A stretch of DNA of 52,760 bases from positions 1-52,760 of the IMG/VR virus record IMGVR_UViG_3300025154_002798; one strand, written 5' to 3'. Shown here piece by piece: positions 1 through 52,760 of this stretch. Numbering within the stretch: position 1 is the stretch's first letter; the number at the start of each line of letters is the position of its first letter. The translations under genes and the position numbers were made by a program. The notes beneath the pieces are model-generated. The model searched no databases and was not told the origin of the DNA. It saw only the letters and a list, made by a program, of their open reading frames with translations. Source of the stretch: a virus.

Positions 1-2337
1 ATGACAGTAAAAGAAAAATCATATATTCTACAAGAAGAAGCTCCACAATTAATGGTTTCCGACCAACAATTGGAATTGTTTCGTGATTTGGAATTAGCAA
101 AATACAACGATAGTGATTTATATAACGGCAAATCTAAAAATAAATTAAATGTAGTTTCTCTATTTACTGGTGCTGGTGGGTTAGACATAGGTTTTAAAGA
201 AGCAGGGTTTAACTGTGTATTTGCATCTGATATTATGCCTCAAGCAGAGACTACTTACAATTATAATTTTCCATCAACACCTTTCGTAAGAAAAGACGTC
301 AGGTTGCTTTCTAAGGAAGAAATAGAGAATTTGATTGGTAAAAACAAAATTGATGTGCTAATTGGTGGACCTCCTTGTCAAGGTTTCTCAAATATGGGGA
401 ATAAAAATTCATCAGACCCTAGAAATTATCTGTTTGAAAATTATGTGAAGATTGTGGAGACAATACAACCCAAATGTTTTCTTTTTGAAAATGTGAAAGG
501 ATTATTTACAATGTTTGAAGGTCGTTTTTTTGATAAAGTCGTAAATGCATTTTTAGAAATTGGTTATAATGTTTCTTACTCTATGATTGATTCGTCTAAA
601 TATGGCGTACCTCAAAAAAGGGAGAGGATAATAATTTTCGGTACTAAGATTAATAGGTCATTTAGATTCCCTAAACCAAATTCAAAATCATTTGGTAGAA
701 TAAGTGCCTTTTCAAATGTTGGTGAAGCTATAAACGATTTAATGCAACTAGAAAATAGATACCCAAATCATGTTCCATTAAATCACAATGAAATAGTTGT
801 TCAAAGATATAAACTTATCCCAGAAGGTGGAAAATTGCCAAAACCTGAGGAACTTCCTGAAGAAATTAGAAGGAAAAATTTTGGAAATACATACACAAGA
901 TTAAACAGAAAGGAAGTCTCATCAACAATAGTTCCTGGCAATAATGCTTTACCTGTTCATCCAGTTTTAAATAGGAGTTTGACAGCTCGTGAAGCTGCAA
1001 GAATTCAAACGTTTCCTGATTATTTTATTTTTAGAGGGGATAGACGTTCCCAATGTATTCTTGTTGGTAATGCTGTGCCTCCATTACTTGCAGCCAAGTT
1101 GGCAGAATGCGTTGCAAATTTTATTAATGAAATTGAATATGATGGAATAAGTCCTGATGGTCAAGCAAAAGTTGGCACTAAATTTTCTCGTCATAAAGTT
1201 AACACAGTAAAGAAAAATGGGCGTGCAAATTTAAAATTCGCTGATTTATTTAGTGGTGTTGGTGGTTTTACGCAAGGCTTAGAAGCTGCTGGACTTGAAT
1301 GTGTTTTAGGTGCAGATTTTGATGAATATGCTGTTGAAGCATATCGTAGAAACCATTCTTCCCATGAATGTTTGAAAATAGACCTAGCTGACCCTAAAAA
1401 TCAAAAGATAGTAGCTGATAGGTTGAAAAAAGAAAAAGTTGATTTAATAGTTGGAGGGCCTCCTTGTCAAGGATTTTCTATTTTTGGGAAAAGACGATTT
1501 GTAAACACAAAGAATCATGATTTAAAAAAAGACAAAAGAAACGATTTGGTGTTTGCATTTGCAAATATTGTAATAAGGTCAAATGCAAACTGGTTTATTA
1601 TGGAAAATGTTCCAGGTATTCTTTCAGCACATAGTGGTTCTTATGTTGAGGAAGTAAGAAATTATTTTTTAAAACATAAATATAAAACGGAAATAAAAAT
1701 CATAAATGCAGCAGATTATGGTGTTCCTCAGTTGAGAAAGCGCTTTATTTTGTTTGGTACTAAGACAGACCTCATGATTCCATTTCCAAAACCAAAATAT
1801 TTTGAAACACCTGAATCATGGCAACTGCCATACAGAACAGTTGGTGAAGTTTTAACTGACTTATCTAACGAAAAAACATTAGGCAAATATCAAAATCATT
1901 TTGCACCAAACCATTCTCCAATAATTGTGGAAAGATTTTCATACATAAAAGAAGGACAAAAATTGGAAATTGAATCTTTACCAGAACACTTGAAGAATGG
2001 TACTAAGACTGGCAAACCAATGGCAAACTACAGTCATGTTTTTAAACGTTTACATAGGAAAAAACCTGCTGGCACTATTGTTCCTGGTCATAATGCATTC
2101 CCTGTTCATCCAACATTAAATAGAACTTTAACTGTGAGGGAAGCTGCAAGAATTCAAACGTTTCCAGATAATTATGAATTTGTTGGTCCAATAATAAATC
2201 AATGTTTACAAGTAGGTAATGCTTTCCCTTGTTTAGTCGCTCAAATTTTTGGGGAAAGGCTTAGAACAGTAATAAATAAAGAATGGAGTGAAGAAAGTGC
2301 GACTCATTTAGCTAAATACTCAATGTTAGAAAAATAA
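1..2337 (+). CDS. Tandem double cytosine-C5 DNA methyltransferase (R-M modification subunit)
   Basis: The 778-residue protein holds two complete C5-cytosine methyltransferase domains in tandem. Domain 1 has the AdoMet motif VSLFTGAGG near residue 52, the catalytic GGPPCQG loop (Cys126), FENVKG and QKRERIIIFG. Domain 2 starts near residue 412 with FADLFSGVGG and has GGPPCQG (Cys489), MENVPG and QLRKRFILFG. Both domains keep the C-terminal AARIQTFPD and VGNAxP motifs, so both look catalytically intact. A single-domain enzyme is usually 300-450 residues. Family knowledge: such enzymes transfer a methyl group to cytosine within a specific site; paired domains often serve asymmetric sites. It is followed 4 bp later by the endonuclease gene. 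It is the only operon on the plus strand and opens at the window's first base, so the start is assumed. Confidence 0.93.
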   Translation: MTVKEKSYILQEEAPQLMVSDQQLELFRDLELAKYNDSDLYNGKSKNKLNVVSLFTGAGGLDIGFKEAGFNCVFASDIMPQAETTYNYNFPSTPFVRKDVRLLSKEEIENLIGKNKIDVLIGGPPCQGFSNMGNKNSSDPRNYLFENYVKIVETIQPKCFLFENVKGLFTMFEGRFFDKVVNAFLEIGYNVSYSMIDSSKYGVPQKRERIIIFGTKINRSFRFPKPNSKSFGRISAFSNVGEAINDLMQLENRYPNHVPLNHNEIVVQRYKLIPEGGKLPKPEELPEEIRRKNFGNTYTRLNRKEVSSTIVPGNNALPVHPVLNRSLTAREAARIQTFPDYFIFRGDRRSQCILVGNAVPPLLAAKLAECVANFINEIEYDGISPDGQAKVGTKFSRHKVNTVKKNGRANLKFADLFSGVGGFTQGLEAAGLECVLGADFDEYAVEAYRRNHSSHECLKIDLADPKNQKIVADRLKKEKVDLIVGGPPCQGFSIFGKRRFVNTKNHDLKKDKRNDLVFAFANIVIRSNANWFIMENVPGILSAHSGSYVEEVRNYFLKHKYKTEIKIINAADYGVPQLRKRFILFGTKTDLMIPFPKPKYFETPESWQLPYRTVGEVLTDLSNEKTLGKYQNHFAPNHSPIIVERFSYIKEGQKLEIESLPEHLKNGTKTGKPMANYSHVFKRLHRKKPAGTIVPGHNAFPVHPTLNRTLTVREAARIQTFPDNYEFVGPIINQCLQVGNAFPCLVAQIFGERLRTVINKEWSEESATHLAKYSMLEK

Positions 2338-2341
2338 TATT

Positions 2342-3598
2342 ATGTCAGTAAATCATCATCTTCTTGCAAAAGCAACAACTGATTCAGTTTTAGCAAATTT
2401 TAAATCAGGTGCATGGAAATGTTGCACAGATGTAGGTTTAGATTTTTATAGAGTTGGTTGTGATAGCAGTTTCCCTTCTCCTGATGCAGCCTTCTACGAT
2501 GATGCAAAAAAGTTAATGGTAACATTTGAGTTCAAGCCACCCACAGAAACTAAAAGAGGTATTTTGACGGGGTTGGGTCAATCTATTGCATATTTAAATA
2601 GTAGCAACTTGTCATACCTTATTGTGCCACAAACATTAGAGGATTATGATATTGGTGGCTACATGACAAATTTATATCAAAACCAAATTGAAGAAAGTCT
2701 ACCAGTCGGTTTAATTGTTTATGAGAACAATGCACCAACAAAAGTTTCGCTTATTCATAATGTAAATACTCTAACTAAAACAAAGGAATTTAAAGCTATA
2801 GCAAGTGGTAGGTTTTGGGCAAAACACTTAGATATGCCAATACCTTTATTTCATTTAATTCTCCATTGCTATTATTTAAAAAAAATAGGCCAAATTACTG
2901 GCGATGCATTTGCTTATTGTTGGGAAACATATTTAGTTCCAAATAGTGTTTTAAAAACATTAACTCCAACTGCAATTAAGGATATGAATGGAGATTTCAT
3001 TGAAACTTTGTCTGGAAGAAAGAATATTATCTTTTTTGAGAAGAAAATAGCAGCACTTAAAAAGTTATCTGGAGCAACTAAAGGAAAGGCTATAGCAGAC
3101 TTACGACAAGATGCTGATACATCATTTATTGGAGATAATTATTACAATTCTATTAAGAAAAATTTTGTTACATTTTTAAAACATATTGGAGTAGTTGATT
3201 CAATTGGTCATTTAACAGAGGAGGGTTTTAAACTTTATCATTTAGGCTTAGTTAATGGTCCAAACAGTAAAATATTCCAAGACTACTTTACACAAACGGT
3301 TTTAATTACTGGTCACCATTTAGATTTGATTTTTGATTTGGACAACTTATGTAATCAATTCAGGGGCAAATATGAGATTATGAAAATCAGAGAAATAATG
3401 CTGGAAGATTATGAGGCGAGAGGAATGATTAAAAGAAATCCAAATAGAAAAGCTGGTGATGAAAGTAAGGTTGAGTTTCTAAAATATGAATTTATTTTAT
3501 GGAATTCATTAAATTTAACAGTAAAGACAAATGGTACACCTGATGTTTCTTTTAATTGGAAAAAAATAACAGAAGTTTGTTCTATGCCTGATTTATAA
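2342..3598 (+). CDS. PD-(D/E)xK type II restriction endonuclease (R-M partner)
   Basis: A 418-residue protein lying 4 bp downstream of the double methyltransferase, so the two are surely co-transcribed. The N-terminal half contains SPDAAFYDD (Asp48) followed 15 residues later by FEFK (Glu63, Lys65) and LGQSIAYL (Gln80). This is the D...ExK...Q arrangement of PD-(D/E)xK nucleases. The rest (about residues 150-418) is not recognised and may bind DNA. Inferred role: cleavage of unmodified DNA at the sequence protected by the neighbouring methylase. The gene ends immediately before a long hairpin at 3601-3694. Its function as the cognate restriction enzyme rests on motif and position only; the recognition site cannot be read from sequence. 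Confidence 0.8.
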   Translation: MSVNHHLLAKATTDSVLANFKSGAWKCCTDVGLDFYRVGCDSSFPSPDAAFYDDAKKLMVTFEFKPPTETKRGILTGLGQSIAYLNSSNLSYLIVPQTLEDYDIGGYMTNLYQNQIEESLPVGLIVYENNAPTKVSLIHNVNTLTKTKEFKAIASGRFWAKHLDMPIPLFHLILHCYYLKKIGQITGDAFAYCWETYLVPNSVLKTLTPTAIKDMNGDFIETLSGRKNIIFFEKKIAALKKLSGATKGKAIADLRQDADTSFIGDNYYNSIKKNFVTFLKHIGVVDSIGHLTEEGFKLYHLGLVNGPNSKIFQDYFTQTVLITGHHLDLIFDLDNLCNQFRGKYEIMKIREIMLEDYEARGMIKRNPNRKAGDESKVEFLKYEFILWNSLNLTVKTNGTPDVSFNWKKITEVCSMPDL

Positions 3599-3600
3599 GC

Positions 3601-3694
3601 CCACGCTTCGTAGTCAAGCACATTGGCTGGTCGCACAAAAATCCAACACGCGACCAAAACCAGCCAAAGAGCTTGCCTACCCAAACGCACGTGG
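3601..3694. repeat. Long imperfect palindrome after the R-M operon
   Basis: The arms pair as CCACG/CGTGG, GTAG/CTAC, CAAGC/GCTTG, TTGGCTGG/CCAGCCAA and GGTCGC/GCGACC. The pairs are separated by short bulges, with a loop at about 3634-3650. It begins 3 bp after the endonuclease stop codon. It could act as the R-M operon terminator, although there is no T-run. It could also be a further recombination-site-like hairpin, because bulged bases on one arm resemble integron attC folding. The rest of the gap to the next site (3695-3743) shows nothing recognisable. Confidence 0.6.
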
Positions 3695-3743
3695 AAACAT
3701 TGCAGCAAATTGACAGATAAAATGATAAAAATAAAAATCGCCA

Positions 3744-3880
3744 GTGCCTAACAAGCGGTCATAAAACATTGGGGGTTAAGTGGTTAATCGAGCGTTCTAC
3801 CTCGCATCAAGGTTCGGTATCGGGGGATACATTCGCAGCTCCGAAAACCCCAACGTTTCATACCGCCGTCCGTTATAGGC
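3744..3880. repeat. attC-like cassette junction A (long class)
   Basis: The outer cores are GTGCCTAAC (3744-3752) and GTTATAGGC (3872-3880). Inside them the arms AGCGGT/ACCGC, AAAC/GTTT and TTGGGG/CCCCAA pair across a loop. The loop carries a stretch (about 3776-3845: GTGGTTAATC, then TCGCATC, GTTCGGTATCGG and GCTCCG) that recurs in site C. Read on the minus strand, the stop codon of the 92-aa gene falls inside the first core, as is typical for integron cassettes. The cores differ from each other, but each matches the far end of its own unit: 3744 matches 52636-52644 and 3872 matches 4169-4177. Confidence 0.7.
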
Positions 3881-4151
3881 AATACGGTTTGGTGCATTTA
3901 ATAAACTTTGGTTTTTTGTTCAAATAAATGAATTCGTTCCACCAACCAGTACAAGGTAATATCCAATATTGAAAACTATACCATTGGTAGGTTTTTGTTT
4001 TCCCCCCAGTTCCTCTTGATGCTATATTACCATCTGCCATTAAATCGAAACTATGTAATGTATAGTTTTCAATTCGCTTCTCAGTACATTTTGTAAGTCG
4101 AACAAAAAACCACTGAAAGAAAAATACGTTTACTGCTTTTAATTTAGTCAT
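3873..4151 (-). CDS. Cassette gene, 92-aa protein of unknown function
   Basis: No family is recognised for this 92-residue product. It is rich in aromatic residues (WFF, YQWYSFQYW, GWWNEF) with several Lys and Cys and no clear membrane span. The main support is position. The start lies 18 bp after the GTTATAGGC core of site B (minus-strand reading) and the stop lies inside the core of site A, the exact layout of an integron-type cassette. The leader AATTTTAACGATATG resembles the one in front of the RtcB gene (TTAATTTTACGATATG), suggesting a shared translation signal. It could be a spurious frame in a non-coding cassette. Confidence 0.5.
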   Translation of the reverse strand: MTKLKAVNVFFFQWFFVRLTKCTEKRIENYTLHSFDLMADGNIASRGTGGKTKTYQWYSFQYWILPCTGWWNEFIYLNKKPKFIKCTKPYCL

Positions 4152-4168
4152 ATCGTTAAAATTGCACT

Positions 4169-4303
4169 GCCTATAACAACAAATATAAAACAGCAGGGCA
4201 GTATTACTGAATTATAATGTGTGCTACTATTCATCATTTGTGGTCGGCTGATAGGGTTTTGCACTTAATCCCTGCCGTTTCATATTTGCAGCCGTTACCT
4301 GCA
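4169..4303. repeat. attC-like cassette junction B (long class)
   Basis: The cores are GCCTATAAC (4169-4177) and GTTACCTGC (4295-4303). The arms CAAATATAAAACAGCAGGG and CCCTGCCGTTTCATATTTG are nearly perfect inverted copies flanking a loop of about 65 bp. Length is 135 bp, the same as sites A and C. On the minus strand the RtcB stop codon lies 22 bp before the core and the next gene starts 18 bp after the site. Confidence 0.72.
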
Positions 4304-4325
4304 AGTGTAAGAAACTGCACAGCCA

Positions 4326-5510
4326 TTAATGAGCCTTGAAATTATAGAGTGGTTTAATCACTCCGATAATATCAACGGTTTCAGTAATTGCAGATTTAAT
4401 TTCATCAATTGATTTATAAGCCTGTGGAGCTTCATCCAAAGTTTCAGTAACAACCGAAGTTGTATAAACATCTTTCATTGTTTCAACAAAATCAGCCATA
4501 TTAATAGCTTCTTTTGCTTTGCTTCGGCTCATTAATCTACCTGCTCCATGAGGTGCTGAATAGTTCCAGTTTTCATTTCCTTTGCCAATACACAATAAAG
4601 AACCATCACGCATATTAATTGGAATAAGCAATGTTTCCCCATTTTCAGCAGAAACCGCACCTTTTCTCAAAATCATGCGTTTAAAATCAATGTAGTTGTG
4701 TATTGTTTCAAATCGTTCAGCTTCTTGCAAACCAGCTTCTTTTAAAATAATTTCAGCCATTGTTTCACGGTTCAAAGTCGCAAATTTTTGAACAATAGCC
4801 ATATCATTCATATAGTCGGCAAAGTTATTACCAGTTAAAAAGGCTAAATCCTTATCGGTTACAGGCTTTTTAATCTTCTTAATTTCGGCTGCAATTTCTT
4901 TTTCTCTACCTTCTGCTTTTAGTTTGTCAATTGCATTTTTAACAACTTTGCTCATTTCATTGGCATTTTGAAAGGCTTTATCTTGGTAATACTTACAAGT
5001 ATCACCGCCTAATTTTCGGCTTCCTGAATGTATAATCAAATACAGTTCGCCAGTTATTTCATGTTTGCCGACTTCAATAAAATGGTTTCCACCACCAAGC
5101 GAACCAATTGAAAGCACTGCACGGCTTAAATTAACGTGTTTTTCACAGCGTAAATTTGTAAAGTCGAAATCTTTCTTTGATTTTTCGTGAACACTAAAAC
5201 CACAAGGCACTTTAGTTTTAATTACTTCGTCCAGTTTTTCAAAGTCAATTTCTTTGTTTTTGAGCTTAATTGTAAGCATTCCGCAACCAATATCAACACC
5301 TACCAAATTTGGAGTTACTTTGTCGGTTATAGTTATTGTTGTACCAACTGTACAACCTTTACCAGCGTGTGCATCAGGCATAATTCGCACATTTGCATTT
5401 TCATACGCTTCAAAGTTTACCAGTTTTTTAATTTGGTCATACGCTTCAAATTCAAATGTTTCAGCGAATATTAGCGTTTCAATTCCTTTGTTATTTTTAA
5501 TCGTTTTCAT
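4326..5510 (-). CDS. rtcB: RtcB-family RNA ligase (short form)
   Basis: The 394-residue protein carries the RtcB signatures in order: MPDAHAGKG (44-52), the metal site GVDIGCG (Asp73, Cys76), GGGNHF (His143), IHSGSR (His161), HN (His271) and APHGAGR, whose His321 would take GMP. Family knowledge: RtcB uses GTP and Mn to join RNA 2',3'-cyclic phosphate or 3'-phosphate ends to 5'-OH ends in tRNA or damaged-RNA repair. All key residues are present, so activity is plausible. It is one unit of the cassette series, bounded by inverted 9-mers GTTACCTGC/GCAGGTAAC in sites B and C. In a phage context, repair of tRNAs cut by host anticodon nucleases is a reasonable inference. Confidence 0.92.
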   Translation of the reverse strand: MKTIKNNKGIETLIFAETFEFEAYDQIKKLVNFEAYENANVRIMPDAHAGKGCTVGTTITITDKVTPNLVGVDIGCGMLTIKLKNKEIDFEKLDEVIKTKVPCGFSVHEKSKKDFDFTNLRCEKHVNLSRAVLSIGSLGGGNHFIEVGKHEITGELYLIIHSGSRKLGGDTCKYYQDKAFQNANEMSKVVKNAIDKLKAEGREKEIAAEIKKIKKPVTDKDLAFLTGNNFADYMNDMAIVQKFATLNRETMAEIILKEAGLQEAERFETIHNYIDFKRMILRKGAVSAENGETLLIPINMRDGSLLCIGKGNENWNYSAPHGAGRLMSRSKAKEAINMADFVETMKDVYTTSVVTETLDEAPQAYKSIDEIKSAITETVDIIGVIKPLYNFKAH

Positions 5511-5551
5511 ATCGTAAAATTAAGAATATTAATAAATTAGTACAAACACCA

Positions 5552-5685
5552 GCAGGTAACACAAGCTATAACCAATAAAGGTTTTAGTGGTTAATCAAAC
5601 GTTGTAGCTCGCATCCAGTTCGGTATCGGTTGATAGTGCATCGCTCCGTAATCCTTTACTGGTAATAGCCACAAACGTTACCTGC
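5552..5685. repeat. attC-like cassette junction C (long class)
   Basis: The cores are perfect inverted 9-mers GCAGGTAAC (5552-5560) and GTTACCTGC (5677-5685). The inner arms AGCTATAACCAATAAAGG and CCTTTACTGGTAATAGCC pair with few mismatches. The central loop (about 5583-5650: GTGGTTAATC, TCGCATCCAG, TTCGGTATCGG, GCTCCGTAA) is clearly homologous to the loop of site A, so these are members of one repeat family rather than chance terminators. Read on the minus strand, the stop of the upstream 96-aa gene is 3 bp before the core. Confidence 0.75.
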
Positions 5686-5688
5686 AAT

Positions 5689-5982
5689 TTATTTTACCCC
5701 ACGCTCCTTCTGCATTTGTTCCAGTCGTTCTTGAAATCGGCTTTTCTTGCCTACCTCTGTAAAGTTTTTAATTTCGCTCTTGTTTTTAACTGCGAACACA
5801 GCACTTGCAATAAACATCAATAGTGCTACTCCTGCACATATTAAAATCATCCAAACGCTCCACCAATTAAAAACTTTGTCCTTCACCAAGTAGAGTATAA
5901 ATTCTACTATCGCCCAAATTGATGATGCTACTGCTCCTAAGTAGGCAAGAAAAGCCGTTACTCCTGTTAATATTGTTTTCAT
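5689..5982 (-). CDS. Cassette gene, small two-helix membrane protein
   Basis: A 97-residue product with two hydrophobic helices (about residues 5-34 and 42-64) and a highly charged C-terminal tail (KSRFQERLEQMQKERG). It is likely an inner-membrane protein with a cytoplasmic basic tail. No family is recognised. It fills the unit between sites C and D. The unit's edges are GTTACCTG and CAGGTAAC, and the stop codon abuts the site C core. A frame shifted by one base from 5867 to 6055 is a shadow of this gene. Confidence 0.68.
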   Translation of the reverse strand: MKTILTGVTAFLAYLGAVASSIWAIVEFILYLVKDKVFNWWSVWMILICAGVALLMFIASAVFAVKNKSEIKNFTEVGKKSRFQERLEQMQKERGVK

Positions 5983-6022
5983 TTTTAAATTTGTTTAATG
6001 CCTCCCTTAGTAAAATAAACTG

Positions 6023-6123
6023 ACAGGTAACAAGGGCTTGGCAAAATGCCACCAATCAGCTTTGTGCCTTGAATTTTATCGGTTGCTTGGTGGCACTATC
6101 GCCAAGCCCCGTCCGTTATAGCC
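6023..6123. repeat. attC-like cassette junction D
   Basis: The cores are ACAGGTAAC (6023-6031) and GTTATAGCC (6115-6123). Two perfect stems lie between them: GGGCTTGGC/GCCAAGCCC and TGCCACCAA/TTGGTGGCA. They are separated by unpaired bases that differ in number on the two arms, a feature of attC folding. Length is 101 bp, shorter than A-C, and the loop sequence is different. Minus-strand reading places the 82-aa gene's stop codon 2 bp before the core. Confidence 0.75.
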
Positions 6124-6125
6124 AA

Positions 6126-6374
6126 TTAAAAAATCCACATCGCATTATCAATTGCAGCTCGATGACAAATTGAACAGGCTACACTTCCGCTTTTAACTGA
6201 TTTATAATTATCATCATACCATATACCAGCTTCTTTTATATCTTCAAAAAAATACTGTTTATCAAAAGCTTCGTAAACCATAGCATTTTCATTACATACA
6301 TGGTCAGTTGGTTCGCCTCCGCACATTATTGCAGTAGATTCGCCTAAGTCTATTATTTTACATCCTTGTCTCAT
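6126..6374 (-). CDS. Cassette gene, 82-aa Cys-rich protein
   Basis: A short acidic protein with five cysteines, including C-x8-C near residues 18-27 and a CxxCH pair near the C-terminus, so it may bind zinc. No family is recognised. The stop lies 2 bp from the core of site D and the start 5 bp after the core-like GGTTATAGC of site E, leaving almost no leader. It is one unit of the minus-strand cassette series. Confidence 0.6.
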   Translation of the reverse strand: MRQGCKIIDLGESTAIMCGGEPTDHVCNENAMVYEAFDKQYFFEDIKEAGIWYDDNYKSVKSGSVACSICHRAAIDNAMWIF

Positions 6375-6379
6375 TTATT

Positions 6380-6440
6380 GGTTATAGCTTCATCGTTAGT
6401 AGCAAGGCAAAGACGCTCCGATTGAACGTCCGTGCCAAGC
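6380..6440. repeat. attC-like cassette junction E (short class)
   Basis: A short site whose hairpin GCAAGGCAAAGACG/CGTCCGTGCCAAGC surrounds an 11-base loop (6402-6440). The same 40-bp element occurs at 41304-41343 with 36 of 40 bases identical. The core next to the 82-aa gene reads GGTTATAGC where the unit's other end (GTTATAGCC at 6115) predicts GGCTATAAC. In other words the palindromic-centred octamer appears inverted here. Confidence 0.6.
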
Positions 6441-6449
6441 ATTTAGATT

Positions 6450-6572
6450 TTAGTCTGTGATAATTGACAATTGTCCACAGGCTGCGCCATTTTCAATCTC
6501 ACTTTGAGTTGCTACGGCAACGGCAAAATCATAGCCGTTTTCTTCTAATTGACTTTTAATTTGTTCAGTCAT
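6450..6572 (-). pseudogene. Out-of-frame C-terminal fragment of the RlmN-like radical SAM gene
   Basis: Forty codons that end in NGAACGQL followed by a short tail. AACGQL is the conserved motif around the C-terminal catalytic cysteine of RlmN-type methyltransferases, which the upstream 260-residue protein lacks. A TTAAA tandem duplication at 6584-6593 shifts the frame. Removing one 5-bp copy reads straight through and gives a single protein of about 303 residues. The stop lies next to the hairpin of site E, so the full gene would fit the cassette as the others do. Confidence 0.7.
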
Positions 6573-6583
6573 TGCTTTATGTA

Positions 6584-7366
6584 TTAAATTAAATTAATTC
6601 CCTCTACTACTCCACTTCCAAGCCCATTCTTTTCAGAAGTAGTATTCGGGTTTATTGGGCTTATTTTTATGAAAAATTTATCTTTATCAAAATGTTGTTT
6701 AATCTTTTTAATATCAAAGTCTTTTTCTTCTACCAGCGTTAAGTTTATGGTAGTTTTCAAATTGCTTTCGGTTCTTACATTTCCAAGTTGCTCAATGGTC
6801 ATTTTGTTTTTGAATGGTATTAGCCAATTCCTATGCTCTTCATCCAAGCTATGCAAAGAAAGTTGCAGCGTCAGATTGTCTTTTATCCAAGTAAAATCAG
6901 CATCTTTCAAACCAATAGTTGAAATATAGTGGTGTGTATTTGGGTAGTGTTGGCTTATTTTTTCAATTGCCTTTTTTACGTTTTCAATATTTAAAAACGG
7001 TTCTCCCATTCGGGTATAGTTTATTTTAAACTCTTTACTATCCAATGGGTTTATGTTGTTTTTAGCAATTATAAACTCAACTTGGGTTGTAATTTCTTGC
7101 CAAGTCAAATTACGCCAACTTTTCATTTGTCCAGTTGCACAAAATTTGCATCTTACAGGGCATCCACTCATTACGCTTACTCCAACCATCCAGCGTTCCG
7201 AACGGTCGCTTAATTCGTAATTGTCTAGCATATTTTGCTTTCTACCTATTGCATCTTTTGTATAGTAAGGTAAAAAAGTATCGGTAGTTTCAATTAACAT
7301 TCCGTCCTCTAATTCGAGGCAATAAACGCTACCGTTTTTAAAGTTCTTTTGTTTTTTAATTTTCAT
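6584..7366 (-). CDS. RlmN-like radical SAM protein, frameshifted (N-terminal part)
   Basis: A 260-residue radical SAM protein with the CxxxCxxC iron-sulfur motif at Cys69, Cys73 and Cys76 (GCPVRCKFCATGQ). It also has TRMGEPFLN, an RlmN/Cfr-family signature, then LQLSLHS and KISPINPNTTSE. RlmN and Cfr methylate adenine 2503 of 23S rRNA and need a second catalytic cysteine near the C-terminus. Here translation stops before it. The missing segment with AACGQL lies directly downstream in another frame (6450-6572). As written the enzyme should be inactive unless frameshifting or slippage restores it. At about 303 residues even the repaired form is shorter than RlmN (350-390), so the substrate could differ. 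It is a cassette unit between sites E and F. Confidence 0.85.
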   Translation of the reverse strand: MKIKKQKNFKNGSVYCLELEDGMLIETTDTFLPYYTKDAIGRKQNMLDNYELSDRSERWMVGVSVMSGCPVRCKFCATGQMKSWRNLTWQEITTQVEFIIAKNNINPLDSKEFKINYTRMGEPFLNIENVKKAIEKISQHYPNTHHYISTIGLKDADFTWIKDNLTLQLSLHSLDEEHRNWLIPFKNKMTIEQLGNVRTESNLKTTINLTLVEEKDFDIKKIKQHFDKDKFFIKISPINPNTTSEKNGLGSGVVEGINLI

Positions 7367-7412
7367 TGTATCAATATTTTAAGATTAATAATAAAAACAA
7401 TGGCACTTGGTT

Positions 7413-7504
7413 TCCTAACCGATGGCTTGTCAAACACTGTATCTTATTTTCATAAGCGAAACTTGTACAGGCAAAGCCACTGTTCTTATTCTAAACCGTT
7501 AGCC
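7413..7504. repeat. attC-like cassette junction F (right end of first cluster)
   Basis: The cores are TCCTAAC (7413-7419) and GTTAGCC (7498-7504), with inner arms TGGCTT/AAGCCA and short flanking pairs. Pairing is weaker than in sites A-D. On the minus strand the stop of the 96-aa gene at 7517 lies 12 bp before the core. That gene is therefore either the last cassette gene or the first phage gene. The surrounding gap (7367-7516) holds nothing else. Confidence 0.5.
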
Positions 7505-7516
7505 TAACCGCTACCG

Positions 7517-7807
7517 CTACCGATTAACCATATTAATACTCTTTTCTTTTTTCAATTCCTCTAAACAAACCGCTTCAATCATGTCGAAGTGGTCTTTATC
7601 AATGATGTGAGTGATGTCGATTAGTCGCTTTACACGCTCATTATCGTTGTGAACAATTACCTCAATACTATCTAGGTCAATCTCGAAGTCTTGACATGAA
7701 CAAATATCGGCATCTGATTCCTCGTTTTGAACGAAGCCTTTGCACAACAACGGTATAATATTATTGTAACCGTCATTGTAGTTTATTTCCAATCTAAAGT
7801 TATCCAT
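7517..7807 (-). CDS. Hypothetical acidic protein, 96 aa
   Basis: Not recognised. The product is acidic and has a CxC motif (ICSC) and a helical C-terminal half. It lies 2 bp downstream of the 72-aa gene. Together with the next small genes it forms a compact minus-strand cluster beyond the endolysin, a place where phages often keep small accessory genes. Its stop is 12 bp from junction F, so it could alternatively belong to the cassette series. Confidence 0.6.
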   Translation of the reverse strand: MDNFRLEINYNDGYNNIIPLLCKGFVQNEESDADICSCQDFEIDLDSIEVIVHNDNERVKRLIDITHIIDKDHFDMIEAVCLEELKKEKSINMVNR

Positions 7808-7809
7808 TT

Positions 7810-8028
7810 TTATACGTGTTTAGTAAATGAAGCATAACACGCAATTACTACGCTATGTAGCTCTGTTATTTCTTCTAAATTCAACTGCGAAATATTGTGA
7901 AATATCTCTTGCTTTTCAGTTGTACAAGTTAATTTAGGTTCTTTACCGTCTTCTTTTTCAATCTCAATTTGAAATCTTCCGAAGTCATACTCGATTGTAC
8001 GAGTTGTTCGTTTGTGTTTTAGTTCCAT
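7810..8028 (-). CDS. Hypothetical protein, 72 aa
   Basis: No family recognised. The N-terminal half (EYDFGRFQIEIEKEDG...LTCTTEK) reads as a small beta sheet and the C-terminal half as a helix. It starts 1 bp after the upstream 71-aa gene stops, consistent with one operon. Confidence 0.62.
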   Translation of the reverse strand: MELKHKRTTRTIEYDFGRFQIEIEKEDGKEPKLTCTTEKQEIFHNISQLNLEEITELHSVVIACYASFTKHV

Positions 8029-8029
8029 T

Positions 8030-8245
8030 TTATTTAGTTTTTAAAATTATTTCTGCGTAAAGTTCCATGCTTCTATGTATCATTCTGTCTAGCGTTTGCA
8101 CTCCAACACTCTGTCGCATAACAAACGTCAAACATTCTGACCGTATTTGTTCACGTGAATAGCCGTCATTTATCATTTTCGTTTTTTGATTAATAAATTC
8201 AAGCGTTTTATTTACATGGGTGTCCATTGGGTGTCTTAATTCCAT
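8030..8245 (-). CDS. Hypothetical helical protein, 71 aa
   Basis: Predicted almost entirely alpha-helical, with no recognised motif. It follows the 36-aa membrane peptide gene by 2 bp and is followed after 1 bp by the 72-aa gene. It is part of the small-gene cluster downstream of the endolysin. Confidence 0.6.
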   Translation of the reverse strand: MELRHPMDTHVNKTLEFINQKTKMINDGYSREQIRSECLTFVMRQSVGVQTLDRMIHRSMELYAEIILKTK

Positions 8246-8247
8246 TT

Positions 8248-8358
8248 TTATTTTATTAATGTTAGTAAATTATCAATAATACTTTCAAGTCCGCACATTA
8301 ACAATACAGCTATTACTACGACTGTATAAGCTAATATTTTTTCTACTTTATTTTTCAT
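8248..8358 (-). CDS. Small single-pass membrane peptide, 36 aa
   Basis: A short frame, MKNKVEK then a hydrophobic helix (ILAYTVVVIAVLLMC), then ESIIDNLLTLIK. It overlaps the end of the 64-aa gene by 11 bp and ends 2 bp before the next gene, the spacing of a real operon member. Function is unknown. Confidence 0.5.
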   Translation of the reverse strand: MKNKVEKILAYTVVVIAVLLMCGLESIIDNLLTLIK

Positions 8359-8542
8359 CGTATTGAATTTTTATGTTAGTGTAAATTTTTCCTTTTTCGT
8401 CTGTTATTTTTTTAATTTCTAAACTCCACCCACTTTTATATGCAAAATCTAAAGCCGACAATATGCAATACTCAATAGAAAAAGCGTGAATTGTTTCGAT
8501 ATTTCCATTCGCAAATTCGACTTTAAATTGTGTTCGTTTCAT
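8348..8542 (-). CDS. Hypothetical protein, 64 aa
   Basis: Begins MKRTQFKVEFANGNIETIHAF and has a strand-helix-strand pattern with alternating hydrophobics. No family is named with confidence. It lies 2 bp after the 56-aa gene and overlaps the membrane peptide gene. Confidence 0.6.
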   Translation of the reverse strand: MKRTQFKVEFANGNIETIHAFSIEYCILSALDFAYKSGWSLEIKKITDEKGKIYTNIKIQYDEK

Positions 8543-8544
8543 GG

Positions 8545-8715
8545 TTATTGTTCTATATGGTTATAAATTAATTTCATTACCCAAGCGTTTTCAAACTCAT
8601 AAATTCCGCATATTTCGCAAGCCTCTTGTTCGGTGTCGTAATAGTTTATTTGACCTTTATCATTCTTCATAAAACCCATATCTCTAAGGTCTATAATCAC
8701 ATATTGTCCTTCCAT
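8545..8715 (-). CDS. Hypothetical protein, 56 aa
   Basis: First gene of the small-gene cluster. It has a CxxC pair (ACEICG) in the middle and is otherwise unrecognised. The start is 66 bp downstream of a pair of 21-bp-phased TGACGAA motifs, which makes it the likely first gene of a transcript running left to 7517. Confidence 0.6.
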   Translation of the reverse strand: MEGQYVIIDLRDMGFMKNDKGQINYYDTEQEACEICGIYEFENAWVMKLIYNHIEQ

Positions 8716-8778
8716 TTTTAAATTAAGTTTAGTTTATGATTACGAAAATAATCATTATATCAATACGAAAATCTAAAT

Positions 8779-8812
8779 TTTGACGAACGTATTTATAATT
8801 TTGACGAATGTA
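8779..8812. promoter_or_regulatory. Phased motif pair (TTTTGACGAAYGTA x2)
   Basis: Two direct copies, TTTTGACGAACGTA and TTTTGACGAATGTA, whose TGACGAA cores start at 8781 and 8802, exactly 21 bp apart. The pair lies between the endolysin terminator and the small-gene cluster. The same arrangement recurs at 32285, 40221, 48178 and 52330, so it is probably a binding site for a phage regulator. Confidence 0.6.
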
Positions 8813-8813
8813 A

Positions 8814-8841
8814 ATAAAAAAGGCTCGAATTAACAAGCCTT
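8814..8841 (-). terminator. Terminator after the late/lysis operon
   Basis: On the minus strand AAGGCT and AGCCTT form a 6-bp stem (8820-8825 with 8836-8841) around a 10-base loop, followed by a U-rich run (TTTTTATTT). It overlaps the endolysin stop codon and would end the long late transcript. Confidence 0.65.
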
Positions 8842-9271
8842 ATAATATTGGTGTGAAATATAAATCACATTCCGCTTTTCGTCTGCGAACTAATCCATTT
8901 AATACTTTGCCTTTTGCTGTGATGTAATGCTCCGTAAACCACTTTTGTATATAAATATCTAATGCCTTTTCATTAATCAACTTAAATAGTGTTTCCGAGC
9001 CTCCTGTATTATAGCAATAAGAAACTAAGGCATCGAACTGATTTTGATTAACAACCACCTTTAAATGATTATTAACGTACTTTTCCCATTGTTCAATGTC
9101 CTCTTTTAGTCTAAATTCGGCTTGCTCTCTAGTTATTTCCATTCCCATAGTTATGTTTTTAGTCGTTCCGTAACCAATTGTAACAACACCAGCAGGACAT
9201 AAATAGGCTTTTAAACTTAAAGATTCAAACTCTTTGATTAAATTAATTCCTCTTTCGCTTATCTTTTGCAT
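8840..9271 (-). CDS. Endolysin, GH24 T4-type lysozyme (muramidase)
   Basis: The 143-residue protein has the GH24 catalytic layout E-x8-C-x5-T (Glu16, Cys25, Thr31) in KEFESLSLKAYLCPAGVVTIGYG, and conserved NQNQFDALVSYCYN and GLVRRRKAE segments. Family knowledge: these enzymes cut the beta-1,4 bond between N-acetylmuramic acid and N-acetylglucosamine. The second catalytic position is Cys rather than Asp, as in a known subset of lambdoid endolysins. No signal peptide is present, so it would need a holin. It is the last gene of the late operon, overlaps the 79-aa gene by 29 bp and ends in a terminator. Confidence 0.93.
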   Translation of the reverse strand: MQKISERGINLIKEFESLSLKAYLCPAGVVTIGYGTTKNITMGMEITREQAEFRLKEDIEQWEKYVNNHLKVVVNQNQFDALVSYCYNTGGSETLFKLINEKALDIYIQKWFTEHYITAKGKVLNGLVRRRKAECDLYFTPIL

Positions 9272-9482
9272 ACTTATTTAGTTTTTTATATAATTCTCGA
9301 TATGGTTTTAACGATGGCTTTCTAAACCCTATTGGATTAACGTATCGACTAATCTCATTAAGATTCTCAACTTCGTTGTCAAGTTGTTTATAAATCTCGT
9401 TTATGTTGTTTAGCCTCTCGCTTATCAACTCGTTTAGCTTTTTTCTCAACACGTTTCTCTTTTCTAGTTTTATCCGGTTCAA
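9243..9482 (-). CDS. Basic coiled-coil protein, 79 aa (lysis region)
   Basis: A very basic, helical protein (RKKLNELISERLNNINEIYKQL) with no signal or membrane segment. It overlaps the membrane gene at 9388 by 95 bp and the endolysin by 29 bp. Nested lysis-region frames are often spanin pairs, but this product lacks the lipobox expected of an outer-membrane spanin. It could be real or an overprinted frame. Confidence 0.45.
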   Translation of the reverse strand: MNRIKLEKRNVLRKKLNELISERLNNINEIYKQLDNEVENLNEISRYVNPIGFRKPSLKPYRELYKKLNKYAKDKRKRN

Positions 9483-9645
9483 TTACCGGTTCATTATTTA
9501 CCTCAATCGGTGCTTTGTTTCCTTTTACCTTAATATCATTGTCAATATTAGTAACCTCGTCAGGTTTGCTTAAATTATCTTTAAAAATATAGCCCCAAAT
9601 AAACCCTAAAGTTAGATAAAATATTATTTTCTGCCACCATTTCAT
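9388..9645 (-). CDS. Membrane-anchored basic protein, 85 aa (candidate spanin subunit)
   Basis: One N-terminal membrane span (WWQKIIFYLTLGFIWGYIF), then an acidic linker and a strongly basic charged C-terminus (KEKRVEKKAKRVDKREAKQHK). The topology is compatible with an inner-membrane spanin or an anti-holin-like regulator, but no motif proves this. It lies between the membrane gene at 9649 and the endolysin. Confidence 0.55.
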   Translation of the reverse strand: MKWWQKIIFYLTLGFIWGYIFKDNLSKPDEVTNIDNDIKVKGNKAPIEVNNEPVIEPDKTRKEKRVEKKAKRVDKREAKQHKRDL

Positions 9646-9648
9646 AAC

Positions 9649-10062
9649 TCAAATTTTGTGTTCAGTTCCTTTTTCATTCAAATTTTTAGGAGCAAGAACA
9701 TTATTCAATACAAATCTTATAATCACTTGTATTGGTTGAAGATACCATAGTGTTGAAGTTGTAGGCATCTTTGCGATAAACATTCCAAGTATTGTTAATA
9801 TGCTACTTAAAATCCATATAATCCAAGTCCAGATTGAGCTTTCGGATTCGGGCTTGTTTTCGTACTCGTTTTGAATTTCAGTATATAATTCTGCTCTGAA
9901 TAAAGAATCTTGCAACAATGCAAGTGCTTCATTTTTTAATTCACTTTTTAAAGAATCGGAGATAACAAATTCTTTATTTTCTACTGTAATTTGTGGTTTT
10001 GGCTGTGCAAAGCTAACTGTTAAAGTTAGAACTAATGCGATTGATAAGATTAAATTTTTCAT
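9649..10062 (-). CDS. Signal-peptide membrane protein in lysis module, 137 aa (holin candidate)
   Basis: It starts with a signal peptide (LILSIALVLTLTVSFAQ) followed by a polar coiled stretch, then a strong membrane helix at about residues 78-96 (WTWIIWILSSILTILGMFI) and a weaker hydrophobic end. It overlaps the upstream gene by 4 bp. Position next to the endolysin suggests a lysis role, though a two-helix protein with a cleavable signal is not a standard holin class. Confidence 0.6.
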   Translation of the reverse strand: MKNLILSIALVLTLTVSFAQPKPQITVENKEFVISDSLKSELKNEALALLQDSLFRAELYTEIQNEYENKPESESSIWTWIIWILSSILTILGMFIAKMPTTSTLWYLQPIQVIIRFVLNNVLAPKNLNEKGTEHKI

Positions 10063-10457
10063 TTGTTTTGTGTTGTTTGTTTGTTAAATAAATCTAAATA
10101 TTTTTTCAAATCTTTTGAGTTCAAATATATGAAATCAGTTTTTTTGTTCGTGTTGGCAATTTCGGTCTTTATGTCTTTTAAAGCATTAAGAATTTCTATA
10201 TTAGTTGTCCTTTGTTCATCTTGCGACTGGTCAATTCTCTTGTTGGTATTTTCATTTTTTTCATTGCAAAATTTATTTATATTTTCGCAGTTCTCAAATA
10301 GCATTTTATCATTATTCAATAGCGTTTTATTTGTTTCAGGCTGGCTTATAATTGTTTTGCCATAATATATAAAACTTGTTAACATACCTAATAAAACTGC
10401 TGTAAATACAGGCTGTAATATACCGCTGAAAAACTTAGAATTAAAGAATTTTGTCAT
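10059..10457 (-). CDS. N-terminally anchored coiled-coil protein, 132 aa (spanin-like)
   Basis: A single N-terminal membrane helix (about residues 13-32) is followed by a polar region of about 100 residues with heptad-like spacing. The expected topology is an inner-membrane anchor with a periplasmic coiled coil, like an i-spanin. No partner lipoprotein was identified. A plus-strand frame over it is a shadow. Confidence 0.58.
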   Translation of the reverse strand: MTKFFNSKFFSGILQPVFTAVLLGMLTSFIYYGKTIISQPETNKTLLNNDKMLFENCENINKFCNEKNENTNKRIDQSQDEQRTTNIEILNALKDIKTEIANTNKKTDFIYLNSKDLKKYLDLFNKQTTQNK

Positions 10458-10459
10458 AA

Positions 10460-10552
10460 CTAGACATATATATTAATTAAATAAATAGTCGCAATAAATA
10501 TAAAAATAATTATGTAAACAAACAAAACATATTTTATTCCGAAATTTCGCAT
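10460..10552 (-). CDS. Very small membrane peptide, 30 aa
   Basis: MRNFGIKY followed by an almost uninterrupted hydrophobic helix (VLFVYIIIFIFIATIYLI). It lies 3 bp after the fibre gene and 2 bp before the next gene. The size and composition suggest a pinholin-like or other membrane-active peptide, but it is too short for a firm assignment. Confidence 0.45.
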   Translation of the reverse strand: MRNFGIKYVLFVYIIIFIFIATIYLINIYV

Positions 10553-10555
10553 AAC

Positions 10556-11611
10556 TTATTCAAAATGATTTACTGTGATATCAATTGTAACCGAGTAGAT
10601 TGTTAAATCATTGCCGTTCGTTTTGTTTCTTGCTTGAATTACGTACTTGTCTAATGGCTGACAATCGACATCATACTCAATTATTTTCCAACTACTATAA
10701 TTGTTAGCACCTCCACTTAATGCCATTCCATAAGTTATAAATCCTGTTCTAACATTAACAACTCTAAGCCATACATCATCGTTTGCACTAGAAGTGGTTG
10801 CATTCATATTTACTTTAATATCCATGTGGCAATTTCTTGTGCCTTGATATTGCATTGTATCGTTTGTTAATCGTTCTACTTGATAACTTTCAATATCTGA
10901 TAATCCTGTAAATGATTTCCAACCCCATTGTTCTAAAGCTAGTGTAAATCCAGAAGTATCACGTTTAGAGAAAAAAGCATGTGGGTTTTCGTTTAGCAAA
11001 TAGCCAGTTGACTGCATCGTTCCTGTTACTGTAAAATCTCCTTTTATTCTCGTACTTGCATATATAGAGCCTGTATCGGCTGCAATATCGAAATTCATTA
11101 ATACACTTGCTAAAGTCGTTGAGTTGGCTATTTGGAAACGATTTGAAGATGTTCCACTCAACAAACCTAACCCGGTTTGTCCTGAATTATTTCCAATAAA
11201 TATATTATTGTCGCCTGTGGTCATTGTCCAGCCACCAGCGTAGCCGATATACACATTATTGTCGCCGTCCGTGTTGTTATTTCCGCACAAATACCCAAAA
11301 AACACATTGTTAGCACCACGGCAACCACTACCAGCCATATAGCCAAATGCACTATTATACTGTTTGTTTGTGTTTGCACCAGCACCTAAAGCACCGTAAC
11401 CGATTGCAGTATTCCGACCGCTAGCATGTTCTATTCTATTCTGACCTGCACCTATCCATGTAGATTTTAAAGTATTTTCAAAATAAATTTCGGGCGTTGT
11501 AATTTTTCCTGTTGCGGAAATTTCGGGAGCGTAGAATGTGCCTAAACCATTTATCTGTCCTACTGAAATTAAGCTAACTAAAGCTAATAAAATTGTTAAT
11601 ATTGTTTTCAT
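10556..11611 (-). CDS. Tail fibre/adhesin with YadA-head-like repeats, signal peptide
   Basis: A 351-residue protein with an N-terminal signal peptide (MKTILTILLALVSLISVGQ). It contains repeats of the type TAIGYGALG, SAFGYMAGS, NVFFGYLCG, NVYIGYAGG and NIFIGNNSG at about residues 68-145. This left-handed beta-roll pattern is known from YadA-type adhesin heads and many Bacteroidetes phage fibres. The C-terminal about 140 residues look like a beta-sandwich receptor or sugar-binding domain. Probable host-recognition role. It overlaps the tailspike gene by 4 bp. The signal peptide is odd for a virion protein. Confidence 0.75.
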   Translation of the reverse strand: MKTILTILLALVSLISVGQINGLGTFYAPEISATGKITTPEIYFENTLKSTWIGAGQNRIEHASGRNTAIGYGALGAGANTNKQYNSAFGYMAGSGCRGANNVFFGYLCGNNNTDGDNNVYIGYAGGWTMTTGDNNIFIGNNSGQTGLGLLSGTSSNRFQIANSTTLASVLMNFDIAADTGSIYASTRIKGDFTVTGTMQSTGYLLNENPHAFFSKRDTSGFTLALEQWGWKSFTGLSDIESYQVERLTNDTMQYQGTRNCHMDIKVNMNATTSSANDDVWLRVVNVRTGFITYGMALSGGANNYSSWKIIEYDVDCQPLDKYVIQARNKTNGNDLTIYSVTIDITVNHFE

Positions 11612-13860
11612 TCTGTTACTAAGATTTGATTATTAATTGTTACTATTTTACCGTTGCTAATTAAGGGGTATCGAATGTTTCTAGGATAAGCACCTAAATC
11701 CCAAATGTTGCCTTGGTTTATGGTTGTTGGTGCAAGTGGTTGTCTATTTTCTAATAAGCCAATATTGTAAGGATATGGAAGTTTTAAACCACTACCTAAA
11801 GCGACTGAGCCGTTTTTTAAACGATATTCGTTTGTTAAACTTGGATTTGCATTGATTGAGTTCGCTAACCAACTTGAATCTTGACATTCTGCTAATGCTG
11901 TATAATTCTGACCGCCGACCCAAAGAATCTCATTTGAGCCATAAACTAAAGCGTTTTCTATTGTGATGCCGTTGCGTTCCGTTCCATCTTGAATAACTAG
12001 ATAATACGCGATTGAAGTATTTACTAAATCCGTAAAGTAAAGATTGTTTCTAAATGTTAAATTTTTGCTCCATCGAATTGAATCTGCAATTTCTTCATTG
12101 TTGCCTTGCACGTAAAACCCAATCATGCTATTAGTAGAGTGGTTAATGTCGTTAACGACTGTATTATTATAAATATTGCAGTCGCTCATTCCTGCGAAGT
12201 GAAAACCTCTTGTACAGTTAATCGCAAGGTTGTAAAACACTCCGCCTGATGTATAAGGTAAGTTATTTTTGCCGTTCTTTATAACGTAACCGTATTGACC
12301 GTCCTCGCTTATGTTATACTTAATAACAGCATTGTAGCCGTTATTGTAGAAAATATTATGATAAAAGCCTGTTGCCAATGGATTGTAATTGAATCCAGCA
12401 ATAACATGATTTCCGATAATTTCGCAACCATTCCACACATTCGTAGTAGTGTCCTCTGCTCCGACAAATAATCCGTTTCCAGTCATATAATTACTATAAG
12501 AGTAGTTATAATTCATTTTACAAGGCTGTACGTTGTAAACCCCTGAATAATGAGTAAAGTAAGCGTTTGAAAATGCCGTAGGAAAATTACAGATAAACGA
12601 ATTAGAAATACACTCGAATCCAACATTATAAACACGAATAAAAGCGTTTCCTGTTGCGATATTGTTTATAAAATAACAATCGTAAATATATAGCGTGTAG
12701 CCTGTTGAAGTGTCTAATTTAGTGATATAGCTTTCAATCGCTGTATCATCGCTAATTAGAGTATCATGTCGCATTGAAAGGCTGTCGCCTGCATGAGTTA
12801 AAGCTATTTGAAAAGCATCATTTTTAACTTTATATGTGTTTCCTTTGCTTATGCAAGAAGCCGAACCAATACGAAATATAGGTTGACCATTTAGATTTGT
12901 GCAAAGATTATTAGTTAATACCAACGGCAATGTACATTTAGAATCGTAGTTGTTCATTAAATAACATGAGGTAATCGTTATACCGGGTAACCATCGCATT
13001 TTATTAGTTACACAATTGTTCATCGTCCAACCTGTTGACGTAGTTGTTCGATAATTCAAATATGAATTTAAGTTTAAATAATTGTTGCTTAAATATACTT
13101 CTTGGTCTGTTCCGTTGTCAAATATAAAATACGTTCTAGTTCCGTCATTTGCGTATGTCATTCCGCTAATTGAAGTACCAGAAGCATTGCTCAATAGAAA
13201 GGCATAAGCACTTGAACCGCCTTGTTCGTTTTGCCAATAACCAACTCCTTTTAAATGTACCGTTTTACCGACTGAAATAAAAGAAGTCTCGTTGTAAACT
13301 TGTTGAGAATAAATATAAATAGTGTCGCCAGCAGTCGCAGCCGTAACCGCTAATTGAACAGTTGCATAAGTCTTTCCTGCTCCGACTTCTAAAGCCGTTA
13401 AATCTTTGTCAGGAACTCCAAAATAAACACTTGCGTACTTGATATTTAATCCGGTTAACGCAGTGTCGTAAATCGCTATTTCAGTTATTTGTTTAGGTAC
13501 ATCTTCGCAACCGTTAACATCTAAAACAGCATTTGTAAACTTAAAATAAATTTGGTTTAAATAGTCAACATTGCCAAATACTGTGCAAGGGTGTACATTC
13601 CTATTAAAGAAAACAGTATCTACGGCTATTGAATTGTGATATTGCGTAAATGTAGCTTTTGTTTTTAACGGTATTCCTTGAATATATCCGTTAATCGACC
13701 AATCAATATTGCTTAACTTTATGGTGTCTGTTCCAATAGCTATAAGAGTGTCAGTTCCAACAACTATAATATTATTAGTCGAAGCGTTCCAATACTTAGT
13801 AGTTGTCGGCATTTGAGCCAACAAAGCAAACGGAAATAATATTAAAAAAAATAGTTTCAT
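11608..13860 (-). CDS. Tailspike-like right-handed beta-helix protein with signal peptide
   Basis: I chose the start at 13860 rather than an upstream Met, because it gives a clean signal peptide (MKLFFLILFPFALLAQ) and a TAATG overlap with the preceding gene. The 750-residue product has a short N-terminal domain. It then has KTYATVQLAVTAATAGDTIYI, the typical cap of a parallel beta-helix, and long Asn/Gly-rich rungs (NNYDS, NNTVVND, RNNLYF) up to near residue 690. Such folds occur in phage depolymerase tailspikes that bind or cut surface polysaccharide. No catalytic residues could be assigned. Confidence 0.75.
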   Translation of the reverse strand: MKLFFLILFPFALLAQMPTTTKYWNASTNNIIVVGTDTLIAIGTDTIKLSNIDWSINGYIQGIPLKTKATFTQYHNSIAVDTVFFNRNVHPCTVFGNVDYLNQIYFKFTNAVLDVNGCEDVPKQITEIAIYDTALTGLNIKYASVYFGVPDKDLTALEVGAGKTYATVQLAVTAATAGDTIYIYSQQVYNETSFISVGKTVHLKGVGYWQNEQGGSSAYAFLLSNASGTSISGMTYANDGTRTYFIFDNGTDQEVYLSNNYLNLNSYLNYRTTTSTGWTMNNCVTNKMRWLPGITITSCYLMNNYDSKCTLPLVLTNNLCTNLNGQPIFRIGSASCISKGNTYKVKNDAFQIALTHAGDSLSMRHDTLISDDTAIESYITKLDTSTGYTLYIYDCYFINNIATGNAFIRVYNVGFECISNSFICNFPTAFSNAYFTHYSGVYNVQPCKMNYNYSYSNYMTGNGLFVGAEDTTTNVWNGCEIIGNHVIAGFNYNPLATGFYHNIFYNNGYNAVIKYNISEDGQYGYVIKNGKNNLPYTSGGVFYNLAINCTRGFHFAGMSDCNIYNNTVVNDINHSTNSMIGFYVQGNNEEIADSIRWSKNLTFRNNLYFTDLVNTSIAYYLVIQDGTERNGITIENALVYGSNEILWVGGQNYTALAECQDSSWLANSINANPSLTNEYRLKNGSVALGSGLKLPYPYNIGLLENRQPLAPTTINQGNIWDLGAYPRNIRYPLISNGKIVTINNQILVTE

Positions 13861-14606
13861 TAATTGTTGCTTCTTGAAACTTCTACAAACGTGTCTATTG
13901 CTACACATTTTAAATAAATATTGTCGTAAATTCCCATAGTAAAATTGACGTTTCCATTCAAATAAAAGTTGCCACCGTCATTTATTGTTACCGTAAAAGT
14001 ATCTGAACCTCCTCTTATCTCATAAATAGCATCTACAACCTCATTATCTAATGTTGTAACCGTTATACTTGATGTTCCAATATAAACGTATGAATTTCCT
14101 CCACTAACATCAGGGGTTGTATCTCCATCTGCTATTGTATCGGTTGGACTTACAAACGTTCCGTCTAGTGCGATTATGCTTGACGAAATCGTTGATGTAC
14201 CTGAAATACCGCCTGCACTTATTATAACGCCATACGGACTTATACTCATACTTCCTATATCTCCATTTAGCTCTGTTTTTAATTTTATAAATGGCGTAGA
14301 TATATCACTTTCAATTGTTACAATTGCTGTATCTGGGGTATCTATTTTTCTCTGATACATAATGATTTCTTGCAAAGAATCTAATAATATTGGACTTACT
14401 ATGTTTATATTTTCTCTAAAAAATATTTCGCCCCAAATTGTATCGCCACTTGTCGAAACTTTGCCTGTATCTAAAGCATTTATACGATTACTTAACGAGG
14501 TTGTATCATTTGCCGATTTATCTAACTCGATAATAACACCTTCATTTTGTGCAAATATATTTAGCGATAATACGATAAATATTAATAATAATGTGTTTTT
14601 TAACAT
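13860..14606 (-). CDS. Secreted-type structural protein, 248 aa
   Basis: Signal peptide (MLKNTLLLIFIVLSLNIFAQ), then a region with predicted helix and about 120 residues of small beta-rich sequence (SSSIIALDGTFVSPTDTI, TFTVTINDGGNFYLNG). It resembles the base or shaft of Bacteroidetes phage fibre proteins. It lies directly upstream of the tailspike with a one-base overlap, so it may form part of the same adhesion apparatus. No named family. Confidence 0.6.
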   Translation of the reverse strand: MLKNTLLLIFIVLSLNIFAQNEGVIIELDKSANDTTSLSNRINALDTGKVSTSGDTIWGEIFFRENINIVSPILLDSLQEIIMYQRKIDTPDTAIVTIESDISTPFIKLKTELNGDIGSMSISPYGVIISAGGISGTSTISSSIIALDGTFVSPTDTIADGDTTPDVSGGNSYVYIGTSSITVTTLDNEVVDAIYEIRGGSDTFTVTINDGGNFYLNGNVNFTMGIYDNIYLKCVAIDTFVEVSRSNN

Positions 14607-15292
14607 GATGTAATTTTTTTAATTGGTAATGTGAAATTTAATCCTGACCCGCTAAAATGCTGGTCTAATATTCTATCGGTAAAGCCTTTATCTTTTAAAA
14701 ATGTACCCCAATCGGCAAATAATGGATTGCTAATATTGCTAGGTCGGTAAACTCTACTATCGTTGTTTAAAACGTCAATAAACGAAAAAACAATCTCTTG
14801 AGTTTTGTCAATGACATTTCTATAATGATTTTCAGTCGTCCAATCTTGAACCTGAGAATATTTCATAAAATACATATCTAATTGGACATCGAAATCAATT
14901 GAACTATTTACGTCATTGTCAATTTTTTGATTCAAAAGCTCGAATAAAAATATAAAAATACCCCTTGATTTTTCTTTTAATAAAAATTCATTATTAACAG
15001 CTAAAGGCGTGCCGTAATAATAAAATGGACTTGCTGCCTTCCAATAAGTTACAGTTGATAAATTAGTCGTACTTTCGACTGTAAATTTATTCGTTAAAAC
15101 GTCAATTGTTTTTATTTTAAAAAGTTGTGTTGCTGAAATTTGAGGAAAAATAAGCTCGTCATTAACTGCTAAACTTTTCAAATCAGCAGTTATAAACGTG
15201 TAGATATTTACAGCTTTTACAACATTACTTATAGTTGACGTTTCTCTTAATTGGTCAACCAACAAGCCAACTAAATCAACTGTTTGTAACAT
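14600..15292 (-). CDS. Putative neck/tail-completion structural protein, 230 aa
   Basis: Not assigned to a family. Residues about 20-85 (FITADLKSLAVNDELIF...IDVLTNKFTVES...YWKAASPFYYYG) match the pattern of the domain inserted in the capsid protein at 17225: helix, L-x-x-x-D-x-L, strand, V-x-V-x-x-x-x-F-x-V, W. The C-terminal half is polar and helical. Its place among head-proximal genes suggests a connector or decoration role. It overlaps the next gene by 7 bp. Confidence 0.5.
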   Translation of the reverse strand: MLQTVDLVGLLVDQLRETSTISNVVKAVNIYTFITADLKSLAVNDELIFPQISATQLFKIKTIDVLTNKFTVESTTNLSTVTYWKAASPFYYYGTPLAVNNEFLLKEKSRGIFIFLFELLNQKIDNDVNSSIDFDVQLDMYFMKYSQVQDWTTENHYRNVIDKTQEIVFSFIDVLNNDSRVYRPSNISNPLFADWGTFLKDKGFTDRILDQHFSGSGLNFTLPIKKITSC

Positions 15293-15293
15293 T

Positions 15294-15680
15294 TTATTTA
15301 CGTGTTTTTCGTTCTATAATAGTCTTTATTGTTCCCGACGTCATTGCTCCTTTTGTTATTCTAAATCCGACATAAGTAAAAGGAATATACACATCGGAAA
15401 CAGCATAAATAGTATCGGTTGCAATCGTCCATGTCATTGACGTTTTTACTAATTTTACGGTATCGGAATAACTGTTTAAAAATTCGTAAGTTCCACCACT
15501 GCCAGCTAATCCATCAATTACAACCGCAAAACCTAAAGACGTATTATAATAACATATATCTCTAGTAAAAAAAATTGTCGTGTCGGTTGTTAAATCGGCA
15601 ATATTTACCGTTTTTGTAACTTGACTATTTGCTGTCAAAAATGAGCAAAATATCGCTAAAATTAAAATAATTTTTTTCAT
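15294..15680 (-). CDS. Signal-peptide protein, 128 aa
   Basis: Signal peptide MKKIILILAIFCSFLTANSQ followed by about 105 beta-rich residues (TKTVNIADLTTDTTIFFTRD, YTFVGFRITKGAMTSGTIKT). The composition is like an Ig-type virion decoration domain. It resembles the 146-aa protein at 16701 in layout. It overlaps its upstream neighbour by 4 bp. Function unknown. Confidence 0.58.
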   Translation of the reverse strand: MKKIILILAIFCSFLTANSQVTKTVNIADLTTDTTIFFTRDICYYNTSLGFAVVIDGLAGSGGTYEFLNSYSDTVKLVKTSMTWTIATDTIYAVSDVYIPFTYVGFRITKGAMTSGTIKTIIERKTRK

Positions 15681-16354
15681 ATTCCTAAATGATTAATTTT
15701 TTCTTTAATTGTAAAATTCCAATTTGGATAAGTAGTTGCATCAATTTCATTCATTGCATAAATGAAGTTGTATGCTGTTGGTTTCAATAATTCTGTATAA
15801 TAGTCAGTTATAACATTTCTATCATGCAATAAATAATTTTGATACCTTTTTGAACGTAAAATTGCATTTTTACCTATTAATCTTTCAATATCATAACCGT
15901 ATAAGTCCAAACCGCTATTCCACGCTTTTCGTGATTTCGTGTTTAAATCCGAAATTGTTGCACGCTCTGAATTTTGACCGTTTTGCTTATTCGCTCCCGA
16001 TGTTGAAGTATGTAAAAAGTCATTTTCTAAATACTCGCAATAAACAAAAAAGGCTAATAAAGATTTCTTTTCTGCATTAATTAAACCGCCCCATTTTACT
16101 ATTACTGTCCGACCTTCGCCATCAACAACCGTGTATTCTTTTCCGTCTCGCAAATCTAACCATTTTTGTAATGGTGTTGTTTCTGCTAATCCTAAAATAA
16201 ACGATTTATAAAGGTCGTAGCCTAATAAATCGACTAAGATTTTTTCCTCCGTTTGTTCAATCAACAAATCGAAATCATCGTTTAAATCTCCTTCGGTTAT
16301 AGCCGTTGGTAACTTTATAGAGCCTTTATAATATGTACTATCGGTGAACGACAT
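15677..16354 (-). CDS. Putative head-tail adaptor (DUF6712-like), 225 aa
   Basis: Mostly helical. It has conserved-looking segments EEKILVDLLGYDLYKSFILGL and GLINAEKKSLLAFFVYCEYLEND, then a C-terminal helical bundle. The pattern resembles the DUF6712 family of Bacteroidetes phages that sits just after the capsid gene and is thought to be a head-completion or adaptor protein. Position two genes after the capsid gene supports this. Assignment from memory of the family, so moderate. Confidence 0.55.
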   Translation of the reverse strand: MSFTDSTYYKGSIKLPTAITEGDLNDDFDLLIEQTEEKILVDLLGYDLYKSFILGLAETTPLQKWLDLRDGKEYTVVDGEGRTVIVKWGGLINAEKKSLLAFFVYCEYLENDFLHTSTSGANKQNGQNSERATISDLNTKSRKAWNSGLDLYGYDIERLIGKNAILRSKRYQNYLLHDRNVITDYYTELLKPTAYNFIYAMNEIDATTYPNWNFTIKEKINHLGI

Positions 16355-16698
16355 TATTTTTTTGCTGGTCTGCCTTTTGCTTTCGGTTTAATTTCTATTT
16401 TATCTTCTTTGGGTTCAATTTCGTCTTTTTCTTCAACAACTTCAACTTTTTCAATTGTTTCAGTTTCTTCAATAACTTTCGGCTCTTCAACTAAATTTTC
16501 AACTGTTTTTGAGTTTTTTAATTCCAACAATTCAGTTTTTAATTGTTCAATTTCGCTGTTTAACAAACCAATTAACTCATTGTCAACTTCATTTTCTGAT
16601 ATTTCTTCAATTTCAAAAGCTGAAATTCCTTTTGTATTTTTTGCTTGTTTGAAAAAGGTCAAAACCTTTCGTTCGTTTCCTTCAATTATAATTTTCAT
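16354..16698 (-). CDS. Acidic Glu/Lys-rich protein, 114 aa
   Basis: An N-terminal strand-helix part (MKIIIEGNERKVLTFFKQAK) leads into a coiled-coil segment and a long low-complexity Glu/Val/Lys tail ending in KPKAKGRPAKK. It lies between capsid-proximal genes and overlaps its downstream neighbour by one base. The tail is typical of disordered virion-associated proteins. Function unknown. Confidence 0.55.
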   Translation of the reverse strand: MKIIIEGNERKVLTFFKQAKNTKGISAFEIEEISENEVDNELIGLLNSEIEQLKTELLELKNSKTVENLVEEPKVIEETETIEKVEVVEEKDEIEPKEDKIEIKPKAKGRPAKK

Positions 16699-16700
16699 AA

Positions 16701-17141
16701 CTAATATTTATTAATATACCAATTTTTAATAAAATACGTAACTTTTGCAGTTTGGACACTATCCACAGCCGTTGTTTTAACTCGCAAATGATTACCCATA
16801 AATTGATTAATATTCGACATTATAAAGGTCGTGTCATTTCCTGCAACATTTGTAACTGAAAATACAGTAGAATCGTTCTCATACAATGGCAACCAATCGT
16901 AACCACCTACGGAATATTCTAAAGTTGTTGTTGTTTTTGGAAATCCTGCGATACTATCGACTTTAACTAATACGCTGAAATTATAAGGCTTGTCGCCAAA
17001 CATATTAAAGTCATACGTTTTAATTCCGTCTTTATTAATCGTGTCAGAGGATTGACCAAGTACTTTTTTGCCTTCATAAATTTGAGCTGATAAACTCAAG
17101 GTAAAGGCGAATAAAACTAAAATAATTGCTAATTTTTTCAT
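16701..17141 (-). CDS. Signal-peptide beta protein next to capsid gene, 146 aa
   Basis: Signal peptide MKKLAIILVLFAFTLSLSAQ, then a beta-rich domain (TYDFNMFGDKPYNFSVLVKVD...TTLEYSVGGYDWLPLYEND) resembling decoration domains. It is the first gene after the major capsid protein, where capsid decoration proteins are common. A secretion signal on such a protein would be unusual. Gap 17142-17224 has no clear signal. Confidence 0.55.
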   Translation of the reverse strand: MKKLAIILVLFAFTLSLSAQIYEGKKVLGQSSDTINKDGIKTYDFNMFGDKPYNFSVLVKVDSIAGFPKTTTTLEYSVGGYDWLPLYENDSTVFSVTNVAGNDTTFIMSNINQFMGNHLRVKTTAVDSVQTAKVTYFIKNWYINKY

Positions 17142-17224
17142 TTGATATGTGTTTTTAAAATTTAACGTCTTATACTACGAAAACCCCGCTATTTTCATGG
17201 CAGGGCATTCGATTTATATTGTAA

Positions 17225-18724
17225 CTATGGTTTAGTTAATTCAGTAATTGCACTTGCAAAACTTCCATAAATAAACATATACTTGTTGTATATTGGCAAT
17301 ATAACCTCTTCGGAAATTATTGCAGCAACCTCATTGTTTAGTTTATAAGAAACATCGTCTGCAAATTCTAAAGTCATTGCGGTAAATTCTAAAAGCTCAA
17401 TAGCTTTTTGAAAGTCTCCAACCAAGAAATAACCTGCTGGCATAGCGTTGGTTTCAACAATTGGAACATTCGCAATATAGGTAATACCGTTTCTAACTTC
17501 AATCATCGAACCTTTGATATAATTATCATCAGTTGCTTTTAAAGTACGAATTATTGCCATTTGCATCGGGTTCAAAACTACTCCGCTTGCAAAATACTCG
17601 CCTCTTGATAATATTGCAATTGCAGCAATAATTACATCAATTTCTTGAGGATTGTCAATTTTAAAATACAAAGCATTTTTAGCCGTTGCCGTCCAGTTCG
17701 CAATACCAGCATCAGCAGTGTATGCTTGATTTAACAATACTTGCGTTGAATTAACTACGTTTACGATATGGTCGCCATCATAAGTTGCACCAGTCGAACT
17801 TGCAACTGATAAAATATCGCCATTTTTTAAGCCATGAACAGCAGCAAAAGTTGCTAATGTATTAGCTGTTCCGTCATATCCTGCGATAGAACTGAAAGCT
17901 CCACCAGCATAAGTTGCGTAAGTCAAATCAAAAGCAGTTGCATTTTTACAAATACCGCTTAAGTTGTTTCCTGCTCCATCTCCAAATAAAATTTGAAAAT
18001 CTTCAACGAATTTCAAAGCATCTGGCAATTTACTTGACAAATGATAAACTAACCAAGAAACAGATTTTAACATACGTTTAGAAATTTTAATGTATGTTCC
18101 TAATCGTTTTGTTCCAATTGAGTTTTCACGAACTTTAAAAGCACTTTCATTAAGTGTTCCATTTTCGGCTTCCATTGCAACATTTTTATCCCAGTCGTAA
18201 ACTTCAGGGAATGTATGGTTTGGATTGTCGGTTGGCATAACTGGCATAATGTCACGGATATTCAAACGTCTGTTTGCTGGTTCGTCAAGAACTCTTTGCG
18301 ATGTGCTTGAAATCATAATTACGTTTCCAGTATAATCAGCGGTTAAATCAACTGTTTTTAGTTCAATTTCGCCTGATTTGCCTGTAAACCCTCGTTTAGT
18401 GTACTCTTTAAATCTTTCGCTTGTTAAAGCTTCTTTTACTAACTGTTTGAAAGTCTTTTTTGAGTTTTCAACTTTGCCTGCATTTTCTTTCATTGCTGTC
18501 AATTCAGCACCTTGAGTTTTTGCGGTTTCTTTCATTTCTGAAAGTTCTTTTTTAAGTGCTTCAATTTCTTCTTTGTTTGCACTTTTTACTTCCTCTGGTG
18601 TAGCTTTTTTTGCTAATTCTAATTCCATATTTTCCAAATGAGCTTTCATAGCATTGTGATATGTTGCTCTTTGATTATCGTCCATTGCCGATAATTCTTC
18701 TGCTGTTTTAAATGTAAATTTCAT
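17225..18724 (-). CDS. Major capsid protein, HK97 fold, with scaffold-like N-terminus and inserted domain
   Basis: Residues 1-90 form a charged coiled coil like the HK97 delta (scaffolding) domain, probably removed by the protease encoded upstream. Residues about 91-260 (RRLNIRDIMPVMPTDNPNH, ISKRMLKSVSWL, LFGDGAGNNLSGI) and 356-499 (GVVLNPMQMAIIRTLKATDD, VVETNAMPAGYFLVGDF-like) follow the HK97 capsid pattern. About 95 extra residues (262-355: HGLKNGDILSVAS, HIVNVVNSTQVLL) interrupt the core and look like a separate small beta domain, probably exposed on the capsid. Portal and protease genes lie directly upstream. Confidence 0.92.
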   Translation of the reverse strand: MKFTFKTAEELSAMDDNQRATYHNAMKAHLENMELELAKKATPEEVKSANKEEIEALKKELSEMKETAKTQGAELTAMKENAGKVENSKKTFKQLVKEALTSERFKEYTKRGFTGKSGEIELKTVDLTADYTGNVIMISSTSQRVLDEPANRRLNIRDIMPVMPTDNPNHTFPEVYDWDKNVAMEAENGTLNESAFKVRENSIGTKRLGTYIKISKRMLKSVSWLVYHLSSKLPDALKFVEDFQILFGDGAGNNLSGICKNATAFDLTYATYAGGAFSSIAGYDGTANTLATFAAVHGLKNGDILSVASSTGATYDGDHIVNVVNSTQVLLNQAYTADAGIANWTATAKNALYFKIDNPQEIDVIIAAIAILSRGEYFASGVVLNPMQMAIIRTLKATDDNYIKGSMIEVRNGITYIANVPIVETNAMPAGYFLVGDFQKAIELLEFTAMTLEFADDVSYKLNNEVAAIISEEVILPIYNKYMFIYGSFASAITELTKP

Positions 18725-18736
18725 TTTTGATAAATT

Positions 18737-19558
18737 TTAGAGATTAAATAATACTTTTTTGTTTGATTTTGATTGTCGAGTGTCTTTTGACGGCTCGTTA
18801 TTTTGTTGAGTGTTCTTCAACGGCTCAATTTTTCCTATGCTAATTGTCGGGGTTGCAAAATTACTACCAAGTGGAACAGCTGACCCCTCAACTATTTTAG
18901 CTTCTGTAACCGCCCAGAAATAACCTTTTGCAATTGCTTCTTCTTTGTTTGCAATAATATTGATGTATTTATCCCAAACTGCTTTTTCTTCAATATCATA
19001 TTTATTTTCAGAATCCATTGCCATTTCAATCTTGACGTATCGCATTCCTACGGAGTGATTTTTAACACGTCCTTTTGAATATTGTTCTGCCATATATTCG
19101 TTTCGGTTCTTTTCAATTTCAGCCGCAAAAATTAATGCTTGAGTATTTCCTGAAAAATCAAAACCTAAATCTTCCCAACTTACTTGTTTTACTTTTGCTG
19201 TAACCTTATCCGATATGATATTTCTAAAAGACATTTTATGTTCTTCTAACAAATATAAATTCTTTTGCTCTTTTATTGATTTACTCCAAATTCCGTCAAT
19301 ATGAACGTCTCCATGACTATCCAATAAATTAGTAGTATTAATTACAGCATTTACCGTAAATTTTGATAAATCGGTAATATCTAATGTTGTTTCGGATTTT
19401 GAAACTATTTCGGAATTTTCAATGATTTCGGCTAATCCAAAATTCACACTATCTGCGAATTTTGTAACTGATTTTTTCGCAGTTAAAAAGATGTTTTTAT
19501 TTTCTCTTAAATAAGAGTATAATTGTTCTTTTGTTTCAAATGTTGGAATTTCAATCAT
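18737..19558 (-). CDS. Prohead maturation protease (HK97 type)
   Basis: A 273-residue protein with INTTNLLDSHGDVHIDGIW followed by EEHK (candidate catalytic His107) and GRVKNHSVGMRYVKIE (candidate Ser169), the layout of caudoviral prohead proteases. It should cleave the capsid scaffold domain during head assembly. It lies 12 bp upstream of the capsid gene and overlaps a 26-residue lysine-rich frame by 4 bp. The C-terminal about 30 residues are polar and probably disordered. Confidence 0.88.
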   Translation of the reverse strand: MIEIPTFETKEQLYSYLRENKNIFLTAKKSVTKFADSVNFGLAEIIENSEIVSKSETTLDITDLSKFTVNAVINTTNLLDSHGDVHIDGIWSKSIKEQKNLYLLEEHKMSFRNIISDKVTAKVKQVSWEDLGFDFSGNTQALIFAAEIEKNRNEYMAEQYSKGRVKNHSVGMRYVKIEMAMDSENKYDIEEKAVWDKYINIIANKEEAIAKGYFWAVTEAKIVEGSAVPLGSNFATPTISIGKIEPLKNTQQNNEPSKDTRQSKSNKKVLFNL

Positions 19559-19635
19559 TTTTTTACAATTTCGTTTGATTTGACAATTTTTTCTTTGTCT
19601 TTTTTTAACTTCTTTTTATCAATTTTCGTTTCCAT
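19555..19635 (-). CDS. Tiny lysine-rich peptide, 26 aa
   Basis: METKIDKKKLKKDKEKIVK and a short tail. The stop TGA overlaps the protease ATG (ATGA), and a consensus promoter ends about 18 bp upstream of its start. It may simply be a translated leader that couples ribosomes to the protease gene. Confidence 0.4.
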   Translation of the reverse strand: METKIDKKKLKKDKEKIVKSNEIVKK

Positions 19636-19652
19636 AACATACGATTTACTCG

Positions 19653-19684
19653 CAAAAATAAAAAACGAATAATTAAAATGCAAA
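19653..19684 (-). promoter_or_regulatory. Promoter for protease and capsid genes
   Basis: Minus-strand TTTG (19681-19684), a 20-bp spacer, then TATTTTTG (19653-19660). This matches the Bacteroidetes -33 TTTG / -7 TAnnTTTG consensus exactly. The predicted start site falls about 10 bp before the 26-aa frame, allowing separate expression of the abundant capsid protein. Confidence 0.65.
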
Positions 19685-19704
19685 TTTGCCGTTTTATCCA
19701 AATA

Positions 19705-20985
19705 TTAATATTGCTTAGTCGGTTCAACATAAGGCTGATTTATTGGTTTTAATCCTCCTGCGATATAATACATATCCATTTCAGGAAGTGTTGAGCGTTC
19801 GCCACCATTTTCCTCAATAATTTGATTTGGTGTTTTTTGTCCACTTTCAAGCTGAATTTTATGAGTTTCTGCTAACAATTTACTATCTTTTCGTAAACTT
19901 TCTACGCTTGAAAAATCAGGCTCAATTGTAAAATCTTCTTTCCAAAAATATTTTAACGAGTTTGTCAAGTCTACATAAAAATCGTTTAATTCAGGAACTA
20001 AACAGTTTGACCACAATTGCTTTTCAAATAACAAAATGTTATCTCTAGTTGAAGCACCCGTATTTTTTAGCAAAGAAATATTGAAATTCAAAGCAACTCC
20101 AACCGCCTCAAACGAACTTAAATTTGTTTCATTAATTTGCAATTCTGAAATAGGCAAGCCCATTTGTATATAATCTACGGCTTCGTTCGTAATCATCACT
20201 TTATTTTGGTCAGCACCCAATCCAAAACTATTGTAATATTCTTGATACAACCCCTTTTTATCTCGAATCGGCATATCTGCAACTTTAGAACTTAGTACAC
20301 CCATAGCACCCCTTGACTGTAAGATGCTCATTTGTGCCTCATAACCGCTTATTAGCGAGTTAATAGGCATCTTTGAACATAACAAAGGACTTACCCCCAA
20401 TAAGTATTGACCATTGCTGAAATTTAGATTTATTCTTTTTCGATGCAAAATATTATTTGCATCAATTAATTTCGCATCAATTCCATTTGATAAATATTTA
20501 TAACCAGTTACTTTATTCGTTCTAAAATCTGCCGTTTGAACATTGTCTTTTGTGATTATTTGGGTTAAATATGTAGGCAAATTAAATAATGATTGAGGCT
20601 TAAAACCAACGCATTGGTAAATATTCATAAACGAATTTCCAACTACATAATCATAAGCAAAATTTTGTTTCAAAAATTCGTGCCAACTTTGATAGTCATT
20701 CGGTTTTTTTAACAAATCTAAAATCTGATGTTTGGTAATGATTTCGCCTTTTGCATTTTTCATTATAAACGGAACTTTAGACTTTGCCGTTATTAAATAA
20801 TTAATGACTCCGTACACTTCGGGTGTTGATGTGAAAGCCTTTATCAATGCCTCGTCCGATTGCAATGTATTCAAATAATCAAAACCGAAATTAAGATTAA
20901 TATTTCCTAAAGCATTTCCGTACGATTTTACAATCGCTTTCGGAGTTTCTTTTGTATATCTTTTATTAACGTCTTTTAATATCAT
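19705..20985 (-). CDS. Portal protein (HK97 family)
   Basis: A 426-residue protein. Early segments VYGVINYLITAKSKVPF and NDYQSWHEFLKQNFAYDYVVGNSFMNIY, the central ILHRKRINLNFSNGQYLLGVSPL and the C-terminal EENGGERSTLPEMDMYY match the phage portal pattern. The portal ring sits at a capsid vertex and is the DNA entry channel and head-tail docking site. Size is normal for the HK97 group. It overlaps a 51-aa membrane frame by 4 bp and precedes the protease and capsid genes. Confidence 0.9.
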   Translation of the reverse strand: MILKDVNKRYTKETPKAIVKSYGNALGNINLNFGFDYLNTLQSDEALIKAFTSTPEVYGVINYLITAKSKVPFIMKNAKGEIITKHQILDLLKKPNDYQSWHEFLKQNFAYDYVVGNSFMNIYQCVGFKPQSLFNLPTYLTQIITKDNVQTADFRTNKVTGYKYLSNGIDAKLIDANNILHRKRINLNFSNGQYLLGVSPLLCSKMPINSLISGYEAQMSILQSRGAMGVLSSKVADMPIRDKKGLYQEYYNSFGLGADQNKVMITNEAVDYIQMGLPISELQINETNLSSFEAVGVALNFNISLLKNTGASTRDNILLFEKQLWSNCLVPELNDFYVDLTNSLKYFWKEDFTIEPDFSSVESLRKDSKLLAETHKIQLESGQKTPNQIIEENGGERSTLPEMDMYYIAGGLKPINQPYVEPTKQY

Positions 20986-21137
20986 TTTGTTTCTGTTTTA
21001 ATTATTTTTTGCATCAAATTATCGTGAAAAATTAAACCAAACTTATAGATTGTTGGAAATAACCAAATCGGAAAACTCAATAAGACAAGCACCCACAACG
21101 GCACATTTTTAATTATTCGATTTAATATTGTTCTCAT
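20982..21137 (-). CDS. Small membrane protein, 51 aa
   Basis: One or two hydrophobic segments (VPLWVLVLLSFPIWLFPTIYKFGLIF) with basic ends. The TGA stop overlaps the portal ATG (ATGA), and the start overlaps the end of the upstream 310-aa gene by 29 bp. This tight coupling supports translation. No function recognised. Confidence 0.5.
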   Translation of the reverse strand: MRTILNRIIKNVPLWVLVLLSFPIWLFPTIYKFGLIFHDNLMQKIIKTETK

Positions 21138-22041
21138 TTTTATCTGCAAATTTGATTGAAAATACTTGATTACGATTATTTTTTAAATGTTTTACGATTG
21201 AAATGTCAATAGGATATACGCTAATTCTACGCAATATTTCAGAGTTAAATATATTATAGTCAGTTATTAATAATGTATTGCTTAGCATATTGTCATAGAC
21301 TAACACATTTGTAATATCGGACGGCAACAAATTCGTTTCTAGTTGATATTCTATTTTTATTTTGTCTTGAATTTGCTGTAAAACATAGTTTGAATTTACA
21401 TAATTTACTACTTCTAGTTTTGGCGTTTTTTTGCCGAAATTTCCTTTAATTCTGTAAGAGTTATACCAACCATTTGGTAATTCGGGAAGCAATAAAGAAA
21501 AATCGAAAGGACTTGATAAAATTCCCCCTGTTTGATAACTTTCAATTCTTACGGTATCGTTTGCCAAGTAGTCAGAATATGGCATCAATCTATAATTGTG
21601 AGTAAAATATTCCTTAGACGTTCCGATTTGCGTGTACAATACTTTAAAATAATAATTTCCATATCCGAAAACTTCTTTAATCTTAAACCAATCCGCAACG
21701 AATCCAACATACAATGGAGCTAAAGAAAAACTATCGTAAAAGTCGCCGTAAGTATTATTATCGACATCATCGACTTTAACACCATCTTTATACATCTCTA
21801 ATGTGATTGTATCGGTAGCGACTATTTTTTGAAATAATGGTAAAGTTGATTTATCATTTTTCCACCAATCTACACCGTCCACCGTAGCAAATACCTTCTC
21901 ATAATATTCACAGTCGAACTGACAATAACAAATGTCATTAGTTGGTATCTCAAGTATTTTAGGTATAATAGAACCGAATAATTTACTTACTATTCCATTA
22001 TTAACATCAATCGATGTGTATGTTAGGTTTAATTGTATCAT
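21109..22041 (-). CDS. Putative tail-tip/baseplate protein, 310 aa
   Basis: A beta-rich protein with no recognised family (FCQFDCEYYEKVF-like start, then GDFYDSFSLAPLYVGFVADW and NGWYNSYRIKGNFGKK). It is the last of a run of large genes after the tape measure and overlaps its upstream neighbour by 4 bp. The run is where tail-tip components are expected, but the next gene is the portal, so a connector role is also possible. Confidence 0.5.
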   Translation of the reverse strand: MIQLNLTYTSIDVNNGIVSKLFGSIIPKILEIPTNDICYCQFDCEYYEKVFATVDGVDWWKNDKSTLPLFQKIVATDTITLEMYKDGVKVDDVDNNTYGDFYDSFSLAPLYVGFVADWFKIKEVFGYGNYYFKVLYTQIGTSKEYFTHNYRLMPYSDYLANDTVRIESYQTGGILSSPFDFSLLLPELPNGWYNSYRIKGNFGKKTPKLEVVNYVNSNYVLQQIQDKIKIEYQLETNLLPSDITNVLVYDNMLSNTLLITDYNIFNSEILRRISVYPIDISIVKHLKNNRNQVFSIKFADKNENNIKSNN

Positions 22042-23669
22042 GTTACTGGTGTTTCAATTAATCTTGATGAAATATTATAAGATGATCCACTTTCTAGTTT
22101 AGTATAATCGATTAAGCAATTTGCGTTTATTGTAGTAGTATCCCCAATACTTATAATATCTTCATTTGGGTTTAATATCAATAAATTGTCAATCATTGAA
22201 CTTCGTAAACTTGACAATTCGTAAATTTCTAATCCATTTTGTCCTGTTTTTTCAAGTCTAATTATTGCACAATATTCCTCAATCGCTCCAATAACCCCAG
22301 TTAATTTTGTAAACTCAACTTGAATCTCGGTGTACCTATCTGTTAATATTGCTCCAATTAAAGGCGTTGCCGTTGCAAAATCTACCGTCTCAATTTCGCA
22401 GCTCCAATTGTCGCTTTCATCATAATCTCGAATTTTCAAAGGAGGACTTAATAATTCGTAATCGGTTTGACCTTGCACGCCTAAAGAGTTTAATCCAGTT
22501 ACATTTGCCGATAAAGAAATTTTAATCGAATAGCTTTGTTTTTCGGAATAGTTGCTTGATTTTTTGTTTAAATTATTGTTCGGTTTTGTCGAATCATAAA
22601 ACACGGTGTCGGCATCTAGTTGCTTTTGCCAATCAGCCCAAGTTAATTTTAAGGCTACAATTATGCGATAATACTGTTTTGTGCCAACAAGTGAACCTTT
22701 AATGATTTTCACGTAGTTAAATTGGTCGCCACTAGCTAATTTGAATCCTCGAATAGTATTAATATTAAACTGCTGTACTCCGCCAACAACTACGGTATTA
22801 GCTATAGGAATAACGAAAGAATCAAGCTCGAAAAACGATTGAGTTAAATTGTTATAAGCTAGTAATTTTAGTTTTAACTCTTGAATTAAAACATCTTTTG
22901 CCGTGTCAATCCAAAATTGCGAATATTCGGCAATTATACCATCTTCAATATAAAAGCCGCCTTTTGCTTCATAAAGTGCTAAACTTGTAGCAGAACCTAA
23001 ACCGCTTGATAAAGTATCAAACCAGCCCATTTTAGCTATATTTGAACCATCATCATAATCGTTTATCGTTTCAATCGTGCCTTGTAAAATACCGTTAACA
23101 TAAGCATTATATTCCGTTGCCGTAAGCTCTAAATTATATATATAATCATCTGTACCTATTGAGCTTTCGTTTTGAACCTCGATATTAAAAGTGTCCCCCA
23201 ATGAGCAAGATATGTGCATTAAATTAGCTCCATAAGTAGCATGTTGATACATTTTAGCTTCTAATGGAACGCCCAAACTAATAAAAGTATCATTTATAAA
23301 TTTTACCCAATTATTATAAGTATTTGCACCAGCATAAACGGCTGGTGTTGCCGTAAATCCTGCAACACTAAAATAATTGTCGTTTATGATTAATCGTAAA
23401 ATAGAAATAGGCTCGCTTAAATACTCAACACCATTAACAATAATGCTATTAATAGTATATGTCTGGTCGTGCAAATGAACCCATGCCAAAGAATCGAATA
23501 AAGCATTAAATACTTGATTTTCTGTTTTAAGCGTGTATAATTGCGAAATATCTCCATTGATATAAACAAGGCTTCCATGAACAGCACCAGTAGGCAACGC
23601 ACCAGTATAACCATGTATTGACGGAAATACGCTCGGATTGACGGAAATTAGATTATAACCTGCTGCCAT
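22038..23669 (-). CDS. Large tail/baseplate structural protein, 543 aa
   Basis: No family recognised. The sequence is beta-rich with aromatic residues throughout (NTYNNWVKFINDTFISLG, MGWFDTLSSGLGSATSLALYEAKGGFYIEDG) and no membrane segment. It has a 17-bp overlap with the nucleotidyltransferase-like gene upstream. The size and location among genes 3' of the tape measure suggest a tail-tip or receptor-binding-platform component. Confidence 0.52.
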   Translation of the reverse strand: MAAGYNLISVNPSVFPSIHGYTGALPTGAVHGSLVYINGDISQLYTLKTENQVFNALFDSLAWVHLHDQTYTINSIIVNGVEYLSEPISILRLIINDNYFSVAGFTATPAVYAGANTYNNWVKFINDTFISLGVPLEAKMYQHATYGANLMHISCSLGDTFNIEVQNESSIGTDDYIYNLELTATEYNAYVNGILQGTIETINDYDDGSNIAKMGWFDTLSSGLGSATSLALYEAKGGFYIEDGIIAEYSQFWIDTAKDVLIQELKLKLLAYNNLTQSFFELDSFVIPIANTVVVGGVQQFNINTIRGFKLASGDQFNYVKIIKGSLVGTKQYYRIIVALKLTWADWQKQLDADTVFYDSTKPNNNLNKKSSNYSEKQSYSIKISLSANVTGLNSLGVQGQTDYELLSPPLKIRDYDESDNWSCEIETVDFATATPLIGAILTDRYTEIQVEFTKLTGVIGAIEEYCAIIRLEKTGQNGLEIYELSSLRSSMIDNLLILNPNEDIISIGDTTTINANCLIDYTKLESGSSYNISSRLIETPVT

Positions 23670-23943
23670 TTTTGAATCTATTATTTATATCAATACTTAA
23701 ATCAATTCTTATTTTCGTTCCAAACTCATCTACACGCTCGCCAAAATGATTACACAGATAATTTTTTATTTTGCCGTAATGCTTTAAATCTACATTTTGC
23801 AACAATATATCAAAATCCCATTTATTGCCGTGTTCGTGTACTTTTTCAGTTATACGGCTACCGTGAGCAATCAATATCGCTTGCGGTTCAATTTCTAAAA
23901 TAGTTGCTTTTATTTCGGCAAATATACCTAGTTTGTCTATCAT
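23653..23943 (-). CDS. Minimal nucleotidyltransferase-like protein, 96 aa
   Basis: Residues 24-50 read AILIAHGSRITEK then HGNKWDFDILL. This matches the GS-x-x...(S/W)D-x-D signature of the MNT-type nucleotidyltransferase fold, and IRIDLSID near the C-terminus could supply the third acidic residue. Such domains transfer a nucleotide to a protein or small molecule, often in antitoxin pairs. Here it is embedded, with 4-bp and 17-bp overlaps, between two tail structural genes, so it travels with virion assembly genes. Its target is unknown. Confidence 0.65.
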   Translation of the reverse strand: MIDKLGIFAEIKATILEIEPQAILIAHGSRITEKVHEHGNKWDFDILLQNVDLKHYGKIKNYLCNHFGERVDEFGTKIRIDLSIDINNRFKNGSRL

Positions 23944-25379
23944 ATTATAATATCGTTTGTATGTTGATAAATAATAATTTCATCGCACCCTATCAAATCG
24001 GGTATGTCAGCCGACAAATCGAAATTATTAACGTCTGCTAATAAATTAACTCTATTTGAATAGACTGAATCCAACGAGCTATCACCTATTAAAATACCTA
24101 TTAAAAAATATGACTCCGCACTTAAACGTGATTGTTGTGCTTCGGCAAATTCGACATCAATTTCAATAACTTGTTTTCCTGAATCGTTTGCTGACACTAT
24201 TCTTTTTATTATTTCTGTGCCAACTTCCGCAGCTACATCAACAACACATCGCAAACCGTCATACATGAAATTTGTCTCTAAATCTGTGTAGGTATCTTCA
24301 TACTCATTTTCGCTTGGTAAATATGAGACATATCCAACAATAGCTTCGTCTCCACCTGCTACAATATTACCTACTTTACTAACAATAATTATAACTGTTG
24401 TTTTACTACCAATTATTAATCCACTTGCTGAATTTCCTGTTGATGTTTCGATATAGCTTACTGAATCAATCGAATAAACATTTTCGTAACCGTTGAAATT
24501 TTCGTTAAAATCTCCGATTGAACCTTTCATTAAATCGACAATCTTAATTTTAGACGTGTTGGGGTTCGATAATGCCGTTCTGAAATCGGTCTTATACACA
24601 TATTTACATGAATTTAAACCGACTAAATCCTCACGAATAACTCCGTTTTGTAAATTTTCAAGGTCGCCGTCTAAGTACCAAGGAGCGATTAAAAATATAT
24701 GTTCTATCTCAAATTGTTGTTCATATCCTGAATCTTGAATGAATTTTACTCGACAAGTTCCATCAACCCAATCTCTATAAGCTCCTAATGGCAACATATC
24801 AACGTATGTTGTTAATCGGTCGCCCTCTCCATCATCTAAACCAACTGCTCCACTATAATATGCTTGGTCGTTTCCTGAGACCCTAGAAATTACGTTAAAA
24901 TTTTCATCGTTTGGAATCAAACCATATGAATAAATCAAAGATGTTAGCCAACTTTTCCCATGCAAAAAACCACTTGATAAAATACCTGTGTTTTGCGGTG
25001 CTGCGGGTACTGACAATTGAACAATGCAATATAAATCTTCGACATACTCAACAGCGGCATCATTAGTTGTTGTTGAACTTCCTGCTAAATCGGTCGCCAC
25101 AAAGTCCACGTTATCACCTATTGCGATACCGTCTTGAATAAACGAGCCGGCTTGTCGTTCTATTTTATATTTATCAGAGCCTAAAGTCGTAACACTCCAT
25201 AAATACGTCATGTCGCCTTGAGCAAACCATTTAATCCCAATTTTTTGAACGAACTTTATTTTCTCCATAACTGAGCCTGAGCAGTTATAAGTAAAATCAG
25301 TCGTTTCAGTTGCAAAATCTAAATCGTTTTTTAACTGATTGAAATATTTTTGTTCGTATATGGTTATCTGTACACTCAT
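23940..25379 (-). CDS. Tail-tip/baseplate structural protein, 479 aa
   Basis: Unrecognised. It is beta-rich with many Tyr, Ser and Asp, and contains HGKSWLTSLIYSYGLIPNDENFNVISR and DVAAEVGTEIIKRIVSANDSGKQVIEIDV. There is no signal peptide. Its place, two genes downstream of the tape measure and after the 583-aa protein, suits a tail-tip component. It overlaps both neighbours by 4 bp. Confidence 0.52.
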   Translation of the reverse strand: MSVQITIYEQKYFNQLKNDLDFATETTDFTYNCSGSVMEKIKFVQKIGIKWFAQGDMTYLWSVTTLGSDKYKIERQAGSFIQDGIAIGDNVDFVATDLAGSSTTTNDAAVEYVEDLYCIVQLSVPAAPQNTGILSSGFLHGKSWLTSLIYSYGLIPNDENFNVISRVSGNDQAYYSGAVGLDDGEGDRLTTYVDMLPLGAYRDWVDGTCRVKFIQDSGYEQQFEIEHIFLIAPWYLDGDLENLQNGVIREDLVGLNSCKYVYKTDFRTALSNPNTSKIKIVDLMKGSIGDFNENFNGYENVYSIDSVSYIETSTGNSASGLIIGSKTTVIIIVSKVGNIVAGGDEAIVGYVSYLPSENEYEDTYTDLETNFMYDGLRCVVDVAAEVGTEIIKRIVSANDSGKQVIEIDVEFAEAQQSRLSAESYFLIGILIGDSSLDSVYSNRVNLLADVNNFDLSADIPDLIGCDEIIIYQHTNDIII

Positions 25380-25582
25380 TTATTGAACTCCTTTAATTTA
25401 TCTACAAAATCAACAACTTTTAATTCGTTTTTTTTAGCTAGTTTTAAACTGTTTTCTAAAAATTCCCTTTGTTCTTTATTGTCAATTTTGGTTAATTCGT
25501 TCATAATTCTATGGAAAATATAATCTTGATTTTTGCTTAAAATCTCAATGTTTTTTAACGCTTCTTTAAATTGCTTTTCCAT
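25376..25582 (-). CDS. Small helical protein in tail cluster, 68 aa
   Basis: Fully helical and charged (KEALKNIEILSKNQDYIFHRIMNELTKI). It overlaps its neighbours by 4 bp and 1 bp, so it is certainly part of the tail transcript. It could be a tail assembly accessory. No family recognised. Confidence 0.6.
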   Translation of the reverse strand: MEKQFKEALKNIEILSKNQDYIFHRIMNELTKIDNKEQREFLENSLKLAKKNELKVVDFVDKLKEFNK

Positions 25583-27333
25583 TATGGCTCAATTTTAATT
25601 TCTTTTAGGTTGTAAGTATAAGGTTCTCGAATCCAAAATGAACATATTGCAAAGTCTCCATTAATATTGTATTCTATTTTTTCCATTTTGCCAACTTTAC
25701 CATCTTGCGTGTAAAAGTACGAATTATTTATAAAATTCAAAAAATCATTAAAACCAAACGGTATTTTAATATTTTCGTAGATTTTCTTTTGACCGAAGTA
25801 TGAATTTTCGACCATTGACCGCCCAAAATAATAATTATCATACAAATATTTTGCAGATAATAAATTTCTTTGCTGCAAATTGTCGCCAGAATATCGTAAT
25901 AATTTAGGTAAATTATAATTATTTGAGCTAATTTTTAAAATATTTACTTTGTCTTTTATTGACTTTTCTAGGTTGCCATTTCCTCCAAACGTATCAATAA
26001 CTCCGTCCATGACATTTGCAACCGTTCGTAAGAATTTTTCAAAGGCGTTTAAGCTAGTTTTCTTATTGCCTAAAGCACAATTAACCGTAATACGCTCCAA
26101 TCCTTTTAATGCTTTGCGTTTCTTTACATCAATTATTTTTGCCTCTGTAATGACTTCGTAAACCGTTCCTAAAAAATTATCAATTGTCCAATCATCTGAA
26201 CTATCTGTATTAAATTCGACTAAGAAATTTGCATTAAAATCGGTGTTGTATTTTGTTGGTCTTAATTGTACGTTTGGCAATACGAAAGTAGATTGTTTAA
26301 GCCAAAAATCAGAGTATTCATTGTGAAAATGCAAAACATCATCTACAATAGCAAATCTGCCGTTAAAAGTCGTTCTAACTAGGTTAAACATATCGATAAC
26401 AGAGTAGCCGTAATCGGTTACGTTTGGTATTCCTTTTTCTGTGCCGTGTACACGTTCAACAAAGCCTTTTATTCCGACTTCGTCAAATTGCAAATTAGAC
26501 GGTAAATAATAGATTTTCGACATATCAGAAACGGTTGTTTCAAATGAGTAGCCTAAATATCTTGCAACCTCTGATATTAATTTTTCTAAGCTAATTGTTT
26601 TGGCTTTTCGCTTCGGCAATACGAAAGTATTTATTAAATTTTTGCCTAAATCAACAACCGTTGCTAATAATAACGCTGTATAAGCGACTTGTATAATAGC
26701 AACAGCAACAGCATACAATGCAGCACTTATTCCACTACCTATTGAAGCCTGAGCGACCAACGCTTGAGCAACTGCGATTTTTTCCGATGTATCTTTGCTT
26801 GCTTCGGCAATTTCTTTAAGCATTAAATACATTATAATTGAGGTCGTTAAAATTTCAAACGAATTGATTTTCTTTTCAACTACGTATTCTATTTCTTTAT
26901 AATCTGAATTTTTAAAATAGCCTTGATTTTCTAACCATCCGTAAGTCAAGGCTGATAACCTATCGTCTAAGGAATTTAAGCCGTTATCCTTTTTTATTTT
27001 GGATTTAATCGTTTTTGAAAATTCGTCAATCTCAATATTACTAGCCAAGTCAACCATTCCCGAAAATATAAGCTCGTTATTCGTGTCGTTAAATCCGATA
27101 ATTTTAAATTCGGGGCTTTCAAAAATTCCAACGCCACCAGTCAACCCGTCGTCAATATGTGCTATTAACTTTGTGTAAGCATCTAAAACGAATGTAAACG
27201 TATCTGTACTTATGTTTGCTTGTACGTTATCGTTGTCGAACTGAGCTAAGATGTTCATATCTTGCCATTCAGTAGGGGCATTAATTTCTGCTCCTGACAA
27301 TTCAAATTTAACACGTCCTTTTTTGCCGTACAT
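25582..27333 (-). CDS. Tail protein following tape measure (distal-tail/hub candidate), 583 aa
   Basis: First gene after the tape measure, 2 bp downstream, the usual place of a distal tail or hub protein. The N-terminal about 130 residues are beta-rich (WQDMNILAQFDNDNVQANIST). A hydrophobic stretch at about residues 185-235 is rich in Ala and could insert in a membrane. The C-terminal half has mixed fold. The hydrophobic patch is notable, because tail proteins that help DNA cross the envelope may need one. Family not recognised. Confidence 0.6.
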   Translation of the reverse strand: MYGKKGRVKFELSGAEINAPTEWQDMNILAQFDNDNVQANISTDTFTFVLDAYTKLIAHIDDGLTGGVGIFESPEFKIIGFNDTNNELIFSGMVDLASNIEIDEFSKTIKSKIKKDNGLNSLDDRLSALTYGWLENQGYFKNSDYKEIEYVVEKKINSFEILTTSIIMYLMLKEIAEASKDTSEKIAVAQALVAQASIGSGISAALYAVAVAIIQVAYTALLLATVVDLGKNLINTFVLPKRKAKTISLEKLISEVARYLGYSFETTVSDMSKIYYLPSNLQFDEVGIKGFVERVHGTEKGIPNVTDYGYSVIDMFNLVRTTFNGRFAIVDDVLHFHNEYSDFWLKQSTFVLPNVQLRPTKYNTDFNANFLVEFNTDSSDDWTIDNFLGTVYEVITEAKIIDVKKRKALKGLERITVNCALGNKKTSLNAFEKFLRTVANVMDGVIDTFGGNGNLEKSIKDKVNILKISSNNYNLPKLLRYSGDNLQQRNLLSAKYLYDNYYFGRSMVENSYFGQKKIYENIKIPFGFNDFLNFINNSYFYTQDGKVGKMEKIEYNINGDFAICSFWIREPYTYNLKEIKIEP

Positions 27334-27335
27334 GT

Positions 27336-29756
27336 CTAGATTTTTAGTTTCTGAATATTACGCTCCACTTTATACTTGCTTATAATTGTTTCAACAATAG
27401 CTTTATTCGTAGCATCATAATCACGACCCATATAAGCTGGCTTGTTTTCAATTGATTGCTGTAAATCGTCTAGTTTTTGAATGATTTGTTTATTGCTTTG
27501 AAATCGCTCACTTATCATAATTTCTCGGTCTCTTATTTTTTTCTCTTTAACCGCCGTAGCAATATCATCAAACGCAAAATTATTGCCCAAAGTATTACGA
27601 ATTTCGGTTGCTGGTTTTTCGGGCATAATCAATTCTTTTTTGTGAATTTTCCATAACATACCTCCATCTTTGTCAAGGTCTCCTCCGTCTCCTGTATCAA
27701 TAGCTCCATCAAGTGCCGACGGTAAAACAGAAATAAAAGCACGTAACAAGGTAATATCTTTAATTGTGTTTGTTAGTGCTGACTTCGGGTCTTTATCGGC
27801 ATTTGCAGAGTATGTTTTAAAAGCCGTCATTGCAAGTTCTATTCTTTGCTGTCTCTTCAATTCATTTTCTCTTTTTCGTTCTAATTCGGCTTGTTTTTGT
27901 ATTTCGTAAGCTAAATTTGCCGTTGATGTTTCTGTTTGTTTTTCAGCTAAACTACTCAAAAAAGATACTCGTTTTTCGTTTGCTTCAATTTCTTTGTCGA
28001 TTAACGTAATACGTTTCTCATTTGATTTTTTATAGATTTCGTCAATTACTTCGACTGACTTTTGTGCCATTTCTTTGCGATTTTCGATACGCTCTTTTTC
28101 TTTTTCCTCTTCGTCGTCTAGTTTTTTAGATGTCTCATCAGCAGTAGCTAAAAGACTAGCTAAAAAGTTTTCCGTCCAAGTTTTGTTTTTTTCGTCTAAT
28201 TCTTTTTTCTTTTCTATTGATATCTGAATATCTTGGTCGGTTCTTGATAATAAATATTTTGTATTATCTAATTCATCGTTATAATCTTCTAATGCTTTTG
28301 TTTGGTCTTTTGTCGCTTTGGTTTCTTTTTCTTTAGAAGCAATCATGTTGTTGGTATAAACTTCGGCTCTTTTAGTTTTATTTTCGCTTTCTGTTTGAGC
28401 GTTAATGTAGTCAACCCATGCTTTAATTGCCGGCTCTACAATCTCATCTGTGCCTTTTCCGTAAGTGTTTAAAAGATGTGTATATTGTTTAATATGGGTT
28501 TGTGTAGCTTTATCTTGATTATAAAATATTTTTAAGTATTTTTCAGAGGCATCAATTTGCTCTTGCGTAAAATTTTGTAAATTTTTAGTTTGCTGAATAA
28601 TCAAGGCATTTTGATAGTTTTTAGATTGTTCTCTAATACCGTCCATATCATTGTACGACTCTGCAAACAACTTAAATTCATGCTCAGTCATACCCATTTT
28701 ACTTTTAACTTGAAATATAGCAGCTTCGTATGCTTTTTGCTTAACTGCTAAATTCTTTTCTAAATAGTCGTTTTCTAGTTTAAGTAATTCGTTACCTATT
28801 TCTATACGTTCTTCTTCTGATAATCTTGCATTTCTTAATTTCTTCTCAAGTTTTGAATATTCCAAATTCTTTTCAGCTTCGGCAATACTTAAAGCATAAT
28901 TTCGCTCCGTCATTTCGTCCATTAATTGCTCATACTTTTTCCCCTCTTTATATGCTTTGCTTAAATTACCGAAGAAATTATCCCAATTACCAGTATTAAT
29001 GTTCCGTAAAAATGTATCATAAGCAAATGACATCCCGCTCATATTTTCTCGGAAAAGGTCTCCACTTGTTTGAGTTACGGTAACAAAATCCATAAAACCT
29101 TTTTTCAGCATTTCAAAGCCTGCTGTAATTCCGACAAATCCTAATCCTGTTTTTAATAAATTACCAAAATTAGATAATGCTTTGCCGTAATCACCTACAC
29201 TCCTTTGATTTTGTCCTACTTGAGCATCAACATCTTTTAACTCTTTATCTAGTTTTTCAATGCTTTTGCGAAGCTCTGTTGTTCCTTTTTCTGCTCCTTT
29301 TCCTGATACTGCTAAATCTTTATATCTATTTCTTAATTCATTTAATAACCTTGCTTTTTTCTGATATGATCCGATTAATCCGCTTTCTTCCTTTGCAGCT
29401 TCTCTATTTACTTTTTTTTGTTCGTTTAATGCTAGTCTGCTTTTTTCAATCTCAACGGCTAGTTGTGTTTGATTTTTTATTAACTCTTTTTCAAGTTTAA
29501 TTTTTTCTTTTTCTAGTAAATTTAAAGCCTCAACGCTCGTTTTAGTTTCTCGATACCCTTTCTCAATATCTTGCTGACCTTTTAATGTATTTATATTGCT
29601 ATTATTGACAGCTTTTGATATCTCTGAAATGTCTATTTTAAGCATCTTAGCGATGTCGTCAACTGCCTTTAAAGAATTTTTTAACAACTCAAATTCTTTT
29701 CTTAGTTGCTCAATTGCACCATCTTCGGCAAGGTCTGTATATTTAATTTTTGCCAT
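27336..29756 (-). CDS. Tail tape-measure protein
   Basis: An 806-residue protein dominated by coiled coil (residues about 60-190 and 270-640) with an early hydrophobic segment near residue 200 (LGFVGITAGFEML) and another near 660-690 (ALTNTIKDITLLRAFISVLPSALDGAI). Tape-measure proteins set tail length and help eject DNA, which suggests a long non-contractile tail here (inference). It is preceded by small genes that include two paralogues in the chaperone position. It overlaps the previous gene by one base. Confidence 0.85.
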   Translation of the reverse strand: MAKIKYTDLAEDGAIEQLRKEFELLKNSLKAVDDIAKMLKIDISEISKAVNNSNINTLKGQQDIEKGYRETKTSVEALNLLEKEKIKLEKELIKNQTQLAVEIEKSRLALNEQKKVNREAAKEESGLIGSYQKKARLLNELRNRYKDLAVSGKGAEKGTTELRKSIEKLDKELKDVDAQVGQNQRSVGDYGKALSNFGNLLKTGLGFVGITAGFEMLKKGFMDFVTVTQTSGDLFRENMSGMSFAYDTFLRNINTGNWDNFFGNLSKAYKEGKKYEQLMDEMTERNYALSIAEAEKNLEYSKLEKKLRNARLSEEERIEIGNELLKLENDYLEKNLAVKQKAYEAAIFQVKSKMGMTEHEFKLFAESYNDMDGIREQSKNYQNALIIQQTKNLQNFTQEQIDASEKYLKIFYNQDKATQTHIKQYTHLLNTYGKGTDEIVEPAIKAWVDYINAQTESENKTKRAEVYTNNMIASKEKETKATKDQTKALEDYNDELDNTKYLLSRTDQDIQISIEKKKELDEKNKTWTENFLASLLATADETSKKLDDEEEKEKERIENRKEMAQKSVEVIDEIYKKSNEKRITLIDKEIEANEKRVSFLSSLAEKQTETSTANLAYEIQKQAELERKRENELKRQQRIELAMTAFKTYSANADKDPKSALTNTIKDITLLRAFISVLPSALDGAIDTGDGGDLDKDGGMLWKIHKKELIMPEKPATEIRNTLGNNFAFDDIATAVKEKKIRDREIMISERFQSNKQIIQKLDDLQQSIENKPAYMGRDYDATNKAIVETIISKYKVERNIQKLKI

Positions 29757-30178
29757 TATTTCTTAAAACTATTAATTAAACAAACGAAAGAGTAAATACT
29801 CTCTTTATAAATATCGATATATCTATTACTCATTTTTTGCACATCTGAATAAATATCTTTAAACGTATAATTTGCAAATGTAGATTGAATTTCTTGAATT
29901 TTAGCATCGGACAACATCGCAAAGGTCAATTTATCACGCTCGCCATTAGCAACTTTTGCATATAATTCTGTTGCTTCTTTCATCAATCTGATATATTCCA
30001 ATTGCTTTTCGTTTGTACCAAATTCTGTCAAATACTCATCGCATATTTCTAACCATAATTCAGCTAAATTTAACGAGTGTTTTTCTTTTGGATTTTTTAA
30101 TAAATAGGTCAAATCATTCGTTTCGTGAATTTTATACCAGTTAAATATAGGCAAATTATGTATAGATGTATAGTTCAT
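29756..30178 (-). CDS. Putative tail assembly chaperone B (paralogue of 31177), 140 aa
   Basis: The N-terminus MNYTSIHNLPIFNWYKIHE, then DLTYLLKNP, matches the N-terminus of the 146-aa gene at 31177 (LPMLRFHLINKTGDLTLLLKSP), so the two are paralogues. The rest is helical. It sits directly before the tape measure, where many siphophages encode a pair of tail assembly chaperones. That function is inferred from position only. Confidence 0.6.
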   Translation of the reverse strand: MNYTSIHNLPIFNWYKIHETNDLTYLLKNPKEKHSLNLAELWLEICDEYLTEFGTNEKQLEYIRLMKEATELYAKVANGERDKLTFAMLSDAKIQEIQSTFANYTFKDIYSDVQKMSNRYIDIYKESIYSFVCLINSFKK

Positions 30179-30627
30179 ATTAATTTCATTATTTCAGCTT
30201 GAATTAACGGCAATAGATATTCTTGCAATTTCACGGTGTTTTCATCGGTTAAACCTACAATATCAATTCCGAAGTCTTCGTATAGATTTGACTTTTTGCC
30301 TGTTTTTGTATCGAATTTATCAGGGTTTGCAACTATTTCAATATCTTCTTTATATACTTTTACTTCAAAACTTTCGTAAAATTCGCCTGTTTCAAATAAA
30401 GTGATTCTATCATATGGCAAACCACTATCAATTTTACGGTCAATGGTAAATGGAGCATAGTCTCCTAGTGATTTACCTTTACTGTCGATACCTTTTTCGT
30501 AGAGCTGTTCTTTCGTGTTTAGTTCTATTACAAACCAACGGACATCAAATCGAGAGAATATGTCCTGCATTAAATTGCTAAGGCTTAACTTTATAAATCT
30601 GTCGCACATTTCTAATACATCGCTCAT
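30175..30627 (-). CDS. Putative tail completion/neck protein, 150 aa
   Basis: I use the start at 30627 (MSDVLEMCDRF). An upstream in-frame Met adds 15 unlikely hydrophobic residues. The sequence, with LPYDRITLFETGEFYESFEVKV and a helical N-terminus, resembles gp10-like or virion-morphogenesis proteins found between the connector and the tail tube. A TATATTTG -7-like box lies immediately upstream at 30633-30640. It overlaps the paralogue gene by 4 bp. Confidence 0.55.
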   Translation of the reverse strand: MSDVLEMCDRFIKLSLSNLMQDIFSRFDVRWFVIELNTKEQLYEKGIDSKGKSLGDYAPFTIDRKIDSGLPYDRITLFETGEFYESFEVKVYKEDIEIVANPDKFDTKTGKKSNLYEDFGIDIVGLTDENTVKLQEYLLPLIQAEIMKLI

Positions 30628-30683
30628 AAATGCAAATATACGACATCGAAAAGCAAAAAGCAAGATGGACAAAAAAGATGCTG

Positions 30684-30992
30684 TTAACCTCTTTCAAATA
30701 TCTTTAAAAATAGATGTGTTCCGCCAAAACAAAGCAAAACATTAAGATTTATGCCGTAAAATAACATAAATAAAATTAACGTAATCCAAAAATTCATACA
30801 ATAAATACAAAGTCCAAGCGGTTTAAGAAATTGCCGTTTTGTCTTATTTTTACGCCACTTTATCCAATAATAAACGAGCCTTAAATAATACCTTCTTAGT
30901 ATCATATCGCTGTCGAAACAATCGTTTATGAACTTGTTCACTCCTGATACAAGTAGGCAAAATATAAGCAACTCTACAGCCTCGTTTGCCAC
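30684..30992 (-). CDS. Membrane protein with GLCIYCMNFW motif, 102 aa
   Basis: Two hydrophobic segments flank a central KPLGLCIYCMNFW. A G-x-C-x-x-C motif of this kind followed by W is seen in a family of small membrane proteins in Bacteroidetes phages (recalled, not checked). Probably an inner-membrane protein made late. It has no obvious structural role although it lies within the tail module. Confidence 0.58.
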   Translation of the reverse strand: MANEAVELLIFCLLVSGVNKFINDCFDSDMILRRYYLRLVYYWIKWRKNKTKRQFLKPLGLCIYCMNFWITLILFMLFYGINLNVLLCFGGTHLFLKIFERG

Positions 30993-30997
30993 GACAA

Positions 30998-31180
30998 TTA
31001 TTTTTTACTTTTTGCGACATTTGCTATTTTTAATCGGTCTTTTATTGATATTTGTTTTTTCAAAACAGCATCGGCATGTTGTTTTTGAAAGAAAAATGTC
31101 ATTCCAATTTTGAAGGCAAATTTAGTTGCTTCCCAAATTAATGCAAACAATGATATTGTAATTACAGTTTCTAAGTTCAT
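30998..31180 (-). CDS. Small membrane protein, 60 aa
   Basis: A membrane-prone N-terminal helix (ETVITISLFALIWEATKFAFKIGMTFF) followed by a basic tail. It overlaps the upstream 146-aa gene by 4 bp. It lies 5 bp before the 102-aa membrane gene, suggesting the two act together. Function unknown. Confidence 0.52.
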   Translation of the reverse strand: MNLETVITISLFALIWEATKFAFKIGMTFFFQKQHADAVLKKQISIKDRLKIANVAKSKK

Positions 31181-31617
31181 ATATTTTTATTCATTTTATT
31201 TATTGCCTTAAACCAAGTTACGACAGTTTCCTCCATCGGGTCAAATTTACGACCATGATGTTTTTCTAAAGCGGTTTGCATAGTCGCAATGTCGCCACCT
31301 TCCAACATATTTATAAGGTCGTCAGCTTCTTTTTTTATTACCTCTGCGAATGTTTTCAAATATTTTTTATCATCATTCATAGCCTCAACGGCTAAATTAG
31401 CATATTTCTTTTTTAGAAATTTCCAATATAATAAATTTTCATGTAGCTTGAAATAGTCTAAAAATTCTGTATAAATACGATTCCAAACAACCTCGAATTC
31501 TATGTCTTTTGGTAATAATAAATCGGGGCTTTTTAGTAAAAGAGTAAGGTCTCCTGTTTTATTTATCAAGTGAAAACGCAACATCGGAAGCGTAGAAATT
31601 CGATGATAATAATTCAT
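31177..31617 (-). CDS. Putative tail assembly chaperone A, 146 aa
   Basis: Helical 146-residue protein whose first 30 residues (LPMLRFHLINKTGDLTLLLKSP) match those of the 140-aa gene at 29756. An exact TTTG-N19-TACTTTTG promoter lies 20-50 bp upstream, so it can be expressed independently of the terminase transcript. Chaperone function is inferred from its location between the tail tube and the tape measure. Confidence 0.58.
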   Translation of the reverse strand: MNYYHRISTLPMLRFHLINKTGDLTLLLKSPDLLLPKDIEFEVVWNRIYTEFLDYFKLHENLLYWKFLKKKYANLAVEAMNDDKKYLKTFAEVIKKEADDLINMLEGGDIATMQTALEKHHGRKFDPMEETVVTWFKAINKMNKNI

Positions 31618-31636
31618 TTTTTAACATTTGGTTTTC

Positions 31637-31667
31637 CAAAAGTAGTGAATTATTTAATTTTATCAAA
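31637..31667 (-). promoter_or_regulatory. Consensus promoter before chaperone-like gene
   Basis: Minus-strand TTTG (31664-31667), 19-bp spacer and TACTTTTG (31637-31644), an exact match to the Bacteroidetes housekeeping consensus. The predicted start is about 12 bp upstream of the ATG at 31617. Confidence 0.65.
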
Positions 31668-31672
31668 TTTAT

Positions 31673-31924
31673 TTATGTCAAATTATTTTTTAATTTTTGA
31701 TTATGTTCTTCCGCTAATTTAATAACAGCATCTAATTCACTCATTGCTTTTTGTAATTCTTCATCTTGGAAAATAAAAAATTTTGTTAATTTTACAATTA
31801 AATCTAATCCTTTTTTAGCAGAAATTTTATCACTTTTAGAACCAGAATTAATAGTCGCTAAACCTGTTTGGCATATTCCTAAAATTAACTCACTTTCTTC
31901 TCGAGTAAATTTAACATGTTCCAT
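31673..31924 (-). CDS. Helical hypothetical protein, 83 aa
   Basis: Predicted all-helical (ELILGICQTGLATINSG, AISELDAVIKLAEEHN-like). No family recognised. It lies 4 bp after the 87-aa gene, between the tail tube and the chaperone candidates. Confidence 0.55.
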   Translation of the reverse strand: MEHVKFTREESELILGICQTGLATINSGSKSDKISAKKGLDLIVKLTKFFIFQDEELQKAMSELDAVIKLAEEHNQKLKNNLT

Positions 31925-31928
31925 AGTA

Positions 31929-32192
31929 TTATTTTAATGTTGGTTCGTAATTCTCAATTCTTGCAATATATTTTTTTGCTAGTAAATTAAACATATTATA
32001 TTGATTTTTTAAATGTTCTAAATATTGTTTATTCGCCTCTTTTTTGAAATAATCTAAGCTAATATTTTTATCTGCGATAATATTAATTTTGCAATCATAT
32101 AAATTAAACTCAAATAAATCTAATCCGTTGTAATTTAATAACATTTTTGCTTCAATATTATTTTTTCTTAAATATTCAATTATTTCTTTCAT
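31929..32192 (-). CDS. Hypothetical protein, 87 aa
   Basis: Starts MKEIIEYLRKNNIEAKMLLNY. The product has a helix-strand-strand-helix pattern with the C-terminal half helical. No function recognised. First gene after the terminator and phased-motif region at 32283-32350; a TAAGTTTG -7 box lies 56 bp upstream (32248-32255) without a good -33 element. Confidence 0.55.
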   Translation of the reverse strand: MKEIIEYLRKNNIEAKMLLNYNGLDLFEFNLYDCKINIIADKNISLDYFKKEANKQYLEHLKNQYNMFNLLAKKYIARIENYEPTLK

Positions 32193-32282
32193 AATTTAAA
32201 GTTTTCTATCTTTCAATCTAATTATGGCTTACGTTTTAATTGTTCTACAAACTTAATAATATTTATTTAATGATGTACATTC

Positions 32283-32314
32283 GTTCGTCAAAGATATTAG
32301 TATATTCATCAAAA
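32283..32314. promoter_or_regulatory. Phased motif pair, reversed orientation
   Basis: TTCGTCAAA and TTCATCAAA on the plus strand, cores at 32285 and 32306, 21 bp apart. This is the same motif pair as at 8781, 40221, 48178 and 52330 but on the opposite strand. It lies upstream of the 87-aa gene. Confidence 0.5.
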
Positions 32315-32315
32315 T

Positions 32316-32350
32316 AAAAAGCCGAATAAAACTAATTACTCGGTTTTTTT
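32316..32350. terminator. Bidirectional terminator after tail-tube unit
   Basis: The stem CCGAATAA/TTACTCGG (32323-32330 with 32337-32344, one mismatch) is followed on the plus strand by eight T and on the minus strand by CTTTTTATTTT. For the minus-strand genes it would end the terminase/tail-tube transcript before the next promoter region. Confidence 0.65.
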
Positions 32351-32380
32351 TACTAACCAAAAATTAAAACTATGGAAAAC

Positions 32381-32530
32381 CTACTTTTTTTTAATTTTTC
32401 CTCCTAACTCAATATAAGCCTTTTTGATAGGATATTCTTTCAATAAGTCCTTATAAGTCTCGGTAAACTGCTTTAAAGTCATTTTACGAACCTCAATAGG
32501 ATTGAACCAAGTATTTCCTAACTTTATCAT
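32381..32530 (-). CDS. Small protein downstream of tail tube, 49 aa
   Basis: MIKLGNTWFNPIEVRKMTL, then a helical Lys-rich end. It begins 1 bp after the tail-tube stop and ends 31 bp before the terminator stem. No function recognised. Residue use resembles a real gene. Confidence 0.5.
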   Translation of the reverse strand: MIKLGNTWFNPIEVRKMTLKQFTETYKDLLKEYPIKKAYIELGGKIKKK

Positions 32531-32531
32531 A

Positions 32532-33473
32532 CTAAGCTAATGTTGCTGAAATTGTTGTATGTTCGTAGCCTGTTTTTATTAAATCAACTTTAATCACATC
32601 GGCTGCTGTTTGTGCTGAAAATACAAACGTATAAACACCATCTGACACCTCTGTAACTGACGTTATTGCAACATCGGCTGCGGTTGTTACGTTTCTTACT
32701 TTCTCGGCAACCGCTGTTGAGTATGACTTAAAGTCAGTTACTAATAATCCTGTAACTGGTATTTTTGTTTTAGCAGTTCCATAATCTAATTTTAAAGCTA
32801 CGGTAAAGCCTGTCGTTGATTCGCCTGAAACTACTGCATTAACGTCTAATAAAGAATCAATTGCTAAAGCTGAAAATCCTAATTCTGTAACTGTCAAATT
32901 AGCTAAATTAGCTTCATTTACCAATCTTGAAAATTCTAAATTAAGAATGATTTTTTGTAAGGTTTTATCTTTTGCTCGTTCCAACATTGCATAAAATGCA
33001 CCTGTATTTATTTTTATCGGTTCTAAATAAAGACCATCGCTTGAAACTTCGCCCTCAATACCATTTTCAGTATTAATGATATAAATTCCAACATCTGAAT
33101 TGCAACGGATAGAATTTAATTTGCCAAGCATTACAGCCGATTGCTTCATAATCGAAGCCTTAAGCGTTCGTAATCCGTTTGAAACGAAGTATTTCTCATC
33201 GCTTTCCATTGTCTCATAATTCGGGTCTGCCATTGGCATATCGACATTATCAAGAACTTGCGAAGGATACCATCTTTTTGAGCGGTCTGCATTATTAACC
33301 AAAGCAACATATTCAGCAGAACCAAACGTAGAAGCTAATGTTATTCTGTTTTGCGTTCCATCGTCCGCATAAATCGATACGAATACTAATTTTCGTGCTA
33401 CTCCTAGCAACTCTTGACAAACTGGAGCACCTAGATTTAATATTCCAGCTCCACACGTACATATTTCTGACAT
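32532..33473 (-). CDS. Putative major tail tube protein with C-terminal Ig-like domain
   Basis: A 313-residue protein. The first about 200 residues include WYPSQVLDNVDMPMADPNYETMESDEKYFVSNG and SIMKQSAVMLGKLNSIRCNSDVGIYIINTENG. The last about 95 residues (VVSGESTTGFTVALKLDYGT...TSVTEVSDGVYTFVFSAQTAADV) look like an Ig/BIG-type domain, a common C-terminal addition to tail tube proteins. It has its own consensus promoter, fitting an abundant product. The assignment follows from size, domain pattern and position before the chaperone and tape-measure genes. Confidence 0.6.
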   Translation of the reverse strand: MSEICTCGAGILNLGAPVCQELLGVARKLVFVSIYADDGTQNRITLASTFGSAEYVALVNNADRSKRWYPSQVLDNVDMPMADPNYETMESDEKYFVSNGLRTLKASIMKQSAVMLGKLNSIRCNSDVGIYIINTENGIEGEVSSDGLYLEPIKINTGAFYAMLERAKDKTLQKIILNLEFSRLVNEANLANLTVTELGFSALAIDSLLDVNAVVSGESTTGFTVALKLDYGTAKTKIPVTGLLVTDFKSYSTAVAEKVRNVTTAADVAITSVTEVSDGVYTFVFSAQTAADVIKVDLIKTGYEHTTISATLA

Positions 33474-33500
33474 AATATTTTTGTTTTAAATTTAACTTTA

Positions 33501-33532
33501 CAAAAATAAAATATTAAATGTGTAATTGCAAA
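33501..33532 (-). promoter_or_regulatory. Promoter for tail-tube gene
   Basis: Minus-strand TTTG (33529-33532), 20-bp spacer and TATTTTTG (33501-33508). The predicted start site is about 20 bp upstream of the tail-tube ATG. The remaining gap to the terminase stop (33533-33611) shows nothing clear. Confidence 0.65.
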
Positions 33533-33611
33533 TTTCGTGATTTATCCAAATTTTAGAAACGAAAAAAATAGCAACAAAATTAATTATTGTTCTGATGGGG
33601 GTTAATGTAAA

Positions 33612-34772
33612 TTAGCGTTGAAATTTAGAAAGGCTATAACGTATCGAGTCATTCAGATGGTCTTGACCACCAATTGGAACGTTTAAAATTGTTCCGTCTT
33701 TCTCTTTTTGCCACTTATAATTCTGAATTTCTGTGATAAGATTTGGCGAATTATTATTTAAAAACATTCGATAATTTTTGATTTTTGATATTCCATAATT
33801 GATGCTTCCAGCTCCTTTTATCGCAGGAATAATATTTAATCCTAAAATTCTTAATTCAGTAATTGACTTAGGTTCGGCACTATCAGCAACGATATAGCAA
33901 TTTTTATCTAAATGTTTTAATCGTTCGTAAATATCAGGATTTGTTAAACCTTTTTCATAAAGAATTTCAGTAATGTACAAATTATGACCATCTATAATAA
34001 CCTCACATACAGCGGTTTCGTCATTTGAGTACCCAAAATCTAACCCATAGATTTTAAAATCATAAGCCGATGGAACATTATCAAAAAACTCATATTCTTT
34101 GAAAATTGTTTCTTCACTTGCCGAACGTAAACCAAGTCCATAAACATTCCACATAAACTTATCGGCTGTTCCTTGTAAAATATTAAAATCGGTTGGTTCG
34201 TATGATTTTAGTTTTTGCTTTTCAATTGCTGAAATATACGGATTATCAATTAATGTCGAATGACAATATGCAACATTTGAGCGTTTTAAAATCCTATCAT
34301 AAACCCAATGCTTTTCGGCTTTTGGATTATAATCTCCCCACCAAAAGACCCTACATCTTTGTTCAGCCAAATCAAACATCATTTTTTGAATATCTAACAT
34401 TTCGTTGAAATACCAAAAATCAGCTCCAGCACCTTCAAATTTTGATGGTTTATCTGCTCCAATGAAATTAATTTGATTATCGAAAAGTTTGAAAGAGGCT
34501 ACTTCTTTGCTATCTTCAAAAGGACTTGAAAATCCAAAATCTTTTAATCGTTTGTGAAAATCTAAATAAAGGGTAGTTTTAAATGAGTTATAAGTATCTC
34601 TAACAATATTTATAATTTTATTATTTTCGGTACAACCCAAATAAATAATAAAATCAACGGAACTTATCGTTTTCCCGCTACGAGAACTTCCTTCTAAAAT
34701 AGCTCCGATAAAATGCTTATTTTCATAAGTTTCGCGTAGAAACTTTAGATTTTTATTCGTCCTGCATTTCAT
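33612..34772 (-). CDS. Terminase large subunit
   Basis: A 386-residue protein with ATPase Walker A GSSRSGKT (28-35) and an acidic pair in a Walker B-like segment (GADFWYFNEMLD). The RNase H-like nuclease motifs follow: YGLDFGYSNDETAV near 240, IVADSAEPKS near 295 and DHLNDSIRYSL near the end. It cuts concatemeric DNA and pumps it into proheads through the portal. It is about 386 residues, at the short end of the family but with all motifs. It overlaps the small subunit gene by 20 bp. Confidence 0.93.
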   Translation of the reverse strand: MKCRTNKNLKFLRETYENKHFIGAILEGSSRSGKTISSVDFIIYLGCTENNKIINIVRDTYNSFKTTLYLDFHKRLKDFGFSSPFEDSKEVASFKLFDNQINFIGADKPSKFEGAGADFWYFNEMLDIQKMMFDLAEQRCRVFWWGDYNPKAEKHWVYDRILKRSNVAYCHSTLIDNPYISAIEKQKLKSYEPTDFNILQGTADKFMWNVYGLGLRSASEETIFKEYEFFDNVPSAYDFKIYGLDFGYSNDETAVCEVIIDGHNLYITEILYEKGLTNPDIYERLKHLDKNCYIVADSAEPKSITELRILGLNIIPAIKGAGSINYGISKIKNYRMFLNNNSPNLITEIQNYKWQKEKDGTILNVPIGGQDHLNDSIRYSLSKFQR

Positions 34773-35211
34773 CTATTGTTGGGAATAAATCTGCTTTTGA
34801 TTTCTTAATGTCGTTTAAAGTTATATCTGTTTTCGTTTTTTCAGTCATTCCATAATCAGCACTTAAAACAAATTTAACAATTGATGCATTCAGTTTGTCG
34901 AAAGCACCAAATTTTTTTAGTTTTGTTTTCTCAATTAATTGAGCTTTTTTGTGTAATTCTAAAAACGACGAATATTTATCCGATAAATAACTTAAAATAT
35001 CAGCGTATAATTTACCCGTATAATCTTCTTCTTTAGCAACTAAATGAATAAATTCGTCAAAGAAAATATTTTCGTCAGCTTCCATTAGCCAAGCGATTAA
35101 ATTGTTTCCTAATCTTAAAGCATCTGTTTCAGTCCACTTTTCAGCTACTTTATTATCGGCTGTAAACTTTACGCCATCTTTTCCATTAATATTTTTATAT
35201 CCACCGGGCAT
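34753..35211 (-). CDS. Terminase small subunit (putative)
   Basis: A 152-residue helical protein directly upstream of, and overlapping, the large terminase gene. MPGGYKNINGKDGVKFTADN then WTETDALRLGNNLIAWLMEADENIFFDEF resembles small terminase proteins of Bacteroidetes phages. It would bind the packaging site and recruit the large subunit. Evidence is mainly context and general pattern. Confidence 0.72.
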   Translation of the reverse strand: MPGGYKNINGKDGVKFTADNKVAEKWTETDALRLGNNLIAWLMEADENIFFDEFIHLVAKEEDYTGKLYADILSYLSDKYSSFLELHKKAQLIEKTKLKKFGAFDKLNASIVKFVLSADYGMTEKTKTDITLNDIKKSKADLFPTIDEMQDE

Positions 35212-35212
35212 T

Positions 35213-35890
35213 TTAGAAATTTTTATAAATCTCGTGTTTTTTTCTTAATTTTTGACCAAAATAAAAAGTTTCACATAAATCTTTATCGAAATCAAACATT
35301 TCGTCTGAATGGAAAATATTATATTGTTCAACTTGAGCGTTCATACTAAAATTTCCACTACCATCAATTACAAATTTTTTATTTCCGCATTGCAATAAAT
35401 GAACTTTTGAATGTACCCAATAAAACGCTAAATTACAATTTTCTTTGTTTTGAAACAAATCTTTTAATAATTTATAAATTTTAGGTATTCTAAAAATTGC
35501 AGTTTCAGTCATAATTATTTGCAATTTTAGTATTTTTTTTGTTTCCAAAAGTTCTAATAAAGTATAAATTGTTTTTTCATCAATTGTATAAGTTTGAATT
35601 GAAAGAAAATCTAAAACGCCGTATTTTTCGATAAATTGTAAAAATATTGAAAAAGCATTTAGTTGTGATTGTGTGCGAATTGATAAAACGCTGTTTTTTT
35701 TAGGAATTTCAAAACTTCCTTTTGATTTTAAAATTGATTGAAAAAATTGTAAATTTTCTTGAGCAATAAATTTCACTTCGTCCAAATCTTGAGTAATATT
35801 CTCTTTTTTGAAAGTGTTTAAATCCTGCTCTTTTTTAGTTGAAAAACGAGTATTTTTATAGTGGCTATCTTTTATTTTACAATCTAACAT
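35213..35890 (-). CDS. Single-domain phospholipase D-like protein
   Basis: The C-terminal part reads WVHSKVHLL, then GNKKFVIDGSGNFSMNAQVEQYNIF. This is an HxK...GSxNxxxNxxxEQ pattern, one half of the PLD active site. Family members with a single HKD motif act as dimers and can be nucleases or lipid hydrolases. It lies 1 bp upstream of the small terminase, the start of the packaging module, so a DNA-processing role is more likely than lipid hydrolysis (inference). The N-terminal part (1-60) is charged and unassigned. Confidence 0.72.
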   Translation of the reverse strand: MLDCKIKDSHYKNTRFSTKKEQDLNTFKKENITQDLDEVKFIAQENLQFFQSILKSKGSFEIPKKNSVLSIRTQSQLNAFSIFLQFIEKYGVLDFLSIQTYTIDEKTIYTLLELLETKKILKLQIIMTETAIFRIPKIYKLLKDLFQNKENCNLAFYWVHSKVHLLQCGNKKFVIDGSGNFSMNAQVEQYNIFHSDEMFDFDKDLCETFYFGQKLRKKHEIYKNF

Positions 35891-35980
35891 TTCAGCAAAG
35901 ATATTTTAACTAATTCTGTTTTCATAAAGCAAATATACGAATCTACAATAGTAGAAATTTACACAAATATACGATAAATT

Positions 35981-36163
35981 TTAAATAAAGTTCAGAACTT
36001 GTTGATTTTCTGTTATCGGTTCAACATTAGACATTAAGCAAACGCAAGTGTCTATTTTTATTCGTTTAGTAAATTGTCTAGGCTCGCAATAAAACACTCC
36101 AACGCTTCCATAAGACTTTTTTAACGTCAAAATATTGCCTGATTTTTTATGTATGTATTTCAT
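35981..36163 (-). CDS. Hypothetical protein, 60 aa
   Basis: Begins MKYIHKKSGNILTLKKSYGSVG and is beta-rich with no recognised family. It lies downstream of the terminators of the modification operon and 90 bp before the PLD-like gene. Two TATATTTG -7-like boxes at 35930 and 35964 lie in the gap downstream of its stop codon, but neither has a TTTG element 20 bp upstream. Confidence 0.5.
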   Translation of the reverse strand: MKYIHKKSGNILTLKKSYGSVGVFYCEPRQFTKRIKIDTCVCLMSNVEPITENQQVLNFI

Positions 36164-36175
36164 TATTTAGATTGA

Positions 36176-36238
36176 TTAAAAACAAGTGCGAAATTGCTCC
36201 GCACTTGTAAAATCCGAAAACATCACTAAACGGATTTT
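36176..36238 (-). terminator. Tandem terminators of the helicase-ParB-GNAT-PAPS operon
   Basis: The first hairpin read on the minus strand is AAAATCCG/CGGATTTT (36231-36238 with 36209-36216), which overlaps the stop codon. The second is a perfect 9-bp stem ACAAGTGCG/CGCACTTGT (36200-36208 with 36182-36190) followed by TTTTTAAT. The latter is a strong intrinsic terminator. Confidence 0.8.
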
Positions 36239-37376
36239 ATAATGTTTCTGTCCATTTTTTAATTATTTCGTCTGACTTTCTTAAATAGTTTTTTTCTTTT
36301 AATTGTTCAGGGGTATAATTCACATTTTCGCCAAATGTCCATTTTTTACTCGTAATATTTCCTTCCCAATCACATAATAGTATTCTTTTAACTTGATATT
36401 TAAAACAATCATCGTCGTTAATATGTTGTAATCTTGTCCACATCCATTTAAACACCTTAGATAATTCAGGGTTAATACTTTCTAATAAAAAATCTCTATA
36501 TTCTTTCCAATTTTTAAAATTTTGTGGTAGTTTTTTAATAGAATAAATTAAATTTTCTTTACCATAAATAGCAGCCGTGTGAACTCCATGTAATCGTTCT
36601 TCTAATTTATCGTATGTTTCAGGTTCTAATTCTTGTAAATCAGTTAAACATCTAAAAGCCTTTTCGTGTATTAAATTAGAAACTCTAAAATATCTTAAAT
36701 TTCCACCAATCATATACATTTTGTCGTATATTTTATTATACTTAAAATTATTATCAATTATATATTTCCAAACATCTGTATATCTCCAGTCAATTAATGG
36801 ATAAGCTCTATGTGGCTCATTTTTTCGTCTTAACCAAAATAAATTACTATCCTCACCAAACATTACAAAATTTCTATCTGGGCTTTCTTCTGCTCTTAAT
36901 CCAATTATTGAAACACTTTTACCTTCTAATTTACGAAGATTTTGACCTACCCACAAATTAAATTTATGAAATCTTTTAGGATATTTATTTTCTATTTTGT
37001 GAATTGCAATAGGGTGTTTTTCTCTAACCCATTTTTCTTCTTCACCCCAAGCCCATAAAAATAACTGTTGATGACTTGCTGCGTTTGTCATAAAAATAGC
37101 AACTTGATACCATAATGGAATTACATTTGGTTGCGTCATTGCCCATTCCATAAAATCAATTGTGCCTTGATATTCGGCTTCTTGGTCTTGAAAATAAAGA
37201 ATAAACTTTCTATTTCTTTTTTTCGCCTCTTCGTTTACTAAATGAAATAATGCTGTACTATCTTTACCACCTGAAAATGATAAAGAAATATTATCATAAT
37301 TATCGAATAAAAACGATATTCTTTTTAGAGTTGATTCTAATACATTTTCAATACCTCTTATTGATGTTCTTCCCAT
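36237..37376 (-). CDS. IbrA-like phosphoadenosine phosphosulfate reductase-family protein
   Basis: A 379-residue protein with the PP-loop SFSGGKDSTALFHL (SGGKDS at 35-40), then FILYFQDQEAEY and AYPLIDWRYTDVWKYI, as in the PAPS-reductase/IbrA (DUF3440) group. Classical members reduce PAPS; related phage and island proteins such as IbrA pair with ParB-like IbrB and are not sulfur-assimilation enzymes. Its gene is last in a tight operon with SNF2 helicase, ParB-like and GNAT genes. A role in nucleic acid modification, perhaps sulfur or adenylation chemistry, is an inference. It overlaps the GNAT gene by 19 bp. Confidence 0.85.
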   Translation of the reverse strand: MGRTSIRGIENVLESTLKRISFLFDNYDNISLSFSGGKDSTALFHLVNEEAKKRNRKFILYFQDQEAEYQGTIDFMEWAMTQPNVIPLWYQVAIFMTNAASHQQLFLWAWGEEEKWVREKHPIAIHKIENKYPKRFHKFNLWVGQNLRKLEGKSVSIIGLRAEESPDRNFVMFGEDSNLFWLRRKNEPHRAYPLIDWRYTDVWKYIIDNNFKYNKIYDKMYMIGGNLRYFRVSNLIHEKAFRCLTDLQELEPETYDKLEERLHGVHTAAIYGKENLIYSIKKLPQNFKNWKEYRDFLLESINPELSKVFKWMWTRLQHINDDDCFKYQVKRILLCDWEGNITSKKWTFGENVNYTPEQLKEKNYLRKSDEIIKKWTETL

Positions 37377-37744
37377 TTTTTAATATATTGAATTGTTTTA
37401 CAACATTTATATTCTTTTATTATTTTAGCTCCGTTTTTTAAGTGGTATCCAATAGATTTATCTGTAACATTACCTTCTATTATATTAATTCCTAATGACT
37501 TAATATAATTAAATCTTTCAACATTTAATTTAGAATATATTCCTTTATTTCTATAATCTTTTAAAACAAAACCATTTTTTAAAATAGCTTTATTTTTTAA
37601 TGTCATTAAACCGCAAAAACCAACAATATTTTTATTAATAAAATATCCAAAATATATATTAGTCGAATTATTAAATATTAATCCAGCTTTTTTTGCTTTT
37701 GCTATAATTGGTTCTATTTCCTTATTATTTATTATTTTAATCAT
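37358..37744 (-). CDS. Small GNAT acetyltransferase-fold protein, 128 aa
   Basis: The sequence has the GNAT core: IVGFCGLMTLKNKAILKNGFVLKDYRNKGIYSKLN, where RNKGI is a degenerate acetyl-CoA loop, and the conserved end VTDKSIGYHLKNGAKIIKEYK. It is shorter than typical GNATs (about 145-170). It overlaps the ParB-like gene by 4 bp and the PAPS-reductase-like gene by 19 bp, so all are co-translated. The phage Mu Mom DNA modifier has the same fold, which makes a base-modifying role conceivable but unproven here. Confidence 0.75.
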   Translation of the reverse strand: MIKIINNKEIEPIIAKAKKAGLIFNNSTNIYFGYFINKNIVGFCGLMTLKNKAILKNGFVLKDYRNKGIYSKLNVERFNYIKSLGINIIEGNVTDKSIGYHLKNGAKIIKEYKCCKTIQYIKKWEEHQ

Positions 37745-38289
37745 ATTTCATCATATTTTATATCACTTTCAACTTCAACAATTTGTCGTTCAATTGAGTA
37801 TGGAACTCCTTTAATTTCTGAAGCAATACCACGTAATCCTATTAATCTTTGAACTTCTTCAAGTGTCATTCCAAGTTCTTTCATAATTTTTAATTCATCC
37901 CAACCATCTTTTAACATTACGACTAAAGATGCTTGCAATTCTACTTCATGTTTTCCTCTTGCTCTATTATGGCGAATTGTTGAAGCCATTCTATCGCTTA
38001 AATCTTTTAATATTACTGAAACTGGCATACATCCGTTTTCTCTATCGAAAATATCTTTATGTTTTATCATAATTAAGTGTCTATGATAACCATCAACAAG
38101 AATATATTTATCTCTTTCTTTATCATAAAAACAGACAATCGGCATAGTATAACCATCACATTTAATACTTTGGTATAATAAATCCATTTCTCTTTTGGCT
38201 ACGTGATTTGGATTGTAATCATTAGCCTCAATTTTTTCTAATGGTACAGCAATTACATTGTATACCGGACTTCTAAAAATTTCTTTCAT
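37741..38289 (-). CDS. IbrB/ParB-like nuclease-domain protein
   Basis: A 182-residue protein with the ParB N-terminal signature (VPLEKIEANDYNPNHVAKREMDLL, then KYILVDGYHRHLI; DGYHRH at 66-71) and a following helical HTH-like segment (GMTLEEVQRLIGL). ParB/Srx-fold domains hydrolyse nucleotides or act in DNA binding. Co-occurrence with a PAPS-reductase-like protein is the IbrA/IbrB arrangement. It overlaps the helicase and GNAT genes by 4 bp each, which argues for a fixed protein ratio. Confidence 0.82.
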   Translation of the reverse strand: MKEIFRSPVYNVIAVPLEKIEANDYNPNHVAKREMDLLYQSIKCDGYTMPIVCFYDKERDKYILVDGYHRHLIMIKHKDIFDRENGCMPVSVILKDLSDRMASTIRHNRARGKHEVELQASLVVMLKDGWDELKIMKELGMTLEEVQRLIGLRGIASEIKGVPYSIERQIVEVESDIKYDEI

Positions 38290-39470
38290 AATATTTCTTT
38301 TAATTGTTGCGATGTTTTACTTTTAAAATATTCTAATAATTTTGATTTTCTGTCGATATTATCATTTATTAATTTTTCTAATCCTATGTTTCCTGTTAAA
38401 TCATAAAAAATACAATCTTGCTTTTGACCTGTGCGAAAAATACGCCTTTCTACTTGCTCACGTTGAGCATAATCCCACGTTTTATCCCAAAAAATAATAA
38501 CATTATTATCTTGTAAATTTAATCCAAAACTATGCTTTTGCAAACTCATAATCTTAATATCTTTGTAATATTTTTTTAATGTATTTTGCGTATCAATATA
38601 TTTTGCATAAATAAGTATTTTTGACTTATCTAATGTTTCAATTAATTTATCAACAATAGTAAATTTATCAGGACTTAATGAATAATTATGTTGCATTTTT
38701 TGAGTGATTTCTAAAAATATATTATTATTTTTTGCCATTAAAACTTCATTATCTAAATACTTATTTTTTAGATTATTGTGTTCTTGAATTTCTTCATCTG
38801 ATAAATTATAATTAATATTTATGTGTTGCTGTCCAATACTTAAAGATAACTTGCTTTCAAAAATAAACGGTTCAATTAACGAATATAAATAATCAATATT
38901 GTGATATTGTTTGATAAATTCTTTAATTATTTTTCCACCTTGTTTAATTTGAATATACTCGCAAAAAGTGTTTTTAAATTCTGCGAAAGACATATTTAAT
39001 ATTTTCGGACTTAAAAAATAAATCTGCGAATATAAATCAAGTAAATTTTTGCTTAGTGGAGTTCCGTTTAGAATTAGTCTAAATTTAGATAGTTTAGATA
39101 TTTCAATCATTCTCTTTGTCCTTTTTGCATCTGAATTTTTAATCTTTAAACTTTCGTCAATTATAACAAATGAATTTTCTGATTTTTCTAACTTTTTTAA
39201 TATTTCTAAATAAATTCTATCTGAATTTTGGATGCTTTCTATTCCGATAATTTCACAATCTAAACCACCCCACTTATTTAATTCTTTTAATAAATTTTCT
39301 TTCGTTTGAAAAGGAGTAAACCATATGATTAAATCAGTTTCGGTGTTTTTTATTAATTCTAATGATGAAAGTGTTTTTCCGGTTCCAGCATCCATAAATA
39401 ACGCACCGCATTTTACGCTTTTTAGCTTATCTATTGCCTTAGATTGACTATTTAAAAAGACTTTCGTCAT
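38286..39470 (-). CDS. SNF2-family (DEAD-like) helicase/ATPase
   Basis: A 394-residue protein with Walker A MDAGTGKTLSS (27-33 core), the DExx box VIIDESLKIKN near 120 and motif III LILNGTPLSKN. The SNF2-type C-terminal end HSFGLNLQDNNVIIFWDKTWDYAQREQVERRIFRTGQ carries the arginine-finger motif VI. It is a compact form of the family, which translocates on duplex DNA. First gene of the modification-like operon, overlapping the upstream 92-aa gene by 23 bp. In phages such helicases can serve replication, but here it is linked to IbrA/IbrB-type genes. Confidence 0.88.
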   Translation of the reverse strand: MTKVFLNSQSKAIDKLKSVKCGALFMDAGTGKTLSSLELIKNTETDLIIWFTPFQTKENLLKELNKWGGLDCEIIGIESIQNSDRIYLEILKKLEKSENSFVIIDESLKIKNSDAKRTKRMIEISKLSKFRLILNGTPLSKNLLDLYSQIYFLSPKILNMSFAEFKNTFCEYIQIKQGGKIIKEFIKQYHNIDYLYSLIEPFIFESKLSLSIGQQHININYNLSDEEIQEHNNLKNKYLDNEVLMAKNNNIFLEITQKMQHNYSLSPDKFTIVDKLIETLDKSKILIYAKYIDTQNTLKKYYKDIKIMSLQKHSFGLNLQDNNVIIFWDKTWDYAQREQVERRIFRTGQKQDCIFYDLTGNIGLEKLINDNIDRKSKLLEYFKSKTSQQLKEIL

Positions 39471-39726
39471 AATTTACTTCTTTTTTTTGTTCAATTGGAA
39501 TGTGATGAATTACTTCAATATCAATATTTTCATCAGTAATTTGTATATTATTTTTTTCTGCTAAAAATGTAGGAATACAAACACTACCATTTAATTTATT
39601 ATGAACTTTTAAATTTCTACATAATTTTTTTGGTAGCCATATTTCATTTTCATCAATACTGACAAGTATTGCCTTGCCAGTATCGTGTTTTAGTTTATTA
39701 AAGTAAATTTTTACTGATTTAATCAT
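39448..39726 (-). CDS. Hypothetical protein upstream of helicase, 92 aa
   Basis: Beta-rich (KAILVSIDENEIWLPKKLCRNLKVHNKLNGSVCIPTFLAEK), plausibly an OB-like or RNA/DNA-binding fold. It overlaps the 136-aa gene by one base and the helicase gene by 23 bp, so it belongs to the same transcript. Family not recognised. Confidence 0.58.
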   Translation of the reverse strand: MIKSVKIYFNKLKHDTGKAILVSIDENEIWLPKKLCRNLKVHNKLNGSVCIPTFLAEKNNIQITDENIDIEVIHHIPIEQKKEVNYDESLFK

Positions 39727-40136
39727 TACAACGAATTTACTAATTCATCATAATATTCTGCCATTTCTAAAACTTCTTCTTTTAAATCTCCATTAAATAA
39801 TAAAGAAGCAGTTTCGAAACATATTGCTTTTTGTTCGGTTGGCTGTTTGTCTTTTAGTTTTTCAACTAATTCCGCTTTTACTTCTATGCGATAAATTTCA
39901 TTTTCAACGCTTTCAATAATTTGTTCTTGTTGTGATTTTATCCAATTATAGCCTTGACTTTGACAATCAATATAAACATTTACTTTAAAATTTCCGTTTA
40001 CTTCGTGAACATAAGTTTTAGTTGACATCTTTTTAGTGTTATAACCTCGTTCGATGTAAACTCTTTTTAATTCGCCTTTTGTCCAAAATTTACCATTAAG
40101 TTTTTCTGCTAATTGTTCTAATGTGATGTTTTTCAT
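39726..40136 (-). CDS. Hypothetical protein, 136 aa, first gene of operon
   Basis: MKNITLEQLAEKLNGKFWTKGELKRVYIERGYNTKKMSTKTYVHEVNGNFKVNVYIDCQ has the look of a small DNA-associated protein common in Bacteroidetes phages, followed by a helical C-terminus. No named family. It is directly controlled by the promoter and operator at 40162-40204. Confidence 0.6.
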   Translation of the reverse strand: MKNITLEQLAEKLNGKFWTKGELKRVYIERGYNTKKMSTKTYVHEVNGNFKVNVYIDCQSQGYNWIKSQQEQIIESVENEIYRIEVKAELVEKLKDKQPTEQKAICFETASLLFNGDLKEEVLEMAEYYDELVNSL

Positions 40137-40161
40137 AATGTTTTTGTTTTTAATTATAGAA

Positions 40162-40204
40162 TAAAGATACTCTATAATTTTATTTGTGCCAAATTTTTAA
40201 CACA
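40162..40204 (-). promoter_or_regulatory. Early/middle promoter with palindromic operator (copy 1)
   Basis: Minus-strand TTTG (40190-40193), 20-bp spacer and TATCTTTA (40162-40169) fit the Bacteroidetes consensus. The -33 box lies inside TGTGTTAAAAATTTGGCACA (40185-40204), an inverted repeat TGTG...CACA shared with the promoter at 50593. It is therefore probably a repressor or activator operator. Confidence 0.65.
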
Positions 40205-40218
40205 TTATTTTATGAATA

Positions 40219-40252
40219 TTTGACGAATTTACAAAAATCTTTGACGAATGTA
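40219..40252. promoter_or_regulatory. Phased motif pair upstream of promoter 40162
   Basis: TTTGACGAATTTA and TTTGACGAATGTA with cores at 40221 and 40242, 21 bp apart. It lies 15-65 bp upstream of the -33 box of the neighbouring promoter, so activator binding is a natural hypothesis. Confidence 0.55.
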
Positions 40253-40275
40253 TTATTTTTCCTGATAAACAAAAC

Positions 40276-40461
40276 TTACTTCCGAAAATCTTCATAAATA
40301 AAAGTAATTTTAACATCAATTCCATATCTTTGTTTAAATACGTTTATTATACGTTCTCTTACATTATCTATGTTTTTTACAACCTTTTTAGCCTTTGACT
40401 TTCTAATGGTCTTATTTTGGCTCTTTTTGTCGTATATGACGTAAGATGTTATTGTGAACAT
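40276..40461 (-). CDS. Hypothetical basic protein, 61 aa
   Basis: Strongly basic (KKSQNKTIRKSKAKKVVKNI) with a possible strand-helix C-terminal part (YGIDVKITFIYEDF). Basic, short phage proteins of this type often bind nucleic acid, but no motif supports a specific role. It lies 2 bp after the 68-aa gene. Confidence 0.5.
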   Translation of the reverse strand: MFTITSYVIYDKKSQNKTIRKSKAKKVVKNIDNVRERIINVFKQRYGIDVKITFIYEDFRK

Positions 40462-40463
40462 AG

Positions 40464-40670
40464 CTATTCCTTTTTACTCAACTTTTTAATATTATAACCT
40501 GATTGTTCAATTATCAACGTAGTTTTGTGAACTTCTAAAGCTCCGATAATTTCTTGATAAGTTGTTTTATGGTCTTTTGACGAAACATCTAAATTTGAAC
40601 AATTTTCAAAAACTTTTATTGTTATTGTAAAAAGTTCTTTTTTGTCGTTTGGTGCTAATAAATTACTCAT
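40464..40670 (-). CDS. Hypothetical protein, 68 aa
   Basis: ITIKVFENCSNLDVSSKDHKTTYQEIIGALEVHKTTLI has alternating strands and one helix. Not recognised. It sits 11 bp downstream of the SSB-like gene and may be functionally linked. Confidence 0.55.
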   Translation of the reverse strand: MSNLLAPNDKKELFTITIKVFENCSNLDVSSKDHKTTYQEIIGALEVHKTTLIIEQSGYNIKKLSKKE

Positions 40671-40681
40671 GATTTTTTAGA

Positions 40682-41020
40682 TTAAAATGGTGGTAATCCG
40701 TCATCAACTACTTCGTTTTGTACTTCAATAGCTTTTTGAACGTCTTTTTTGCCTTTAGATACGATTTTCCACCCGACTAGATTAACGTAATGATTGCCTT
40801 TGTATTCGCTACCTCTGATATTTATGCTTATCTGAACATCTTCGTCAAGGCTGTACGAATTTAGCAATTTAACAGAATCTTGTACAAATTCGATTTTTAT
40901 TTCTTGCGGATATTTTTCATCTGTTTTAACGACTAATTCCCGTTTTAAAAATCCTTTTGTTCCGATTTCTTGCGTTTCGTTTAGCTTTATGATTTTTCCA
41001 TTAATTACAATTTCAGACAT
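40682..41020 (-). CDS. Single-stranded DNA-binding-like protein (DUF3127 family)
   Basis: A 112-residue OB-fold-like protein: IVINGKIIKLNETQEIGTKGFLKRELVVKTDEKYPQEIKIEF, YKGNHYVNLVGWKI, and an acidic hydrophobic tip DDGLPPF like the SSB protein-interaction tail. The DUF3127 family is typical of Bacteroidetes and is placed next to replication genes. It would bind ssDNA during phage replication. The tip is a good sign of a real SSB role. Confidence 0.78.
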   Translation of the reverse strand: MSEIVINGKIIKLNETQEIGTKGFLKRELVVKTDEKYPQEIKIEFVQDSVKLLNSYSLDEDVQISINIRGSEYKGNHYVNLVGWKIVSKGKKDVQKAIEVQNEVVDDGLPPF

Positions 41021-41024
41021 AGTT

Positions 41025-41153
41025 TTACTCGTTTAATTTTATATATTCAAGCATTTCTTTTAATGCTTTAGACTTGTTAAAGTTACGTTTTTTCTCATAA
41101 AAAGCAATTCTTTTTTCAAGAAATTTTATTAGTTCTTTTTTCGATGGTTTCAT
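41025..41153 (-). CDS. Small basic helical protein, 42 aa
   Basis: MKPSKKELIKFLEKRIAFY then KKRNFNKSKALKEMLEYIK. It is helical and Lys-rich. It ends 4 bp before the SSB-like gene. The ATG overlaps a TGA that ends a 27-codon frame at 41150-41233. Function unknown. Confidence 0.55.
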   Translation of the reverse strand: MKPSKKELIKFLEKRIAFYEKKRNFNKSKALKEMLEYIKLNE

Positions 41154-41233
41154 TTTAGAGTTGAAATTTGTATGTGATCAGCTTCTTTAAATTGCCACTT
41201 TAATTGTACCGTCTTCGTTATTTTAAATTCCAC
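41150..41233 (-). CDS. Short, possibly 5'-truncated phage frame, 27 aa (GTG start)
   Basis: VEFKITKTVQLKWQFKEADH and a short end. The stop overlaps the next ATG (ATGA), suggesting a real gene end. The segment K-x7-K-W-x-x-K-x-x-D resembles the start of the 75-aa gene at 52362 (KHIKIKWLIKDVD). An in-frame stop lies just before the GTG, so the gene may have lost its front when the cassette cluster inserted at 41.3 kb. Confidence 0.35.
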   Translation of the reverse strand: MEFKITKTVQLKWQFKEADHIQISTLK

Positions 41234-41271
41234 TTACGAACATTATGTTATTGATTATTAATTATATGATG

Positions 41272-41362
41272 TTTGGTAACCATTCGGCAACCAACTTGTT
41301 ATAAGCAAGGCAAAGACACTCCGAATAAACGTCCGTGCCAAACTTAAATTAGTCGTTATAAG
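41272..41362. repeat. attC-like junction G (short class) plus shared flank
   Basis: It contains GTTATAAGC at 41298, the short-class hairpin (41304-41343, 36 of 40 bases identical to 6401-6440) and the core GTTATAAG (41355-41362) that carries the last codons of the 226-aa gene. The flank 41272-41301 matches 52610-52639 at 25 of 30 bases (CAACCAACTTGTTA identical). Both cassette loci are therefore bounded by the same sequence. Confidence 0.6.
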
Positions 41363-42029
41363 TTGACCATTCAGTTTCAATATTTCCCAAATCACATTCA
41401 ATAGTACAACCCATTGCATATAATTTGAAAAGAAATAAATCAAACCCCCTTAATCCTATTTCAGTTATAGGATGCAATGCAGCTCCTTCGATTGTTGGAG
41501 AATATAAGCTTTTTGATTTCCCGTCAATCATTAATTTATACCTGCACTGGTATCTGTGCGTTTTCTTTTCCGCGCTTTCATCAAATGCTATATGAATAGT
41601 GCCATAATCTGAAACTTCATGGATAAAGGCAATTTCTCCGCTTTCACCGTATTCGTCAGGTATTACTTCCTCTTCTTTATATTTTTCAATAATTTCAGAA
41701 AGTTTCCATTCTTTCTTTTCTAAAGCACCAACAAAGTTTTTAATCATTTCTTTAGCTGGTGCAATTCCGATTTCAACAACACTTTTGTTTAATTCAAATT
41801 CTACTAAATCGGTAAGCGTTTTTGAATACTGAACAAAATCGAGTTTTTCAAAACCTTCAATTATTTTAGCATTCAATTTTTCTTTGAACGACTTATTTAC
41901 ATCGCTCCAACTTGAAAGGGAATCATTTATAATTCCATTAATAAAACCAGTAACTTGTTTTGTTACAATTTCATCAAGTTTACCGTTTTCGGTAAGTTCT
42001 TTAATTTTGTCACTAATCAATTTTTCCAT
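41349..42029 (-). CDS. Cassette gene, 226-aa protein of unknown function
   Basis: Residues 1-120 are helical (MEKLISDKIKELTENGKLDEIV; AKEMIKNFVGALEKKEW). Residues 120-226 are mixed alpha/beta with HRYQCRYKLMIDGKSKSLYSPTI. No family recognised. The stop codon lies 4 bp inside junction G, and the 8-mers GTTATAAG and CTTATAAC at 41355 and 42079 form the unit's inverted ends. It interrupts the phage replication region, so it is cargo rather than a phage gene. Confidence 0.7.
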   Translation of the reverse strand: MEKLISDKIKELTENGKLDEIVTKQVTGFINGIINDSLSSWSDVNKSFKEKLNAKIIEGFEKLDFVQYSKTLTDLVEFELNKSVVEIGIAPAKEMIKNFVGALEKKEWKLSEIIEKYKEEEVIPDEYGESGEIAFIHEVSDYGTIHIAFDESAEKKTHRYQCRYKLMIDGKSKSLYSPTIEGAALHPITEIGLRGFDLFLFKLYAMGCTIECDLGNIETEWSTYND

Positions 42030-42077
42030 TTTTTTTAAGTGTTTATGTATTAATAATTTGACTGATAATTAAACCCT

Positions 42078-42210
42078 GCTTATAACTTCGGCTAACCCGG
42101 CAAGTCAGGCAACCGTGGTTTCCGATCGGTGCAGCCCGTGTTAACTTTCGCTCTGATAGGAAAGTGAATCGCTTCGCACCCTGCCCTGCGTGTAGCCTTT
42201 AATGTTAGGC
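42078..42210. repeat. attC-like junction H (long class)
   Basis: Cores GCTTATAAC (42078-42086) and GTTAGGC (42204-42210), 133 bp apart, the same spacing as sites A-C. Inner arms GGCTA/TAGCC, CAGGCA/TGCCCTG and GGTGC/GCACC pair with bulges, less perfectly than elsewhere. GTTAGGC is the canonical integron 1R consensus (GTTRRRY). The 58-aa gene stops 6 bp before it. Confidence 0.55.
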
Positions 42211-42216
42211 TTCATG

Positions 42217-42393
42217 CTAAGAGCGCTCTTCGAACAATTTGCAGGAATCATTATCTTCAACAACTCCTGTGTAATTGTCACAATCTTTATCGTTACTAAA
42301 CTCAATATCGCACTGGTTATTCATGCAATATCTATCTTCAGGCTCTGAAAACATCAATTCTGAGTGTTTACAGTTTTTACAAATTCTTTCCAT
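42217..42393 (-). CDS. Cassette gene, 58-aa Cys-rich protein
   Basis: MERICKNCKHSELMFSEPED, then two more cysteine groups (YCMNNQC, DC, SC). CxxC pairs suggest zinc binding. No family is recognised. It ends next to junction H. The stretch before its start (42394-42492) has no clear cassette core, so the right edge of this second cluster is uncertain. Confidence 0.55.
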   Translation of the reverse strand: MERICKNCKHSELMFSEPEDRYCMNNQCDIEFSNDKDCDNYTGVVEDNDSCKLFEERS

Positions 42394-42492
42394 TTTCTTT
42401 ATGCTATTAGTTTAATAATCTGAAACAAAGCACGAAACGCCAATACTCAACCGTTACCATAAAACTACACACAATTTCACAATCATTCAAAT

Positions 42493-42681
42493 TTATTTGA
42501 CTAACGGTTTATTTATTTTGACAAACATCTTTTCTCGAACGATTAAAGTTTTTTCATCTTCGGTTAAAGTTAAATGATAGTTGCCTAAATTAATCAACTG
42601 CTTAACCGCTTTGGCAATAGTTTCGTCAATCGTATAACGTCCGATTGGCTTGCTTAGTATCTTAGTTTGCAGGTCGGTCAT
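42493..42681 (-). CDS. Hypothetical protein, 62 aa
   Basis: MTDLQTKILSKPIGRYTIDE, then a helical middle and LIVREKMFVKINKPLVK. Not recognised. Its ATG overlaps the TGA of the 78-aa gene (ATGA). It is the last gene of the replication transcript before the cassette insertion. Confidence 0.55.
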   Translation of the reverse strand: MTDLQTKILSKPIGRYTIDETIAKAVKQLINLGNYHLTLTEDEKTLIVREKMFVKINKPLVK

Positions 42682-42914
42682 TTGTTTTTGTTTATAAATT
42701 CATCAACAAATTGTTCAATTGTTAAACCGATATACTCTTCTCCATTTTCACGGAAAAATACGAAAAAATCGCATAATAATTGCTTTCGCATTTCTAAAAT
42801 TCTTTCGGCAACAATATCAAAGTCTGATTCCTCAACTACAATATATTTATTTCCTGCTTCGTCAGTCGTATTAAACGATTCTGATTTTAATATTTCGATT
42901 ATTGTGTTTTTCAT
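42678..42914 (-). CDS. Hypothetical acidic protein, 78 aa
   Basis: The start at 42914 (MKNTIIEILKSESF) is one base after the primase-helicase stop (TAACATG). A longer frame to 42989 lies inside the helicase gene and is rejected. Mostly helical and acidic, with the pattern of small replication accessory proteins. No family recognised. Confidence 0.6.
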   Translation of the reverse strand: MKNTIIEILKSESFNTTDEAGNKYIVVEESDFDIVAERILEMRKQLLCDFFVFFRENGEEYIGLTIEQFVDEFINKNK

Positions 42915-42915
42915 G

Positions 42916-44784
42916 TTAAAATGGTGCTGGTTCGTTGTTTGTGAAATAATTATCTGATACGGTCGCTTTGCCTTGACAATCAAACTCATAATTATCTTTT
43001 ACTTGGCTTTCTATTTGCATTGGCATTTCTGATTGAGAATATTCGTTATCTAAAACACTTTTATATATAATGTTTCCTAGTTCGTTTACGTTTTCAGTTT
43101 GAAATTCGTGGTCTAAATATCTACCCGAATTTTTATCCCACTCAAAATAACAATGTTCATTATTTTTACCTAAATGCGAAAATTTACATTTTAATACTTT
43201 TATTTTAACTTTATGAGCTTCATAATCTCTGTGTACAAGCAATCCATGCGGGAGCATATCGTACATTTCTCCACCTCCTTTTATGTCATACATATTTGGC
43301 TCATATGATTTACCTTCAAGATTAGACGGCTTTCTTGGGTGTGCAACTAAAATAATCAATATATCATATTTTCTTGCAAAATTATCTAGTTCTATTAAAT
43401 AATCATTTGTATATTCAGTTATATTTTTATTGAGACTATCTTTAAGTCTAACTTTATTATAAGGGTCAATGACTAATACTTTTATTCCAAACCTTTTTAT
43501 TAACATTTTAGTCTTTTCTAATACAAATTTTAAATCATAATTCTCTAAATCTATAAATTTAAAATTATTATGAATTAAATCAAAAGCATCTGCATATTGT
43601 GATGTTTGTAATAAATATTTACTATTTATCCATTTTCCGCAAATTTTCGATATTAATTTCCCTGCGTGTATTTCGTTAGGTTTATTTTCAGGGCTTGCAT
43701 ACGCTGTTTTCCAATTGTATAAAGCATTATATCCTAAACACATTTGGTCAACAAAATCGCTCTTGCCCGATGAAGGCACGCCTGTTATGCCTATTACTTG
43801 ACCTGTATAAGTTGTGAATATATTATCAAATCCATCAAGTCCTATTCGGAATCCTTTTTGCATTCCGTTTATTAGATAATTTTCAAAACTTTCTTTCCAG
43901 TCTCCTACGGAACTAACTCCGTCTATTGGAACTTCTTTTGCATTTTCTAATATTATGCTTAAAGAACTTTTGCCATATTTAACGAGATATTCGTTTGCAT
44001 CTTTGCAGTCTTTGAAATCGACTAAAAAACATTTTTCTGAACCAAATCTGCGAATAAATTCGGTTGTGGTAACTTGTCCAGCTTCGTCATTATCAATCGC
44101 TAAATAAATTTTTTCTTTGTTTTCAAAATAATCAATACAGTTGTCTAAATATTCTAAATTTGGATTTTTTAATGTTGAACCATTTGGGACTGAAATAACA
44201 TTATCAATATCGCATTCTATAAATGAAAGGACATCAATTTCCCCTTCGCAAATTATACATTCTTTTGAATATTTTATTGCATTTAAATTATAAAATATCT
44301 TTTCGGCATCTTTAATTAGTTTAAATCCTTTTTCTCCGGTCCTAAACTTACAATTTATTAGCTCATTGTCTCGAAAGTAAGGAAATTGAATAGTATTCAT
44401 TTCTCGCCAATCATTATTCTTTTTCGATGGCATTATTTCAATTCCTTCGCAAATTTTCATTTGCCTTAATGTTTGTTGTGATATTTTTCTTCTTTCAAAC
44501 CATTTTACAACATTTTCTGATAATTCGGTATTGTTTTTCCACGTAGGTTTTGAGAATATTTTTACAATTGTATTTTCTCGTTTTTTAAACGTATGTAGTT
44601 GAAATATTTCGTTGCAATGAAAACACTTACCTAAACCAGTTTCCCAATTTAATTTTGCACATTTATCATTTTTCTTTTTACGATTATGCGAACATAAAGG
44701 ACAAATGCTTTCTTTGGCATTTTCTTGTAATCCGTAAAAATTGTACTTGTCAATTGTAAATCCATTAATCTCCATAAGGTACAT
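42916..44784 (-). CDS. Primase-helicase (zinc finger, TOPRIM and DnaB-type ATPase; Twinkle/T7 gp4-like)
   Basis: The 622-residue protein has a zinc ribbon (Cys28, Cys31, Cys54, Cys57) and TOPRIM motifs CEGEIDVLSF near 180 and YLAIDNDEAGQ near 230. The RecA-like helicase core has Walker A GVPSSGKSDF near 340, Walker B VLVIDPYN near 450 and ILVAHPRKP. It would prime and unwind DNA at the replication fork, the main replisome component. Start could also be MEINGFTIDKY at 44775, which overlaps the previous gene by only 11 bp. Downstream it is followed by small accessory genes. Confidence 0.92.
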   Translation of the reverse strand: MYLMEINGFTIDKYNFYGLQENAKESICPLCSHNRKKKNDKCAKLNWETGLGKCFHCNEIFQLHTFKKRENTIVKIFSKPTWKNNTELSENVVKWFERRKISQQTLRQMKICEGIEIMPSKKNNDWREMNTIQFPYFRDNELINCKFRTGEKGFKLIKDAEKIFYNLNAIKYSKECIICEGEIDVLSFIECDIDNVISVPNGSTLKNPNLEYLDNCIDYFENKEKIYLAIDNDEAGQVTTTEFIRRFGSEKCFLVDFKDCKDANEYLVKYGKSSLSIILENAKEVPIDGVSSVGDWKESFENYLINGMQKGFRIGLDGFDNIFTTYTGQVIGITGVPSSGKSDFVDQMCLGYNALYNWKTAYASPENKPNEIHAGKLISKICGKWINSKYLLQTSQYADAFDLIHNNFKFIDLENYDLKFVLEKTKMLIKRFGIKVLVIDPYNKVRLKDSLNKNITEYTNDYLIELDNFARKYDILIILVAHPRKPSNLEGKSYEPNMYDIKGGGEMYDMLPHGLLVHRDYEAHKVKIKVLKCKFSHLGKNNEHCYFEWDKNSGRYLDHEFQTENVNELGNIIYKSVLDNEYSQSEMPMQIESQVKDNYEFDCQGKATVSDNYFTNNEPAPF

Positions 44785-45643
44785 TTTCTTGTAATAATTT
44801 TACAGTTCCTTCGGCTCTATAATTTAATTCCTTTAGATACATTTCTCTTAACCCTCTTTTTGGTTCTTCTCCGTCTATTTGGTATATTACAACATCATAT
44901 TTAATCTTTCCTTTTTGTTGAGATGTTGGTGTTTTATTTTCGGTATTTGCACTTTCTTTTTTTAACCAATTTTTAGCAGTAAAAAATAATGATGTGTAAT
45001 TTTTGTTTTTTTTGTAATTCTGTATTTTTTCGTAAATATCCATAATTTGTGATTCTGAATATTGCTTTAACAAAATTTCGTGTTCGTCTTTTGTAATTTT
45101 TAAATGGTCAAAAGAATAATAAATATTTTCAATTTTGTTTTGTTTTGTTTCGTTTTCATTTTTACTTTCTAATTCAACTTCTAATTCTAATTCTACTTCT
45201 TTTTCAACTTCAACTTCAACTTCAACTTTCGGAAGCCTTTGAAACCCATTGCAAAGGCTTTCAAACCCTTTCTTATTCCTTTCTAAATCAATGCCTTGCG
45301 TTAATTGTTTCATTTCCGATGGCAAACCGTTGTAAATATCAATAGCGGACTTCATCATATTTTCATTAAAGTTCTGATGTCGTAAAAAATTGACTAAAAC
45401 AACGTGATTATTTTTGTACAAAACTTTATTTTTTAAACTAAAATTATTCAAATATTTCTCGATATTTTCTTTTGAAATTCCAGTTTCAAATGACATTTTT
45501 TTAATCGAAATTTCATAAACCCCAAGCATATTTGTTTTATCATTTGTCAATAAATAAATAAACAATAACTTCTCGTTTGCCGACAATTCCTCAACCCAAG
45601 TGTCGTTCCAAAATGATGTTGATATACTGCGTAATTTGCTCAT
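44765..45643 (-). CDS. Replication initiator/helicase-loader-like protein, 292 aa
   Basis: The N-terminal about 110 residues (SFWNDTWVEELSANEKLLFIYLLTND, GVYEISIKKMSFETGISKENIEKYL) form a winged-helix domain typical of phage replisome organiser or DnaD-like proteins. The centre is a long Glu/Val-rich low-complexity linker (about 145-170). The C-terminal domain (HEILLKQYSESQIMDIYEKIQNYKK) is DnaD-like. Placed directly upstream of the primase-helicase, it likely loads it onto the origin (inference). Confidence 0.75.
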   Translation of the reverse strand: MSKLRSISTSFWNDTWVEELSANEKLLFIYLLTNDKTNMLGVYEISIKKMSFETGISKENIEKYLNNFSLKNKVLYKNNHVVLVNFLRHQNFNENMMKSAIDIYNGLPSEMKQLTQGIDLERNKKGFESLCNGFQRLPKVEVEVEVEKEVELELEVELESKNENETKQNKIENIYYSFDHLKITKDEHEILLKQYSESQIMDIYEKIQNYKKNKNYTSLFFTAKNWLKKESANTENKTPTSQQKGKIKYDVVIYQIDGEEPKRGLREMYLKELNYRAEGTVKLLQENVPYGD

Positions 45644-45677
45644 TTTTAATATTTTTCAAAATTGTAAATAAAAAATT

Positions 45678-45824
45678 TTAAACCTCAATCAAGGTTTGAT
45701 TAAGTAAAGTTTTCGTTTTAACGGATTTATCCTTAATCCAATTATATACTGTTTGGATTGTTACGCCTTTTAGTTTTGCGTAATCTTTAATCGTTTCGTA
45801 ACTTTTATCGTTTATTTTAATCAT
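45678..45824 (-). CDS. Small helix-turn-helix protein, 48 aa
   Basis: MIKINDKSYETIKDYAKLKG then VTIQTVYNWIKDKSVK. This is a MerR/excisionase-type helix-turn-helix (YAKLKGVTIQTVYNWI), too short for an effector domain. It may regulate the replication operon or act in recombination directionality, but with no integrase in view the former is more likely. It sits directly upstream of the replication initiator. Confidence 0.7.
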   Translation of the reverse strand: MIKINDKSYETIKDYAKLKGVTIQTVYNWIKDKSVKTKTLLNQTLIEV

Positions 45825-45841
45825 ATTCAAATTTTTTCTCC

Positions 45842-45865
45842 AAAAACAAGCCCCTTTCAGAGCTT
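45842..45865 (-). terminator. Candidate weak terminator
   Basis: Minus-strand stem AAGCTC/GGGCTT (45860-45865 with 45848-45853, one mismatch) followed by GTTTTTG. It lies between the zinc-ribbon gene and the helix-turn-helix gene. The stem is only 6 bp. Confidence 0.4.
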
Positions 45866-45905
45866 AAAAATCAAAAGTAATACAAATCATTTAAAAATGC
45901 AAATA

Positions 45906-46091
45906 TTAGTTATCATCATCGGTTGTTAATTCATATTTTGCATTTGGGTTCGGCTTGCTTTCAAAATTAGCACCGCAACCCGGACAAACTCCTCCATTTT
46001 CTACATAATATTCGCAATACTCGCATTTTCCTTCAGCCTGACAAATATATTTATAATTCAAACAAAGGCATAAAGTTGTTTTATTTTCCAT
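45906..46091 (-). CDS. Zinc-ribbon protein, 61 aa
   Basis: Cysteines are arranged as LCLC...YICQ...KCEYCEYY and VCPGCG, enough for one or two zinc sites. The end NPNAKYELTTDDDN is acidic. A nucleic-acid-binding accessory is plausible. It follows the VRR-NUC gene by 2 bp. Confidence 0.62.
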   Translation of the reverse strand: MENKTTLCLCLNYKYICQAEGKCEYCEYYVENGGVCPGCGANFESKPNPNAKYELTTDDDN

Positions 46092-46093
46092 AG

Positions 46094-46462
46094 CTATTTT
46101 AAATATTGGTCAATAATTTGTTTTGCCATTTCAAAAGTCCAAACAAACAAAGAAGCATAACCTCGCTCTTTTAGTTTTATGTGCATTTCATTTTGTTCAA
46201 TTAAGTGAGCATCTGTTTTTAAATGTCCGTTCTTTTTTTGGTATGGACTTTCTTTTTTAACCTCTAAAAATAAACCGTGAAAATTGTCGTTTGGTTGCAA
46301 TATTTGAATGTCAGGAAACCCATTTGAACTCCTTAATTTTTTCAATTGTATTGCTTGACCCATCGTTAACTTTATTCCGCTTAAATCGGTATTAAAAATT
46401 ATTTTAGGATATTGCAACTTAATATAAGTGCAAATTTGAGCGTGCAGTTCTTTTTCAGTCAT
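46094..46462 (-). CDS. VRR-NUC domain nuclease, 122 aa
   Basis: Stand-alone VRR-NUC of the PD-(D/E)xK superfamily: GFPDIQIL (Asp51), GLFLEVKKE (Glu67, Lys69) and the C-terminal LKERGYASLFVWTFEMAKQII. Stand-alone phage forms are structure-specific nucleases thought to resolve branched replication or recombination intermediates. It overlaps the HNH gene by one base. Confidence 0.85.
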   Translation of the reverse strand: MTEKELHAQICTYIKLQYPKIIFNTDLSGIKLTMGQAIQLKKLRSSNGFPDIQILQPNDNFHGLFLEVKKESPYQKKNGHLKTDAHLIEQNEMHIKLKERGYASLFVWTFEMAKQIIDQYLK

Positions 46463-46692
46463 TATTCATTGTGTATTTTGTATAAATAATCTTCTTTAAA
46501 AATCTCATTATGTGCTTTGTTGTGGCAATCTCGACATAATGCAATAAGGTTTTTTATTTCGTCTTTTCCGCCTCGTGATTTATATTTAATATGGTGTATA
46601 TCAATCGCCTTACTTTTGCATACCTCACAAAGTATAATATCAGTTTCGCAATAATCGTAATATTCGAGATATATTTTAACGTGCTTTTTCAT
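46462..46692 (-). CDS. HNH endonuclease, 76 aa
   Basis: Contains CEVCKSKAIDIHHIKYKSRGG, with Cys22-x2-Cys25, His33/His34, Asn48 and CRDCHNKAH (Cys53, Cys56, His57 or His61), a complete zinc-bound HNH fold. It overlaps the VRR-NUC and 86-aa genes. Such nucleases often assist packaging or recombination. Here, away from terminase, a role in recombination or host DNA breakdown is as likely. Confidence 0.85.
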   Translation of the reverse strand: MKKHVKIYLEYYDYCETDIILCEVCKSKAIDIHHIKYKSRGGKDEIKNLIALCRDCHNKAHNEIFKEDYLYKIHNE

Positions 46693-46936
46693 ATTTCACA
46701 TTCAAAACCATTTCAGCTAATTCGCAAAGCCACTTTTCTATGTTTTTATGTTCCTCACTATCTCGATTATAGTTAGTTTGCAAACCGCCGAATGAACGAT
46801 ACAAACCTTTAAACTCGTCCTTTACAACGCCGTCAGCTATTGTGTATGAAAAATCAAAATGATTGTTTTGAATAAACACGGTTTTATCGTCAACCTTGGT
46901 TAGTTTGTAATTTTTAAAAATTTCATTTTTTTTCAT
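46676..46936 (-). CDS. Hypothetical protein, 86 aa
   Basis: VDDKTVFIQNNHFDFSYTIADGVVKDEF then a helical end with RDSEEHKNIEKWLCELAEMVL. No family recognised. It overlaps its neighbours by 14-17 bp, in the small-gene string of the early operon. Confidence 0.55.
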   Translation of the reverse strand: MKKNEIFKNYKLTKVDDKTVFIQNNHFDFSYTIADGVVKDEFKGLYRSFGGLQTNYNRDSEEHKNIEKWLCELAEMVLNVKYEKAR

Positions 46937-47129
46937 TTAGTAAATTTATTTGGTTTATTAATATTATTATTTGGCTGCATTTTTCAATAATAATTTGTTT
47001 TGCTTCTTGATTAGCATATGTACATTGAACACCCATGCCGCAATTAGTAAATTCAACATAATTAAGGTTTTCCCCTATTATTTCAGTCATATCTTTATTC
47101 TGAATTATTTCGTATTTATTATTCTCCAT
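46923..47129 (-). CDS. Hypothetical protein, 68 aa
   Basis: I use the start at 47129 (MENNKYEIIQN), 11 bp inside the preceding gene, instead of an upstream Met with five more residues. It is acidic-polar and ends in a helical hydrophobic part (IIIEKCSQIIILINQINLL). Not recognised. Confidence 0.52.
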   Translation of the reverse strand: MENNKYEIIQNKDMTEIIGENLNYVEFTNCGMGVQCTYANQEAKQIIIEKCSQIIILINQINLLNEKK

Positions 47130-47319
47130 TTTCCAAATCTTCAATTAAGTTTCTTAATATATATTTTTGTCTCGAATAGTAATCCCAATTTTTCGACTTT
47201 TTCGCAAATCTAGAAGTTTGCCAACCGTCAACAAAAGTCGAGGTTCTATTTTTGTCTAAAATCTTTTCAACTTTTTCGAGTTCTTTTTTTAGTTTTTCTA
47301 AGTCGTTATTGCTTTTCAT
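47119..47319 (-). CDS. Hypothetical coiled-coil protein, 66 aa
   Basis: The first about 25 residues form a coiled coil (DLEKLKKELEKVEKILDKN), followed by TFVDGWQTSRFAKKSKNWDYYSRQKYI. Its start overlaps the NinB-like gene end by 14 bp. No family named. Confidence 0.52.
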   Translation of the reverse strand: MKSNNDLEKLKKELEKVEKILDKNRTSTFVDGWQTSRFAKKSKNWDYYSRQKYILRNLIEDLENGE

Positions 47320-47737
47320 CGTTATACATTTCCATTAAGTAGTCAATATTCGGGAATCGTAAATCTACACCTCTTTCGCTGAAAAACAAAGTAATTACAT
47401 CAATAATTTCGTTAATTTGTTGAGTGTTAATTTTCTTTGTTCTTTCAATTTTAAACAAAGCAACTTGCAAAGGTCGCCAAACGTACTCTTTTACTAATTC
47501 AGTTGTATATCTAAGCTCGAATATCTCGCCAACTATTGAGGTGTATTGATATTGTAAACCAAGCTCGTTTAACTGTTCCGCAATCATTGTAAAATACAAA
47601 TGCAAGGCTCTATTTTGTTGCGTTGTTCGACTATTGCTAACCTCTGTAAGTTCAATTATAGCCCCTTTTTCGATTAGCTTGCTGAATCGTTCTTTGGCTT
47701 CTTTTAATCCGGTTGGGTGCTTTAAATTGTGTCTCAT
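47306..47737 (-). CDS. NinB-like recombination protein, 143 aa
   Basis: Started at 47737 (MRHNLKHPTGLKEAKERF), which overlaps the upstream TGA as ATGA. SNSRTTQQNRALHLYFTMIAEQL and QVALFKIERTKKINTQQINEIIDVITLFFSERG follow the pattern of phage NinB (lambda Orf) proteins, which bind ssDNA and assist recombination and repair. It fits the nearby YqaJ-type exonuclease module. Confidence 0.62.
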   Translation of the reverse strand: MRHNLKHPTGLKEAKERFSKLIEKGAIIELTEVSNSRTTQQNRALHLYFTMIAEQLNELGLQYQYTSIVGEIFELRYTTELVKEYVWRPLQVALFKIERTKKINTQQINEIIDVITLFFSERGVDLRFPNIDYLMEMYNDEKQ

Positions 47738-48135
47738 TTTACTTCTCCAAAATAACAAACGCCTCCACCATATAAGCATATCTTTGGAAATTCATCTTTG
47801 TACCATTCGTTGTGTTTTGACAATAAATCATCATCATCATATATGTCTGACATTGTTATTGTTATTCCATGGTCTTCTCTATAGTTTTCAATAAAATCTT
47901 CATCATAAATTTCCCCTATTTCTTCTAACAAATAATTCTGGACCTCCTCTAACACTTGATTCTCGTCTCTTTTCCATCTTTGGTTGTCGACATAAGCCAA
48001 GAAACCTTGCTTAAAGCCATTTATCTGCCCATTGTAGAAAAATTCAATCAGTTGTTTGCCATTTCCGAATTTTTTTTCAACTAAATGAAATTCGTATCCT
48101 TGTTTCTTTTCGATGTATTTTTCAGCTTTATTCAT
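47734..48135 (-). CDS. Hypothetical acidic protein, 133 aa
   Basis: MNKAEKYIEKKQGYEFHLVEKKFGNGKQLIEFFYNG, then a strongly acidic centre (EIGEIYDEDFIENYREDHG, DIYDDDDLLSKHN). No recognised family. It starts 43 bp downstream of a phased motif pair, so it may head a transcript containing the NinB-like, nuclease and replication genes. Confidence 0.55.
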   Translation of the reverse strand: MNKAEKYIEKKQGYEFHLVEKKFGNGKQLIEFFYNGQINGFKQGFLAYVDNQRWKRDENQVLEEVQNYLLEEIGEIYDEDFIENYREDHGITITMSDIYDDDDLLSKHNEWYKDEFPKICLYGGGVCYFGEVK

Positions 48136-48175
48136 ATCTCGAAATTACTTATTAAATCAATATCTTTTTTGAAAT

Positions 48176-48207
48176 TTTGACGAACGGTTGTAATAATTTG
48201 ATTAACG
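48176..48207. promoter_or_regulatory. Phased motif pair upstream of 133-aa gene
   Basis: TTTTGACGAACG (core 48178) and TTTGATTAACG (core 48199), 21 bp apart. The second copy is degenerate. It lies between two early transcripts. Confidence 0.5.
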
Positions 48208-48212
48208 TCATT

Positions 48213-48539
48213 TTATAAAGCTGCAATTAGTTCATTCAATTTATCGGAATCTTTTATCGTATACCATAAATCTTTTAATTCTTTTTTGGTTTCTTTTAAT
48301 TCCTTTTCAATTTTGGACTGTTTTGGATTTTCTATTTCAGCGTTAAAATATTCAACAGCTTGATTTTCTTGCATAAATTCACGGAAAATCTTTCCATTAT
48401 GCCATATTTGAATTCCTCCGTAATATGTTAATCGCATCTCTTTTTCCGTTGCCGGACATATTGCAAACCGCATAGTTTCGTTGTTCTTATATTTATGAAT
48501 GTCTTTTACTTCTAGTTTTAATTTTTCTAATTTGCTCAT
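48213..48539 (-). CDS. Hypothetical helical protein, 108 aa
   Basis: The N-terminal half contains LTYYGGIQIWHNGKIFREFMQE, the C-terminal half a coiled coil (SKIEKELKETKKELKDLWYTI). Not recognised. It overlaps the 66-aa gene by 4 bp. Confidence 0.55.
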   Translation of the reverse strand: MSKLEKLKLEVKDIHKYKNNETMRFAICPATEKEMRLTYYGGIQIWHNGKIFREFMQENQAVEYFNAEIENPKQSKIEKELKETKKELKDLWYTIKDSDKLNELIAAL

Positions 48540-48736
48540 TTTATTACAAGGTTTTTATTTTGAAACAATTTATTTCGTCTTAACTCAATTAATTTAGCTC
48601 TACAAACTGCATAAGGTACGTTTTTAACGATTATCTCACTACCATAGTATAAACACCATAGCAATTTACTTTTAGGCTTTTTAAACGGCTTAAATATTCG
48701 TTTGTATGTTTCTGCGTAGTCGTTACTCGTTTCCAT
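48536..48736 (-). CDS. Hypothetical protein, 66 aa
   Basis: KPFKKPKSKLLWCLYYGSEI, then IVKNVPYAVCRAKLIELRRNKLF. Basic and probably compact. No family recognised. It overlaps neighbours by 4 and 14 bp. Confidence 0.55.
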   Translation of the reverse strand: METSNDYAETYKRIFKPFKKPKSKLLWCLYYGSEIIVKNVPYAVCRAKLIELRRNKLFQNKNLVIK

Positions 48737-49031
48737 TTGTTTGTTTTAAATCTAAAATTCTCAATCCTAGAGTGTAAGATTTATAGTTGATTTCATCTTC
48801 ATTTTTTGAGTTATCGTCTTGCCATCGCAATATCTGATTTTTCGGCTGGCGAGTATTAATATCTAACACAATATCAGGCATATTAAAATAGTATGTTTCA
48901 TTAAACGAGGCACAGCTCCCGACATCGTCTCCAATCCAAAAATCAAAGTCTAAATCATGTTTATAAGCGAATCTCGCAACATACTCATTACATAGGTTTT
49001 CGTACTGTTTTTTAAGTTCATTTAGCTTCAT
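48723..49031 (-). CDS. Hypothetical acidic protein, 102 aa
   Basis: The N-terminal helix MKLNELKKQYENLCNEYV is followed by ARFAYKHDLDFDFWIGDDVGSCASFNETYYFNMPDIV. Acidic with many aromatics. The mid-part resembles families of uncharacterised phage proteins with paired acidic stretches, but no motif is diagnostic. Confidence 0.55.
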   Translation of the reverse strand: MKLNELKKQYENLCNEYVARFAYKHDLDFDFWIGDDVGSCASFNETYYFNMPDIVLDINTRQPKNQILRWQDDNSKNEDEINYKSYTLGLRILDLKQTNGNE

Positions 49032-49032
49032 T

Positions 49033-49119
49033 TTAGTTTAAATTTAAGTGGTCGTTTTTTTCGTAGCATATCCAGCATACTAATACTGATATTACTATTT
49101 TAGCTAGTAGTGGTATCAT
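49033..49119 (-). CDS. Tiny membrane peptide, 28 aa
   Basis: MIPLLAKIVISVLVCWICYE then a polar tail. Its ATG overlaps the exonuclease stop as ATGA, a sign of coupled translation. A single membrane helix is likely. No function known. Confidence 0.42.
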   Translation of the reverse strand: MIPLLAKIVISVLVCWICYEKNDHLNLN

Positions 49120-49796
49120 AATTTAATTTCGTTTTCGTTGTAAAATAGTTCGTTTATAACCTTTCTACATTCAATTACTCTTTGTTCAATCTTTTTAATA
49201 TCTGATTCGTTTCGTTCAATGTCGAAAGATTTAATCTTAAATTTATCGTCAATATCAGGATATGTCATTTTATCGTGAAACTGTTTGTAAATTTCTAAGT
49301 CTAATTCATCGTAACCATTCGCATAACAATATCGTTTTGCTTCGCTTAAAATTAAGTGTTCAGGCGTGTCTGTAAGTGTATATATTAATTTAGCTTTACT
49401 TTTACCAGTTAACCACATATATCCTTGTAATTGCCAATAATAAACATCGTTTGGCACTTCATTCTCAAAGAATGGAAATGTAAAGCAACTCCATGAGTTT
49501 TTGACATCAATTATTAAATCATCAATTATAATATCCGGTTCACCTTTGCAAAATTCGTTTTCAAACTTTTTATCGTTTTTCAAAAGTAATGGATAACCTA
49601 AATAATTAGCAATCATATCAATACCTTCGTCTTCATTTTCTTTTCCTTTTTGGGTATATTTAGACGTAAACTCATTTCTGCGATTGAATATTTGTTCTAT
49701 TAACCATTCTTTGCAATATGTTTCGCCTGTTTTGCCAAGTCCTTTTATCCCCATTATTTTAGAAATGGAGCTACATCTTATCTTAAAGTCGTTCAT
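49116..49796 (-). CDS. YqaJ/lambda-type exonuclease (5'-3' recombination nuclease)
   Basis: A 226-residue PD-(D/E)xK nuclease: ISKIMGIKGLG, TQKGKENEDEGI, GEPDIIIDDLIIDVKNSW (Asp88, Asp97, Lys99) and YYWQLQGYMWLTG. These match the lambda exonuclease/YqaJ family, whose members resect duplex ends for single-strand annealing. It lies 2 bp downstream of the 154-aa gene that usually accompanies it. The annealing protein (RecT or Erf type) was not recognised, so the 154-aa partner or the coiled-coil protein upstream might supply it. Confidence 0.86.
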   Translation of the reverse strand: MNDFKIRCSSISKIMGIKGLGKTGETYCKEWLIEQIFNRRNEFTSKYTQKGKENEDEGIDMIANYLGYPLLLKNDKKFENEFCKGEPDIIIDDLIIDVKNSWSCFTFPFFENEVPNDVYYWQLQGYMWLTGKSKAKLIYTLTDTPEHLILSEAKRYCYANGYDELDLEIYKQFHDKMTYPDIDDKFKIKSFDIERNESDIKKIEQRVIECRKVINELFYNENEIKL

Positions 49797-49798
49797 AA

Positions 49799-50263
49799 TT
49801 ATTTCGTTAAAATGGTTTCGACTTCTTTACTTATATCATACTTTGCACGCCATTGTTCTACGGTATATTGTTTATCTTCAATAGTTTTTTTAATCGAAGC
49901 AAATTTAGCGTGTTTTTCATTTAAAACCTCTTTAGTTGGCTTTTCAGGTCTTATTCGTAAACATTCAACCGTTTCGCCTTTAAGCGATGCCGTAGTTATG
50001 TAAAGCGTAATTTCTTTATTTACCCAATCTTCAATATAAGGAGTTCCGTAAATTTTAGAAATCATTTTCGCATTCGTTTTATTGATAATAAACGGCTTTT
50101 GACCTTTTAGATATGCAACTGTACATTCTTCTTTACGACCTCCGTCTCCTGTTACTTGTTCTCTTATAACTTTTTCGATAGTTACTTTCATATCTTTACC
50201 ATCAATAAGGCTATAAGCACCGATATAATTCGGGTTTGTGAGTTGTTTCCAATGTGTTTTCAT
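49799..50263 (-). CDS. Exonuclease-associated phage protein, 154 aa
   Basis: LTNPNYIGAYSLIDGKDMKVTIEKVIREQVTGDGG, INKTNAKMISKIYGTPYIEDWVNKEITLYI and a Lys-rich C-terminal tail. The pattern is shared by a family that lies beside YqaJ-type exonucleases in many phages (recalled, not checked). The fold looks OB-like in its first about 100 residues, which would fit single-strand DNA binding. Function not proven. Confidence 0.65.
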   Translation of the reverse strand: MKTHWKQLTNPNYIGAYSLIDGKDMKVTIEKVIREQVTGDGGRKEECTVAYLKGQKPFIINKTNAKMISKIYGTPYIEDWVNKEITLYITTASLKGETVECLRIRPEKPTKEVLNEKHAKFASIKKTIEDKQYTVEQWRAKYDISKEVETILTK

Positions 50264-50267
50264 AGTT

Positions 50268-50447
50268 TTATAGTTTGATTAGTTTTTTAGCATTTTCCAC
50301 AGCAAGAAATTCAATAAATTCAGCTTTCGTGAACTTTTTGAGTTTTTGCTCTTTTTGTTTTGCGTTTACTTTTTTCAACGCTTCTTTGAAAATCGCATCG
50401 TTGAACTTCGATAGTTCTAGACGGATTGAAATTGTTTGTTTTGTCAT
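50268..50447 (-). CDS. Small basic helical protein, 59 aa
   Basis: MTKQTISIRLELSKFNDAIF, then Lys-rich helices ending AEFIEFLAVENAKKLIKL. It resembles ribbon-helix-helix type small proteins (strand then two helices), hence possibly a DNA-binding regulator. It lies 7 bp downstream of the 37-aa gene and 4 bp before the 154-aa gene. Confidence 0.55.
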   Translation of the reverse strand: MTKQTISIRLELSKFNDAIFKEALKKVNAKQKEQKLKKFTKAEFIEFLAVENAKKLIKL

Positions 50448-50454
50448 AGTTTAA

Positions 50455-50568
50455 TTAGTTATGAAATTTCTTGTAGCCATTGGCTGTCATTTCCACTAAA
50501 GAATTGAAAGCTGATTCAATTCTTTCTTCAACTATTTTTTCCGCTTCTTTGTATGTTAACTTTTTCAT
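50455..50568 (-). CDS. Very small helical protein, 37 aa
   Basis: MKKLTYKEAEKIVEERIESA, then FNSLVEMTANGYKKFHN. First gene after the promoter and operator at 50593, so it is the first product of this early transcript. Helical, with no recognised motif. Confidence 0.5.
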   Translation of the reverse strand: MKKLTYKEAEKIVEERIESAFNSLVEMTANGYKKFHN

Positions 50569-50592
50569 AGGTCTTAGTTTTAAATGTTTATA

Positions 50593-50637
50593 CGAAAGTA
50601 CACAAAATAAAAATGTGTGTCAAATTTTTAACACACA
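50593..50637 (-). promoter_or_regulatory. Early promoter with palindromic operator (copy 2)
   Basis: Minus-strand TTTG (50622-50625 region), 20-bp spacer and TACTTTCG (50593-50600) fit the Bacteroidetes consensus. The -33 element lies inside the inverted repeat TGTGTGT/ACACACA (50614-50637), whose core TGTGTTAAAAATTTGACACA is shared with copy 1 at 40185. A single TTTGATGAACG motif follows at 50651. Confidence 0.68.
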
Positions 50638-50682
50638 TTTTTTAATAGTTTTGATGAACGTATTGTTTTTGGTAACAAATGG

Positions 50683-51966
50683 TTAAATTTTACTCAAATT
50701 GTCGTTAATAAATGTTGATGTTTTACCGAGTAATATTTTAACATTTTCTAAAACTGCAACGGCTTCTTTGCTTGATAAAATAGGCATTTGCATGCTTGAA
50801 ATTTGTTTTGCAAGTTCTGATAATTTTTCTTTGTCAGGTGCTAATTGTTTGGCTTTTAATTGTTTTTCTTCACGTTCTTTTTTGTCAGCTTCTTCTTTTA
50901 AGCGTTTGTTATTTTCAGCTTTTAAACGTGCATTTTCGTGATTTTGTTTACGAATAATTTCGTCTTGTTTTGCTTTTTCTTCTTGTGCTTTTTTATCGTC
51001 AATTTCTTTTTGTTTTCTTGCTTTTTCCTGCTCTTGTTTATCAAATTCCCATTGTTGATTTGCTCCAATTTTTATATCGGAAAATTCTTTTTGATATTCT
51101 TTTTCGTCTAATATCAACATTTTATTATAATCTCTAACGAAATTAATATACGGTCGCAACTCGTTGGTTCTTTTAATATCACGCTCTTTTTTGTCTTCGG
51201 CTTCTTTTTTCAATCGCAAATTTTCAGCCTCAATTGCTTTTTGCTTTTCTTCGCGTGACGCTCTTTCTTTAATTGCTAAATTAACGATTTTTATAAATTC
51301 ATCTTCGGAAATTTCGCCAAAATTTAAACTTTCGTAATTTTCAATAAACCCTACTAACCGGATAGTTTTTGCTTTTCTTTCTTCGTTCAATTTTGCTTTT
51401 CGTTCAATTTCTAATCGTTCGGCTTCGGCTTGTTTTTCCGCTTCGATTTTTTTATTATAATTTAATTCAACACCAGCAATGTAATTTTCAAACATATCGT
51501 TCGACATCGAGCCTAATCCTAAAGGTAAATCACTTGTAAATTTAGCAAGTCGTTCGCCTCGCTCAATCTCTAAATCTGCGATTCGTTGTTTTTCGATAGT
51601 TTCAAAATATTTTGCTTTTTCGGTCAATGGAGTTTCGTAACTTTCATTGATTTGATATTGTTGACGTTTTAAGGCATCGTAAAGTTGACCAGCACGCAAG
51701 AATACATCTTTCCCTACTTTATGCCAAACATCAATTCCTTGCGTTCTATTTTTTACGAATTTTTGATTTAATTCTTTAAATTTAACTATATTTTCTTTTG
51801 TTATTTCTAATTTTGACAAAACATTAAATTCGTCAATTAATAAATTTCTTTGTTCAATTACAACTGCTAATCCTGCTGTAATTTCAGTTAATTGATTTTC
51901 ACTTAAATTGAATTTTTCAACCTCAACTGATTTTTTAATTTCTGCGATTAAGATTTCTTGTTCCAT
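50683..51966 (-). CDS. Long coiled-coil early protein, 427 aa
   Basis: The N-terminal about 120 residues are helical (LAVVIEQRNLLIDEFNVLSKL; RTQGIDVWHKVGKDVFLRAGQ). A Lys/Glu-rich coiled coil follows (KEADKKEREEKQLKAKQ) with a globular interruption at about 270-300 (YINFVRDYNKMLILDEKEYQ). Such proteins precede RecT/exonuclease genes in many phages. It could be a recombination-associated scaffold. It ends 46 bp upstream of the operator at 50637. Confidence 0.65.
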   Translation of the reverse strand: MEQEILIAEIKKSVEVEKFNLSENQLTEITAGLAVVIEQRNLLIDEFNVLSKLEITKENIVKFKELNQKFVKNRTQGIDVWHKVGKDVFLRAGQLYDALKRQQYQINESYETPLTEKAKYFETIEKQRIADLEIERGERLAKFTSDLPLGLGSMSNDMFENYIAGVELNYNKKIEAEKQAEAERLEIERKAKLNEERKAKTIRLVGFIENYESLNFGEISEDEFIKIVNLAIKERASREEKQKAIEAENLRLKKEAEDKKERDIKRTNELRPYINFVRDYNKMLILDEKEYQKEFSDIKIGANQQWEFDKQEQEKARKQKEIDDKKAQEEKAKQDEIIRKQNHENARLKAENNKRLKEEADKKEREEKQLKAKQLAPDKEKLSELAKQISSMQMPILSSKEAVAVLENVKILLGKTSTFINDNLSKI

Positions 51967-51967
51967 T

Positions 51968-52276
51968 TTATTTTTTAGTTTTAGTTAATATATTTTCGTT
52001 TAAAAATACTTTGTTTTTACTTATGATATATTGGTAATCTTGCTTTGAAATGAAATTAAGCAATATCGTTAATTGTTCAATAAATTCTGAATCAGTTTGT
52101 AAATCAGGCATAGTAATTTCGATTCCGTTGTCGATTATTGCCATTATAAATTCGTTCGGATTGTCAAATACCCAATATTCAGAATAATACAGCGAATATT
52201 GGGTATAGCCTTTGTGTTTTTCAACAAGAATATTATACTCGTGAGAATCTTTTTTGTAAACTTTTACTACTTTCAT
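51968..52276 (-). CDS. Hypothetical protein, 102 aa
   Basis: VVKVYKKDSHEYNILVEKHKGYTQYSLYYSEYWVFDNPNEFIMAI then a helical end. No family recognised. The start lies 54 bp downstream of a phased motif pair, so it may be first in its transcript, and it ends 1 bp before the coiled-coil gene. Confidence 0.58.
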   Translation of the reverse strand: MKVVKVYKKDSHEYNILVEKHKGYTQYSLYYSEYWVFDNPNEFIMAIIDNGIEITMPDLQTDSEFIEQLTILLNFISKQDYQYIISKNKVFLNENILTKTKK

Positions 52277-52327
52277 ATTTCTAATTTTACCGAAATTTAA
52301 ATATTACGTTTTTATCTGCGAAATTTA

Positions 52328-52359
52328 TTTGACGAATGAATTTGATTATTTGATGAACG
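52328..52359. promoter_or_regulatory. Phased motif pair at right edge
   Basis: TTTGACGAATG (core 52330) and TTTGATGAACG (core 52351), 21 bp apart, upstream of the 102-aa gene and just after the 75-aa gene's stop. Confidence 0.55.
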
Positions 52360-52361
52360 GA

Positions 52362-52589
52362 TTAAAACGGTAGTATTTCTCGCTCAGGTTTAAAAAGCAT
52401 CGGTTTTAATTTAGTCAACGAAATAAACGTTTTTCCAAACCAATAACCAATACATCTATTATTATAAGATTGCTTTATTTGCCTATCGGTTTTTAAATTA
52501 TATAGCAAATTATCGTTTCCAAATCCATAGCCGTCAACATCTTTTATTAACCATTTTATTTTTATATGTTTTTCAATAGATAATTTCAT
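52362..52589 (-). CDS. Small NUMOD4-like or phage-specific protein, 75 aa
   Basis: I use the start at 52589 (MKLSIEKHIKIKWLIKDVDG). The upstream 48 residues in the same frame are low-quality sequence over the cassette flank. The pattern W-x-I-K-D-x-D-G-Y-G-F-G-x-D...YNLKTDRQIKQS...GYWFGKTFISLTKLKPM resembles short phage proteins with a NUMOD4-like repeat. Function unknown, possibly DNA-associated. Confidence 0.6.
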   Translation of the reverse strand: MKLSIEKHIKIKWLIKDVDGYGFGNDNLLYNLKTDRQIKQSYNNRCIGYWFGKTFISLTKLKPMLFKPEREILPF

Positions 52590-52760
52590 TGATACTGAAT
52601 TGTTTATGACTTGGTAAACTTTCAACAACCAACTTGTTAGGCACAAGCGGGTACGATAAACGACCGTAGATAATTTTGCTGCAAAAAGACAAGAAAATGG
52701 AAACAGCCGACCCACAAAACAGCACATTTGCAAACCGCTCCAGCCGACACAAAACCAAAG
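52590..52760. other. Right edge: cassette boundary core and probable R-M leader
   Basis: It holds GTTAGGCAC (52636-52644), the exact inverse of GTGCCTAAC at 3744-3752. The flank 52610-52639 is shared with 41272-41301. AGCCGAC occurs twice, near 52708 and 52743. The last bases (CACAAAACCAAAG) would sit directly in front of the ATG at position 1 if the molecule is circular. No gene was recognised here. Confidence 0.5.

Follow-up and report, generated by a model that had tools for sequence, protein, structure and literature searches.

Gene cassettes with attC-like hairpins in a Bacteroidota phage are probably moved by a XerA-like recombinase of the host

Integrons are generally described as dependent on the integrase IntI and as uncommon among Bacteroidota. 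The virus record IMGVR_UViG_3300025154_002798 was analysed over its whole length of 52,760 nucleotides (the window, to which all positions refer) and carries five minus-strand genes that alternate with palindromic sequences. A preliminary description had read them as an integron-like cassette array without an integrase. This raises the question of what kind of array the phage carries and which enzyme moves its genes.

Five minus-strand genes lie in cassette units

All five genes were found where they had been placed. The gene for a 92-aa protein (3873-4151, minus strand) lies in the cassette unit 3872..4177, which was defined by the ORF and by the complementarity of its ends GTTATAGGC and GCCTATAAC; searches of Pfam and PHROG gave no match for its product. 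The gene of the RtcB RNA ligase (394 aa, 4326-5510, minus strand) was identified by PF01139 at 7e-60 in Pfam and by phrog_1075 in PHROG, and its unit 4294..5560 by the matching ends GTTACCTGC and GCAGGTAAC. The third gene (5689-5982, minus strand) encodes a 97-aa membrane protein in the unit 5677..6031 with the ends GTTACCTGTC and GCAGGTAAC. This protein is weakly holin-like, with a Pfam holin score below the cut-off. The fourth gene, for an 82-aa Cys-rich protein (6126..6374, minus strand), was assigned from its ORF and sequence; its cassette is without its other boundary and is fused to the half-site E described below. The last cassette (6395..7392, minus strand) holds a RlmN-like radical-SAM gene of 260 aa (6584-7366; PF04055 in Pfam) followed by a small ORF.

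The stop codons had been noted to lie near the site cores, and three units have distances of 1, 12 and 32 nt between the stop codon and the next core. Next to the array, a fused double C5-cytosine methyltransferase (1-2337, plus strand; PF00145 at 8e-142 in Pfam) is followed by a gene of 418 aa (2342-3598, plus strand) that had no Pfam match; that it is the restriction partner of the methyltransferase is a guess. No PF00589 recombinase is present in the window phage, in agreement with the preliminary description.

Sites A to D form one hairpin family

A stem finder located four hairpin sites, all on the minus strand. Site A (3750..3874) has the cores GCCTATAAC and GTTAGGCAC and a loop of 79 nt (site model R1, 100.6 bits), and its minus strand folds with -24.5 kcal/mol. 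Site B (4175..4296) has the cores GCAGGTAAC and GTTATAGGC with a loop of 77 nt (R1, 103.7 bits), and site C (5558..5679) has GCAGGTAAC and GTTACCTGC, likewise with a 77-nt loop (R1, 121.7 bits). Site D (6029..6117), with the cores GGCTATAAC and GTTACCTG, has a short loop of 45 nt. A blind stem search of the 9.5-kb end returned A, B, C and D and no others. Over the entire window plus 32 virus loci, the search gave 28 sites, compared with 2 in Markov shuffles.

The proposal that the sites are a real repeat family was borne out: 14 of 18 stem pairs are changed on both sides and 88% of the cells pair, as against at most 46% with slid arms, which excludes chance. Long imperfect palindromes bounded by AAC and GTT had been described for the whole array. 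This holds for A to D, whereas E is a half-site and "G" received no score from the site model. Likewise, a loop stretch is shared by A and C (82% identical, direct repeat D5), but the hairpin thought to be common to E and G is not; an unrelated short hairpin precedes half-site E and has a second copy at about 41,305-41,350, with none in "G". The stems have equal arms. The extra-helical bases that attC has as bulges on one arm are replaced by conserved G.T pairs at 14/14 and 9/14 sites, with one bulge each in A and D.

An Rfam search gave nothing relevant, and blastn with site C matched no phage or plasmid record. Exact-pattern scans with the shared loop or a left-arm motif had no matches or found V1, a phage relative, alone, because the site sequences are too variable for exact patterns.

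The ends of each gene unit are complementary

Within a gene unit, one end is the reverse complement of the other, which is usually not so for the two ends of a single hairpin. In the window, the ends of the D-C and B-A units match at 5/5 positions, and the hairpin ends, such as those of site D, show no such match. Over all arrays, 159 of 208 units have ends that agree in at least 5 of 6 nt. For a subset with 116 units, the share with matching ends was 76%; random pairings of units gave 5%, and the two ends belonging to a single site gave 8%. These arrays thus follow the rule of integron attC sites, with complementary cassette ends and a crossover at the G^TT core. The same rule and the same cores, for example GTTATAGGC in L091, are seen in IntI-linked arrays. 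Homologous units offered one clean comparison (G381; the upstream hairpin, by the site model, 99% identical and the downstream one 51%), too few for a firm statement on which hairpin travels with the gene. The repeated units starting with GTTTAC in G063 were rejected as cassettes, being a 1.2-kb insertion in hairpins.

The RlmN-like cassette is shared with a second phage

In a second phage, L001, blastn detected the RlmN-like cassette with 95.3% DNA identity over exactly the window positions 7392-6394 and with sharp borders. Its ends there are GTTAGTAGC and GCTACTAAC, and it sits in a different array, in another order, which is what the preliminary description had proposed to look for. Compared with the intact L001 site and the cassette boundary GCTACTAAC, half-site E (6374..6403, minus strand) reads GCTACTAAC and then GATGAAGCTATAACCAATAAATG: it consists of the R'' core and the left arm, and the right half is deleted. 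None of the RlmN-like relatives examined, from 30 further virus contigs and four named genome loci, had such sites; the gene therefore also moves without cassettes.

Similar sites are frequent in Bacteroidota and mostly not linked to IntI

A covariance model built from the window sites was run on 395 Bacteroidota genomes and on 199 and 200 genomes of two other phyla. It matched in 178 of the 395 Bacteroidota genomes and in 1/199 and 1/200 of the others. The main alternative to be weighed is an ordinary CALIN, with an unusual attC variant, whose cassettes were mobilised by the classical IntI of the host and then taken up by the phage. Phage CALINs are published, among them that of Polaribacter phage P12002L, whose attC2 was recombined by IntI1 (PMC9892861). 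IntI scored above its cut-off in 105 of the 395 Bacteroidota genomes, the IntI-linked arrays share the end rule and cores, and at one chromosomal locus, L114, a true IntI is found some 4 kb away from four model sites. However, IntI is rarer in genomes with sites (39/178) than in the others, with an odds ratio of 0.60 that is possibly confounded by phylogeny. Among the site matches listed, a site within 20 kb accompanies 1 of the 21 IntI loci found in site-bearing genomes. The IntI-linked arrays of Bacteroidota scored below 20 bits under the site model and have unpaired bulged bases where the window-type sites carry G.T pairs. Since a different recombinase is placed precisely at the array ends, as shown next, we regard an IntI-driven CALIN as improbable, though it is the strongest of the alternatives.

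A XerA-like recombinase is found at the array ends

XerA-like recombinases lie within 20 kb of a site in 11 of 17 hits and XerC/D-type recombinases in 0 of 23 (p = 5e-6). The array-end recombinase reached 229 with NF040815 (cut-off 220) and 207 bits with TIGR02249 (cut-off 265), and the nearest solved structure is XerA, 5hxy. The spacing from GLR to HxLRH is 93-98 residues in 23 array recombinases, 135 in IntI and about 100 in XerC/D. The IntI-specific insertion in the catalytic domain is absent, and in the tree the array recombinases are separated from IntI and from the XerC/D clade (XerC/D branch 100/99). Some of them carry about 95 additional residues at the N terminus.

The free end of the chromosomal arrays showed an exact 9-mer complement in 8/8 loci, in 7 of them 103-144 nt from the recombinase match. 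The cassette-end junctions near the chromosomal recombinases, about 100-140 nt away, have the attI-like motif AACTYRTTTATA in common, which occurs at 14 places compared with 2-4 for scrambled versions. An attI-like site beside the recombinase gene is thus present on the chromosomal platforms examined. In V1, where no PF00589 recombinase was found, the motif has exactly two copies, each at the free end of an array. In L263 and L266 the recombinase is encoded by the phage, with the junction 62 nt upstream. By this association, the acting enzyme would be the XerA-like recombinase.

The reading as an integron-like cassette array without integrase therefore stands for the working mode, with the end rule, the missing PF00589 recombinase and the shared cassette. 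Membership in the integron or CALIN family is unsupported because there is no IntI link, the IntI arrays score below 20 bits and the link is to a XerA-like recombinase.

Recipient elements mark the free ends of the arrays

Several features were missed by the preliminary description. A lone attC-like site (42084..42206, minus strand; R1, 57 bits) lies in the replication region, next to a second cassette (41298..42086, minus strand) with a gene of 226 aa (41349-42029) and the ends GTTATAAGC and GCTTATAAC. Matching free ends are found at 41,298 and 52,636, both with a repeated recipient (attI-like) element. The first, AAGTTGGTTGCCGAATGGTTACCAA (41273..41297, minus strand), lies at the free end of the second array. 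The other, AAGTTGGTTGTTGAAAGTTTACCAAG (52611..52635, minus strand), follows the core GTGCCTAAC, the exact reverse complement of the outer core of site A. If the genome is circular, this would be the free end of the main array, and by their boundary match the methyltransferase and the 418-aa gene (1..3598) would be the cargo of a 3874-nt cassette that lies by the recipient site in the opposite orientation. IMG/VR classes the record as linear; the far free end therefore presupposes a circular genome. The recipient element of the window was absent from 380 Bacteroidota genomes searched.

The array could also be host chromosomal DNA flanking a prophage, as it lies near the end of a record classed as linear, beside convergent methyltransferase genes. 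This is very improbable given the second site and cassette inside the phage replication region, the one recipient element at both free ends, including the opposite end of the record, and the absence of an integrase. Moreover, similar arrays occur in V1 and in at least 10 further virus contigs, the lytic phage P12002L among them.

Genes are inverted relative to the sites in viruses

Units with inverted and with normal gene-to-site orientation stand at 34:0 in viruses, against 8:126 in chromosomes (p = 3e-28). A first candidate rule, an upside-down gene in every cassette, fails for chromosomes, where 126 of 134 units have the normal relation. Hardly credible, and the least probable reading, is that the hairpins are RNA elements only (terminators, processing or stability elements) spread between genes, with an incidental likeness to cassettes. 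In its favour, folding is better on the gene-sense strand than on the complementary one, and the G.T pairs of that strand are conserved (14/14 at one position). The end rule refutes this reading, under which one would not expect neighbouring hairpins to have complementary ends across a gene and not within a hairpin, nor exact junctions beside a recombinase. On chromosomes, moreover, the strand that folds better is for the most part antisense to the genes.

A model for cassette exchange between phages and hosts

We consider it probable that the window carries a mobile gene-cassette array of a Bacteroidota phage, moved by a XerA-like tyrosine recombinase of the host and not by IntI. The array, its end rule, the shared cassette, the recombinase link, the attI-like junctions and the inverted genes are read directly from sequence, whereas the acting enzyme, the use of a host enzyme by phages and the function of the cargo are inferred. 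A cassette would consist of a gene and one attC-like hairpin and would be inserted site-specifically at the GTT/AAC core. With cutting and joining at the core, the cassette ends would therefore stay complementary and each hairpin would be a hybrid. In Bacteroidota chromosomes, a XerA-like recombinase lies beside the attI-like AACTYRTTTATA and long arrays of the same hairpins and would be the platform, and phages would be cassette carriers. Phages with recipient sites only, such as the window phage and V1, would rely on the host enzyme; other phages have a gene for a related recombinase beside that of the terminase. The cassette genes of phages are read along with phage transcription and have the opposite orientation to the hairpins from that in chromosomal cassettes, and the cargo (RtcB, RlmN-like, methyltransferases) would be expressed within phage operons.

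The sites in nearly half of the sampled Bacteroidota, beside a recombinase other than IntI, point to a widespread, apparently undescribed integron-like system. With less confidence, we lean towards the broader reading that Bacteroidota own such a system with a XerA-type recombinase and its own attI and attC classes. Phages would exploit it both ways, with recipient sites or with their own recombinase loading host-style cassettes, and would hold a separate pool with inverted genes, which in that reading would therefore be expressed from phage operons. If true, a second recombinase lineage running arrays in nearly half of the sampled Bacteroidota would be an overlooked major route of gene exchange, and cassette recombination at folded sites would work without the IntI insertion. 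Traffic of cassettes between phage and host can be tested directly on the phage arrays, and the strict inversion in viruses poses a question that is clearly open to experiment.

Comparison with known systems

The arrays share with integrons and CALINs the GTT/AAC cassette rule, hairpin sites, tandem single-gene cassettes and an attI-like platform at the array end. They differ from integrons in the XerA-like recombinase without the IntI insertion, in sites with conserved G.T pairs in place of extra-helical bases and mostly a loop of about 77 nt, in the attI-like site beyond the stop codon of the recombinase and in the inverted cassette genes of viruses. Integron cassettes inserted in genomes outside integrons define attG sites. 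These sites, named in PMC12901181, are similar in that the cassettes lie outside a classical platform; here, in contrast, insertion is at repeated, conserved recipient elements and not at scattered sites.

Archaeal XerA functions in chromosome dimer resolution (PMC8138268). The array-end recombinase described here is above the NF040815 cut-off, but these enzymes sit at cassette arrays. They also differ from the dimer-resolution recombinases XerC and XerD, which form another clade and are not near the sites. IntegronFinder 2.0 reported complete integrons in Chlorobi and Ignavibacteria and, for Bacteroidetes proper, a single one, in Salinibacter ruber (PMC9024848).

Phage CALINs, attC arrays without integrase in virulent phages and with methyltransferase cargo, were described by Qi et al. 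2023 (PMC9892861). Phage attC arrays, including one of a Bacteroidota phage, are therefore already published, and since the P12002L sites match the window-site model, the array in a Bacteroidota phage is unusual, as first thought, but not new. IntI1 recombined at least one attC site of P12002L in E. coli (PMC9892861), possibly other sites than those matched by the model. Qi et al. treated the phage sites as ordinary integron attC sites and reported no cognate recombinase, platform, recipient sites or inverted orientation; the platform with a recombinase other than IntI and the inversion of gene orientation appear to be new.

Cassette ends and hairpin sites

Each cassette of an integron has complementary ends, because the crossover sits within the core; each hairpin is bounded by ends that come from different cassettes. 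In the window, the right core of site D (6029-6117; GTTACCTG) is complementary to the left core of site C (5558-5679), and the right core of site B (4175-4296; GTTATAGGC) to the left core of site A (3750-3874), while the two ends of D, like those of B, are mismatched with each other. When units from phages and chromosomes were compared, 159 of 208 agreed with this rule at 5 or more of the 6 positions. In a subset of 116 units the agreement was 76%; pairs of units drawn at random reached 5%, and the opposite ends of a single site 8%. At the level of sequence, we regard this complementarity as the decisive test that the array is real.

Sites A to D, on the minus strand, were also the complete output in the 9.5-kb end of the window of a blind search for AAC...GTT stems, in which only the stem length was tuned. 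The full window and 32 virus loci yielded 28 sites, 17 of them from a single other phage, V1 (locus L001), versus 2 in Markov shuffles. Of the other palindromes in the preliminary description, E is half a site and G is no site, which explains the violation of the end rule by the unit of the 82-aa Cys-rich gene. When 14 long-loop sites of the window and V1 were aligned, both-sided changes occurred in 14 of 18 stem pairs, 88% of the cells were paired versus at most 46% after sliding the arms, and one G.U (G.T) pair was unchanged in all 14 sites. The 22-nt inverted repeat with 27-nt spacing after the methyltransferase operon (3610-3680; GTAGTCAAGCACATTGGCTGGT...) does not count as a site under the site model.

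It had also been suggested that the same units be sought in a different order elsewhere, and the RlmN-like cassette is indeed placed in a different array of V1 (IMGVR_UViG_3300027792_000002), where its ends GTTAGTAGC/GCTACTAAC are complementary. The two copies are 95.3% identical, and the identity spans 7392 to 6394 and stops there. In total, V1 has about 20 sites across three arrays.

RNA modification is a possible role of the RlmN-like enzyme, RtcB might mend tRNA cleaved by the host defence, and the methyltransferases might shield the phage DNA. A short hairpin (GCTTGGCACGGACG...CGTCTTTGCCTTGC) recurs at 6400-6442 and 41305-41350, each time in another cassette and immediately ahead of its end core, and resembles a cassette-borne terminator.

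The recombinase linked to the sites

The window record is classed as linear in IMG/VR, and its phage genes, including terminase, primase-helicase and endolysin, lie nearly all on the minus strand. Since the terminase is a distant relative of those of Cellulophaga and Bacteroides phages, the host is very probably a member of the Bacteroidota. No PF00589 recombinase was found in the whole 52,760-base record.

The sites were then followed in 395 Bacteroidota genomes, many of them probably MAGs, with R1, a covariance model built from the phage sites. Few candidates were scored per genome, so the genome counts are lower bounds, and the E-values of R1 are rough. Matches occurred in at least 178 of the 395 genomes (best 115 bits), whereas two other phyla gave just one genome with a match each, out of 199 and 200. 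An IntI passing the curated cut-off was present in at least 105 of the Bacteroidota genomes (27%). The arrays linked to it have the same cores as the phage sites, a different stem and extra-helical bases, and scored below 20 bits with R1. IntI was present in 39 of the 178 genomes with R1 sites (odds ratio 0.60, p 0.03); the two are not positively associated, and the slight negative link may be an effect of phylogeny.

Dense chromosomal arrays were found near a tyrosine recombinase that passed the NF040815 (XerA) cut-off but fell short of the one for integron integrase. Among the genomes with listed sites, 11 of 17 XerA-like enzymes were within 20 kb of a site, versus 0 of 23 XerC/D-type enzymes (p 5e-6). 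For 20 further XerA-like enzymes, most of them picked regardless of nearby sites, 11 had sites in the fetched locus, and several of the loci without sites end at contig ends. In a tree, the array recombinases were separated from IntI (100/100) and from XerC/D (100/99), and their nearest solved structure is archaeal XerA.

IntI carriers, many with canonical attC arrays, are commoner in the Bacteroidota sample than the literature suggests. In genome G011, four sites of the new class have a true IntI at a distance of about 4 kb (L114), and a XerA-type platform is present at another locus (L207); cross-use of the sites is possible. A 94-nt hairpin with a tiny geneless unit (gttgaagaag...cttcttcaac) is found at 9359-9605 and three more places of locus L171 (G044), each copy preceding a different long-loop site, and is possibly a geneless mini-cassette. 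A 1.2-kb element in genome G063 (L162/L163; five copies, 99-100% identical) splits hairpins at GTTTAC and seems to be an insertion sequence targeting these sites.

The recipient element

At eight loci, we took the site closest to the recombinase and searched for the reverse complement of its core. A single exact 9-mer was found in all eight, and in seven the distance from the 9-mer junction to the recombinase match was 103-144 nt. A common motif (AACTCGTTTATA, AACTTGTTTATA, AACGTTTGTATA) comes after the junction. The pattern AACT[CT][AG]TTTATA has 14 copies in the array loci versus 2-4 for scrambled versions, and 10 of the 14 lie immediately 3' of a recombinase match. In V1 the motif occurs exactly twice in 64.6 kb, both strands counted, and each copy is the free end of a different array.

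The recipient element of the window, AAGTTGGTTGNNGAA..TTACCAA, differs from the motif of V1 and the chromosomes. It lies at the free end of the second array (41,297) and, on the assumption of a circular genome, at that of the main array (52,635). At the latter position the core GTGCCTAAC is exactly complementary to the outer core of site A. With a circular genome, the methyltransferase genes (1-3598) would thus be in the cassette adjoining the recipient site. In two virus contigs a gene for a XerA-like recombinase (L263:1480-2372 and L266:1807-2669) separates the array from the large terminase; in both, the free end of the array precedes the start codon of this gene by exactly 62 nt.

Orientation of the cassette genes

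The strand of each site was set by the arm asymmetry and R1. In virus contigs (L248-L302, V1 and P12002L, L246) all 34 units had the gene on the model strand, whereas in chromosomal loci (L156-L245) this was the case in 8 of 134 (p 3e-28); the virus sample is non-random, as eleven contigs were found via cassette proteins encoded by V1 or by the window. The opposite orientation indicates that the viruses hold a mirror-image cassette set relative to the chromosomes. One idea is that insertion at the phage recipient sites sets the site polarity against phage transcription, and only inverted cassettes are expressed. Another is that transcription exposes the coding strand and thereby favours its folding.

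Comparison with known integrons

Phage CALINs have been published, including P12002L of the Bacteroidota, and some of their sites recombine with IntI1 (PMC9892861). We found sites matching R1 in P12002L. In Bacteroidetes proper, a single complete integron was identified with IntegronFinder 2.0 (PMC9024848). Full-text searches of openly accessible journal articles turned up no XerA-type cassette platform. All of our evidence comes from sequences. The chromosomal loci have the gene-site relation of integrons, the gene being followed by attC. An insertion in IntI is held essential for integron function (PMC8138268). In contrast to classical integrons, the array recombinase is XerA-like and the IntI insertion is absent, with a spacing of 93-98 versus 135 in IntI.

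Follow-up and report, generated by a model that had tools for sequence, protein, structure and literature searches.

Exchangeable enzymes beside a viral IbrA/IbrB pair suggest a modular hypermodification cassette

Among the closest described relatives of the locus reported here are the ibrAB genes of E. coli islands and prophages. Their products are described as Eib co-activators, and IbrAB is reported to activate the expression of prophage eib genes (Sandt 2002, as cited in PMC7649339). Annotations usually assign genes of these families to sulfur metabolism or chromosome partition. We analyzed a stretch of 52,760 nucleotides from a virus of bacteria (“the window”; IMGVR_UViG_3300025154_002798) that encodes proteins of the same two families. 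The E. coli genes are adjacent and overlapping, comparable to the window pair, and the IbrA and IbrB proteins of E. coli phage PhiR5_2 align with those of the window, with the invariant motifs common to both. However, identity to the window proteins is only 28% for the E. coli IbrA and 39% for the E. coli IbrB, and the E. coli copies that we inspected have no SNF2, GNAT, or EctC-like neighbor in the cassette, whereas the window has both SNF2 and GNAT. Flavobacterium phages 6H, 2A, and FCL-2 are much more similar (74–79% identity for IbrA and 80–81% for IbrB). They share the order SNF2-IbrB-IbrA, with a small gene upstream of SNF2, but the slot that holds the GNAT gene in the window is empty in these phages. 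The features of the window's cassette are as follows.

36182..36236, minus strand: tandem hairpins with an intrinsic terminator, closing the operon (consensus terminator plus a second hairpin)
36237..37376, minus strand: IbrA-like PP-loop ATP pyrophosphatase/PAPS-reductase-fold protein with a DUF3440 C-terminal part, 379 aa (family matches and motifs)
37358..37744, minus strand: small acetyltransferase of the GNAT fold, encoded in the exchangeable slot that separates ibrB from ibrA, 128 aa (predicted GNAT fold)
37741..38289, minus strand: IbrB-like ParB/Srx-superfamily NTPase-fold protein with an HTH-like C-terminal part, 182 aa (phrog_2159 and motifs)
38286..39470, minus strand: single-module SNF2/SF2 helicase-like translocase, 394 aa (SF2/SNF2 motifs)
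39448..39726, minus strand: conserved 92-aa protein of unknown function (cluster c3) upstream of SNF2, a probable component (homologues upstream of SNF2)
39726..40136, minus strand: 136-aa protein (cluster c6), probably the first gene of the transcription unit (homologues at the same place)

The earlier note had described four overlapping genes at 36237–39470 with tandem terminators at the end, and both observations hold. All four open reading frames are present on the minus strand, in the order SNF2, IbrB/ParB, GNAT, IbrA/PAPSR, and successive genes overlap by 4, 4, and 19 bp. The pair of hairpins 3' of ibrA folds at -21.9 kcal/mol (z = -4.8 versus shuffled sequences), and one of the two is a consensus intrinsic terminator (36208–36182). 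Upstream, the transcription unit probably reaches as far as 40136, which adds the genes for the 92-aa and 136-aa proteins. The former overlaps the SNF2 gene by 23 bp and the latter overlaps the former by 1 bp. In 37 non-redundant IbrA/IbrB loci, a homologue of the 92-aa gene precedes SNF2, and in 16–17 non-redundant loci, a homologue of the 136-aa gene occupies the same position as here.

The window IbrA matches PAPS_reduct (E = 6e-19) and DUF3440 (E = 2e-9) from Pfam as well as phrog_2302 (E = 2e-115), and GenBank and PHROG records name it as a PAPS reductase. Taken literally, these matches and names would mean that IbrA is a genuine PAPS reductase and that its gene serves sulfur assimilation in the infected cell as an auxiliary metabolic gene. 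However, none of 88 family members has the ECG[LIVM]H motif, and no cysteine is invariant among them. (Occupancy of the best cysteine column is 84%, with Gln at this position in the window IbrA.) Because both ECG(L/I)H and any invariant cysteine are absent, IbrA is not sulfate-reduction machinery, and we reject its identification as the assimilatory enzyme (CysH). The extra C-terminal DUF3440 part and the almost constant pairing with a ParB-fold partner also argue against a role in sulfur assimilation, which we consider extremely improbable. The PP-loop, S[GAS]GKDS, is present in 88 of 88 family members, and 83 of the 88 have GxRxxES. The closest folds are the PP domain of FAD synthase (Z = 15) and APS/PAPS reductases (Z = 13–14.5).

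IbrA also weakly resembles the models for BrxP (E = 8e-8) and DndC (E = 1e-6), and it has a ParB-fold partner, as is the case with DndB. These similarities could indicate a phosphorothioate or another sulfur-based modification of the DNA backbone, like those of Dnd, Ssp, or BREX type 4. However, the cysteines of DndC serve its 4Fe-4S center and sulfur transfer (PMC10853773), and the IbrA family, unlike DndC, has no invariant cysteine. We recognized no cysteine desulfurase, DndD, or DndE near the cassette, and given these two absences we ruled out sulfur chemistry of the Dnd/Ssp type. Acetyl, sugar, or methyl tailoring would also suit the side chain of a base better than a backbone thiol. Overall, sulfur-based modification of the backbone seems very unlikely.

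The window IbrB matches phrog_2159 (E = 3e-77), and it matches Pfam's ParB_N only at E = 0.003, which does not reach the Pfam cut-off. The family profile places IbrB in the ParB/Srx superfamily: a ParB N-domain motif region is followed by an HTH-like part. Among 309 IbrB proteins, 306 have a DGxHR-type motif and 300 have NRAxGxH. When compared to PDB, the profile hits Noc/ParB first (E = 2e-7) and then the free serine kinase SerK (E = 6e-4). The window SNF2 protein matches SNF2-rel_dom above the cut-off (E = 5e-13) and phrog_62 (E = 6e-62), and it carries SF2 motifs of the SNF2 type (GTGKT, DESL, LNGTP, and RIFRTGQ). Across 166 non-redundant loci, SNF2 adjoins IbrA/IbrB in 69. We did not count the “helicase” of Nebkiss and Gaia as SNF2 despite its profile label: it is 24% identical, motifs I and II are gapped, and it is no clear homologue. 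Proteins with SNF2 and ParB folds work on DNA, a link to nucleic acids.

All Pfam scores of the GNAT protein are below threshold (the best E is 4e-4), but its predicted fold (pLDDT 78) is GNAT and is matched by many GNAT structures in PDB at E of about 1e-5. A homologue in the same cluster is above the Pfam threshold (E = 2e-10). The acetyl-CoA loop of the window protein is RNKGIY, whose last position departs from R/QxxGxG/A, so the loop is degenerate at one position. A first scan with the single sequence found no relatives, and the protein has no match in public phage records. In all five viral GNAT loci that we found (the window included), IbrA and IbrB are adjacent, and two of the four other relatives also lie exactly between ibrB and ibrA. 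We ruled out a stray insertion, as every viral relative found later sits in an IbrA/IbrB operon. The proposed analogy to Mom of phage Mu found no specific support: the matches in Pfam, PHROGs, and NCBIfam are to generic acetyltransferases, with the Mom family not among them, and the acetyl-CoA loop has the departure described above. Because the fold search also returned only generic acetyltransferases, the substrate cannot be read from the fold.

The slot between ibrA and ibrB, or the genes that adjoin the pair, holds other enzymes in other viruses: EctC-like cyclases, GT-A-like glycosyltransferases (GTs), SAM methyltransferases, and in one case a TET-associated glycosyltransferase (TAGT). In the non-redundant loci we counted 19 EctC-like proteins, 10 methyltransferases, 7 GTs, 3 GNATs, 2 copies of a 167-aa HTDP/SPHQ protein, and 1 TAGT. 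(The EctC-like count is based on profiles, as the single-linkage cluster c0 mixes EctC, IbrB, and a second ParB-like family.) The methyltransferases that accompany IbrAB in phages may simply be anti-restriction enzymes of the ordinary kind. Terminase genes frequently adjoin the cassette.

The EctC-like proteins match Pfam's Ectoine_synth with E values as low as 1e-44 and align with crystal structures of EctC, whose iron ligands are Glu57, Tyr84/85, and His92/93 (PMC6344544). In 16 EctC-like slot proteins, Glu57, Tyr85, and His93 are invariant. The substrate residues Arg25, Thr40, and Tyr52 are retained as well; another substrate contact of EctC, Trp21, is replaced in most of these proteins. 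The EctC-like domain is fused to IbrB in Mycobacterium phages Gaia and Nebkiss. We recognized no ectA or ectB beside the EctC-like slot genes.

In viruses, the EctC-like, GNAT, and GT proteins are near-exclusively linked to IbrA/IbrB. Among the best 80 viral EctC-like loci, IbrA and IbrB are adjacent, or the EctC-like domain is fused to IbrB, in 74. For the viral GTs, the corresponding figure is 14 of 18 loci with both genes adjacent, and three of the four exceptions are cut by contig ends. Across these families, most of the exceptions run off contig ends. The slot GT has a weak match to phrog_854, a glucosyltransferase (E = 9e-5). One viral operon has the order SNF2-IbrB-GT-IbrA-ParB-TAGT, and its TAGT matches both the TET-Associated Glycosyltransferase family of Pfam (E = 7e-32) and phrog_842, a beta-glucosyl-HMC-alpha-glucosyltransferase (E = 1e-69). 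TAGT is near IbrA/IbrB in just two loci.

Most copies of the pair have no such company. IbrA is nearby in 166 of 167 non-redundant IbrB loci, and 132 of the 166 loci have none of the tailoring enzymes that we scored. A protein search finds the pair in 216–218 public phage records, and 1,913 of 5,426 complete E. coli genomes carry it; of 68 loci in bacterial genomes, 67 lack tailoring genes and 58 lack SNF2. Therefore, the bare pair must act by itself. These bare pairs, the reported activation of eib, and the match of IbrB to Noc/ParB would all fit a pair of regulators, with a ParB-like DNA binder and a PP-loop partner that co-activate phage or host genes while the flanking enzymes are unrelated passengers. 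However, this would leave unexplained why viral EctC-like, GNAT, and GT families are nearly confined to IbrA/IbrB operons, why EctC is fused to IbrB, and why the PP-loop of IbrA is invariant. A pair that modifies DNA could likewise alter transcription. We consider regulation to be an improbable explanation for the cassette as a whole; it would apply above all to the bare bacterial pairs.

The exchangeable finishing enzymes beside IbrA/IbrB suggest an unrecognized system that attaches a chemical group and then finishes it. We lean toward a modular hypermodification system that most likely acts on the phage's own DNA. A cassette that makes a soluble small molecule or a modified nucleotide (a signal decoy, an osmolyte-like compound, or a modifier of the nucleotide pool) instead of a DNA mark seems unlikely, although several points speak for it: EctC normally works on a free amino-acid derivative, N-acetyl-diaminobutyrate (PMC6344544), the relatives of ParB/Srx include SerK, and FAD synthase, the closest fold to IbrA, adenylates a free cofactor. 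Against this are the SNF2 translocase beside the pair in many loci, the HTH-like part of IbrB, the DNA-base glycosyltransferase TAGT in one IbrA/IbrB operon, and the frequent adjacency of terminase. Instead of DNA, the substrate of the EctC, GNAT, and GT enzymes could be a free nucleotide or small molecule.

The gene content, protein families, operon layout, conserved motifs, and viral linkage to IbrA/IbrB are observed; for hypermodification of DNA, we infer the target, the order of the steps, the chemistry, and the protection from nucleases. IbrB, with its ParB/Srx fold and DNA-binding-like part, and the SNF2 translocase would position the machinery on DNA. IbrA would spend ATP, with release of pyrophosphate, to activate either the incoming group or a site on the base. 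A small and probably amine-bearing group would then be installed, and the enzyme from the ibrB-ibrA slot would finish the modification. In the window, the GNAT would acylate the group; in relatives, a dehydrating cyclase of the EctC type, a glycosyltransferase, or a methyltransferase would take its place. Swapping the last step could let related phages alter the mark and escape different host nucleases. More tentatively, the cassettes may belong to a new class of systems that hypermodify DNA bases: IbrA/IbrB would attach the amine-bearing group, and exchangeable enzymes would acetylate, glycosylate, or methylate it, or an EctC-type cyclase would close it into a cyclic amidine on DNA. The earlier note had raised a possible DNA modification module. 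The exchangeable transferases and cyclase in the slot, and the TAGT that follows IbrA in one viral operon, give this idea substantial comparative support. Nothing in the sequences proves a modified nucleoside, so DNA modification stays an inference.

What is new here is the context, that is, the exchangeable enzymes around an already widespread pair. Our literature search found no paper that links IbrA/IbrB with EctC, GNAT, or DNA modification, and we found nucleoside data for none of the carriers. Iyer et al. 2013 (Nucleic Acids Res.) reportedly predicted DNA modifications in phages, including a lysidine-like one, and may have partial precedence for the DNA-modification idea. If IbrA and IbrB do place a decorated base in DNA, the pair would be explained and its misreading as sulfur metabolism corrected, and the EctC-type cyclase would gain an unexpected role on nucleic acid. 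Cultured carriers make the idea directly testable (Flavobacterium phages 2A and FCL-2, Mycobacterium phage Gaia, Pseudoalteromonas phage XCL1123, and Streptococcus thermophilus phage CHPC1148). Gaia grows on M. smegmatis mc2 155, XCL1123 has an EctC-like protein, and CHPC1148, like the two Flavobacterium phages, has the core with no enzyme in the slot.

Compared to the ectoine pathway, in which EctA, the partner of EctC, is also a GNAT, the cassettes have EctC-like and GNAT proteins that share a slot in different viruses. The slot EctC proteins differ from EctC in Trp21, in the fusions to IbrB, and in the lack of recognized ect neighbors. Known hypermodification systems (T4-type glucosylation, TET with TAGT, Mom of phage Mu, and deazaguanine Dpd) resemble the cassettes in having a core that installs a handle and variable group-transfer enzymes. 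TAGT is shared with the TET systems, if only in one IbrA/IbrB operon, and in the Dpd system, DpdB is also ParB-like (PMC12839542) and DpdE is also SNF2-like. We recognized no hydroxymethylase, TET, DpdA, or Mom in the IbrA/IbrB cassette, which differs from these systems by its PP-loop/ParB core and, in relatives of the window, by an EctC-type cyclase.

The window (IMG/VR viral sequence, 52,760 bp, G+C 31%) carries terminase, major head and primase-helicase genes, and at the cassette locus its closest cultured relatives are Flavobacterium phages. The genes considered here are as follows.

36237-39470, minus strand: cassette of SNF2, IbrB, GNAT and IbrA genes (394, 182, 128 and 379 aa, respectively)
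6584-7366, minus strand: radical SAM protein, 260 aa (Pfam Radical_SAM, E 2e-8; phrog_24834)
4326-5510, minus strand: RtcB-type RNA ligase, in a phage (phrog_1075, E 2e-132)
1-2337, plus strand: large DNA methyltransferase (phrog_116, E 2e-153)

Along the cassette, successive genes overlap by 4, 4 and 19 bp, and its 3' end has two adjacent hairpins, one of which is a consensus terminator. Upstream of SNF2 are genes of 92 and 136 aa, with overlaps of 23 and 1 bp; the first is kept beside the cassette in 37 non-redundant loci and the second in 16-17. Because these two genes overlap and are conserved beside the cassette, the transcription unit probably comprises six genes. Elsewhere in the window, the radical SAM protein could be another modification enzyme of the phage. 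The methyltransferase gene lies on the opposite strand and begins at base 1 of the record.

IbrA matches PAPS_reduct, DUF3440 and phrog_2302. The PP-loop half of its structure model is confident, and comparison of the model with known folds gave a near tie between FAD synthase (Z 15.1 and 14.8) and APS/PAPS reductases (Z 13-14.5); the sequence profile favors human FAD synthase (E 6e-10). The PP-loop is kept in all 88 IbrA family members that we examined; the reductase motif ECG[LIVM]H occurs in none of them, and they share no invariant cysteine. IbrA therefore looks like an ATP-pyrophosphatase-type enzyme rather than a sulfate reductase or a DndC-like protein. IbrB matches phrog_2159, and its family profile also matches Noc/ParB and SerK structures. 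The SNF2 protein has the SF2 motif set, and the GNAT protein, whose Pfam scores are weak, has a predicted GNAT fold. Some related loci (L-numbers) encode additional proteins of these families:

L129:3696-3953, L139:2448-2714, L148:6750-7004: separate protein of 84-97 aa, corresponding to the C-terminal part of the IbrA DUF3440 region, in viral cassettes
L025:9113-9880, L029:4540-5289: second, distinct PAPSR-like protein directly downstream of IbrA (Pfam E 8e-15 and 4e-6); no SNF2 was seen in these loci

Among 50,697 phage records, IbrA is present in 216 and IbrB in 218, with nearly identical distributions and the same hosts. Of 222 related loci with IbrB, mostly fetched by similarity to IbrA or IbrB, 167 remain when redundancy at 95% identity is removed; IbrA is present in 166 of them, in either gene order. 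SNF2 accompanies the pair in 69 of the 166 loci (59 of 98 viral, 10 of 68 from bacterial genomes), and tailoring enzymes accompany it in 34, of which 33 are viral. These counts, like those below, are bounded by the collections used, the best-80 locus sets and the relatives' similarity to the query, with no tree-based correction.

When the DNA separating ibrB from ibrA was read in relatives, the GNAT position proved variable: some loci have nothing there, and others have a GNAT, a GT-A-like glycosyltransferase, a methyltransferase-like protein, or a cupin of 123-155 aa. This cupin is homologous to ectoine synthase (Pfam Ectoine_synth, E 1e-44; PDB EctC, E 9e-28), with invariant iron ligands and most substrate residues invariant; Trp21, which contacts the substrate in the solved EctC (PMC6344544), is mostly lost. 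Mycobacterium phages Gaia and Nebkiss encode the cupin as a fusion with IbrB, and in GenBank the Gaia and XCL1123 proteins already carry the label "ectoine synthase/ParB multidomain protein."

As a test of specificity, the slot proteins then served as queries against viral contigs. Among the best 80 EctC-like loci, 74 have both IbrA and IbrB: 63 within 2.5 kb, 6 as fusions to IbrB, and 5 in which the gene caller missed partners that flank the match. Another five have a single partner (in four of these the contig ends within 1.5 kb), and the last, at a contig end, has neither. For the glycosyltransferase, 14 of 18 viral loci have both, 3 are cut by contig ends, and 1 has none. For GNAT, the window and all four other viral loci are IbrA/IbrB operons, so GNAT is a recurrent component of the cassette and not a passenger. 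It lies exactly between ibrB and ibrA in L341 and L005/L342; the order in L343 is GNAT-GT-IbrA-IbrB-ParB-terminase, and L144 shares this layout.

Other neighbors point to DNA. In one viral operon the gene order is SNF2-IbrB-GT-IbrA-ParB-TAGT, and the last gene matches TET-Associated Glycosyltransferase (TAGT; E 7e-32) and phrog_842, beta-glucosyl-HMC-alpha-glucosyltransferase (E 1e-69), family names that refer to DNA-base glycosylation. In a Dysgonomonas genome, another TAGT homologue is 1.9 kb away from an IbrA/IbrB pair. Several viral operons unite a methyltransferase, a glycosyltransferase, IbrA, IbrB, a second ParB-like protein, terminase, and the following protein:

L323:7115-7618, L334:6573-7079 and 15 other loci: ~167-aa protein family that conserves HTDP and SPHQ motifs

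This family, which has no match in Pfam or PHROG and is near a slot-type glycosyltransferase and IbrA/IbrB in nearly all cases, may represent a cupin or an oxygenase that depends on iron.

A core that is constant and uses ATP, together with a DNA translocase and finishing enzymes that can be exchanged, is most simply explained as a hypermodification pathway, whose target is most likely phage DNA. Against DNA as the target, most bacterial loci have bare pairs: among 68 non-redundant bacterial loci (L168-L247), 58 lack SNF2 and 67 lack tailoring enzymes. Of 5426 complete E. coli genomes, 1913 contain IbrA/IbrB-like DNA, at up to 4 places per genome and at 65 places on plasmids; in the two E. coli regions that we inspected, the cassette has the pair and lacks SNF2, GNAT-slot and EctC genes. 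Also, E. coli IbrAB is reported to affect expression of the prophage eib genes (PMC7649339). A candidate parallel comes from an independent study of cryoconite phages, in which an acetyltransferase replaces DNA methyltransferases in a variable region of the packaging module (PMC7468147).

The slot enzymes also resemble a known pathway. In ectoine synthesis, an amine is acetylated by EctA, which is a GNAT. EctC then cyclizes the acetylated product (PMC6344544). The analogy suggests that the IbrA/IbrB core would install an amine-bearing group.

Follow-up and report, generated by a model that had tools for sequence, protein, structure and literature searches.

Cassette swapping at fixed joints in phages of marine bacteria suggests docking sites for host integron machinery

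Introduction

Gene cassettes of integrons are commonly regarded as belonging to bacteria, with plasmids and transposons as their vehicles. Both phage CALINs and non-classical attG insertion sites are already known. In the accessible part of their report, Qi et al. 2023 (PMC9892861) describe phage arrays that lack intI and carry methyltransferase cassettes, as do the arrays analyzed here. The same part of the report includes P12002L, a published CALIN phage in which one attC site is active with IntI1, and the only phage attI that it names belongs to a prophage and is of the Shewanella type. Cassettes can also enter off-target or secondary sites, which are degenerate (PMC10127599), as are attG sites (PMC12901181).

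Here we examine a virus record from IMG/VR, 52,760 bases long (the whole stretch is called the window below), that carries two cassette clusters. An initial annotation had noticed that the two clusters begin behind similar flanks, and proposed that cassettes enter at a specific site next to a particular gene type, comparable to an attI. We compared the window with Polaribacter phages P12002L and P12002S, with Cellulophaga phages, and with Bacteroidota chromosomes.

Results

A phage genome with two cassette clusters

The replication, packaging and head genes of the window match phage families, and nearly all of its genes run leftward. Bacteroidota chromosomes contain relatives of its attC types, and its host is therefore probably a member of this phylum; no integrase of this host was identified. 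Searches with the primase, the capsid protein and phage DNA returned neither close nor insert-free relatives of the phage, and no empty site. The best primase relatives are ∼52% identical, and these phages have almost nothing else in common with the window. The phage also has a gene of the phosphoadenosine-phosphosulfate-reductase type (36237-37376; phrog_2302).

The record conforms to a CALIN, in that it carries at least two attC sites with no integron integrase nearby. Four attC-like sites at 3744-6123 have scan scores of 19.5 to 26.3 and a fifth (42078-42212) scores 14.7, on a scan in which shuffled windows give two to five hits over 14.5. The fold z value of single-stranded DNA is near −4 in three of the five. 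Phage_integrase had no match in the window, in the record of another cassette-bearing phage (L016), or in P12002L and P12002S. The window is not a complete integron, since it lacks intI beside an attI and its flanks are unlike the attI sites of the host group.

Cluster 2 was originally placed, as 226-aa and 58-aa ORFs, between an SSB-like gene and a primase-helicase operon, and gene family matches bear this out: the neighbors are a DUF3127/SSB-family gene (40682-41020) and the primase-helicase operon (42916-44784; phrog_239). Its first cassette, k1 (41299-42204, minus strand), has a head hairpin at about 41302-41340, an antisense 226-aa gene (41349-42029, minus strand) and an attC at 42078-42212. 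The gene matches phrog_2600, a family with no assigned function (E 2.5e-33), and its protein has no relative among viral contigs. The attC (plus strand) is of the long class, with R″ box CTTATAAC, R′ box G^TTAGGC and a cut at 42204^42205. By score alone (14.7) this site does not rise above the shuffle background, and its DNA fold alone is weak (z −1.4); an attC of its type lies at 6437-6570 in L016. The second cassette, k2 (42205-42453, minus strand), carries an antisense 58-aa gene (42217-42393) and the tail GCCAAT-ACTCAACC-G^TTACC with a damaged attC. It is this tail, with damage to both its R″ box and its stem, that forms the right edge of the cluster (about 42394-42453). The tail aligns, up to the R″ box, with that of a 66-aa cassette in L016, and the right junction is probably at 42453^42454. 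Of the short- and long-class sites that had been said to bound this cluster, the long one is an attC-type site related to that of L016, whereas the short one is a cassette-head hairpin and no attC.

Cluster 1 appears to span the ends of the record, which would close on itself. GTTAGGCAC at 52636 is complementary to GTGCCTAAC at 3744, and each occurs once in the window. Cassette c1 starts at 52637-52760 (plus strand, TTAGGCAC...) and continues from window base 1 to 3872, ending in an attC at 3744-3880 (cut 3872^3873; DNA fold z −4.0). It holds two sense genes, a fused double C5 cytosine methyltransferase (1-2337) and a 418-aa possible restriction enzyme of type II (2342-3598; PADLOC REase_II, E 1.4e-6); here as elsewhere, cassette gene functions are assigned by family match only. 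The remaining cassettes lie on the minus strand. They are c2 (3873-4294), with an antisense 92-aa gene and an attC at 4169-4302; c3 (4295-5677), with an antisense RtcB-family gene at 4326-5510 and an attC at 5552-5685 (score 25.1); c4 (5678-6115), with an antisense 97-aa membrane-type gene and an attC at 6023-6123 (score 26.3, fold z −4.0); c5 (6116-6395), with an antisense 82-aa gene and no clear attC; and c6 (6396-7506), with a head hairpin at 6395-6438 and an attC-like right end at 7405-7506. The RtcB assignment in c3 is by DNA similarity, and the attC of c3 has relatives in Bacteroidota chromosomes; RtcB is an RNA ligase family, present here as a phage cassette. Cassette c6 includes an antisense gene with a Radical_SAM match (6584-7366) and a frame for a 40-aa peptide (6452-6574), which is perhaps the precursor of a modified peptide.

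Cassette boundaries fall at G^TT, where cassettes common to the window, L016 and another phage stretch, L017, all start. The c6 proteins are 97% and 93% identical in L016 (2043-3046), and the radical-SAM cassette starts at G^TTAGTAGC in both phages, behind different attC sites. Cassette orientation is therefore given by recombination breakpoints and not by the palindromes alone. Sense orientation of a gene relative to its attC is typical of cassettes, though not strictly required, and it is not the rule in the window: genes are antisense to attC in seven of the eight window cassettes versus 4 of 40 on chromosomes (Fisher p 3e-5). The chromosomal set comprises 17 integron loci (36 sense and 4 antisense), and its attC orientation counts come from a simple purpose-written scanner, not from IntegronFinder.

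A conserved hairpin, GGCAAAGACGCTCCGATTGAACGTCCGTGCC, occurs in the window at 6395-6438 and 41298-41341, and in L017 at 1619 and 2130. The k1 copy is 89% identical to that at 6395-6438. The hairpin sits just after G^TT at the head of some cassettes only, and these carry different genes (in L016 and L017). It lies 3′ of the antisense gene, and in L017 also before a methyltransferase gene; it is perhaps a terminator.

The two left flanks are alike up to the cassette junction

The flank similarity that had been reported between 41272-41301 and 52610-52639 is confirmed, with 25 of 30 bases identical. No other 30-mer match in the window exceeds 19 of 30, and across 200 shuffled windows the highest value is 23 of 30. 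The likeness extends over ∼60 bp at 72% identity (the 41239-41298 region versus 52580-52639), fading upstream into the start of a small gene. Both flanks end in CAACCAACTTG^TTA, with different cassettes beyond. The G^TT cut points, at 41298^41299 and 52636^52637, refine the earlier boundary: on the cassette side, identity is at background (5/20 right after TTA). We propose the flank of cluster 2 (41239-41298, plus strand) as an attI-like docking site, and that of cluster 1 (52577-52636, plus strand) as a second one. Both contain a TTGGTAA box (41273-41279 and 52611-52617), which is also present in the flanks of P12002L and P12002S.

The frames adjoining the two flanks had been described as similar at the N terminus, and when aligned from the start codon they are indeed alike (VEFKITKTVQLKWQFKEADH versus MKLSIEKHIKIKWLIKDVDG). 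The flank similarity therefore continues into the first part of a small gene with two paralogous copies. One is a 75-aa gene (52362-52589, minus strand) whose leader carries the docking site, and which matches neither Pfam nor PHROG at E 0.01 and has no significant homologue in phages or in 395 Bacteroidota genomes. The other is a 27-codon frame with a GTG start (41150-41233, minus strand), a truncated paralogue of the 75-aa gene with no PHROG match.

We considered whether the flank might be an attC remnant and rejected this, as it is too short, has no L boxes and does not fold significantly. The exact flank pattern has no match in IMG/VR. A degenerate pattern gives nine matches there, and those inspected resemble coding sequence and have no cassette array; TTGGTAA-TTGTT matches in two further stretches (L006 and L087) likewise look like coding sequence.

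Because the flanks are paralogous over 60 bp, an old insertion followed by duplication could explain part of this pattern, and the window by itself does not distinguish such an event from a specific site. That the window site accepted cassettes repeatedly is something we infer from its two copies.

Different cassettes follow one joint in sister phages

P12002L and P12002S have a 65-bp flank in common, and different cassettes start exactly at its G^TT. To the left of this junction at site B, the two phages are 99.7% identical, and from G^TT onward their cassettes differ. The right junction also lies exactly at G^TT, with complete identity beyond it and five to eight of 10 bases matching before it. 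In P12002L the 65-bp element occurs twice, in identical copies that are sharply bounded on both sides, each at a cassette cluster. The copy at site A lacks the gene that accompanies the element, and cassettes still stand behind it. At cluster A (L098 and L144), the methyltransferase cassettes common to P12002L and P12002S stand in changed order, which points to reshuffling of cassettes in lytic phages. Among 395 genomes, the P12002L element has only short, partial, AT-rich matches that end before the junction.

The same arrangement is found in four Cellulophaga baltica phages, phi18:3, phi46:3, phi19:3 and phi13:2 (L145, L156, L157 and L158), in which one leader ending in ATTG^TT is followed by four different first cassettes. 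Repeated acceptance of different cassettes at a fixed junction is thus seen directly in P12002L/S and in these four phages. Next to the cassette site, the Cellulophaga phages have retained a tyrosine recombinase together with one small gene. As a candidate integrase, this recombinase was rejected: it has a weak XerD score and falls below E 0.01 significance with the integron-integrase model. The flank in L017 differs, ending in TAG^TTG; the nearest terminase relatives of L017 (68-69% identical) end at the same stop codon, as might be expected of an empty site.

The flank sequences differ between phage groups. Most sites occupy the leader of a small leftward gene, and the type of this gene is not constant. 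Immediately before the cut, TTG is present in five of six independent phage flanks, compared with 16% of G^TT sites (p 6e-4). Taken together, the window, P12002L, P12002S and the L016 stretch contain 1119 TTG^TT sites. A TTGGTAA box lies 15-29 bp upstream of just five of them, each at the flank of a cassette cluster (two in the window, three in the P12002 phages). These five come from two lineages and therefore represent few independent events.

Entry at a specific site, as proposed for the window, is in our assessment well supported, through the shared 65-bp flank of P12002L/S, the Cellulophaga leader and the turnover that begins at G^TT. The association with a particular gene type has fared less well: the small gene at one P12002 site (site B) is marginally similar to the window 75-aa type (BLASTP E 0.003), and the other sites precede unrelated small genes or none. 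The initial annotation had also stated that its proposal would be refuted if the similarity belonged to a larger duplicated phage gene region present without cassettes. This is half so, in that the window similarity enters the paralogous gene, whereas the 65-bp element of P12002L is duplicated without its gene.

Phage flanks do not match the chromosomal attI consensus

From 15 Bacteroidota loci we derived the attI consensus GATAATNATATG^TTA, which is mostly ∼200-230 bp from intI. With the position weight matrix from these loci, the window flanks score −9.6 and −6.6, versus mostly 6 to 15 for attI sites, and the flank in L016 is likewise at background. An integron integrase scores above the curated cut-off in 105 of 395 sampled Bacteroidota genomes, about a quarter.

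Discussion

The joints of these sister phages of marine bacteria stay fixed while the cassettes are swapped, and the joints seem to be docking sites for host integron machinery. The window and its counterparts have attC-type sites, exact junctions and, in the sister phages, turnover from a fixed G^TT, with no tyrosine recombinase in the window or in P12002L/S. We consider it likely that both window clusters are cassette arrays loaded at phage docking sites by an integron integrase acting in trans. The docking sites would be short double-stranded sequences ending in TTG^TT, read on the strand opposite to phage transcription and placed, as a rule, within the leader of a small gene that runs leftward. 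Recombination would take place at G^TT between such a site and the bottom strand of the attC in a circular cassette, and the left flank would therefore remain constant while the cassettes that follow it are gained, exchanged or lost. Phage transcription would favor cassettes with genes antisense to attC, since these alone are transcribed in the direction of the operon. An empty window site would then have the form ...CAACCAACTTGTT followed by the right flank. The enzyme is presumably IntI, supplied by the host or by a co-resident element, the box at about −20 may contribute, and the window site was probably used more than once.

Other histories could place cassettes behind similar flanks. Cassettes might have been inserted once, long ago, before a small gene, with later duplication of the gene start, leader and array and homologous recombination between phages. 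The ∼60-bp likeness that reaches into the gene start, together with the truncated copy at 41150-41233, is what such a history would leave. However, the first cassettes of the two clusters are wholly different from the same base on, and homologous recombination would scatter breakpoints, whereas the P12002 and Cellulophaga changes start at G^TT repeatedly; we regard this account as improbable. Nor do we favor the view that the flank is simply a conserved leader that regulates the small gene as a promoter or operator, with cassettes residing where a break in the operon is tolerated. The location of most sites in leaders of small leftward genes fits this view, but site A of P12002L has cassettes behind a 65-bp element that lacks its gene, and the probability that we give to it is low.

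It is also conceivable, though on balance unlikely, that insertion occurs nonspecifically at any G^TT, in the manner of attG, and that featureless flanks survive only because insertion there is harmless. Variation of the flanks between phage groups would be expected from this, as would the degeneracy reported for secondary and attG sites (PMC10127599; PMC12901181). Against it stand the excess of TTG before the cut, the restriction of the box to cluster flanks, the reuse of one position in sister phages and the presence of cassettes at both copies of the 65-bp element. Loading at docking sites by an integrase in trans is the reading that we prefer. A more far-reaching version of it is that Bacteroidota phages evolved or domesticated docking sites and multiplied them as a discrete element, loading, swapping and reordering cassettes (often DNA methyltransferases) by means of the host integrase, with reverse-oriented cassettes being selected because they suit phage transcription. 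Such systems would be integrons divided between virus and host. We offer this version tentatively, and hold it to be somewhat less probable than even.

If fixed docking with cassette turnover takes place, phages without an integrase would be regular users and carriers of cassettes. It would also explain how phage methyltransferases and other accessory genes are refreshed. The P12002L and P12002S pair offers a ready test system.

Among known systems, the chromosomal attI sites of Bacteroidota have the same G^TT cut and the same position relative to the first cassette as the phage flanks, which do not match their consensus. The phage sites are therefore attI-like in use, and not attI by sequence; the comparison with attI that had been made for the window stands for function and fails for sequence. 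In the accessible part of PMC9892861, P12002L is not compared with P12002S, and these phages are described with neither a second cluster behind the same flank nor a docking site. The attG sites of Loot et al. 2024, as cited in PMC12901181, take up cassettes at G^TT away from attI and in divergent sequence, as here. The window and Cellulophaga flanks fit an attG-type insertion site in position and cut, assuming an integron integrase as the enzyme, and sites of this type appear to be the nearest known class. The phage sites differ from attG in being conserved within phage groups, in being reused, in carrying multi-cassette arrays and, in one case, in forming a duplicated 65-bp element. What looks new is the conservation of docking sites in phages together with the turnover of cassettes at them.
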